Virus record (IMG/VR): IMGVR_UViG_3300010354_000375
Coordinates: 1 to 30,446 of that record
Length of the DNA: 30,446 nucleotides
From: a virus
Reading direction: 5' to 3' (one strand)
The translations under genes and the position numbers were made by a program. A model generated the notes under the pieces. That model was not told the DNA's origin and did no database searches. It saw only the letters and a list, made by a program, of their open reading frames with translations. Shown here piece after piece: positions 1 to 30,446 of this stretch. How positions within the stretch are numbered: position 1 is the first letter of the stretch; the number at the start of each line of letters is the position of its first letter.

Positions 1-1
1 C

Positions 2-370
2 AGGGCTTACGCAAGTGGGTCTTGTAGGTGTGACGATTGTAAAGCGATAGTTCGAGAGTATCGAAGGTCGCAAAGAGCAAAGTCATACCAAAAGGGTGAG
101 GTCATACTTGATGAACCGAGTCACCTGCCACGAGATACATGGAGAACCATTTGGAACAAAGCAATAGCCAAGTCAGGCATGGGTTGGTATCCAAGAACTC
201 ACGATTTACGCCATGCGAACGCAACGCAGTTGTTAAAGAACGGCGTTGATGTCCATGAAGTAAAAGAGCGATTGGGTCATCAATCTATCAAAACTACCGA
301 ACGCTATCTCCACCGCGTTCGTCACCAGAAATCAAAGGCGAGTGAAGTTGTCAATGACTTTCTGGGTTAG
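2..370 (+). CDS. int: Tyrosine recombinase (phage integrase), C-terminal part, cut by the window edge
   Basis: The reading frame is open from base 2 without a start, so the gene begins outside the window. The visible 122 residues carry the C-terminal catalytic motifs of tyrosine recombinases: HDLRHANATQLL (the H-x-L-R box), LGHQSIKTTERY (second catalytic His, then the nucleophile Tyr) and a short basic tail. The family cuts and rejoins attP and attB through a 3'-phosphotyrosine and acts in the host cytoplasm. Before the catalytic part, at about residues 7-16, is a short cysteine cluster SCRCDDCK followed by basic residues, as expected of a small metal-binding insert; this is inference. The lysozyme-like gene follows 8 bases downstream on the same strand. 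The family assignment is secure; integration specificity cannot be read from this fragment. Confidence 0.93.
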   Translation, partial: RAYASGSCRCDDCKAIVREYRRSQRAKSYQKGEVILDEPSHLPRDTWRTIWNKAIAKSGMGWYPRTHDLRHANATQLLKNGVDVHEVKERLGHQSIKTTERYLHRVRHQKSKASEVVNDFLG

Positions 371-378
371 GAGAACTG

Positions 379-957
379 ATGAAACTAGAAACACAAAATC
401 GGCTTGTAGTGCTGATTCTTTTAACCGCGTTCCTTTCAGGAACATTTGGGATAGGAAGAATCACTCCAGCGTTTAGCCCCACACAGGCAGAGGCGTTGGA
501 AGCCCAAGTCGAGCAAGAGTCCAGCGACAAGTTACTTGCCAAGTTCGAGAACTCTCACAAGTTGAGTGACCTTGAACTAGTAGCCCTACTGAAAGCAGTT
601 GGGTTCGAAGGACAAGACCTACGAGAAGCATGGGCAGTTGCGAAGAAAGAATCATCGGGTAGACCGCTCGCACATAATGGGAACGCCTCAACAGGCGACA
701 ACTCATACGGCTTGTTTCAGATAAACATGCTTGGAGAGTTGGGAGTGGATAGACGAGCGAAGTTTGGATTGGATTCCAATGCCGAACTGCTAAACCCTGT
801 GGTGAACGCTCAAATTGCTTATCACATGAGCAATGGGGGCGAAGATTGGAGTGCATGGAAGGGAATGACTCAGCGAACCAAAGAATGGATAGCAAAGTTC
901 CCTACGGGCAAGCCAAAAGCCAAAGCAATAGCAAAAGGCAAAGGCAAGAACACATAG
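379..957 (+). CDS. Membrane-anchored lysozyme-like / lytic transglycosylase-fold protein
   Basis: This 192-residue protein has a hydrophobic N-terminal segment (about residues 8-25), a charged linker and a lysozyme-like domain at about residues 65-170. Motifs include AKKESSGRP with a likely catalytic glutamate E91, SYGLFQIN at 109-116, and a final helix DWSAWKG. Such domains cleave the glycan strands of peptidoglycan. The N-terminal helix may be an uncleaved signal-anchor or a signal peptide, which would place the enzyme outside the membrane. The tail after residue 175 is Lys/Ala/Gly-rich and low in complexity, encoded by short repeats. The start is supported by TTAGGAGAAC ahead of the ATG. 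It lies 8 bases after the integrase, away from any recognisable lysis or tail genes. It could be an endolysin, a virion-entry enzyme or an RPF-like host-wall remodelling protein expressed with the integrase. Confidence 0.72.
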   Translation: MKLETQNRLVVLILLTAFLSGTFGIGRITPAFSPTQAEALEAQVEQESSDKLLAKFENSHKLSDLELVALLKAVGFEGQDLREAWAVAKKESSGRPLAHNGNASTGDNSYGLFQINMLGELGVDRRAKFGLDSNAELLNPVVNAQIAYHMSNGGEDWSAWKGMTQRTKEWIAKFPTGKPKAKAIAKGKGKNT

Positions 958-1013
958 GTAAAGTGATAGGTAAAGGCTAAAAAGTAAAGTCATACCAAAA
1001 GCAATACCAAAAG
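954..1013. repeat. Clustered short direct repeats at the end of the integrase-side operon
   Basis: Two copies of ataggtaaag lie at 954-963 and 966-975. Two copies of ataccaaaag lie at 992-1001 and 1004-1013. Both pairs repeat with a 12-base period. The longer string aaagtcataccaaaag (986-1001) recurs exactly at 79-94 inside the integrase gene. Evenly spaced short repeats beside an integrase recall arm-type integrase binding sites or an attP region, but that is inference. The first copy overlaps the last codons of the lysozyme-like gene, and the last overlaps the terminator stem. Confidence 0.5.
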
Positions 1014-1040
1014 GCCCCGTCAGAAATGGCGGGGCTTTTT
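1011..1040. terminator. Rho-independent terminator between convergent genes
   Basis: AAGGCCCCGTCA (1011-1022) pairs with TGGCGGGGCTT (1027-1037) around a GAAA tetraloop (1023-1026), with one G-T wobble, and a run of five T follows on the plus strand. It sits just after the plus-strand lysozyme-like gene. On the minus strand the same stem is followed by TTTTGG, so it probably also ends the long minus-strand operon. Its T-run overlaps the stop codon of the membrane-protein gene. Confidence 0.9.
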
Positions 1041-1320
1041 AAATAAAATGTTTAATAAGTGCTGCAGAAGCCAGTACGACCCACACAATATTAAAGTAAA
1101 TAATAGTAGGTAAAGTTTTTATTGTGGAAGTCAATATCAAAGCAATACTAGAAGTAAGAGCAAAGATGTATAGCCACCACCACTGTTTTCCTAACAACAG
1201 TCCAGGAATAATGATGATTAATTTTGTGGAAAATGCCCAAAACTCAATAATGTTTGTTCTATTCCAATAAGATTTACTAAAGAGTTGTTTTGTTACTTGT
1301 GGTATTTCGTTTAATTTCAT
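1039..1320 (-). CDS. Small three-helix membrane protein coupled to the halogenase
   Basis: This 93-residue protein has a polar N-terminus and three predicted membrane segments at about residues 27-44, 47-65 and 71-90. A tryptophan run (WWW) sits at the start of the second. I do not recognise a family. The ATG overlaps the halogenase stop as ATGA, so the two genes are very likely translationally coupled and made in similar amounts. This is the last gene of the minus-strand operon; its stop touches the terminator. A role in anchoring the halogenase, in transport of its product or substrate, or as a holin-like protein is possible, but nothing in the sequence decides between these. Base composition is AT-rich like the halogenase, so the pair may have arrived together. 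Confidence 0.7.
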   Translation of the reverse strand: MKLNEIPQVTKQLFSKSYWNRTNIIEFWAFSTKLIIIIPGLLLGKQWWWLYIFALTSSIALILTSTIKTLPTIIYFNIVWVVLASAALIKHFI

Positions 1321-2864
1321 GACTTTAAGTCATCCAAGAAAGAGTTGTGTAAAGCACAGTCGTTTGCAACATCAGTTGAAACTGTTTTCCAATGCAAATA
1401 ATTAAGTTTATATTTGGAATCAAAATTATTGTCTTTAACAGTTTTCTTAAATATCTCTTTATTTAGTTTGTTTAAACCATAAGCAACCTGTACCCAACTA
1501 GGTAATCCAAAAGGTGCTCTGTTATGGAAGTCACTTTTTCGTGGGACAAATTTTGAAAACTTAATTACATTTGTTTTTACAGCATTTGGATGTTTTTCAA
1601 TGTCTTTAAATTTGTTCCAAAATGGTGTGTCATTTCTATCTCCAAGATAGTGAAAGTACACAAAGTTAAAAATGTCTTCAGTAAAAGCAGACAATTCTTC
1701 GTTATATTGTGAAACAGTCTCTTCGTTATAGGAGAAGAAAAGGGTTAAATCAAAGAGTGCTCTACGTAAAGCCACAACCGATGCAAATATAGAAGTTGCT
1801 TCTAGTGGTTCTATAAACCCTGAAGATAGTCCTATGGCAATGCAGTTTTTAATCCAGGGAGTTCTATAACATCCAGCATTAAACTTAAAACTTCCCTTTG
1901 TTTCTCTTGGATAAAGAGGTTTAAAACCTAAATATTCTTCAATTTCTTTTTTTATATCTTCTTCTGATACAAGAGAAGAATCAAAAACGTAACCACACCC
2001 ATACCTATGTTGCAACGGAATTTTCCACATCCATCCATATTTCATAGCAATTGACTCTGTGTACGGAGGAGTGTTGTTGGTTCTATCTAAAAAGAAAGGT
2101 AAAGCAGTATCGACTGGAAGATGTTCTTTATAGGAAATCCACTCAGAGTTAAAATGATTCCCAATTATCAATCTTTTAAAACCAGAACAATCAAAAACAA
2201 AATCTAAAGGAAGCAGTTGACCTGAATCTAATTCTACTGAAAGTATTTCTCCAGTTTCTTTTGAGTTAATTTTAGTGACTTTTCCTTCAATATGAAACAC
2301 GCCGCGTTGTTTTGCAACTTCTCTAAGATAGTTTGCTAACTTGGCGGCATCAAAATGAATTGCAAAATTTGCAAGTTTGGAATATTTAAAAATTGGGTTC
2401 AAGCCTATAGGCTGTGTGTTAGACTCCAATATGTGAGGAACCTTGTTTCTTTCACAAACTTTGCTTACAAATGTAAAGTCTTTAAATGGTAAGTCATCTG
2501 CGACAGCCATCATTGAACCAATATGATATTCGTCCACTAAATCATGGGCTCCAATGTTGTCTAATGCCTTGTGGTCTACTCCAAAAGCATGGTAGTAATA
2601 AGAGCCGTCGTTGTTCCAATTTGTAAACTTAATTCCGTTTTTTATAGTTGCTCCCGTCTCTCGAATTAAGTCAGAAACAGGAATATTTATTTCGTCTAAG
2701 AAGTGTATAAAATGAGGGGTCGTACCTTCACCAGCACCTAGTATTCCAATTTCTGGTGACTCTACAACCGTTATATTTGAATTTGGTAAGTTGACTTGCA
2801 AAAACAATGCGGTAATCCAACCAGCAGACCCTCCGCCAACTACAACAACGTCGTGTTCTTTCAT
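1317..2864 (-). CDS. Flavin-dependent halogenase (tryptophan-halogenase family)
   Basis: This 515-residue protein is close to full length for the family (PrnA has 538). Family enzymes use FADH2, oxygen and halide to make hypohalous acid, which a lysine relays to the substrate. Visible hallmarks: the FAD-binding VVGGGSAGW at 8-16, the relay lysine K75 in ATIKNGIKFTNW, the diagnostic W-x-W-x-I-P motif as WMWKIP at 278-283, and GFIEPLEATS at 349-358 with E355 at the position of the conserved active-site glutamate. No catalytic element is missing. The substrate cannot be read from sequence; a free-standing or small-molecule substrate is known for cultured relatives, and a halogenase is known from cyanophage Syn10. 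No flavin reductase is visible here, so reduced flavin would come from elsewhere in the phage or the host. It lies directly downstream of the ribonucleotide reductase and is AT-rich (sampled 60-base blocks about 28-40% GC), suggesting acquired cargo. Confidence 0.93.
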   Translation of the reverse strand: MKEHDVVVVGGGSAGWITALFLQVNLPNSNITVVESPEIGILGAGEGTTPHFIHFLDEINIPVSDLIRETGATIKNGIKFTNWNNDGSYYYHAFGVDHKALDNIGAHDLVDEYHIGSMMAVADDLPFKDFTFVSKVCERNKVPHILESNTQPIGLNPIFKYSKLANFAIHFDAAKLANYLREVAKQRGVFHIEGKVTKINSKETGEILSVELDSGQLLPLDFVFDCSGFKRLIIGNHFNSEWISYKEHLPVDTALPFFLDRTNNTPPYTESIAMKYGWMWKIPLQHRYGCGYVFDSSLVSEEDIKKEIEEYLGFKPLYPRETKGSFKFNAGCYRTPWIKNCIAIGLSSGFIEPLEATSIFASVVALRRALFDLTLFFSYNEETVSQYNEELSAFTEDIFNFVYFHYLGDRNDTPFWNKFKDIEKHPNAVKTNVIKFSKFVPRKSDFHNRAPFGLPSWVQVAYGLNKLNKEIFKKTVKDNNFDSKYKLNYLHWKTVSTDVANDCALHNSFLDDLKS

Positions 2865-2883
2865 GCCATAGTGTCCTTTTTAG

Positions 2884-4893
2884 TTAATTGGTTATTAACT
2901 TTATCTCACACGCATCGGTTGTGCAATACGCCTCACCAATAGCGTCTGCAGCCATTCCAGCGTAAACCCCACTAAAGTCAATAGGGAATATTTCCATAGT
3001 TGCATCATGATAGAACTCTTCATCTATCTGTGTGTAAGGCATCTGTGGATAGACGTGGTTGCCACTTGGTAGGAATGAGACTGTCTTCAACTGACCGTCA
3101 TACATGTGAAGAACAGTCCCAATAGCCGAAGACTCCTTCTCAGGGTCAAATGAGACAGTCACACTTACAGAGTTATCTGACCAGTATCGTTGTGCAGTGG
3201 CAGCGAGCGCCATCTTTTCATAAATACTTACATCCTTTTCGGAACGTATAGCATCTGACTTTACTGGAAAAAAGACAACAGAAGTCGTATCGGGCGATTC
3301 ATTTGCTGGTTCAACTTTGTAATTAGCCATCTTAAACAATGGAAGCATTGGGTCGTTATTTGCAAAACGAATAGCACGCATAAAGTATTTACCACCAACA
3401 GACCAGTGAACTCCTGGAGATTCACCAGCGAGTATGCTCACAGTCCCGCTAGGTTTGACCGTAGTAGTTTTGATAGATTCACGTACACCGAGCCACTCCG
3501 AATAAGACTTATCATAATCTTGGATGACCCCGTATCCTCTATCCATCCACTCACGTAAGGTTGGTAATCCCTTGCTGTCAGCAAAATTGGCAACGCCAGA
3601 CACTGAGGTACCGATTCTCCGATTACGTTGCATGATTGCATTCGTCTCTTCCCAGTGGGTCGGTAAAAGGGTGACAGTCTTTGCATAGAGATAGGCAAAC
3701 TTGAGAGTACGGAGGAAATCGTCGAGGGAATCATGTCTGTTTAAGTAAGTTTCTACTAGGGTACAACATTCATAGGATTCAAGAGATTGTTCAGCACATG
3801 GGTTATAGCCCACAGCACGCCAATCTTTGTTGTTTTCAGGGTCAGCAAGACGGCCATATTTGCGAGTTACATCCATCCAAATAACTCCTGGCTCACCATT
3901 ACGAGCAATGCCATCAATAATTGGTGATAAATCTTGTCCAACAGATACCTCAACAGAGTTGTTGGACATCCAACCATGAGCAAGACGCTCTGGATGTTTG
4001 TCATAGTTCTTTAGATTAAGGAAATCTTCATCATCAAGTCTTCCCATAAGCAACTCAGCAGAACGGCGAACGTTGCCAGAAACAACACAAACACCAATCA
4101 TGTTGCCGATGTCTGCAATGTCTCTGCGAGTTAACTTTTGACCTGAACGATTTTCAAACATCTTGCGAATCAAGTCATGTAACTTGATTAACGGGTCTGG
4201 TCCTGCTGCGGTTCCTCCAAACGTTTTAATCGGTTCGCCTGCTGGACGGATTGCTTCATAATTGAATACTGGAGTTTTCGAATCTGGTCGTAGGTAAGCA
4301 TTGATGAGGGCTGCGGTTGATTCAACCCATCCTTCTCTGGTGTCTGGGATGTCATAAGGCTGTTCTCCTTGTGGTTGATAAATGGTGAAGTCTTTATCTG
4401 CGCCTTTATCATCAAAGCCAACACCAACTCCCAACATCGAGGCTTCCATCAGGAAAGCAAATGGTTTGGCTGGGTCTGTCTTTGTCATAGAGCCAGTCGA
4501 TACAAAAGCACAGTTCTGTAGGGCTGCAGAGTTTCGTTGGACATTTACTAGTGGTGTGCCCATAACCCATAAACCACGTCCTGGTGGTGTCCATTTCAGG
4601 TTAAATAGGCGGTCAAATGCTTCCTTAGCGGAGGCTGCTGCTTTAGCATCTGACCAAGGTAGGCGTTGGCTCTTGGCATGGTCTTTCTGTAGAGAGTACA
4701 TGCCGTTGATAACTCGCTCGCAAACATCGACCCACGTTTCTTTGCGACCATCTTCCTTCAAACGCGAATAGGTACGAAGAAAGGTGATTTCACCTACCGA
4801 GTTTCCACCAGCATCTCGATAACCAAAAGGAGCCTTCTTGTCCTTGTACTGAGCAACAAAATCATCGGCCAACTTAAAAGAAAAATAGTTCAT
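2884..4893 (-). CDS. nrdJ: Class II (adenosylcobalamin-dependent) ribonucleoside-triphosphate reductase
   Basis: This monomeric RTPR-type enzyme reduces ribonucleotides to deoxyribonucleotides using coenzyme B12 and needs no oxygen. Counting from the first possible Met, C132 in QNCAFVST and C370 in YNPCAEQ (with E372) match the conserved active-site cysteines and glutamate. TVKPSGTVSILAG is the conserved substrate-binding segment. The last residues carry CTTDAC (C661, C666), the C-x4-C redox pair of the Lactobacillus-type reductase. At about 670 residues it is somewhat shorter than the 739 of that enzyme. An ATG at 4905 has no ribosome binding site. The ATG at 4893 follows AGGGG, though closely, and gives an N-terminus MNYFSF; I prefer it but am not certain. 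The gene has its own 147-base leader and feeds dNTPs to the replication genes of the same operon. Confidence 0.95.
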   Translation of the reverse strand: MNYFSFKLADDFVAQYKDKKAPFGYRDAGGNSVGEITFLRTYSRLKEDGRKETWVDVCERVINGMYSLQKDHAKSQRLPWSDAKAAASAKEAFDRLFNLKWTPPGRGLWVMGTPLVNVQRNSAALQNCAFVSTGSMTKTDPAKPFAFLMEASMLGVGVGFDDKGADKDFTIYQPQGEQPYDIPDTREGWVESTAALINAYLRPDSKTPVFNYEAIRPAGEPIKTFGGTAAGPDPLIKLHDLIRKMFENRSGQKLTRRDIADIGNMIGVCVVSGNVRRSAELLMGRLDDEDFLNLKNYDKHPERLAHGWMSNNSVEVSVGQDLSPIIDGIARNGEPGVIWMDVTRKYGRLADPENNKDWRAVGYNPCAEQSLESYECCTLVETYLNRHDSLDDFLRTLKFAYLYAKTVTLLPTHWEETNAIMQRNRRIGTSVSGVANFADSKGLPTLREWMDRGYGVIQDYDKSYSEWLGVRESIKTTTVKPSGTVSILAGESPGVHWSVGGKYFMRAIRFANNDPMLPLFKMANYKVEPANESPDTTSVVFFPVKSDAIRSEKDVSIYEKMALAATAQRYWSDNSVSVTVSFDPEKESSAIGTVLHMYDGQLKTVSFLPSGNHVYPQMPYTQIDEEFYHDATMEIFPIDFSGVYAGMAADAIGEAYCTTDACEIKLITN

Positions 4894-4905
4894 TTCCCCT
4901 ACCAT

Positions 4906-5052
4906 TTCATAGAATTGTCAAATACCCCTCAAAGGGAGACTTATTGTGATGGGTCAAAACCTATCATGCACTTGTTAACTTTAACGAATACCTAACAGTC
5001 AACTGTAAGGTTTAACTACGTTTCATGCCCTGATAATTGCTGTTATCAGATA
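4906..5052 (-). promoter_or_regulatory. Leader of the ribonucleotide reductase gene with several dyads
   Basis: This is one of the longest stretches without a gene in the minus-strand operon. It holds a perfect inverted repeat CTGATAA-6-TTATCAG (5030-5049), a smaller dyad ACAGTCAACTGT (4995-5006) and repeated GTTAAC-like elements. TTGACT and TTGACA hexamers occur on the minus strand, but I see no convincing -10 partner, so I do not call a promoter. The hairpin at 5030-5049 lies right after the stop of the upstream gene but lacks a T-run, so it is not a standard terminator. An operator or mRNA-processing role is inference. Confidence 0.45.
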
Positions 5053-6555
5053 CTACTCTTCAATTGATTCAGAGATAATCTTTGTAACAGTATCTTCTTT
5101 GAGAGTCTCAGGCAATTCTTTTAGAGCCTGTGCACGGTCTCCAAATATGGCAGAGAGCACTCCACCAGCGCTTTGTCGCTGGGCTGTAATCTGGATAAAT
5201 TCCTTGTTGGATTCCATTTCTTTGACTTGATTGACTAACTTAAATAGTCGGTCTATCTCCTGTGATACGTTCGGGTCTGCGTATCCACCGTTCATTTCTT
5301 CGGCAAAACGCATGAACGCTACACGCTGGCCTTGCATCTCAATTATGGCTGTGAGCAGGGCTTTTAACTGTTCCTTGGTCTTAACTTCTACTGGAAGATT
5401 GAAGGCACAAGAATTATCAGGCTTGAAAGCAGGGCAATTAGCAGCGACAAAGCAAGTGTTGCACTGACGAATTGAACCACTCTGCGTTTGAATGACGGGT
5501 ACATCTTTGAGAATATCCTTTCCATCCTCATCTGTTTCTACTACAGTCTTCGTTTTGAAGCCAAAGACAGGCAAGTTCTGCATCTCTTCAGGGGCTCGTG
5601 GAACCACTTCACTTCGCTCCACTTTCCTCCCTTCTGCTCCACTGTTATCAGAAAGGTACCCCTCTAATTCCATCAAACCCGACATAAGGGGCGTATCGCT
5701 GTTATCAGATACTTCTTCTTTTTTACCACCCTCAATGATGTGTAAATCGGGTCTCTTCTTATCCATTGACTCTTCCAATCGTAGGTATGACCACACCGCT
5801 ACCTTAGTGGCTTCAAGGGTACTATCATTGACAAACTCTAAATAGTCCAGTCCTGCGCCCTCTACAATCGTTTTGTAGCGAGGTCTGGCTTGGTCTTTCA
5901 TCTTCTTGGGATATCTAACTAACTTTGTTCCATCCCAGATGATTGTCTCGCCTCGTCTCATGGGCGATATCCATGACAATGTGCTGGCTGTGGCAAATGG
6001 TATCTGTCTCAAGTTATCTGGCTTGGCACATCCAATGCCATGGTAGTTAGTTCCATACTGTCTCTGGTATGACCTCACGATGCCTGCCAGATTGGTTACT
6101 GATTCAATCTCTTCATTAGGTATTGCAACATTTTGGAATTGCTCAGAAAGTTCTTTGAGGTTCTGTATCCCATACTCTTGATGCCAGATAACCCATAATT
6201 TAGGGTCATTACTGAAAAAAAGACGTTGTTGGGCGACCCATTCTTTCCCCAGAATCTGCGAGTCAAACTCTAGGAAGGCTGCGGCTCTGTCAGCGTTATT
6301 AACCAGGAACTCCTGGTAGTCAGCGGCAAGGTCTAGTAACTCTGCTTTGGACAGACCAGACTTGTCCGCTTGTGATGCGCCCGATTCAATGTAAACCTTT
6401 GCATTATCTTCAAAATGTTCAGATATAAGCCATGTCTTTGTTTTTGGTAGTCCCCTTTTACGCAAACCCCAATAGTTGAGCCCCATCGACTCAACTTTCA
6501 TACCCTCTAGAAGGGTGCGATTACTACCAACCTCTGTGCCAGAGAAGATAATCAT
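5053..6555 (-). CDS. Phage protein with TIM-barrel-like N-terminal half (TGT/DpdA-like appearance) and a cysteine cluster
   Basis: This is a 500-residue protein of a type I associate with large actinophages. The first 280 residues look like a TIM-barrel resembling tRNA-guanine transglycosylase/DpdA-like phage proteins: IIFSGTEVGS, VYIESGAS where that family often has DSG-F, FLEFDSQ, YHGIGCAKPDN, then STLSWISPMRRGE and WDGTKLVRYP. A low-complexity linker follows (about 285-330) with SDNS twice. About residues 365-395 contain CNTCFVAANCP and a further Cys near CAF, which could bind zinc or a cluster, followed by a helical tail. If the resemblance holds, the substrate could be a modified base in DNA or tRNA, but the usual catalytic aspartates are not clearly in place, so function is open. 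Its start overlaps the stop of the HAD-like gene by one base. Confidence 0.45.
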   Translation of the reverse strand: MIIFSGTEVGSNRTLLEGMKVESMGLNYWGLRKRGLPKTKTWLISEHFEDNAKVYIESGASQADKSGLSKAELLDLAADYQEFLVNNADRAAAFLEFDSQILGKEWVAQQRLFFSNDPKLWVIWHQEYGIQNLKELSEQFQNVAIPNEEIESVTNLAGIVRSYQRQYGTNYHGIGCAKPDNLRQIPFATASTLSWISPMRRGETIIWDGTKLVRYPKKMKDQARPRYKTIVEGAGLDYLEFVNDSTLEATKVAVWSYLRLEESMDKKRPDLHIIEGGKKEEVSDNSDTPLMSGLMELEGYLSDNSGAEGRKVERSEVVPRAPEEMQNLPVFGFKTKTVVETDEDGKDILKDVPVIQTQSGSIRQCNTCFVAANCPAFKPDNSCAFNLPVEVKTKEQLKALLTAIIEMQGQRVAFMRFAEEMNGGYADPNVSQEIDRLFKLVNQVKEMESNKEFIQITAQRQSAGGVLSAIFGDRAQALKELPETLKEDTVTKIISESIEE

Positions 6556-7043
6556 CAGTCATCCCACAGAGTTGCATCTTTTGGCTGTGCTGCAAACTTT
6601 GATTTAGCAATGTTAACTCTTGTAACAGCCTCTTCAATTTGATTCCATGAACGAACCTTGCGAGGAGCATCTGGCCTATGTTCTACTGGTAAGTAACTTG
6701 GATGACTGACCAGGATAGTTGGAACATTTTGGTGCTCAAACACCCACGCACACATCTCTGGGTCAGAGTCAACGTACATTTCAACAGGAGCCTTACCTCT
6801 GCTAAGAAGGAATTGGCGCTTCTTCAAGTCCTCGCCCGCTAACTCAACAGAGTTATCAAGCAAGTCGTCGTAGCCGATGATGCCGTGAGACTGTAACCAA
6901 TGTTCTGCATTGGCTTTATCATCTTTTGTAATGATGGCAACACGATGCGCAGCATTGAGAGCGTAGTACAAGATTACTCCTGCTCTGTTTGGTTCTCCAG
7001 ATTCCGCCCTTAATACCCCGTTTAGTGAAAGAAGTATATTCAA
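6555..7043 (-). CDS. HAD-like fold protein lacking the catalytic aspartates
   Basis: This 162-residue protein has the layout of a small HAD-superfamily domain. An N-terminal strand NILLSLNGVL sits where active enzymes have DxDGT/DxDGV. Then come AIITKDD (motif II region), a helix, and MYVDSDPEMC followed by VPTILVSHP (motif IV region). The two motif I aspartates are replaced by Ser and Asn, so phosphatase chemistry is unlikely. A binding or structural role, or chemistry of another kind, is possible. Its ends nearly touch both neighbours: one base separates it from the nucleotidyltransferase gene and one base overlaps the TIM-barrel gene, so the three are probably co-translated. The fold call rests on motif spacing only. 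Confidence 0.5.
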   Translation of the reverse strand: MNILLSLNGVLRAESGEPNRAGVILYYALNAAHRVAIITKDDKANAEHWLQSHGIIGYDDLLDNSVELAGEDLKKRQFLLSRGKAPVEMYVDSDPEMCAWVFEHQNVPTILVSHPSYLPVEHRPDAPRKVRSWNQIEEAVTRVNIAKSKFAAQPKDATLWDD

Positions 7044-7044
7044 G

Positions 7045-7974
7045 TTAGTCCTTTACTCTATAAGTTGCCGCTCTCCTGATAAGCGTCTGTGTGTCTGGTA
7101 ACTCTACTCCATAAGTTTCAACAGCCTGCTCTTCTTGACGTGCTTTGAGGTAATCGTGCATTTTGCGCAGTGCAGGTACAGTTCCGTATTTCTTTCCTGC
7201 TTGCCAACGATAGTTGTAAAAATCATCATAACCCTTACCAAATTCGTTAAAAGCAAGTTTACGAGAACGATGAATGTCGTCAAATAGCATAGCGCCATGT
7301 TCAAGAGCCTGCTGTAATTTAAACTCAGCATTGCGACGTGCAGCATCATTAGGAGCAGCCTGCATATCAGTTAGAGCACGAGAATAACGTGCAACAATAT
7401 CAGAAGCCATAGAGCGGTCTTGTTGCACAGCCTTATCCCACACAGGATTGCTTGGTGCAGATGTTCGACGTGGAAATACAGTCCATTCATTATGCTGTAA
7501 GTCGTAAGCAGCATAAGGATTAATAGTACGAATATCTGTAGCACCAGGATTTACATAAAACGTAACTTCAAATCCGTGCCAGTCTGCAGTTTCTGGTTGC
7601 AAGTATGTACGAAAGTCTTCGTTTAGCATTTTGCTAATCTCTGTATCAGACAACCCAACGTATTCGGGATGTGCCCTACGAAATTGCACGTAATCAACGC
7701 CAATCAAAACATCTAAGTCACCTGGGTCACGATGCGCTGCCCATTGATAGGAGACAGCAGAACCTGCAATCCATGCATGAGCCCAAAGGTCTGGGTGTCG
7801 GTAAGTCTCATTCAAGAATCCAAATAAGAGATGAAGAATGCCGTTACGCACCCAGCCTTTAAGAACTGTGCCAGTAAATAGTTGTGGGTCTAGCGTCTCT
7901 TCTGGCTCAGAGAAATAGGACGTAGAACCTCGTTGAATCTCAACAGGCTCATCTAGACCTAACTGGCGTTCCAT
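7045..7974 (-). CDS. Nucleotidyltransferase-superfamily protein
   Basis: This 309-residue protein has a clear nucleotidyltransferase core at about residues 60-150. AWIAGSAVSYQW carries the GS motif and DPGDLDVLIGVDY carries the D-x-D metal pair. A later FEVTFYV strand could supply the third acidic position from its neighbourhood. The C-terminal half is helical and charged. The superfamily transfers nucleotides to proteins, small molecules or nucleic-acid ends; the substrate here is unknown. It is the first gene of a compact trio with the HAD-like and TIM-barrel-like proteins, which hints at a joint nucleotide or RNA/DNA end-modifying task (inference). AGGTG lies close ahead of the ATG. An N-terminal segment of about 50 residues precedes the core and is unassigned. 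Confidence 0.65.
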   Translation of the reverse strand: MERQLGLDEPVEIQRGSTSYFSEPEETLDPQLFTGTVLKGWVRNGILHLLFGFLNETYRHPDLWAHAWIAGSAVSYQWAAHRDPGDLDVLIGVDYVQFRRAHPEYVGLSDTEISKMLNEDFRTYLQPETADWHGFEVTFYVNPGATDIRTINPYAAYDLQHNEWTVFPRRTSAPSNPVWDKAVQQDRSMASDIVARYSRALTDMQAAPNDAARRNAEFKLQQALEHGAMLFDDIHRSRKLAFNEFGKGYDDFYNYRWQAGKKYGTVPALRKMHDYLKARQEEQAVETYGVELPDTQTLIRRAATYRVKD

Positions 7975-7993
7975 ACACCTAGTCTATGTGTAA

Positions 7994-8308
7994 TTAAGAG
8001 TTAGAGGTATCTATGCCTCGTTCCGAAAGGGCGGAACGTAGTTTTTCCTTTACTTGGTCATTGGGGTCCTGTGTTAGGGCTGCCACAACAGACTTAGTTA
8101 CTCGGTCTGCCAACATCAAAGACTCAATATCATTGACAATTTCTTTGCATGCCTGAAAAATGTCATAGGTAGTTGCTCTACGTTTTACGCCCTCTGTAGA
8201 GGTTACGGTTGTCACGCCACCATCTTCATGAGCAATGATAGTAAAAGCAAATTGATACTCTGGTCTACCAATATCTTGCCAGAATTCTTCTTTTTCTTTT
8301 TCTTCCAT
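7994..8308 (-). CDS. Hypothetical acidic protein
   Basis: This 104-residue protein begins with an acidic Lys/Glu-rich stretch, followed by a short sheet region (FAFTIIAHEDGGVTTVTS) and a helical, polar C-terminal half. I recognise no family or catalytic motif. The start overlaps the stop of the cysteine-rich upstream gene by one base (TAATG style), so it belongs to the same translational train. A small binding or accessory protein is all that can be suggested. An 19-base gap containing the next ribosome binding site separates it from the nucleotidyltransferase gene. Confidence 0.6.
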   Translation of the reverse strand: MEEKEKEEFWQDIGRPEYQFAFTIIAHEDGGVTTVTSTEGVKRRATTYDIFQACKEIVNDIESLMLADRVTKSVVAALTQDPNDQVKEKLRSALSERGIDTSNS

Positions 8309-8856
8309 TATAGTCCCATCAATTTCTGTTTACGTTGTGCTACACCTATCGCTACAGGACAGAAATCACAGAGGTAAGTCTTAACTCCTGGAGCACTTTC
8401 ATAACTATCAAGACCTTCTTTACGGCGCTCTTTAATTGTGTTGGGAATTAACATTTTTTCAGAGTTGTGCCAATCATTACACCCATCTTTTGGCTTATTG
8501 TGTGCTTGATAACATTTCATTGCATCTTCCATAAAGGTAGAGCGGGTATCGTAGAAAGTATCGTCAATTTCAGCAAGACCCTTTGAACCGCCCTGTCGTA
8601 TTTGACGAATGGCGTCTCTACGTGTTTCAGAGTCCTGCCATGCTTTTACAGGAATGTCTACAAAAAGGTTACCTTTGTGTGGCTCACCAGAATCGAACAC
8701 ATGTCGTTCACAGGCAACAGCAAGAAGATAGTCCTGGTCTGCTGGACCTTCAAATGGTGGTAACTCTTCTAAGGTGTCACAGACCCAGCAATGTAAAAGA
8801 CGAAATGTTTCTTTCTTTTCGACTTTCTTAGAACCGAGAATTGGTACGTTAGACAT
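8308..8856 (-). CDS. Conserved-looking phage protein with four Cys/His clusters
   Basis: This 182-residue protein has cysteine/histidine clusters spread over its length: CWVC at about 23-26, CERH near 49, CYQAHNKPKDGCNDWH in the second half and CDFCP close to the end. The paired spacing suggests two structural zinc sites rather than redox chemistry. I associate this layout with hypothetical proteins of large actinophages but know no function. The ribosome binding site AAGGAG overlaps the end of the 59-residue gene upstream, and the ATG follows 7 bases later. It neighbours the nucleotidyltransferase trio. Confidence 0.7.
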   Translation of the reverse strand: MSNVPILGSKKVEKKETFRLLHCWVCDTLEELPPFEGPADQDYLLAVACERHVFDSGEPHKGNLFVDIPVKAWQDSETRRDAIRQIRQGGSKGLAEIDDTFYDTRSTFMEDAMKCYQAHNKPKDGCNDWHNSEKMLIPNTIKERRKEGLDSYESAPGVKTYLCDFCPVAIGVAQRKQKLMGL

Positions 8857-8864
8857 TGTGCTCC

Positions 8865-9044
8865 TTATGCTGCTACTTTTTTATGACCTTGGTCATGTCC
8901 TAATCTATCAGTTCTTTTAATAGAATACCCACAGCAGGATTTTCCTGTTTTTTTATTAACTTTTGGATTCTTCTTCATAGCCTTCCCATTGCGACGGTTT
9001 GAGTTCCGTTCGCCTCCTCCTTTGCCACCTTTTCTTTTTGCCAC
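8865..9044 (-). CDS. 59-residue basic protein with GTG start and Cys-Cys motif
   Basis: The frame runs from a GTG at 9042-9044, which shares its first base with the upstream gene's TAG stop (TAGTG junction), to a TAA at 8865-8867. The product is very rich in Lys, Arg, Gly and Asn, with a short SCCGYS motif and GHDQGHK near the end. The Cys/His content could make a small zinc site, and the charge suggests nucleic-acid binding, but no family is recognised. Support for it being real: it exactly fills the gap between two genes, uses the same 1-base overlap as its neighbours, and ends just before the AAGGAG of the next gene. No strong ribosome binding site precedes the GTG, consistent with coupling. 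Confidence 0.7.
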   Translation of the reverse strand: MAKRKGGKGGGERNSNRRNGKAMKKNPKVNKKTGKSCCGYSIKRTDRLGHDQGHKKVAA

Positions 9045-9325
9045 TAGTCTATTGGATTAATCCAAGCATCAAGACGATGCCCCTCAACAATAGCGTGTGC
9101 TGGAGCGTGCTTTTGACCGCGCCAAGTAATGCCTTCTGGAAGTTTAATCTTTGCATCATGGTTGCCTTTGTTTACAGCATTGATAGCACGCTTTGATGGG
9201 CCTACCATGGATTCTGGAACTGGGGGATAGAGGTTGCTTGCTAGATGGGCACGAAGACCAGCATTGCCGTTCTTCTTAAACTGTTTGTCGTGTGCTGCGT
9301 ATTCTTCAGCGTGCATGCTTCCCAT
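9044..9325 (-). CDS. Hypothetical small basic protein
   Basis: This 93-residue protein is rich in His, Lys and Ala. It contains PESMVGPSKR in the middle, a short motif that recurs as RESFVGPSSR in the next gene upstream. No known domain is seen. The ATG at 9325 has AGGG at a good distance; an alternative ATG lies three codons in. It is part of the train of tightly packed small genes. The function is unknown, and the lack of hydrophobic segments argues against a membrane role. Confidence 0.65.
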   Translation of the reverse strand: MGSMHAEEYAAHDKQFKKNGNAGLRAHLASNLYPPVPESMVGPSKRAINAVNKGNHDAKIKLPEGITWRGQKHAPAHAIVEGHRLDAWINPID

Positions 9326-9327
9326 GA

Positions 9328-9651
9328 TTAATCCCTTGCGTTATTGTGCGCATCAGCAAAGTGCGCATTGATTGAACGACGAATCCCGCCCTGTAAACGA
9401 GAGGTAGTTCTGCTGTACTTAACATCAGGAACAACCCAACCCTTATCTCCATGCCATGCGACAGGAGTGTTATAAGACTTGACTACATATGTTGGATTAT
9501 GAGAACGCATAGCCTCTGCAAGATGAGAAGGAAGCATTCCTGTTTCGGTGCCAACTTCTGCAATAGAACCACCACGGCTGCTTGGACCTACAAAAGATTC
9601 TCTTGCTGAAACTGCTTCACCAAGTGTCTTATGAGTTACTCGTCTAGCCAT
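9328..9651 (-). CDS. Hypothetical small protein with a compact C-terminal domain
   Basis: This 107-residue protein starts MARRVTHK, carries RESFVGPSSRGG at about 18-29, and ends in a compact region with YNTPVAWHGDKGWVVPD and KYSRTTSRLQ. The second half resembles small phage domains with a pattern of a Tyr-Thr-Ala strand, a Trp turn, then D-x-KYS-x-TTS; this is recall of a pattern, not a search. Its ATG shares a base with the upstream stop (TGATG). Function is unknown. Confidence 0.65.
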   Translation of the reverse strand: MARRVTHKTLGEAVSARESFVGPSSRGGSIAEVGTETGMLPSHLAEAMRSHNPTYVVKSYNTPVAWHGDKGWVVPDVKYSRTTSRLQGGIRRSINAHFADAHNNARD

Positions 9652-9893
9652 CAGTGTAGTCCTGAGTTATCTGTCCAACGACCCCTAGACTCGGGGCTTC
9701 CAGGTGCTGCTTTAGAGATTCTGTCTTCTCTAATTTTTGAAACCATATTATCAATCTCTTGTTGATTGCTAGATGTATTGATAACTCTATTAGGGTGGTT
9801 TGCTCTATCTGGAACGGAGTTACCTAACAATGGGTCTGGTCTTCCACCACGTGCCCAACGTCCTGCCCAATTTGCTGCTGCACTTTTACCCAT
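9651..9893 (-). CDS. Hypothetical small basic protein, N-terminal ANW motif
   Basis: This 80-residue protein begins MGKSAAANWAGRWARGG and continues with an Arg/Asn/Ser-rich, probably disordered chain. The N-terminal ANW followed by small and basic residues also appears near the N-termini of the products at 13280-13729 and 19298-19678. No domain is recognised. It overlaps the downstream gene by one base and lies two bases from the upstream one, in the small-gene train. Confidence 0.6.
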   Translation of the reverse strand: MGKSAAANWAGRWARGGRPDPLLGNSVPDRANHPNRVINTSSNQQEIDNMVSKIREDRISKAAPGSPESRGRWTDNSGLH

Positions 9894-9895
9894 GA

Positions 9896-10099
9896 TTACT
9901 TACCTGGATTCACTTTGTTTGGATATTCAGTTGTAATAAAGCCATATCCATAAAATGGATGTAGAGACTGACGATTAGCCTCAGTTGCTGAGGTGTTCAT
10001 TGCATTTTCTTCTGTATCTGGGCGAACTTTACGGTACTTGCCGTCTGTCGCTCCATCATTAAGAGACTTGTTCATTGAGCGAGATGAGTTGACTGCCAT
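9896..10099 (-). CDS. Hypothetical 67-residue protein
   Basis: This short polar protein has a Ser/Asn-rich start, a charged middle and an aromatic patch FYGYGF near residues 49-54. No family is recognised. The ATG directly abuts the stop of the upstream gene (TAAATG). It is supported mainly by exact fit between neighbours and lack of a competing frame. An antisense frame over this region is judged a shadow. Confidence 0.55.
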   Translation of the reverse strand: MAVNSSRSMNKSLNDGATDGKYRKVRPDTEENAMNTSATEANRQSLHPFYGYGFITTEYPNKVNPGK

Positions 10100-10411
10100 T
10101 TACTTGCCTTTCTTTAGTTCTGCATCAATAGCAGCACGGTTTGCTTTTACAGTCTTTATATTGCTGGAACCAGTGCCCATAATCATTCCACCAATTTTTT
10201 TACTTAATTTTGATGGTTCTTTTTTAGGTTTTGGTGTGGCTTCAATGGCGCCTGAACGACCTGCAGCCAAAACTGAGGCTCGTGCTTCCCAGTCTGCCAT
10301 TGTGCGCTTAGGGTTTTTTCTATTTGCGCCAGGAAGATTAAGACCATACTTTTCTACAGCGGTATCAGGGTTTGGCATACCTGCGGTTTTACGACGGTCA
10401 TTGAACATCAT
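10100..10411 (-). CDS. Hypothetical Lys-rich protein
   Basis: This is a 103-residue basic protein. A longer frame reaches 10456, but the ATG at 10409-10411 forms an ATGA overlap with the stop of the upstream zinc-ribbon gene and follows AGGAA, so I place the start there. The product begins MMFNDRRKTAG, contains PNPDTAVEKYG and ends in a strongly basic region rich in Lys, Ala and Pro. No domain is recognised. The high charge and likely disorder would suit DNA binding or an internal virion protein, but this is speculation. Confidence 0.6.
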   Translation of the reverse strand: MMFNDRRKTAGMPNPDTAVEKYGLNLPGANRKNPKRTMADWEARASVLAAGRSGAIEATPKPKKEPSKLSKKIGGMIMGTGSSNIKTVKANRAAIDAELKKGK

Positions 10412-10599
10412 TGCATTAATTCCTTTGCTCTTTTTTGGCGCTTCGCTGTAGTACACCCAGTGCAGTGCCCTTGGTTCGCTAGAAATTCTACAGGGTTGAT
10501 TATCATCCCACAGGTCGGACAGTTAGAAGACCCGTTATATTTTGTTAGTTCTTGAGCCTGAAGTTCCATTGTTAACATGCCATCGCCATCGTCAGCCAT
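10408..10599 (-). CDS. Small zinc-ribbon protein
   Basis: This 63-residue protein has an acidic start and a CPTC ... CTGC pair separated by about 18 residues, the signature of a small zinc ribbon, followed by a basic helix (KRQKRAKE). It is likely a zinc-stabilised adaptor or nucleic-acid binding module. The start is backed by an excellent GGGGAGG six bases ahead of the ATG, inside the end of the upstream gene, with an 8-base overlap. Confidence 0.7.
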   Translation of the reverse strand: MADDGDGMLTMELQAQELTKYNGSSNCPTCGMIINPVEFLANQGHCTGCTTAKRQKRAKELMQ

Positions 10600-10900
10600 T
10601 TACAACCTCCCCTGCCATAGTAGGTGATTTAAGAGTAGGTAGTGGTTTTGCTTCTAACTCTACGGACTGTCCTACAGCCGTAGTTGCTGCGCCACCCATA
10701 CTTCCAGCAAACGCAGCAAGTCTGCTTGCAGTAGCACCCGCTCTTGCTGCACTACGTGCAACTTTTGCGGCTTTTGCAAGTTGAGATGCGCTAACAGCAC
10801 GTCCTGCAATACCAGATGCACCACGAGCAAGTAGAGGACCTGCTACGCCACGTGCTACCGTTCCAAGTACTGAACCAACTACTGGACCAATAATAGGCAT
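10592..10900 (-). CDS. Gly/Ala-rich protein with glycine-zipper-like pattern
   Basis: This 102-residue protein has roughly its first 75 residues made of Gly, Ala, Val, Leu, Ser and a few Arg/Lys (PIIGPVVGSVLGTVARG at the start, then repeated small-residue helices). Such small-xxx-small spacing is seen in glycine zippers and in amphipathic helices that pack closely or touch membranes. The C-terminal 25 residues are polar. No family is recognised. It might be a pore or membrane-active protein or an internal structural protein. The ATG shares a base with the stop of the upstream gene (TAATG). Confidence 0.6.
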   Translation of the reverse strand: MPIIGPVVGSVLGTVARGVAGPLLARGASGIAGRAVSASQLAKAAKVARSAARAGATASRLAAFAGSMGGAATTAVGQSVELEAKPLPTLKSPTMAGEVVNG

Positions 10901-11259
10901 TACTCACTTCCTAACGTATTTCTAGAAGCACCAGTGTATCCCGCAGGAGAGCCTGAGTACCAGGAAGTGCGAGGTTCTACATAGTTTCTATCGACTGTAA
11001 CAACATCATCAATACCTACAGCACGACGGTCATAACCATATCGGTCTGGGAATAAACGAATCTGTGGCAACGGTGGTCTGACCATCTGTGAAATTTCAGC
11101 GCCAGGAATTGTTGCAACCATAAGAGCCTGAGATGTTAAGCGTTCCATATTGCTTGACCATGGACCGTTGTATTGCCAACGTTTTGCTACTTGGTCTGGT
11201 TGTACAGGTGCACGCCATGGTTTTGTGTAGTCATATACGCCATCATATTTTTGTGTCAT
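10900..11259 (-). CDS. Hypothetical protein rich in Pro, Tyr and Arg
   Basis: This is a 119-residue protein. The frame extends to 11283, but the ATG at 11257-11259 makes an ATGA overlap with the stop of the upstream gene and is preceded by AGGGGTG, so it is taken as the start (MTQKYDGVYDY). The chain is rich in Tyr, Pro and Arg and lacks a recognisable domain. It resembles extended structural peptides more than an enzyme. It belongs to the small-gene train. Confidence 0.6.
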   Translation of the reverse strand: MTQKYDGVYDYTKPWRAPVQPDQVAKRWQYNGPWSSNMERLTSQALMVATIPGAEISQMVRPPLPQIRLFPDRYGYDRRAVGIDDVVTVDRNYVEPRTSWYSGSPAGYTGASRNTLGSE

Positions 11260-11909
11260 AACGCACCCCTGTGAGCAACCCATGTTACTGCTTGAGTTTT
11301 ATTGGGGATTTCAACACCAAGTTTTTGTGACGCTGATTTGTATGCCTCAACAAAGTGGTCGTATCTGGACTTAGCACTAAGACCTAAATCTTCACTCATT
11401 TTTCCTGGAGTCCAATTTAAATCTCTAGAACCTCCAGTGCCAACAAACGGTCTTCCTACAGCGATATCGTATGCATGACGGTCAATTGTGACGTGCTCTG
11501 GACTGCTTGGGTCATGAATGTTTTCGTAAAAACTACGAACTTTGTGACCACCTAGTACATCTCGTGGATGTTCTCCAGCCTGAATTCTTTGTGCTTTTTC
11601 AACATTTTTTCTAATGAGAGAACTTGGAGAATCTCCAGTTTTTACCAATTGATGAGCGTATGCAACGTTTTTGTTCCAATCTGTAAGAGGAGATAAGGCA
11701 GCGATAATTCCCGCTCCTTTAGTAACGTCTCCACCACCAACCCGTTTGGCTTCTTCGTGTGCTTTTTCGTACCATTCAGAGCCTCCTTTACGAAGTGCTT
11801 CTGTAGCCTCTGCGTGTTTTTTTACAATATTGTCTACGTGAGATTGAAACTGTTCTTTTGCTAAGTTTCTGTCGAAGCGACCATGTTCATTAACTCCAAA
11901 GTACGCCAT
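11256..11909 (-). CDS. Alpha-helical phage protein with an HhH-glycosylase-like pattern
   Basis: This 217-residue protein starts at the ATG at 11907-11909, which shares a base with the upstream TAA; a GTG three codons earlier is less likely. Residues around 65-80 read GAGIIAALSPLTDW. Later come LGGHKVRSFYENI and VTIDRHAYDIAVGRP, then a helix ending LGVEIPNK. The sequence of a Lys-bearing helix followed by a strand-like hydrophobic-D-x-H-A recalls the end of helix-hairpin-helix DNA glycosylases, where an aspartate follows a G-hK-A helix. That similarity is by eye and weak. It is larger and better ordered than the surrounding small proteins. Confidence 0.5.
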   Translation of the reverse strand: MAYFGVNEHGRFDRNLAKEQFQSHVDNIVKKHAEATEALRKGGSEWYEKAHEEAKRVGGGDVTKGAGIIAALSPLTDWNKNVAYAHQLVKTGDSPSSLIRKNVEKAQRIQAGEHPRDVLGGHKVRSFYENIHDPSSPEHVTIDRHAYDIAVGRPFVGTGGSRDLNWTPGKMSEDLGLSAKSRYDHFVEAYKSASQKLGVEIPNKTQAVTWVAHRGAL

Positions 11910-12442
11910 TATCGCCACGCAGGTTTCAAGTAAGCCAACATATTTTGGCGACGAACATCAATTTGACCTGGAGCATCAGATACAAGATTTGATTTACCAT
12001 CATTAACAAGATGTGGTGCAGGAGTTAGTTGTGTCTGTGGTGCAAAGCGTGGTGCACGGTAAACAACAGCGCCTCTGCTCGCATCAGGTACCGCACGCAT
12101 TTGGCGCATAATTCCCATGTCAGGTGTGAATTCTTGTGGCCAGTAGTACATCGATGGCTCGATGCGCTCACCTTTGTGTACACCACGTTGATATGCCTTC
12201 TGGTTTACACGGCTCTTTACAGAGTCAAGAAGCCTGTCATCACGACGAGAACGAATTGTTCCCAAATAACCATCTGGATACTCTGCAGAAGGTACGCGAC
12301 CAACACCAATACGCAGAGCGTCCATGTTGTCGTGCGCTACAGGTGTTCCTGCACCGCCTTGATTGTTATAACCATAAAATCCACCAGCACCAAGTGATTG
12401 CCAGTTCTGATTAGCAGAAAAGTTGTTTGAGCCTGTTGGCAT
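11909..12442 (-). CDS. Hypothetical protein, probably extended or structural
   Basis: This 177-residue protein has an Asn/Gly-rich, low-complexity N-terminus (about residues 1-40, with GFYGYNNQGGAG) and a basic middle, then a Pro/Gln-rich stretch RAPRFAPQTQLTPAPH before a short C-terminal helix. No catalytic motif or known domain is visible. The Gly/Asn and Pro/Gln-rich composition would fit a virion-associated or assembly protein. It overlaps the genes on both sides by one base. Confidence 0.6.
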   Translation of the reverse strand: MPTGSNNFSANQNWQSLGAGGFYGYNNQGGAGTPVAHDNMDALRIGVGRVPSAEYPDGYLGTIRSRRDDRLLDSVKSRVNQKAYQRGVHKGERIEPSMYYWPQEFTPDMGIMRQMRAVPDASRGAVVYRAPRFAPQTQLTPAPHLVNDGKSNLVSDAPGQIDVRRQNMLAYLKPAWR

Positions 12443-13017
12443 CAGACACCTCTATTTCTGCGATTTTTTGCAATCTTTGAATAAACCTGACCAATAGTTA
12501 TTGGTTTTCCTTTATATGTTGCTCCACGACTTAACAGAACTTGCTCTGTTGCATCTTTGCCTCGTGGTCTAGCAGCCATTCTTTCAGATGCACTTGTTCC
12601 TGTTTCAGTTTCTTTAAACTCAGGTTCGGTCTCTATACCTTTTACTTTTCTGCTGAAATAGATATTGCCACCTTCAGGACGACGAACGTCTGTTCCACCT
12701 AAATCGTAACCAGCAATCTGTTTGCCTTTTTCACCAGCAGAACGAGCCTCATTAAGAGTTTCGTATTTTCTACTGACATCTTGAAACATCTTTCCGCCAG
12801 ACTTCCAAGCACCGTGATACTCCCTACCTGTTGCCTGTACCTCTTGACCTTTAAAGTAATATTTAGCCTGGTCTGCAGTCAATGGTGCTTTACTAATTTG
12901 TTCAGCACCTGGTTTAGAAACCATAACTCCAGGACCTTGGGCTTCTTGTAGCGTAGTAAAGTTTCTGCTTGCTCCACCCAAGTTGGCTAATCGCGCAAAC
13001 TCTGAATGACTCAGCAT
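12442..13017 (-). CDS. Hypothetical basic protein
   Basis: This 191-residue protein is Lys/Arg/Gly-rich, with a short ordered-looking part (about 45-110) and a charged tail ending KIAKNRRNRG. It contains SERMAARPRG; a similar SERMGARYVVG occurs in the product at 13280-13729. That could be a shared binding peptide or trace of a common origin. No family is recognised. One-base overlaps couple it to both neighbours. Confidence 0.6.
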   Translation of the reverse strand: MLSHSEFARLANLGGASRNFTTLQEAQGPGVMVSKPGAEQISKAPLTADQAKYYFKGQEVQATGREYHGAWKSGGKMFQDVSRKYETLNEARSAGEKGKQIAGYDLGGTDVRRPEGGNIYFSRKVKGIETEPEFKETETGTSASERMAARPRGKDATEQVLLSRGATYKGKPITIGQVYSKIAKNRRNRGV

Positions 13018-13280
13018 TAGACACTTCTTTGATTTATTGTTGGCGCTGAATTGTCGTCATTAAATTTATAAACAGAACCAGCACTTCTTTTTGAATATGG
13101 CAAAGGACGTCCCTGGCTCATGTCTCGTGTTTTCCACGCAGTGCGTGATTCGTATGTGCCACGAGTTTCAGAGCCGTACGATACGGGTGATTCGACGTCT
13201 ACTTTTTGTGCCTTGTACGGGCTTGGGTTATAGTCATCGTCATCCCCGAACTGCGAAAGCGAACGAGGTTGTGATGGCAT
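13017..13280 (-). CDS. Hypothetical 87-residue polar protein
   Basis: This is a short, Ser/Arg/Asp-rich and probably disordered protein. It has an acidic patch GDDDDYN near residues 12-18 and several Tyr residues in Ser-Pro or Gly contexts. There is no known domain. Its ATG and stop share bases with the neighbouring stop and start (TAATG junctions), which is the main evidence that it is a gene. Confidence 0.55.
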   Translation of the reverse strand: MPSQPRSLSQFGDDDDYNPSPYKAQKVDVESPVSYGSETRGTYESRTAWKTRDMSQGRPLPYSKRSAGSVYKFNDDNSAPTINQRSV

Positions 13281-13729
13281 TAGTAACCGCTTGTTGTACC
13301 GTACTTGAAGTCGCTGCCAGCCTTAGAAGGAATCATCTTTGCATTTGCAAGAGTTGCAGATGCTTCGATTGAATGAACTGCTGGAAACTTTGCTCCAACA
13401 ACATAGCGTGCACCCATACGTTCAGACTGTGCTGCATTTCCTGCAGGCACATTCTTACGATTTGCTTTATTTGCACTTACTGGGTCGCCAGCCTGTGTGT
13501 TCTTCTTAGGCATTAACTTACCTTTTAGAGGCTTTGCACTCACATTTGTTACGCCAGAATAATCTGCGCCAACATAACGACGTGGGCTTGCAGAGTGTGC
13601 TGCAGATGCAAGAACTTCTTCTGGGGTATCGATGTTTCTATTTTTCATGGTACCTACCGATTCTGAGTGACTTGATGGAGCACCTGTGCGACGGCGCATA
13701 GCGTGTCCCAAACCTGACCAATTTGCCAT
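13280..13729 (-). CDS. Hypothetical basic protein opening the small-gene train
   Basis: This 149-residue protein begins MANWSGLGHAMRRRTG, followed by Ser/Ala/Lys-rich sequence and a C-terminal part with SERMGARYVVGAKFPAVHS. A strong ribosome binding site AAGGGAG lies seven bases before the ATG, after a 38-base gap from the SpoVS gene. This marks it as an entry point for ribosomes on the coupled small genes downstream. No known family is seen. It shares short motifs with three other small proteins of this window (ANW start; SERM-x-AR). Confidence 0.6.
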   Translation of the reverse strand: MANWSGLGHAMRRRTGAPSSHSESVGTMKNRNIDTPEEVLASAAHSASPRRYVGADYSGVTNVSAKPLKGKLMPKKNTQAGDPVSANKANRKNVPAGNAAQSERMGARYVVGAKFPAVHSIEASATLANAKMIPSKAGSDFKYGTTSGY

Positions 13730-13767
13730 AATAAAACTCCCTTGCTTACCCCAAGGATAAGCCTGTT

Positions 13768-14067
13768 TTAGTTTGCTGTAATGGCGAATACAATGGCTGA
13801 TATCTCTCCATCACGACTCTCAATAGTCGTAAAACCTGGTTTGCAGAGAAGGTCCATGCCACGGGGAGCGACATAACCACGAGAGATAGCGATTGCTTTT
13901 ACTGCTTGATTTACTGCTCCAGCACCTACAGCACGTAGTTTTACTTCGTGTTTTTCATAGATAGCGTGAGCAATTGCTGATGCTACTGACTGTGGATTTG
14001 AGCCAGCACTAACGCGAAGAAAAGGTTCTTCTGTAGAAGTTACTACTGTTGGTTCTTGTGTCGACAC
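13768..14067 (-). CDS. SpoVS-domain protein
   Basis: This 99-residue protein has residues 16-97 that match the SpoVS fold closely. FLRVSAGSNPQSVASAI, AVGAGAVNQAVKAIAISRGYVAP and GMDLLCKPGF are its hallmark segments. SpoVS proteins are small, Alba-related, and in Bacillus influence sporulation and septation; a nucleic-acid binding role is assumed from the fold. A phage copy may act on host chromosome state or RNA, but this is inference. The start is a GTG at 14065-14067 preceded by AAAGGA. That ribosome binding site lies within one arm of a 7-base inverted repeat, so translation may be controlled. Confidence 0.88.
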   Translation of the reverse strand: MSTQEPTVVTSTEEPFLRVSAGSNPQSVASAIAHAIYEKHEVKLRAVGAGAVNQAVKAIAISRGYVAPRGMDLLCKPGFTTIESRDGEISAIVFAITAN

Positions 14068-14073
14068 GATTGA

Positions 14074-14112
14074 TAGTCCTTTGGTTCCGATGTGGTGCCA
14101 CTCCTAGGACTA
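14074..14112 (-). promoter_or_regulatory. Inverted repeat covering the SpoVS ribosome binding site
   Basis: TAGTCCT (14074-14080) and AGGACTA (14106-14112) are perfect 7-base arms separated by 25 bases. On the minus-strand mRNA the downstream arm includes the AAAGGA ribosome binding site of the SpoVS gene, so pairing would hide it. The loop contains a smaller GTGG/CCAC dyad. It could equally be a protein operator. No T-run follows, so it is not a terminator. Confidence 0.45.
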
Positions 14113-14122
14113 AATGGTAAGA

Positions 14123-14701
14123 CTAAACCCTTGCCTGGTCTCGGTATTTGGGGCCTTTCATTTGCTCTACTACCGATTCCTCAACCTTGTCTTGAGAGAT
14201 TCCTGCTGCCAACCTAGCCAAGGCATAAGAATCGGCTGCGTTATCGTCGTTGAACTCTATACCCCACCTTTTATACATCTGTAGAAGCATCTCTTGCTTT
14301 TTTGCATTGCCCTTACCTGCTGCATACTTCTTTAAAGTCATTGGTGGAACCAGTACAGGAAATCTAACCTCATCATCAAAGTAGTCATAAATAGTAAGTT
14401 TTACAAGGGCAGATAGTTCTCCTAAAACCAAGGCTGAATGACTGGCAAGAACAGTTCCTTCCATTGCAATTTTTTCAATAGTGTGATTTTCTGATATGTA
14501 ATCAAAGTGGTCAAATAAAAACTGTCGTATATCCACGAGTCGTTCTATGCCAAAATACGGAGACTTGTATACCCAAGTGTGATACTGATTCGGGTCGGCA
14601 AGTGCGAGAGCAGTAAAAGCAAATCCAGTAAGAGATTGGTCAATTCCTATGGATACTAACTCTCCGTCTTTTAAATTTCCGTCAAAAGATTTTGTGGGCA
14701 T
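14123..14701 (-). CDS. RuvC-like Holliday junction resolvase
   Basis: This protein of about 192 residues has the RNase H-fold acidic residues of RuvC in order: Asp in VSIGIDQSLTGFA, Glu in KIAMEGTVLASHS, then a basic stretch AAGKGNAKKQEM and the C-terminal pair in NDDNAADSYALARLA. RuvC-type enzymes cut four-way DNA junctions symmetrically with two metal ions and resolve recombination and replication intermediates before packaging. The ATG at 14701 is preferred over a TTG at 14710. Both overlap the end of the dNMP kinase gene (20 or 29 bases). It lies with RecA and the Cas4-like nuclease in the same operon. Confidence 0.85.
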   Translation of the reverse strand: MPTKSFDGNLKDGELVSIGIDQSLTGFAFTALALADPNQYHTWVYKSPYFGIERLVDIRQFLFDHFDYISENHTIEKIAMEGTVLASHSALVLGELSALVKLTIYDYFDDEVRFPVLVPPMTLKKYAAGKGNAKKQEMLLQMYKRWGIEFNDDNAADSYALARLAAGISQDKVEESVVEQMKGPKYRDQARV

Positions 14702-15224
14702 CGCGACCAATCAACCTGGTTACGTACGCCTCAAGTTCTTCGAGGGTACCATTATTAGGAACATAGGCTTCAAAGTAAGCACCATCTAATTCAGTTTCTG
14801 AAATGTGGTTGTTTACAGGCCCTACACCCTCTCGTAGAACTCTCCAAACTCTTCCTTGTTCTTTTCGTATGAATTCTGCTTCATTTTTAAACCTAACATC
14901 TGAGACAACTACGTTATCCATATAATGGTTTATGTCTTTAAAGGCAGCCTTTATCCACACGTCTTCATCAATCAATTCTCTACCTGCAAGACCGACTTCT
15001 TGCAATAATCTACGAGTTTCTGTTCTTGATTTTGCTAATTCCCATCCAAATTCTTTAACTACTTCGTTTAACCTATGGCCACTTTCAAGAATAGGATTAA
15101 CTTTAGTTACAAATGAACGTATTGGGTCAGCGAAAGCACGTCGCTTAAATCCAAACTTTTCAACAAGGATTTTGGCAATCTCATCTTTGCCAGAACGAGC
15201 GTATCCCGATAACCCAATAATCAC
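14682..15224 (-). CDS. Deoxynucleoside monophosphate kinase (P-loop, phage type)
   Basis: This 180-residue protein has Walker A GYARSGKDE near the N-terminus and VVVSDVRFKNEAEFI in the middle, as in phage dNMP kinases of the T4 gene 1 type. These enzymes phosphorylate dNMPs to dNDPs so that nucleotides released from host DNA or made by RNR reach the triphosphate stage. The start is a GTG at 15224. AAGGAG sits six bases upstream and overlaps the end of the protease gene region. The role fits with NrdJ and PolA. Which dNMPs are used is not visible. Confidence 0.85.
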   Translation of the reverse strand: MIIGLSGYARSGKDEIAKILVEKFGFKRRAFADPIRSFVTKVNPILESGHRLNEVVKEFGWELAKSRTETRRLLQEVGLAGRELIDEDVWIKAAFKDINHYMDNVVVSDVRFKNEAEFIRKEQGRVWRVLREGVGPVNNHISETELDGAYFEAYVPNNGTLEELEAYVTRLIGRDAHKIF

Positions 15225-15234
15225 ATCTGTCTCC

Positions 15235-16119
15235 TTATGGAATTAGTACGTATCTTCCACTCAGCCACTGGTTAGATGCTGTAGTAGAACCTGACAAGAA
15301 ATAAGAATATGTCTCTGTAATTGTTGGACGCAAATTCTTCATCCACATTCCTGCAAATGCAGCAGTTGCATTAGATGTTCCAACAGAGAACTGTCGTGTC
15401 CCGTTCATTGCAGTGTGAAAGAAACGACCATTGGTGTAGAAGTCTGTTGAAGCACTCCCATTGCTGTACAGAGCAACGGTTGGAGTAGCCAACACATCCC
15501 AGCCTTTGCCAGTGTTTTTCACTTCAGGATTATCGGTTGCTCCCACAGAAATAGTCTCGTTAATACAGGCAGGGACCGCCATATTAGTTCTATTACTTTC
15601 ATTACCTGTTGATGCAATAACAGCCACGTTTGCTGTAGTCAGTGTTTTGATGTTATTAACTAGGTCAGGAGTTGCTCTACAGGCGCCGTTTACTTTACCT
15701 TGCGAGATGCTGACGGCCTTTATATTAAACTTAGAGTTATTGTTTACAACCCATTTTAATGCGGTTGTTATATCGTCGATTGTGTAAGCGCCTGCTCTAC
15801 CGTTTGTATTAAGACCGAGAATTCGAATCAATACAACTTTGGCATCGGGGTTCACTGATGTGAGAATTGAAAGCATCGTCGTACCGTGTGCAAATGCTGG
15901 AAGAGAGTTTGCAGCAACCGTGGCTGCCCCTGTGCCTTCTTGCAAGCGTGTGCCGTTTGGACATAACGCTACGGATACGATGCAAACCTCATGCACCACA
16001 TTGTTTGTAAATGACGACGTATTAAACCCAACATCAATAATTGCAACAGTCGGTGTATTTGCTTGTGCTGGTGCAGATAAACCTGCCAGCAATAAAACTA
16101 TAACCAATAACTTTTTCAT
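15235..16119 (-). CDS. Secreted subtilisin-like serine protease (S8 family)
   Basis: This 294-residue protein has a classical signal peptide (MKKLLVIVLLLAGLSAPAQA, likely cut after A20). The catalytic triad is complete: D29 in VAIIDVGFN, H78 in FAHGTT and S249 in VGTSNATAAFAG, with the oxyanion asparagine N173 in ASTGNES. Four cysteines (46, 53, 147, 185) could form disulfides after export. No propeptide is evident between signal and domain, since the Asp motif begins only eight residues after the cut site. The family cleaves peptide bonds and here would act outside the membrane or in the medium. It is coupled by an ATGA overlap to the coiled-coil gene, in the middle of replication genes, an odd place for a secreted enzyme. 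Confidence 0.92.
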   Translation of the reverse strand: MKKLLVIVLLLAGLSAPAQANTPTVAIIDVGFNTSSFTNNVVHEVCIVSVALCPNGTRLQEGTGAATVAANSLPAFAHGTTMLSILTSVNPDAKVVLIRILGLNTNGRAGAYTIDDITTALKWVVNNNSKFNIKAVSISQGKVNGACRATPDLVNNIKTLTTANVAVIASTGNESNRTNMAVPACINETISVGATDNPEVKNTGKGWDVLATPTVALYSNGSASTDFYTNGRFFHTAMNGTRQFSVGTSNATAAFAGMWMKNLRPTITETYSYFLSGSTTASNQWLSGRYVLIP

Positions 16120-16562
16120 ACGTATTCCCTCCTTGGCCCTCCAGCCGTTCTACGAGTTATTTCTCTTGAGACTAGGGTTATGTCCCTCTCCTGGTTTCCC
16201 AGCATCATCTCAAGAATCTTTCTCCGAGCATACCGTTCTTCAAAGATTTCTTCTAATTTCAATACATCTTCATCAGTTGCTATTTGAGCACGAATAAGAG
16301 TTACTTTGTCTCCTTTTGTTGCAGAACCCATTTTCTCTACCATAAGGCGGTTAGTCTTTAAATCTAACGCTCTTTGGGCGGCCCTTTCGGTTAATTGAGC
16401 CTCTGCAAGTTGTGAAGCAGTGTAGTCAGCCCATCCAGTAAGAATGGTAAAGAGTTCAGCCAACTGCTCACTACTTAAAGAAGTTATGTCTGGTGGTAAA
16501 GGAGTTAATGCATAAGTTGGTTTTGGAACTAACGCTGCTGGGTCTACGGAATCAAGTCGCAT
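16116..16562 (-). CDS. Helical (coiled-coil) protein beside the Cas4-like nuclease
   Basis: This 148-residue protein has a Pro-rich start (LVPKPTYALTPLPPD) followed by long charged helices, with SSEQLAELFTIL, TKGDKVTLIRAQ and a basic end EITRRTAGGPRRE. The pattern is that of a small helical accessory protein; I recall similar proteins beside Cas4-type exonucleases in actinophages. No enzyme motif is present. A recombination accessory or ssDNA-related role would suit the setting but is inference. It overlaps the nuclease gene by 19 bases at its start and the protease gene by ATGA at its end. Confidence 0.6.
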   Translation of the reverse strand: MRLDSVDPAALVPKPTYALTPLPPDITSLSSEQLAELFTILTGWADYTASQLAEAQLTERAAQRALDLKTNRLMVEKMGSATKGDKVTLIRAQIATDEDVLKLEEIFEERYARRKILEMMLGNQERDITLVSREITRRTAGGPRREYV

Positions 16563-17395
16563 TGCTTACATCCATCCTCTGAAACATTGCACTCAGGCAT
16601 CGTATCAGCCTCTACGGCATTCACTACTTTCCTTGCGGCATTAAAAACTCTTTCTACAATTTCAAAGTTTGCTTTAACCGTAAACTCTTTGTAATCCTGG
16701 TCTGCCTTAAGTTCGTAAATAAAAACTATTTCATTAGGGGCTTCATCTCCATACATACGTTTTGCCAGTTCTAAGTACATTTGACCCTGCAATAAATGGC
16801 TGTGAAATGGTCTACGGATGTTTTTCCACGCCTTGGTAAGGTCATGGTTTGCATCCATAAGTAGTTCAGGAGCCTCATATCTGAGAGTTCCAGCACCTAT
16901 AGATTTTATTTCTATAAGGCAGTCTTCTCCAAGGTCTTTTACCCAACCGTCCGTATGACCCGCGATACGCAAAGATTCGTCTCGTAGAGCAACTTCTCCG
17001 TACTCAAGGACATCGCAACCGCAAGTTGCGCATTCTTGTGGAGACAACCCAAAAGTAACGTTCTTGCAGTAAATGCAGTTGAATTTTCCGTATAGGTTGC
17101 CCATCTCGTAAAACCGATTCTGCCATTTTTCATGGATGGCATGTCCTTCATCAAAGATGTTCTGTAGTCGTAAAGAAGGTTTTTCTTGTTTCTTTTTACC
17201 GCCCTTTAAAAGGTAAAAGGCATACTTGTGACACCAATCAGACTTAATAATCTCAGATGGGTGTAGAACATCTGTTCTACGGTCAGACTCTGGTCTTCGC
17301 ATTAGATGACGTTCAATATCACCAAGAAGCCGTGTCTCAGTTTTTTTGGCATCAAGAAATCTCTTCAGTTCCCACGAACTTTGAACAGGCATCAC
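16544..17395 (-). CDS. Cas4/RecB-type PD-(D/E)XK exonuclease
   Basis: This 283-residue protein carries PD-(D/E)XK core elements: an early acidic helix region with FDEGHAIHEKW, then GHTDGWV with the metal-binding Asp, and CLIEIKS with the E-x-K, followed by HLLQGQMYLEL (motif with Q). An early Cys in SDWCHK and a final cluster with C-x6-C-x2-C are placed as in Cas4, where four cysteines hold an iron-sulfur cluster. An extra zinc-ribbon-like insertion, CIYC ... CATCGC at about 107-130, is present. Phage Cas4 relatives act as DNA exonucleases in recombination. No CRISPR array or other cas gene is in the window, so the name denotes family only. Confidence 0.85.
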   Translation of the reverse strand: MMPVQSSWELKRFLDAKKTETRLLGDIERHLMRRPESDRRTDVLHPSEIIKSDWCHKYAFYLLKGGKKKQEKPSLRLQNIFDEGHAIHEKWQNRFYEMGNLYGKFNCIYCKNVTFGLSPQECATCGCDVLEYGEVALRDESLRIAGHTDGWVKDLGEDCLIEIKSIGAGTLRYEAPELLMDANHDLTKAWKNIRRPFHSHLLQGQMYLELAKRMYGDEAPNEIVFIYELKADQDYKEFTVKANFEIVERVFNAARKVVNAVEADTMPECNVSEDGCKQCDLIP

Positions 17396-17709
17396 ATTTC
17401 CTTACTGAATATAAATTCTTTGAGGGTCATTTTCTTTTTGTATTTCTTTTGCCACTTTCTTATGAGAGCGTTCCTCTCACGGTGAGACAAACCTCCCCAT
17501 ATTCCGTGCGGTTCATCTCGTGAGACCGCATCCCATAAACACTCTGTTTTAACTGGACAGTGGTTCTTTCCAGTCTCACCAAAACAGAATGCTTTTGCTT
17601 GTTCAGCAATAACTTTGTATTGGTTCTTATCTCTTGGCGGATAAAAAAGGTCGGTGTCTGCTCCCGAACATCGGGCTTGATACCGCCAAGCGTACTCTGG
17701 TTCATCCAT
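17392..17709 (-). CDS. WhiB-family iron-sulfur regulator with an unusual cysteine spacing
   Basis: This 105-residue protein is of the WhiB family, which is confined to actinobacteria and their phages. It binds a 4Fe-4S cluster and acts with the primary sigma factor. Cysteines are C14 (RCSGADTDLFYPP), C42, C51 and C57 (HCPVKTEC), followed by the turn GIWGG at 69-73 and a basic C-terminal helix (RKWQKKYKKK). The normal C-x2-C-x5-C arrangement is here C-x8-C-x5-C, with six extra residues around FGETGKNH, in frame. Whether the cluster still forms is an open question. The gene overlaps the Cas4-like gene by four bases, so it is made with the recombination proteins. Confidence 0.93.
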   Translation of the reverse strand: MDEPEYAWRYQARCSGADTDLFYPPRDKNQYKVIAEQAKAFCFGETGKNHCPVKTECLWDAVSRDEPHGIWGGLSHRERNALIRKWQKKYKKKMTLKEFIFSKEM

Positions 17710-17712
17710 GTA

Positions 17713-18030
17713 TTAGGCATCCTTTAGTTTCTCCCTCATCTCGATAAAGTCATCCTCGGTAAGAATGACATAGTTCTCTCCATCAAGATGAATACCAAAT
17801 ACTGGCATTCGTCCTTCAAGGATTGCCTCTCTAACGTTTTTCTTTACTGCTTCGGACTTTAAAGTAAACTGCTTTTTACCAGTCCACTTATGCTCAATCA
17901 ATAGGTCAGTTGACCGAACATCGCCCTTTCTTGCCCAAAGAGCCCCAGATGCAGCGTTACGTTTTCCACCAATTTTTTTGGCCAAACGTTTTTCGTGCTT
18001 CTGAGACTCCTTTTGCCCTTTACTCCTCAA
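17713..18030 (-). CDS. Small PD-(D/E)XK endonuclease, resolvase-like
   Basis: This 105-residue protein has a basic N-terminus, GGKRNAASGALWARKGD, then RSTDLLIEHKWTGKKQFTLK, which places Asp, E-x-K and a following Lys as in small archaeal- and phage-type Holliday junction resolvases or related nicking nucleases. The strand VFGIHLDGENYVIL follows. It probably cuts branched or damaged phage DNA. With the RuvC-like protein it gives the phage two different resolvase-like enzymes. The gene sits between the small Cys protein (11-base overlap) and WhiB (3 bases apart). Confidence 0.7.
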   Translation of the reverse strand: MRSKGQKESQKHEKRLAKKIGGKRNAASGALWARKGDVRSTDLLIEHKWTGKKQFTLKSEAVKKNVREAILEGRMPVFGIHLDGENYVILTEDDFIEMREKLKDA

Positions 18031-18265
18031 GTTGTATTTTGCCTTCCTCGTACCCCGTAAGCAACTTAGGTACTATGTAAAACAGAGTCTCTCTCCAAAA
18101 ACAACGGTTACAACCGCAGAATGGCTCTCCAGAAACTGTTTCAGTTATCTCTTCTTCTGTTCCTTCGTAGATGGCTTCAAAAAGCATGTCGGTATAACCC
18201 TCTACTCCACGCTCTAATTCCTCTGCCCATTGTTGGTCGATAATTTCAAATCCGTTACTCATCAT
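18020..18265 (-). CDS. Small protein with CGCNRC motif
   Basis: This is an 81-residue protein. The open frame runs up to 18412, but that part lies within recA. Tandem ATGs at 18263-18265 and 18260-18262 overlap the recA stop and follow GGTGGGTG, so I start here (MMSNGFEIIDQQW). The protein is acidic and helical, with FCGCNRCFW near residues 47-55 that could bind zinc or act as a redox site. It has no recognised family. It follows recA directly, suggesting a recombination-linked role (inference). Confidence 0.6.
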   Translation of the reverse strand: MMSNGFEIIDQQWAEELERGVEGYTDMLFEAIYEGTEEEITETVSGEPFCGCNRCFWRETLFYIVPKLLTGYEEGKIQLEE

Positions 18266-19301
18266 CACCCACCACAATGGAGTCTGTTGACTCAAGGACA
18301 GCCTTCTCAAGTTCTTCCTTGAGGTCAATCTCGCTACGGAGGCTATCAATGACGGGTTCAATTCCCTGCCATTTTCTTTCGCCATAGTAATACCACCCAC
18401 CCTTACGCTCAATCAATCCCTTTACCACTGCAAGAGAAGCAATCTCTTTGGCAAAGTCGTACTCTCCTGGAATACAAGGTCCACCATCTGCAAAATAAAA
18501 ATCAAAATACGCGACTCTTTGTGGGGGCGCAGTTTTGTTTTTTAAAGTTCTTACTTTGATTCGCTGTCCAATACGGACTTTATTATTACCAGAACCAAGT
18601 TCAATCCATTCATCTCTGCGAATTTCGCAACGAGTAAAGAATGCGTAATTCTTTCCCTCACCACCAGGAGTGGTGCGTGGGTCTCCGTGCATCACACCAA
18701 TCTTCATTCGATATTGATTGATGACAATACCGAGAACGGGACGTTCTGCCTCTACAAGGCTTCTCTTCATTGCTGTACCGACAACACGAAAGAACTTGTT
18801 AGTAAGAAGTGCGCCCTTTCCAACTGTCATTTCGTCCATGTTCTTTTCCAACTCAGGAGAAGGAGAGAGGGCTGGAAGAGAGTCGATGACAATGGCGTCT
18901 ACAGACTTGGATTCAGCAAATGCAATTACTGCATCATAAGCCTCTTCCATAACGCTTGTTTCAACAACTATAACTCTGCTGGTATCAACTCCACACATTT
19001 TTGCGTAGTCAGGAACCCAAGCCTCTGCTGCAACCCAGACGGTTGTGAAGTTAGGGTCCTTTACTTGATTAGCAGCAATTGCTTTTAGAGCAACGGCTGT
19101 TTTACCATGAGATGGCTCTCCAATTAATTCATTCCATTGGTTACCAGGAAACCCGCCACCCAAAACATAATCAAGAGTTGTAGAACCACTGGTAAACCTA
19201 GGTACAAGGTCAGTACGAATATCACTGGCAAATACAACGACGCCATCACCAAACTTTTTGTTAAGTTGAGCAACGATTTTTTTGGCCTCATCAGTTATCA
19301 T
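18255..19301 (-). CDS. recA: RecA-family recombinase
   Basis: This 348-residue protein is the normal RecA size. Walker A is GEPSHGKTA (61-69), with His in place of the more common Ser. Walker B is DAIVIDSLPAL. The region NQYRMKIGVMHGDPRTTPGG matches the conserved loop before DNA-binding loop L2. RecA forms filaments on ssDNA and catalyses strand exchange. Its C-terminus is acidic, as in other RecA proteins. In the operon it stands between the polymerase-side zinc-ribbon gene (4-base overlap) and the nuclease genes, consistent with recombination-dependent replication. Sequence divergence from bacterial RecA indicates a phage lineage rather than a recent host pickup. Confidence 0.9.
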   Translation of the reverse strand: MITDEAKKIVAQLNKKFGDGVVVFASDIRTDLVPRFTSGSTTLDYVLGGGFPGNQWNELIGEPSHGKTAVALKAIAANQVKDPNFTTVWVAAEAWVPDYAKMCGVDTSRVIVVETSVMEEAYDAVIAFAESKSVDAIVIDSLPALSPSPELEKNMDEMTVGKGALLTNKFFRVVGTAMKRSLVEAERPVLGIVINQYRMKIGVMHGDPRTTPGGEGKNYAFFTRCEIRRDEWIELGSGNNKVRIGQRIKVRTLKNKTAPPQRVAYFDFYFADGGPCIPGEYDFAKEIASLAVVKGLIERKGGWYYYGERKWQGIEPVIDSLRSEIDLKEELEKAVLESTDSIVVGDDE

Positions 19302-19678
19302 CCATCTACCCTTCCAATTATTTGTTGTGGATTAAAGTTATTGATTGTGTCGTTTCCTCTTGCATCTTTTGTAGCCCCCTCCACTTTTGCACCAGTAAGA
19401 GAGCCGTATTTGCTACCTGACTGTTCCAACGGATATCCGCAATCGTAGCAACGTAACTTTGCACCAGCCACACTCATATAGTTATTTGATGAACAGTTAG
19501 GACATGACTGAGTTTGACTAGCACTCTGTGCTTTAGACACTGCGGTGTGAATTTGAGGTTGTGGCGGAACATATTGTGTCATCGGCTGTTGAGACGGGGG
19601 CATCGGCATATTGGTAGGACGCTGTTGCTGTGCGGGCTGTTGTCCCAGTTTATTTGCCCACCAGTTTGCATTACTCAT
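19298..19678 (-). CDS. Pro/Gln-rich protein with C-terminal zinc ribbon
   Basis: This is a 126-residue protein. The ATG at 19676-19678 forms an ATGA overlap with the polA stop and follows GGGGAGAAG, so it is preferred over a start 15 bases upstream. It opens MSNANWWANKLG, then a Pro/Gln/Met-rich, likely unfolded linker to about residue 60. A ribbon CPNC ... CYDCGYP follows at about 66-90, and a polar tail. An N-terminal binding peptide tethered to a zinc ribbon suggests an adaptor, for example between polymerase and RecA, its flanking genes. This is inference. Confidence 0.65.
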   Translation of the reverse strand: MSNANWWANKLGQQPAQQQRPTNMPMPPSQQPMTQYVPPQPQIHTAVSKAQSASQTQSCPNCSSNNYMSVAGAKLRCYDCGYPLEQSGSKYGSLTGAKVEGATKDARGNDTINNFNPQQIIGRVDG

Positions 19679-21678
19679 TTGGCTTCTCCCCATCTATCTA
19701 CTATTTTTGCTTCCGCAATAAGTGGAACTGTTATCTCTGGAAGTTTGATTCCTTCCATAGACTCACGAATTGCTTCTGCTACATCTTCTGCTAAATCTTC
19801 ACGAGCAACAGTAACCAACTCATCGTGCACGGTCAAAATGACGTTAGCCCCAGGCTCATCTACAAAACAAGAGTGAGCCCTAACAATGGCTAGTTTCATG
19901 ATGTCTGCTGCAGAGCCTTGAATAACGGTATTAAAGGCCTGTCTTTCTGCTCTTGACTTTAACCCCTGGTCTCTAGACTTTAAATCAGGGATATATCTGC
20001 GACGACCAAATAGGGTTGACACAAAGGGTGTAGGTGTCTGAGCAGCAGCCATACGGATAACTCGTGCTCGATACTTTGATATGTCACTAAACTGTTTGCT
20101 AAAACGGTCTAATAAATCCTTAGCGTCTTTTACAGTACAGCCGATGCTCTGAGCAATCTTTTCTGGGCCAACACCATACGCAATAGAAAGAACTAAAACC
20201 TTCCCAGCCTTACGGTCTACACCCATAGTGTCACCTATAGTCGTGTAGATATCTCCGCCTTCTAAATAGTTGTTAACCATAATTGGGTCACCAGAAAAGG
20301 CTGCAATAATACGTGGTTCAATTTGAGAGTAGTCTGCTACAACTAATTTATAACCAGATGGAGCAATAAACATGTCACGAATTAGTTTTCCGTAGTCCCC
20401 TCCACTAGGAATGTTCTGTAAATTCGGGTCACTACTGGAAAAACGCCCCGTTTCTGCTCCGTGTGGTTTGAAGTTTGTGTGTACTTTGCCGTTTATTAAA
20501 AGCGATTTTTTTTCAATAACTTTTGTTTTGCCCATAACTGTGTGGGTTACTTCTCCACCGAGATACGGCATTACATAGGTTGTCATTAACTTATTTAAGT
20601 CTTGATATTCAAGGATGGCATCTACTAGTTCGTCTTTGCTTCTGTAAAACTCAAGCGCATCAGATGAAACTGAATAGTGCTGTATTCCCAGTTTCATAGG
20701 AGCAGTAGCAGCAACCTCTTGACCCTTAGTTGTAAGAGCAATTTTAATTCGTAGGTTTGGCTTTATTCCTCTACCGCCATCTTCTTTTGAAGAAAATAAC
20801 AACTTCTGCTTTTCTTGAACAGAGTTCATAGCAAAGGGCTTGCCTACTAACTTCCAAGCCTTGGCCTTTGCGTCATCAATATCCTTTTCAAGACGTTTCT
20901 TTAACTTTGTAAGTTCAACAACATCAATGTTTGCACCAGTGAGTTCCATATCACACAGCGCTGCTAATACGTCCATCTCAAGATTCCATACACGACTTAA
21001 CTCACCTTCAAGTTTTGGTTTGTAAGCCTGATACAAAGCATAAGTTGCTTTTGCGTCTAAACCAGAGTAATTAGCGACGTCGCTAAAAGAATGGACCTCT
21101 ACCTGTGCTCCAACGCCCTTCTCAACAGTGATTCCTAGTTCTCTCTTAGCACAATCAGCAAGACCAAGATACCCACGTTGTCTATTGTCAATAATGAACC
21201 CAGCCATCATCGTGTCAAAAAATGGTTTAGTAGGAACTACGCCACGGTAATACTTTGCAATTGACTTTAAATCAAACTTTACATTGTGGCCTATCTTTAA
21301 TTTGTTACTAAAAAATAGAGGCTTTAAAGCCTTGAATACATCTCCTGGCAAAAGTTGTTCAGGAGCAGGACCAAATACAGGTTTCCATTTTGCTTGGTTT
21401 TTTGAATAATCAGTTTCTTTTAACTCTTTTCCTGCAGCAAGTTTTCTTTGACCACTGAGTAAGAGTTCTTTATCCCAGTTAAGAAACTCTCCATTTGGAT
21501 GTCCCATAGGAATTACATCAACACGACTATCCGTTGCTAGTGATATCCAAAGAACATCATTTACTACAGGCTGAATACGGTTTTCGCCTACAGACTCAAT
21601 ATCAAAAGCAAAAGCGTCTACACGTTGGTAGTGCCTGACTAACTCTTCAAGTTGTTCTTTTGTTGTAATAATATTCAT
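19675..21678 (-). CDS. polA: Family A DNA polymerase with 3'-5' exonuclease domain
   Basis: This 667-residue protein is the replicative polymerase candidate. The proofreading domain has FDIES (D26, E28), GHNVKFDLKS and YSGLDAKATY. Polymerase motif A is DYSQIEPRI (D449), motif B is R489-x3-K493 ... Y501, and motif C is VHDE (D619). No 5'-3' nuclease domain precedes it, as is usual for phage PolA. At the position equal to E. coli Phe762 the residue is Leu497 (VLVLSIAYG). Surveys of aquatic viral PolA link Leu at this site to temperate or slower-replicating phages, which fits the integrase here. GAGAGGG lies four bases before the ATG, after a strong hairpin. Confidence 0.96.
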   Translation of the reverse strand: MNIITTKEQLEELVRHYQRVDAFAFDIESVGENRIQPVVNDVLWISLATDSRVDVIPMGHPNGEFLNWDKELLLSGQRKLAAGKELKETDYSKNQAKWKPVFGPAPEQLLPGDVFKALKPLFFSNKLKIGHNVKFDLKSIAKYYRGVVPTKPFFDTMMAGFIIDNRQRGYLGLADCAKRELGITVEKGVGAQVEVHSFSDVANYSGLDAKATYALYQAYKPKLEGELSRVWNLEMDVLAALCDMELTGANIDVVELTKLKKRLEKDIDDAKAKAWKLVGKPFAMNSVQEKQKLLFSSKEDGGRGIKPNLRIKIALTTKGQEVAATAPMKLGIQHYSVSSDALEFYRSKDELVDAILEYQDLNKLMTTYVMPYLGGEVTHTVMGKTKVIEKKSLLINGKVHTNFKPHGAETGRFSSSDPNLQNIPSGGDYGKLIRDMFIAPSGYKLVVADYSQIEPRIIAAFSGDPIMVNNYLEGGDIYTTIGDTMGVDRKAGKVLVLSIAYGVGPEKIAQSIGCTVKDAKDLLDRFSKQFSDISKYRARVIRMAAAQTPTPFVSTLFGRRRYIPDLKSRDQGLKSRAERQAFNTVIQGSAADIMKLAIVRAHSCFVDEPGANVILTVHDELVTVAREDLAEDVAEAIRESMEGIKLPEITVPLIAEAKIVDRWGEAK

Positions 21679-21682
21679 AAAA

Positions 21683-21733
21683 CCCTCTCTTAAAAGTGAG
21701 AGAGCCTGAAATGGAGGTAACAGGCTCTCCCAC
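21683..21733 (-). promoter_or_regulatory. Terminator- or attenuator-like hairpin before polA
   Basis: On the minus-strand mRNA a 13-base stem with one mismatch forms between complements of 21721-21733 and 21696-21708, with a 12-base loop, followed by TTTT. It lies between the ssDNA-binding-like gene and polA and resembles a terminator with a short T-run. The CTCTCT in its downstream arm could instead pair with AGAGAG of the polA ribosome binding site (21683-21690), an alternative structure that would hide that site. Both structures cannot form together. Confidence 0.55.
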
Positions 21734-21745
21734 GTGTGGAAACTA

Positions 21746-22393
21746 TTAGGCTACAGAACGAGCAACGTCTAGTAGTTCAGAGCGAGGGGTCTCTCGAATT
21801 ACTTCTGCTGTATAAGGTTCAGCGGATGCTACGAGTTCATTTACCTGTTCTTGGTTTAGTTTCCACTCCTCGGCAAGGTCACGACCACGAACGAAGTTGA
21901 GGGTGTACTGCGTTGTTGGTCCTGTTCCTAATCGAGAAATCTCCCAGAACTCTTTTGAAAGAGGTCCTTTGCGCTCGTCATCGTGCGCTTTCTTGATTTG
22001 ACGAGCCAGTGATGGTGGTGCAGTCAGGATTTGTACGCCCTGCGATTCACCAGATAGTACGAGTACGTTAAACGCAAACTTTCCACGAGGCTTGTCACCA
22101 AGAATCTCGCAGAGTGGGCATCCCTCTCCCATGCAAACAAAGGACTTCTTACCCTTTGGGCGTTCAATCCAGTGCTGCTCATAAGTTGCGAATGGTTGAT
22201 TCTCCAAGAACTTAACAAGTTGTGGTTCTTCAGAGAAGCGAAAGTCAGTCGGAAATTCCGAATTATCTGACTTAAGAAGTGCATCAACGGCATCCCAGCC
22301 CTGTTGCACAGTAGTTCCAACCTTGGGTTGGGCTGTTTCGCTATCTTCATCAAGATAGTCGTCTGCATTTACTGCAGGCTTTGTAATTGGCAT
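21746..22393 (-). CDS. Putative single-stranded DNA-binding protein (zinc-containing, gp32-like type)
   Basis: This 215-residue protein has an acidic N-terminal stretch, then a region with FRFSEEPQLVKFLENQPF and a zinc-like cluster FVCMGEGCPLCEILGD at about 85-100, followed by beta-rich sequence KFAFNVLVLSGE and a C-terminal helical part. Actinophage SSBs of the gp32-like type have such a C-x4-C-x2-C segment inside an OB-like domain. These proteins coat unwound DNA. Its place just before polA supports the call. The acidic tail typical of many SSBs is not obvious. AAGGAAAC precedes the ATG. Confidence 0.65.
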   Translation of the reverse strand: MPITKPAVNADDYLDEDSETAQPKVGTTVQQGWDAVDALLKSDNSEFPTDFRFSEEPQLVKFLENQPFATYEQHWIERPKGKKSFVCMGEGCPLCEILGDKPRGKFAFNVLVLSGESQGVQILTAPPSLARQIKKAHDDERKGPLSKEFWEISRLGTGPTTQYTLNFVRGRDLAEEWKLNQEQVNELVASAEPYTAEVIRETPRSELLDVARSVA

Positions 22394-22426
22394 TTGTTTC
22401 CTTTTTGGTAATGAGGCACTGAGTAA

Positions 22427-22444
22427 TTCGTATCTCTGTACGAA
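22427..22444. repeat. Short inverted repeat after the MerR-like gene
   Basis: TTCGTA-6-TACGAA forms a six-base stem in the 55-base gap between the MerR-like gene and the ssDNA-binding-like gene. It lacks a T-run. It could be an operator, possibly for the neighbouring MerR-like protein, or a weak mRNA hairpin; nothing more can be said. Confidence 0.35.
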
Positions 22445-22448
22445 ATTA

Positions 22449-22928
22449 TTACTTCTGGCTCTCGATGGACGTGATTTCCTTCCAGCGCTTTAATAAAGCC
22501 TCTGTTAGGTCTTCGTGTTGACCCCACTCTACACGAGCAGAGCCTAAGAGATTACGTTTGGCAAATTCGTCAACCGCAGCCTCTATTAGTGAACGAGTGT
22601 ACACCCTATTTCCTCCAGTCTTTTGACCCTTTAAAGTCTTAGACCGCAACCGATAGGGGGCACGAGGGATGTAGCCCTTTCGTTCCCAAAGGCGAACAGT
22701 AACTATGGTTTTTTCCAATGCTTGTGCAAGTGCACCTATTGTAAATACCTCAGTTTCTTTTCCACCTAATGTTTTAATGATTGGGTTTTCGTCCCAACCA
22801 TTTGTCTCGCCATTCTTAAGACGAGAAACTTTTGGGTCTGGTTCTCTTCTTTTTTTCTTAGAACCAGGAATGTATTCAAGGTCAGCAAAGGCCTTTTCAA
22901 TCTCATCCTGTCCACGTAATCCAGTCAT
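22449..22928 (-). CDS. MerR-like helix-turn-helix DNA-binding protein
   Basis: This 159-residue protein has a basic N-terminal 50 residues, then a MerR-type winged-helix N-terminal motif FTIGALAQALEKTIVTVRLWERKGYIP at about 61-88 (read in two parts: the helix-turn-helix and the ERKGYIP wing start). A basic segment TLKGQKTGGNRVYT follows. No effector-binding cysteines are visible, so it is unlike metal or redox sensors. It may regulate the replication operon or help origin recognition. It is three bases downstream of the coiled-coil gene and before the SSB-like gene. Confidence 0.75.
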   Translation of the reverse strand: MTGLRGQDEIEKAFADLEYIPGSKKKRREPDPKVSRLKNGETNGWDENPIIKTLGGKETEVFTIGALAQALEKTIVTVRLWERKGYIPRAPYRLRSKTLKGQKTGGNRVYTRSLIEAAVDEFAKRNLLGSARVEWGQHEDLTEALLKRWKEITSIESQK

Positions 22929-22931
22929 CTG

Positions 22932-23372
22932 TTATCTCTTATTCATAACTAATGCCCAGACAACAGTCTGAGGATACATCTCATCAATTTCTTCTTCTGT
23001 AAGTTCATCGCTATAAAGTGCGGCCATCAAAGCGTCTTCATCAATAATTTCTACGGTTTTTATTAACTTATCTCTTAGACCCTTTTCATCAATGATATCA
23101 AAAGCAATGTCCTCATCAATCTTACGAGTTACGCGACGCTGTTTGGTCATGGAAACAAAACCCTCAATCTCTTGAGGAAGTTCAAAAATTACATTTCCTT
23201 TACTGTCGACTTCGCCGTTCTCTTCAATCTTTTCAAACAAATCTTCACGCAAAGACTTCATTTGTTCTTGAAAATACTCAACTTGTTTTTTAAAAAAAGC
23301 ATACTGCTGTGCCTGAGACAGAACGTCATCCTTATCAACTGTTCTTTGGTCTTGTTTTGCAATACGAGCCAC
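22932..23372 (-). CDS. Coiled-coil protein following the SNF2-type helicase
   Basis: This is a 146-residue protein. The frame stays open to 23567, but that part is the helicase gene in another frame. GGAGGG followed five bases later by GTG at 23370-23372 marks the likely start (VARIAKQDQRTV). Residues about 20-60 form a coiled coil (QAQQYAFFKKQVEYFQEQ). A short beta segment NVIFELP and a long acidic C-terminal half follow. No catalytic motif is seen. It is probably a partner protein in the replication complex; similar small coiled-coil proteins occur next to helicases in actinophages, as I recall. Confidence 0.65.
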   Translation of the reverse strand: MARIAKQDQRTVDKDDVLSQAQQYAFFKKQVEYFQEQMKSLREDLFEKIEENGEVDSKGNVIFELPQEIEGFVSMTKQRRVTRKIDEDIAFDIIDEKGLRDKLIKTVEIIDEDALMAALYSDELTEEEIDEMYPQTVVWALVMNKR

Positions 23373-23374
23373 AA

Positions 23375-24943
23375 TTACCCTCCTACTTTGGTTTGAGAAA
23401 TGAAGTTCAAAAGACTTCCCACAGTCAAGTCTACACCACCACGAGAGTTGATTCCCTGGCCGTCCATTACGGCATCTGCCACAGCATTCTTCTGCTGAAG
23501 CATCTCGTGCTGACGTTCTTCGATAGAACCCTCCATAAGTAGGTCCTGAATTGTTATGGTAGGCCATCTGCTTGAGGCTCTCTTAATACGCCCGTTTCTT
23601 TGTACAGCCAAACCAGCATTCCAAGGCAAGTCGTAGTTAATTAAAAGGTTTGCATTAGGAAGGTCTACTCCATAACCTCCAGCATCAGAAGAAATGAAAA
23701 CTCGGCATTCTGGGTCAGTTAAAAACTTTTCTTTACTTTTTTCTTTTTCTTTTGAGTTCATCTCTCCTGTATAAATGGTTCCTCCCAATTCACTGTAGAT
23801 TAAATCAACTGCACCTAAGTAAGACGTGAACACAACGACTTTTGCATCTGGGTCAGTATCGAGGTGCTCATTTACATATTGTTTTAATACTTCAAGTTTT
23901 GGACTTTTTATATTCCCTACTTTTAAATATCCATTGTTGTACAAATAATTTGCATACGCGCTACCAACTTTTCCATCATAGTTCACACCACTTGCAGCAA
24001 GAATTACTGCAGAGTCACAAACCATACGAAGAGCAGTTATCTTAGACATTATGGAACCCCTCATCATATCTGCAGGACTACCAGGCCTATGCCCTTCTCC
24101 GTAATGTGCGGCGATAGAAAACCCAGCACCAAGCAATTGTTGAGCCTCAATGAGTTCGTTTCTAAGTTCTTCTGCAATAAATGAATATAGTTTTTTACTG
24201 GCTGAATCAAACTTTACAAGTATTGGTTCACGGTAAATAACGCTTGGAAGATAAGGCGCAACATCTGGGTCAGTTTGAATTTTACGCACAGATGAGGTTT
24301 TCATTTTTTCGTGAAAGATAGGCAAGTTTCTGTAGCGTTGAACACCGCCAAAATGATTACGGACAATAAATGTCTGGTCAAATAAATCAAAACGACCTAA
24401 AAGATTTGGGTTCACAAACTGCATAATGCTGTATACCTCTTCAGGTTTTCCGTTTTCTATTGGAGTTCCAGTTAGAGCAAATCTAATAGGAACATTTTTA
24501 GATAAGTCCTTTACTTTTTTAGAACGTTTAGAACGAAAACCTTTAATAGCCGTAGCCTCATCACAAACTATTGCACCCCAAAAATATCTACGAACTATTT
24601 CCCAATCATTAACTATTGACTCGTAGTTAGTTATAACGTAATCAGCCTTCTGTCCGTCTTCGTACGCCTTTGTTCGCTGTTGTTTATTTCCGTCTACAAC
24701 TACAGATACGACTCCAGAGGTGAACTTGGCTATTTCTTTCTGCCATTGATACTTGAGGCTTGATAGGGCTATTACAAGTATAGGACCCTTCTGTATCTGC
24801 CCCGTATCGTTTAACTTCTCAAGAGCCGCAATAGTCATGCAGGTTTTTCCTAAACCCATTTCATAAGCAACTAACATCTTCTTTTCGCCAACCATACGGC
24901 TTACCGCTTCAACCTGATAAGGCTTAAGAGTTCCTGTGAACAA
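23375..24943 (-). CDS. SNF2/superfamily 2 helicase
   Basis: This protein of about 522 residues has SF2 motifs in order: LKPYQVEAV (Q-like), EMGLGKT (I), YVITNYE (Ia/Ib region), CDEAT (II, DEAT instead of DEAH), ALTGTPIEN (III), VVFTSY (IV), SSDAGGYGVDLPNAN (V) and QRNGRIKR (VI). This is the compact SNF2-type layout of phage helicases thought to remodel forks or recombination intermediates using ATP. An ATG at 24967 has no ribosome binding site. A TTG at 24941-24943 lies six bases after a perfect AAGGAGG, giving an N-terminus (M)FTGTLKPYQ; I choose that. It overlaps the primase end by 20 bases. Confidence 0.88.
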   Translation of the reverse strand: MFTGTLKPYQVEAVSRMVGEKKMLVAYEMGLGKTCMTIAALEKLNDTGQIQKGPILVIALSSLKYQWQKEIAKFTSGVVSVVVDGNKQQRTKAYEDGQKADYVITNYESIVNDWEIVRRYFWGAIVCDEATAIKGFRSKRSKKVKDLSKNVPIRFALTGTPIENGKPEEVYSIMQFVNPNLLGRFDLFDQTFIVRNHFGGVQRYRNLPIFHEKMKTSSVRKIQTDPDVAPYLPSVIYREPILVKFDSASKKLYSFIAEELRNELIEAQQLLGAGFSIAAHYGEGHRPGSPADMMRGSIMSKITALRMVCDSAVILAASGVNYDGKVGSAYANYLYNNGYLKVGNIKSPKLEVLKQYVNEHLDTDPDAKVVVFTSYLGAVDLIYSELGGTIYTGEMNSKEKEKSKEKFLTDPECRVFISSDAGGYGVDLPNANLLINYDLPWNAGLAVQRNGRIKRASSRWPTITIQDLLMEGSIEERQHEMLQQKNAVADAVMDGQGINSRGGVDLTVGSLLNFISQTKVGG

Positions 24944-25871
24944 GAAACGCCTCCTTACCCAAAACATATGACTTAGCGTTTTCTATGCCGCGATGAATCT
25001 CACTTATAGTCATATCTCCTGGGTCTTTAACATCTATTCCCGTGTAATCAAAGAAAAACAAGTTTAATCCGTACTTACGAGCATACGGGCGCATTGATTC
25101 TGCTGCTTTAAGTCCTGCTTCATCTTTATCAAACGCAGCAATTATCTTTTCTGCTCGGCGCATAATCTTTGCTTGGTCTTCGCTAACAATTGCACCAAAG
25201 GTTGATATTGCGCCTTCAACTCCTGCGCAACGAAGACGAACAACATCTAGAGGAGATTCGACAACAACAAGAATGTCTGTTGCCATAACTTCAACACCGA
25301 ATACAGTCTTTGACTTTTTAACTCCCTGCGGTTGATTGCGAAAAAAGCGACCTGAAGCACCCTTTTCTTGCCATCCCATTAACTCAAATGAATCGGGATG
25401 ACGGATAGGAAGAATCCATGCTGAATGACTTACGTCCCAAAGTACGCCGTGGTGCTTTGCTGCTTCTGCAGTTAGGAATCGCTTTTTTAATTCAAATGCG
25501 GGAGGCTCTGAATACACAGCCAAACGAGCCTCTGACATACCTATTGGCTCTGCTTCAGGCTGTACATACTGTGGTAAATCCTTAATACGACGAAGAAGCG
25601 AATCAATTGGCAACTCTGTTTGCCCATCAATAAACTCTTTTGCTTCATGGTAATCGATGCCACGCAAATCACGAACAAGTGTGTACAAGTTTCCCTTGTA
25701 ACCGCAAGAGAAACATATGTGTGCTCCTGTGACTGCGTTTATCCACCACGATGGGTGATGGTCTTCTTTTCCTGTGCGCTTTTTGTGCATAGGACATAGA
25801 CCATTGACCTCGTCGCCACGTTGTGCCGCAAGTGGTAAATCAAGAGCAAGGAGTGTCTTTTCTACGTCCAC
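24924..25871 (-). CDS. DnaG-like primase with CHC2 zinc and Toprim domains
   Basis: This 315-residue protein has a CHC2 zinc motif CPMH ... CFSC (about residues 26-56) followed by helical sequence, a middle region, and a Toprim core with VVESPLDVVRL and AAFDKDEAG. Bacterial DnaG is about twice as long; the helicase-binding C-terminal domain is missing and the middle catalytic part is compact. It would synthesise RNA primers for PolA. The start is GTG sharing a base with the DnaB-like stop (TAGTG), so primase and helicase are translationally coupled. Confidence 0.87.
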   Translation of the reverse strand: MDVEKTLLALDLPLAAQRGDEVNGLCPMHKKRTGKEDHHPSWWINAVTGAHICFSCGYKGNLYTLVRDLRGIDYHEAKEFIDGQTELPIDSLLRRIKDLPQYVQPEAEPIGMSEARLAVYSEPPAFELKKRFLTAEAAKHHGVLWDVSHSAWILPIRHPDSFELMGWQEKGASGRFFRNQPQGVKKSKTVFGVEVMATDILVVVESPLDVVRLRCAGVEGAISTFGAIVSEDQAKIMRRAEKIIAAFDKDEAGLKAAESMRPYARKYGLNLFFFDYTGIDVKDPGDMTISEIHRGIENAKSYVLGKEAFLVHRNS

Positions 25872-27118
25872 TACTTACCCCAATTCATGCAGTATGTGCA
25901 CTTGGTCATGTAAGTCTCATCGTGGAAACAGCCAGTCTCCCAACGCCATGTAATCGCTGTTTCACTGGGTGGACAGTTACGTGATTGAACAATCTTCAAT
26001 AGTCGAATCTCTTCGTCTTCTTCAACTGGCTCAAGACCAAGAATTACATCTGAATCTTGGAAAAACGATGATGAATAACCAATGGAGTCTGCGGTTACTT
26101 TGCCAGCACGCATCTTCCACAACAAGGTCTGAGTGGTAATCACAATTGGCTTGTTAATCTTTTGAGCAAGGCGCTTCAAGGCACGAGTAATGTTAGTAAT
26201 TGCTTGAGGAGTGTTCATCTCGCCAGTTATTTCATCAAGCATCAAATACACGCCGTCAACAAACACTATGTCAGGATTACACTGCTCAATCTTGGCTGAT
26301 AACGCAGACACGGTGATTCCGTTTACTGCGTCAACAAGATGAAATGGGTGCAACTTCTCCATCTCATTGAGCATGTCGATGTAGCGACCTTCTTCTGCTG
26401 GTAGTAACTTTCCGCGACGCAAACGACCATGAGAAATCTGAGCACGCATCGCGTCATGGCGTTGTTGCTGCTCGTGGTTGTTCATCTCAAAGGATTGGAA
26501 CATTGGGGTGTAGCCAAGTTTGTGAACATTGATGGCTATCTGTAGTGCAATTTGTGATTTACCAGTTTTAGGCGGAGCAATAATTGTTATTAACTGACCG
26601 CCTTGCAATCCTGCTGTTGCTTCATCAATTTTTTCAAAACCTGTAGGTATACCGAGAAACTTTTTGCTTTGTAAAGCCTTGTAGTCTTCGTAACGCTGTT
26701 CAGTGTTTTTAGAGAGGTCTACCTCATGAGTTCCAAGAACGCCTTGTTCGTTGACTTTAGCGATTGCTTGCTCCATAGCAAGAAGAGCAGCGTCGTGGTT
26801 GTTATCTTGTAGAAGTTCAACTGCGTTCTCTAATCCTTGACGAGTAAGTAGACGACGACGAAAGTCAACCATCGTGTCAAGAAGATACTCAACAGTGTCT
26901 TGTACATCTAAAACTTTGTAGTTTGGATAGTGGTCTTTTACTGTTGTTGCTGTTGGAACTTCTCGGTATTCGCTGTAATGCTTTCTAACAAAAGACCAAA
27001 CTTTTCTGTTTTCTTCATCTAAAAACCAACCGTCCTGAACTCCACGAGACAGCGCAGGAATAATGTCGCGGTCACGGATTACTTTGCTTACTAAGCGGTG
27101 TTCATTATCCGCTGCCAT
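25871..27118 (-). CDS. dnaB: DnaB-like replicative helicase
   Basis: This 415-residue protein has an N-terminal helical domain (about 1-100), a linker, then a RecA-like ATPase core: GIPTGFEKIDEATAGLQGGQL, Walker A APPKTGKSQ, FQSFEM, Walker B DIVFVDGVYLM and the VITTQT sensor segment. DnaB-family hexamers unwind DNA ahead of the polymerase. The last 20 residues have cysteines CFHDETYMTKCTYC, an unusual tail that may bind zinc. It is coupled by overlap to the primase gene and lies shortly after the loader gene, making a complete helicase-loading set. Confidence 0.87.
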   Translation of the reverse strand: MAADNEHRLVSKVIRDRDIIPALSRGVQDGWFLDEENRKVWSFVRKHYSEYREVPTATTVKDHYPNYKVLDVQDTVEYLLDTMVDFRRRLLTRQGLENAVELLQDNNHDAALLAMEQAIAKVNEQGVLGTHEVDLSKNTEQRYEDYKALQSKKFLGIPTGFEKIDEATAGLQGGQLITIIAPPKTGKSQIALQIAINVHKLGYTPMFQSFEMNNHEQQQRHDAMRAQISHGRLRRGKLLPAEEGRYIDMLNEMEKLHPFHLVDAVNGITVSALSAKIEQCNPDIVFVDGVYLMLDEITGEMNTPQAITNITRALKRLAQKINKPIVITTQTLLWKMRAGKVTADSIGYSSSFFQDSDVILGLEPVEEDEEIRLLKIVQSRNCPPSETAITWRWETGCFHDETYMTKCTYCMNWGK

Positions 27119-27135
27119 TTGCCCTCCCTCCAGAG

Positions 27136-27552
27136 TTAAATATTGGCTAGTTCTATACCTGCTGACCCATATCTCGCAACTCGGTCAGGCTTATCTACAA
27201 TGCCCTTCAAGTTCGGTCTATATGGAAGCAAACCTACCAACTCTTCTACGTTCTCGTACAACTGCCAGTAGTTAAACGGGTTAACTACCCTTCGTTCTAA
27301 CTTTTCAAAAGATTTTTCTAACAGTTCTTCAGTCCAGTTCTCTGATTCAAAACCTGCTAGTTCTAATGATAGCCCATAGTTGTTGGACAATAACCACAGT
27401 TTATTTGTGGCAAGCAGGTCTATATCTCCTACTTTATAGGAGACTTTTTTGGCTAAAAGTCGTCGAGTCTCTTCTTCAACTAATTTTACCACTACATCTG
27501 CAGTGACTATAAGTTGTGGAGAGGAGACATTCGATATGTCTCCGTTTTTCAT
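27136..27552 (-). CDS. Hypothetical protein between loader and DnaB genes
   Basis: This 138-residue protein is helical and acidic, with SPQLIVTADVVVKLVEEETRR at the start and a Tyr/Leu-rich C-terminal third (VNPFNYWQLYENVEELVGLLPYRP). No motif is recognised. ATGA overlap with the SWIM gene shows coupling. Its position in the loader-helicase block suggests a replication accessory role, but nothing in the sequence defines it. Confidence 0.6.
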   Translation of the reverse strand: MKNGDISNVSSPQLIVTADVVVKLVEEETRRLLAKKVSYKVGDIDLLATNKLWLLSNNYGLSLELAGFESENWTEELLEKSFEKLERRVVNPFNYWQLYENVEELVGLLPYRPNLKGIVDKPDRVARYGSAGIELANI

Positions 27553-27857
27553 AGCACTTCTATTTTAGCGTACTTAACAACGAACTCTCTAAACTTCTCG
27601 GCGTTGTCGTTTGCCTCAAGCGCTAACTCTTCAGGAACTTCTTCTGGTATCAATACTGAGTACTGTCCGCCATTAAACAACATGCGTTCATGGACAAATC
27701 GGACATGTTTACATTCAAAAAATTTCTTCCATTTTGGACAACTGCACCGAAGTTTTTTTGTTTGAGTATCTACTTCAACTTCAAAAATACCAGCAGCCTG
27801 CGCAGAGATGAACAGTTGGATTGTTCTCCACGAAGTCTGCACGCTGTTACCTTTCAT
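27549..27857 (-). CDS. SWIM zinc-finger protein
   Basis: This 102-residue protein contains CSCPKWKKFFECKHVRFV at about 38-55, matching the SWIM pattern C-x-C-x(n)-C-x-H. SWIM fingers bind DNA or proteins and occur with SNF2 helicases and recombination factors. The rest is a beta-rich N-terminus (FEVEVDTQTKKLRC) and an acidic helical C-terminus. As a free-standing SWIM domain within a replication operon that also encodes a SNF2-type helicase, it may work with that helicase (inference). ATGA overlaps on both sides indicate coupling. Confidence 0.75.
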   Translation of the reverse strand: MKGNSVQTSWRTIQLFISAQAAGIFEVEVDTQTKKLRCSCPKWKKFFECKHVRFVHERMLFNGGQYSVLIPEEVPEELALEANDNAEKFREFVVKYAKIEVL

Positions 27858-28576
27858 ACGGCCCCCCTCAAATCAGAACCAACAATCGGAACTCGTACAA
27901 ACGCTTCCTGAGCAAAACTTGCCATTGCTTCGCCGTACTTGTCTTGCCAGTTCTCTAGCATGACGTTGGTCGTTACTATTGTTGGTAAAGCCTTGTCATA
28001 CCTAGAACGAAGTATCTCATCAAACGATGTGTCGTCGTACTTTGAACCGTACTCTTTTCCAAGGTCATCAATGACCAGTAATCTGACGTTCAAGAAATCA
28101 ACTTTAGAGCGACCATGAAGCCCATCGATTTCGTACACCATCTGCTTTTTGTCCTCTGGGTCAGCGTCGAAAGTAGATTTCTTCTTCGACAAAAACTCAG
28201 GATAAGTCATGTAGTAGATAGGGCGAGCATTGAGGCCATAATCGCTCGCATTCATACCCAGAATCTTACGCGCCTCTTCGTCATCCTCTGGGAGACGTCG
28301 GACCACCTCCATAGCCGCAACAACTGCGTGAGTTGTTTTGCCGATTCCAGGCCCTCCATCAAATAGCATACCGACGCCATTAGTTCCAATGTTGCCAACC
28401 TGCTTTATAACAAGACCGTTAACAACATCCTCAATCCACTGCTCATATTGGGGATGAATCTCTCCTGAGCGTTCTACTAGGTCTAATATTTCAAGACCAA
28501 GAAACCTACGTGGAATGTTAGATGTTCGTAAAAGCCAATGCTTTTTTATGGATGTCAACTCATTTACATCATACAT
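27854..28576 (-). CDS. DnaC/IstB-like AAA+ helicase loader
   Basis: This is a 240-residue protein. Walker A is GGPGIGKTT, Walker B is LLVIDDLGKEYGS and the sensor 1 strand is PTIVTTN, followed by an arginine finger region near the C-terminus (FVRVPIVG). DnaC-type loaders bring DnaB hexamers onto DNA. The frame opens at 28603, but the ATG at 28574-28576 is preferred: GAGGAAG precedes it and the gene then overlaps the sulfotransferase stop by only 8 bases. The helicase gene is two genes downstream. Confidence 0.85.
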   Translation of the reverse strand: MYDVNELTSIKKHWLLRTSNIPRRFLGLEILDLVERSGEIHPQYEQWIEDVVNGLVIKQVGNIGTNGVGMLFDGGPGIGKTTHAVVAAMEVVRRLPEDDEEARKILGMNASDYGLNARPIYYMTYPEFLSKKKSTFDADPEDKKQMVYEIDGLHGRSKVDFLNVRLLVIDDLGKEYGSKYDDTSFDEILRSRYDKALPTIVTTNVMLENWQDKYGEAMASFAQEAFVRVPIVGSDLRGAV

Positions 28577-29387
28577 AGCGCAACTCTTCCTCCCAAAAGT
28601 CAAAGCCAGAATACCGTTTTTGTATAGAAACAGGAAGAACTTCTCTGTAGTTCACTGTCGAATACTGCAGGTTAGGACGCACATGATGCAAATTAGGGTG
28701 GCTACCAACAAGTTCATCTCGGTCTTCTTCTAATTTCATAATACTGTCTGTGTTGTGTGTGTACACGGGTTCCTTAATAAACTCATAAATTCTTTCAAGG
28801 GTCTCTGAAGGCTTAGTAACTAAATCCCTGTAATTTATAAATAGAACAAAATCCCTATATGCAGGCTCTAATGCACGATTTACTTGAAAGAAAAATGAGG
28901 GGAGTACTACCTGCATTAAGTAGTCGCAAACTGCTTCATCTACTGACTCATAAGTTAACTGAAAAAAGTTTTCCTGAGTCATTAAAGGAACAAAGACAGG
29001 GTGTTCGTGCTCCAAAGTAAGGTACGACGCTAAAATCTCTAGTGTAGGACGCACTGTGTAAACTATCTTTGGACTTGGCTCAATATGCTCAGTTAAGGCC
29101 TCTATCATTGTTGGAGCAAACAGATGTTTTGAACGGTCAAAAATAACAGGCTTTTTTACGTCTTGATAGTAAGAACTGTAAAGACCTTTTAATAACGCTG
29201 AATACCTATTTTTATCGGGATTTCTAGAGAAATCTTGGGAGTTCAACATTGTAGTAGTAACTGAATGCACTACATGAGGCAAAGGACTTAAAGGACTGCT
29301 GTATATCCGTGGATTTTGGTTTAATAAAGCCGAAAGGACTGTATTACCACTTCTTGGAAGTCCTGTTAAGTAGTGAATGCGGTTCAA
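28569..29387 (-). CDS. Sulfotransferase-family protein
   Basis: This 272-residue protein has a 5'-phosphosulfate loop TGLPRSGNTVLSALL near the N-terminus and a second PAPS-binding region IVYTVRPTLEILASYL, where the Arg and Ser contact the 3'-phosphate. A later FINYRDLVTKPSETLERIYEFI is the usual C-terminal segment of the family. Such enzymes move a sulfate group from PAPS to hydroxyls or amines of carbohydrates, proteins or small molecules. No signal peptide is present, so action in the cytoplasm is expected. The gene is coupled by ATGA to the initiator-like gene and lies inside the replication block. The acceptor is unknown; phage sugar or cell-surface precursor sulfation is possible. Confidence 0.85.
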   Translation of the reverse strand: MNRIHYLTGLPRSGNTVLSALLNQNPRIYSSPLSPLPHVVHSVTTTMLNSQDFSRNPDKNRYSALLKGLYSSYYQDVKKPVIFDRSKHLFAPTMIEALTEHIEPSPKIVYTVRPTLEILASYLTLEHEHPVFVPLMTQENFFQLTYESVDEAVCDYLMQVVLPSFFFQVNRALEPAYRDFVLFINYRDLVTKPSETLERIYEFIKEPVYTHNTDSIMKLEEDRDELVGSHPNLHHVRPNLQYSTVNYREVLPVSIQKRYSGFDFWEEELRYV

Positions 29388-30373
29388 AAGGAATTTCCTT
29401 TCGTAGTTCCTTCTATTAACTTTTTCTCATACTTCTCTAACTGAGCCCTGCCAGACATAGAGTTTTGAAACTCCCTACCGTCACTTGCAACGATAGTTGA
29501 TGAAGCGGTTTTTACAGACAACTTCTTTTCGGAAATGCGTCCTAATCCCAAGTTTTCTCTTGCTTGGTTCATCTTCTTTCCAAAAGATGCTAGGTAAAGT
29601 TTGTACAAGTTCGGCGCTTCATCACCGATGCTTCTAAAGTTTGTTTCGTCTGTCATAAACATTCGAAGCAACTCAAGTTCAATTAAAGCAGTTGTTCCGT
29701 ATTGTTTTCTGAATTTAGAGAGTGCTCCTGACAAGGCTCTAACGTTGACCGTTCCTGGTAGGAGGGGATACTTACGCCCAACGCGAAAAGAAAACTCTGC
29801 AGCGACATCCATTGGGGTCCACTCGTGTTCTGGACGCTTGCCGCGAGTTTTCGGGTCGCGCTTTGAGACCTTTTGCTGTGGAGCATCCTTTGATTCAATG
29901 AGTCCAAAGCCTGCCAATTCGTCGCCATCGTCATAGTTTCTCATAGGAATCTTTATCTCCTTTAATGAAACACCTTCGGTGTTTCTAAACTCTTTTAATT
30001 GATTACTATCTTGGCTATTAGGTACTAATGGCTTAATAGTCTTTTTACTACGTGACCTATAGTCATGTGAGGTGTGGACATTTGCGTCCCCTAGACTAGT
30101 GGACAATTCAGTCCCATAGATTAATCGATATTCGTCTTTTCCTCGGTAGCCATTTGCTCTCTTGGTTCTCTTACGGTCTAGGAATCCCTGTCCTTCTAAA
30201 GCCTTCAGAGCCCTTCTTACGGTCTTTTCAGACACGTTGCCAGTACCTAACCTCATCTGGTCTATATCGATGCTCAGAGAGCCGTCTGAGGACGATTTGT
30301 GGCATAGAAAAGTCAACAATCGAAACTGGTAATCGGTTATGGGGGCTAAAAAAGCCCTGTGCGGCATTTTCAC
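29384..30373 (-). CDS. Winged-helix replication-initiator-like protein
   Basis: This 329-residue protein has an N-terminal winged helix (about 1-80): YQFRLLTFLCHKSSSDGSL, SEKTVRRALKALEGQGFLDRKR and a wing ending DEYRLIYG. A basic disordered middle (about 95-190) and a helical C-terminal domain follow (about 200-280, TPMDVAAEFSFRVG onward). The order matches phage initiator proteins that precede DnaC/DnaB genes; alternatively it is a transcription regulator. The start is GTG at 30373 with AGGA seven bases ahead; an ATG two codons later is less well placed. It heads the visible replication block, after a partial upstream gene. Confidence 0.75.
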   Translation of the reverse strand: MKMPHRAFLAPITDYQFRLLTFLCHKSSSDGSLSIDIDQMRLGTGNVSEKTVRRALKALEGQGFLDRKRTKRANGYRGKDEYRLIYGTELSTSLGDANVHTSHDYRSRSKKTIKPLVPNSQDSNQLKEFRNTEGVSLKEIKIPMRNYDDGDELAGFGLIESKDAPQQKVSKRDPKTRGKRPEHEWTPMDVAAEFSFRVGRKYPLLPGTVNVRALSGALSKFRKQYGTTALIELELLRMFMTDETNFRSIGDEAPNLYKLYLASFGKKMNQARENLGLGRISEKKLSVKTASSTIVASDGREFQNSMSGRAQLEKYEKKLIEGTTKGNSF

Positions 30374-30382
30374 GGGCGTATC

Positions 30383-30445
30383 CTACTTATCGAAAGGTTT
30401 GAAGTCCTTTTTGTCAATGTCTTCTCGCAAACGCTCTTCAACAGC
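30383..30445 (-). CDS. C-terminal end of an upstream minus-strand gene
   Basis: An open minus-strand frame enters from the right edge and ends at TAG (30383-30385). The visible 20 residues are charged (EERLREDIDKKDF in the middle). Its stop is nine bases from the GTG of the initiator-like gene and the short gap holds that gene's ribosome binding site, so it is probably the preceding operon member. Too short to identify. Confidence 0.5.
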   Translation of the reverse strand, partial: AVEERLREDIDKKDFKPFDK

Positions 30446-30446
30446 C

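Follow-up and report, generated by a model that had tools for sequence, protein, structure and literature searches.

A phage-borne flavin-dependent halogenase, its recurrent three-helix membrane partner, and exchange of the enzyme at a defined insertion site

The locus and its empty counterpart

The stretch of DNA analysed here (the window), a linear fragment of 30,446 bp, takes in the entire IMG/VR record. Around its halogenase gene lie the following features:

379..957, plus strand: lysozyme-like gene, convergent, the right border of the insertion site (annotation and empty-site comparison)
1003..1042, minus strand: hairpin resembling a terminator (AAAAAGCCCCGCC...GACGGGGCCTTTT), 3' end of the cassette (folding, -15.1 kcal/mol, z -2.9)
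1014..2892, minus strand: the whole two-gene cassette, 1,879 bp (comparison with the empty sites of L167 and L168)
1039..1320, minus strand: conserved 93-aa three-helix membrane protein, the halogenase partner (ORF, recurrence, and model)
1317..2864, minus strand: flavin-dependent halogenase (PF04820), 515 aa (ORF, profiles, motifs, and fold)
2884..4905, minus strand: class II ribonucleotide reductase (RNR), upstream of the cassette, the left border of the insertion site (TIGR02505, 6e-107)

The limits of the cassette are given by the nearest relatives of the window, loci L167 and L168, which encode an RNR protein 100% identical to that of the window and have no cassette. Their nucleotide sequences follow the window at 97-98% identity up to 2893 and at 99.4% again from 1013; between these points 44 bp, with a terminator hairpin of their own in the corresponding position, replace the cassette. 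The inserted piece is thus exactly 1014-2892, the two genes and the 3' hairpin only. (A simple terminator scan missed this hairpin, but folding supports it.) The cassette is also well under the GC content of the genome (0.35 and 0.31, against 0.43). As judged from these sequences, it has been inserted between the RNR gene and the RNR terminator, in one lineage of approximately 90-100 kb actinophages. Because the nearest relatives keep the RNR without the cassette, this adjacency carries no hint about the substrate: the RNR is a neighbor at an insertion hotspot, and there is no sign of a nucleotide-related substrate.

An earlier reading made from the letters alone (the sequence-only reading) had placed the halogenase at the end of a replication operon, next to RNR. 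It does directly follow the class II RNR gene, but is the last-but-one gene of the minus-strand run. That reading was right about the halogenase itself, but did not notice that a conserved partner follows it, where the cassette begins and ends, or that halogenases are exchanged here. The substrates it suggested (a host metabolite, a signal molecule, or a nucleotide-related compound) are guesses.

The phage and its probable host

Replication genes of the window encode PolA, DnaB, a primase, a helicase, RuvC-like and RecA/UvsX-like proteins, and a helicase loader; a truncated integrase is encoded as well as the class II RNR. Neither a terminase nor any structural gene was seen in the 30,446 bp, but a terminase is encoded by relatives of 86-100 kb that have the RNR, a phrog_887 gene, and numerous small genes in common with the window. 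With these genes, the earlier description of the contig as phage DNA stands. The actinobacterial host proposed with it is likely, an assignment that rests on WhiB, which occurs only in actinobacteria and in phages that infect them (PMC10611076). A WhiB-like protein was recognized by eye at 17392-17709, and of the 14 partner-bearing records that reach 60 kb or more, 12 have WhiB (PF02467); among 14 control genomes, only the actinobacterium has it. The virus probably infects freshwater actinobacteria.

Three other minus-strand genes of the window may be mentioned. The phrog_887 gene (5053-6555), which adjoins the RNR gene in relatives too, encodes a queuine tRNA-ribosyltransferase-like protein, possibly of the DpdA type (7-deazaguanine DNA modification). 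A sulfotransferase-like gene (PF00685, phrog_27463) is found within the replication operon, at 28569-29387. At 15235-16119 there is, by eye, a secreted subtilase-like protein, with relatives in 39 halogenase loci, though not as a direct neighbor.

The halogenase

A 515-aa open reading frame on the minus strand (a strand left unstated before) fills 1317-2864 exactly, while the plus strand has stops throughout this interval. Its product matches PF04820 (Trp_halogenase; E=1.7e-107, residues 5-468) and phrog_2928 ("tryptophan halogenase," 1e-111), and in a phmmer search of the PDB it matched 30 halogenase sequences, the top one being the Pseudoalteromonas L11 halogenase 9luq (1.3e-69). The family hallmarks are where they had been reported: the FAD-binding GxGxxG (VGGGSAGW, 9-16), K75, WxWxIP (WMWKIP, 278-283), and E355, which is part of EPLEATS. 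K75, E355, and W278/W280/I282/P283 are invariant across 20 relatives. The first two align with the catalytic Lys and Glu (K79 and E346 in PrnA), and these positions and WMWKIP also align with RebH and PyrH. The predicted structure (pLDDT 88.9) matches Thal, RebH, and PrnA in Foldseek (E~1e-40, TM 0.85).

By sequence and predicted structure, then, the enzyme is a complete flavin-dependent halogenase with the RebH/Thal/PrnA fold, as had been claimed, and very probably an active one. It has the fold and catalytic residues of RebH, PrnA, Thal, PyrH, and 9luq, but is only about 25-30% identical to them, and those of known function sit in biosynthetic clusters. H92 and F94 seem to match H101 and F103 of PrnA, but variability in the C-terminal substrate lid is too great for a substrate to be called. 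The gene has a GC content of 0.348 (GC3 0.27), against about 0.43 in its surroundings.

Flavin-dependent halogenases use reductase-supplied FADH2, with O2 and halide, to make HOX, which a Lys and a Glu steer to an electron-rich carbon. The sequence-only reading had seen no flavin reductase, and none (PF01613) was found in the window or in 19 related records of up to 154 kb, so that FADH2 would have to be supplied by the host.

Halogenases in other viruses

The enzyme had been thought to be rare for a virus, with that of cyanophage Syn10 as the known precedent. Neither idea survives: a single IMG/VR scan gave 169 halogenase loci, 82 GenBank phage records match halogenase, 20 of 153 cyanophages carry one (PMC10452541), and a halogenase-bearing actinophage from a lake metagenome, DSL-LC01, was published in 2023 (PMC10611076). 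These numbers rule out the window enzyme as a first or rare viral halogenase; on its own, it is a further member of an already known family.

In the tree it groups with its counterparts in L002 and L003 (support 99); their clade is a mixed one that also contains gammaproteobacterial relatives, and VirX1, the Syn10 enzyme (PDB 6qgm), lies outside it. Its closest cellular relatives found, at 39-42% identity and with intact motifs, are halogenases linked to TonB receptors in Gammaproteobacteria (MAG loci L246-L251). Unlike the window enzyme, these have a high-GC chromosomal context, TonB-receptor-like neighbors (by eye), and no membrane partner. VirX1 is likewise a phage-encoded flavin-dependent halogenase with all catalytic motifs, but belongs to a separate clade: the window enzyme (P0001) matches it at 1e-50, compared with 5e-92 for the L083-type enzymes discussed below. 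Since the tree puts the window enzyme in a different starred clade, while the L083 type groups with VirX1, its assignment to a VirX1 subfamily was rejected. Syn10 also differs from the window phage in having a marine cyanobacterial host and no copy of the membrane partner.

DSL-LC01 (an Actinomycetia phage, OQ999401) is a predicted freshwater actinophage with both a halogenase and WhiB (PMC10611076). Its halogenase is 32% identical to that of the window, has degenerate motifs (WVSKIP and EPLD), and lies beside collagen-like tail genes and a glycosyltransferase, with no membrane partner. The replacement of the catalytic Glu by Asp in this homologue (L162), and by Gln (EPLQ) in that of S-PM2 (L163), may mean that these are inactive or changed. 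Two contigs inside a bacterial MAG ("Verrucomicrobia TMED56"; L253 and L257) look by eye like phage, with several 2OG-oxygenase-like and Gly-rich tail-like genes as well as halogenases.

Such neighborhoods bring up one possible role, the modification of Trp or Tyr side chains of tail-fiber or collagen-like virion proteins, together with neighboring 2OG-Fe(II) oxygenases and glycosyltransferases. The halogenases of L013, L028, L102, L116, DSL-LC01, L253, and L257 are beside genes of these kinds. For the window this is rather unlikely: in its lineage the cassette adjoins RNR, and the window shows no structural gene; the substrates of functionally characterized flavin halogenases are small molecules or carrier-bound ones; and the membrane partner would be needless.

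A conserved membrane partner

Directly downstream of the halogenase gene, and overlapping its stop codon by 4 bases (ATGA), is the start of the 93-aa partner. This protein is well conserved: among 43 sequences, mean column identity is 71% and 29 of the 93 columns are invariant, including the polar or charged residues N23, E26, K33, Q46, S58, S65, T66, K68, T69, T72, and N77. It diverges less than the enzyme beside it (on average 0.30, vs. 0.56 for the halogenase), being the more conserved of the two in 94% of comparisons, with correlated divergence (Mantel r=0.73).

No match to a known family was found in Pfam, PHROGs, NCBIfam, or the PDB. Used as the sole query, the partner gave at least 563 viral contig stretches, and match scores in the examined loci are bimodal (E <1e-8 or >0.5). 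In contrast, a pattern scan and tblastn found none among 84,980 prokaryote species genomes, although a very divergent relative could escape these, and there is none among 50,697 GenBank phages, although 82 of these have halogenases. As candidate carriers, DSL-LC01 and cultured cyano- and pelagiphages gave no match. Within the databases searched, the partner occurs only in uncultured phages.

Its association with halogenases was approached from both sides. Among 80 IMG/VR loci retrieved by halogenase, the partner is directly downstream in 76; of the other four, one is truncated where its contig stops and three are without it. The same-clade halogenases of L027, L028, and L048, and also L188/L189, have no partner, which is therefore not obligatory. 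Conversely, searching by the partner and nothing else gave 79 new loci, of which 63 have a halogenase nearby. In 49 records selected by the partner, each 20 kb or longer, a PF04820 halogenase is present somewhere in 43; the six in which none was detected are in the IMG/VR class linear and are possibly fragments.

In some records the two genes are unlinked, 30-90 kb apart: G014 (41 kb vs. ~129 kb), G028 (9 kb vs. ~41 kb), and G083 (59 kb vs. 21 kb), which makes the association more than mere adjacency. Only two of 40 RNR-relatives of the window have a halogenase and only one, G083, has the partner; in G083 both are present, 38 kb apart. Taken together, 44 of 50 partner-bearing records have a halogenase, vs. 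1 of 39 partner-free RNR relatives (Fisher p=1e-17, which overstates independence, these being related phages). The halogenase and partner are, with good probability, a functional pair.

It might instead be argued that the partner is an independent host-takeover gene (for superinfection exclusion, or holin-like) that simply travels with halogenases in accessory-gene islands, given that it is found in some loci without a halogenase and that small three-helix membrane proteins are common as phage accessory genes. This is unlikely in view of the presence of a halogenase in 43 of the 49 partner-bearing records, including the pairs 30-90 kb apart, of a minimal insertion consisting of exactly the halogenase and the partner, and of a 71% mean column identity that is high for a holin-like protein.

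Other neighborhoods of these genes vary. In L121 (4685-6276) and L131 (3129-4699) no halogenase is nearby, and the gene directly before the partner is CoA-transferase (family III)-like; in L129 the partner is paired with rml genes. L110, L120, and L124 have tandem halogenases of different subfamilies around a phrog_7084 gene, and then the partner. The function-unassigned phrog_7084 and phrog_17480 (clusters 13 and 34; for example, L139:3949-4692 and L155:3019-3768) recur beside halogenases, the partner, and 2OG-Fe(II) oxygenases. Many loci of T4-like phages (L005-type) have, by eye, sulfotransferase-like, CysC-like kinase, and DUF2061-like small membrane protein genes upstream of the halogenase.

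Exchange of the halogenase

The insertion site of the window is occupied in related phages by a different enzyme. In L082-L091 and L097 (leaving aside L088 and L090, which are other phages), a VirX1-type halogenase is found there; compared with the window, the RNR of these phages is 76-84% identical and the partner 75-82%, but the halogenase only about 30%. The match of the L083 halogenase to VirX1 (6qgm) has E=5e-92.

Two members of this set, L082 and L083, are near-identical phages. They have RNR proteins 98.8% identical (0.87 at four-fold sites), partners 93.5% identical with 29 of 29 four-fold sites the same, and halogenases just 59.8% identical, with 0.47 at four-fold sites. Such a difference means that the enzyme gene was replaced, rather than evolving fast in place. 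Between the window and L002, the RNR is 95% and the halogenase 59% identical.

A third halogenase group, with a THKYG motif, is separated from the partner by a few genes (2OG-Fe(II) oxygenases and phrog_7084). The tree places these groups in separate starred clades. On sequence evidence, then, halogenases of three or more divergent subfamilies are found with this one partner in phages that are unrelated, and the enzyme is replaced while the partner stays.

This bears on the simplest explanation, an ordinary accessory metabolic gene: an isolated, hitch-hiking halogenase, possibly inactive or hydroxylase-like, with no special role. Loss of catalytic residues in some phage relatives (EPLQ in S-PM2, EPLD in DSL-LC01) would fit it. 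It is nevertheless quite improbable here, as almost every partner-linked halogenase keeps K75, E355, and WxWxIP despite more than 50% divergence, and the repeated exchange for different intact halogenases implies selection for activity.

Possible roles for the partner

The enzymes vary but the partner stays constant, so its role would lie in something common to them all: supplying substrate or halide, exporting product, or determining location.

Transport is one possibility. The partner model (pLDDT 80.7) has helices at 21-43, 48-64, and 71-92, and an N-terminal helix (3-13) outside these membrane helices. In Foldseek, 21 of its 38 PDB matches are to SemiSWEET or mitochondrial pyruvate carrier (MPC) proteins, at E values of 2-9, none significant. 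In a viral structure library the top match is annotated as SemiSWEET, and the next ones include several PQ-loop proteins and PnuC, with E above 1. SemiSWEET, MPC, PQ-loop, and PnuC are small three-helix transporter families. The SemiSWEET, PQ-loop, and MPC proteins, three-helix bundles of 80-95 aa as the partner is predicted to be, are its best structural matches, but the E-values are not significant and there is no profile match: searches of Pfam and PDB profiles gave no SWEET, PQ-loop, or MPC support. Assignment to MPC by PF03650 was rejected, as the two matches, both below cut-off, are elsewhere in other records and none is at the partner gene. By eye, K33 and N77 could be counterparts of the MPC2 substrate residues. 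The resemblance of the model to these half-transporters can be treated as a lead.

Alternatively, the partner might be an anchor or adaptor, holding the soluble halogenase at the host membrane near a membrane-bound substrate or reductase, with no transport involved. The overlapping adjacent genes and the correlated divergence noted above would suit such a role, as would the position of helix 3-13. This seems doubtful, however: a single conserved partner serves halogenases only about 30% identical to each other, and its most strongly conserved parts are the membrane helices and the links between them, rather than an exposed tail. The invariant polar and charged residues also argue for a ligand-handling role over mere anchoring. 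A carrier role, as opposed to anchoring, is given a little under an even chance. The more specific proposal, a phage-only family of half-transporters (SemiSWEET/PQ-loop type) dedicated to halogenation, with different halogenases plugged in, is possible but not probable.

A putative halogenation cassette

A mobile two-gene halogenation cassette, with a swappable halogenase and a constant small carrier, is the best explanation offered here, and has perhaps an even chance of being right. In it, the halogenase would take FADH2 from a host reductase; this would react with O2 and halide to give HOX, which Lys75 and E355 would deliver to an electron-rich aromatic substrate, as in other members of the enzyme family. 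Less certainly, the partner may work as a dimeric, SemiSWEET/PQ-loop-like mini-carrier meeting a need common to all these halogenases (import of substrate or halide, or export of the halogenated product), and halogenase exchange may alter the product or the halogenated position. A module that combines a halogenase with a phage-only membrane protein, and whose enzyme is exchanged at a defined site, appears, from sequence comparison, to be new; its function is putative.

What phages use halogenases for has been an open question ever since the first cyanophage genomes. The partner defines a protein family absent from the searched family libraries and from GenBank phages, yet present in at least 563 viral stretches; with it, the minimal cassette, the empty site, and the enzyme exchange, the question becomes a short list of tests. 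If the partner is a half-transporter dedicated to halogenation, freshwater actinobacteria under infection would import a precursor (or halide) needed by all these enzymes, give off small halogenated molecules specified by the phage, or both.
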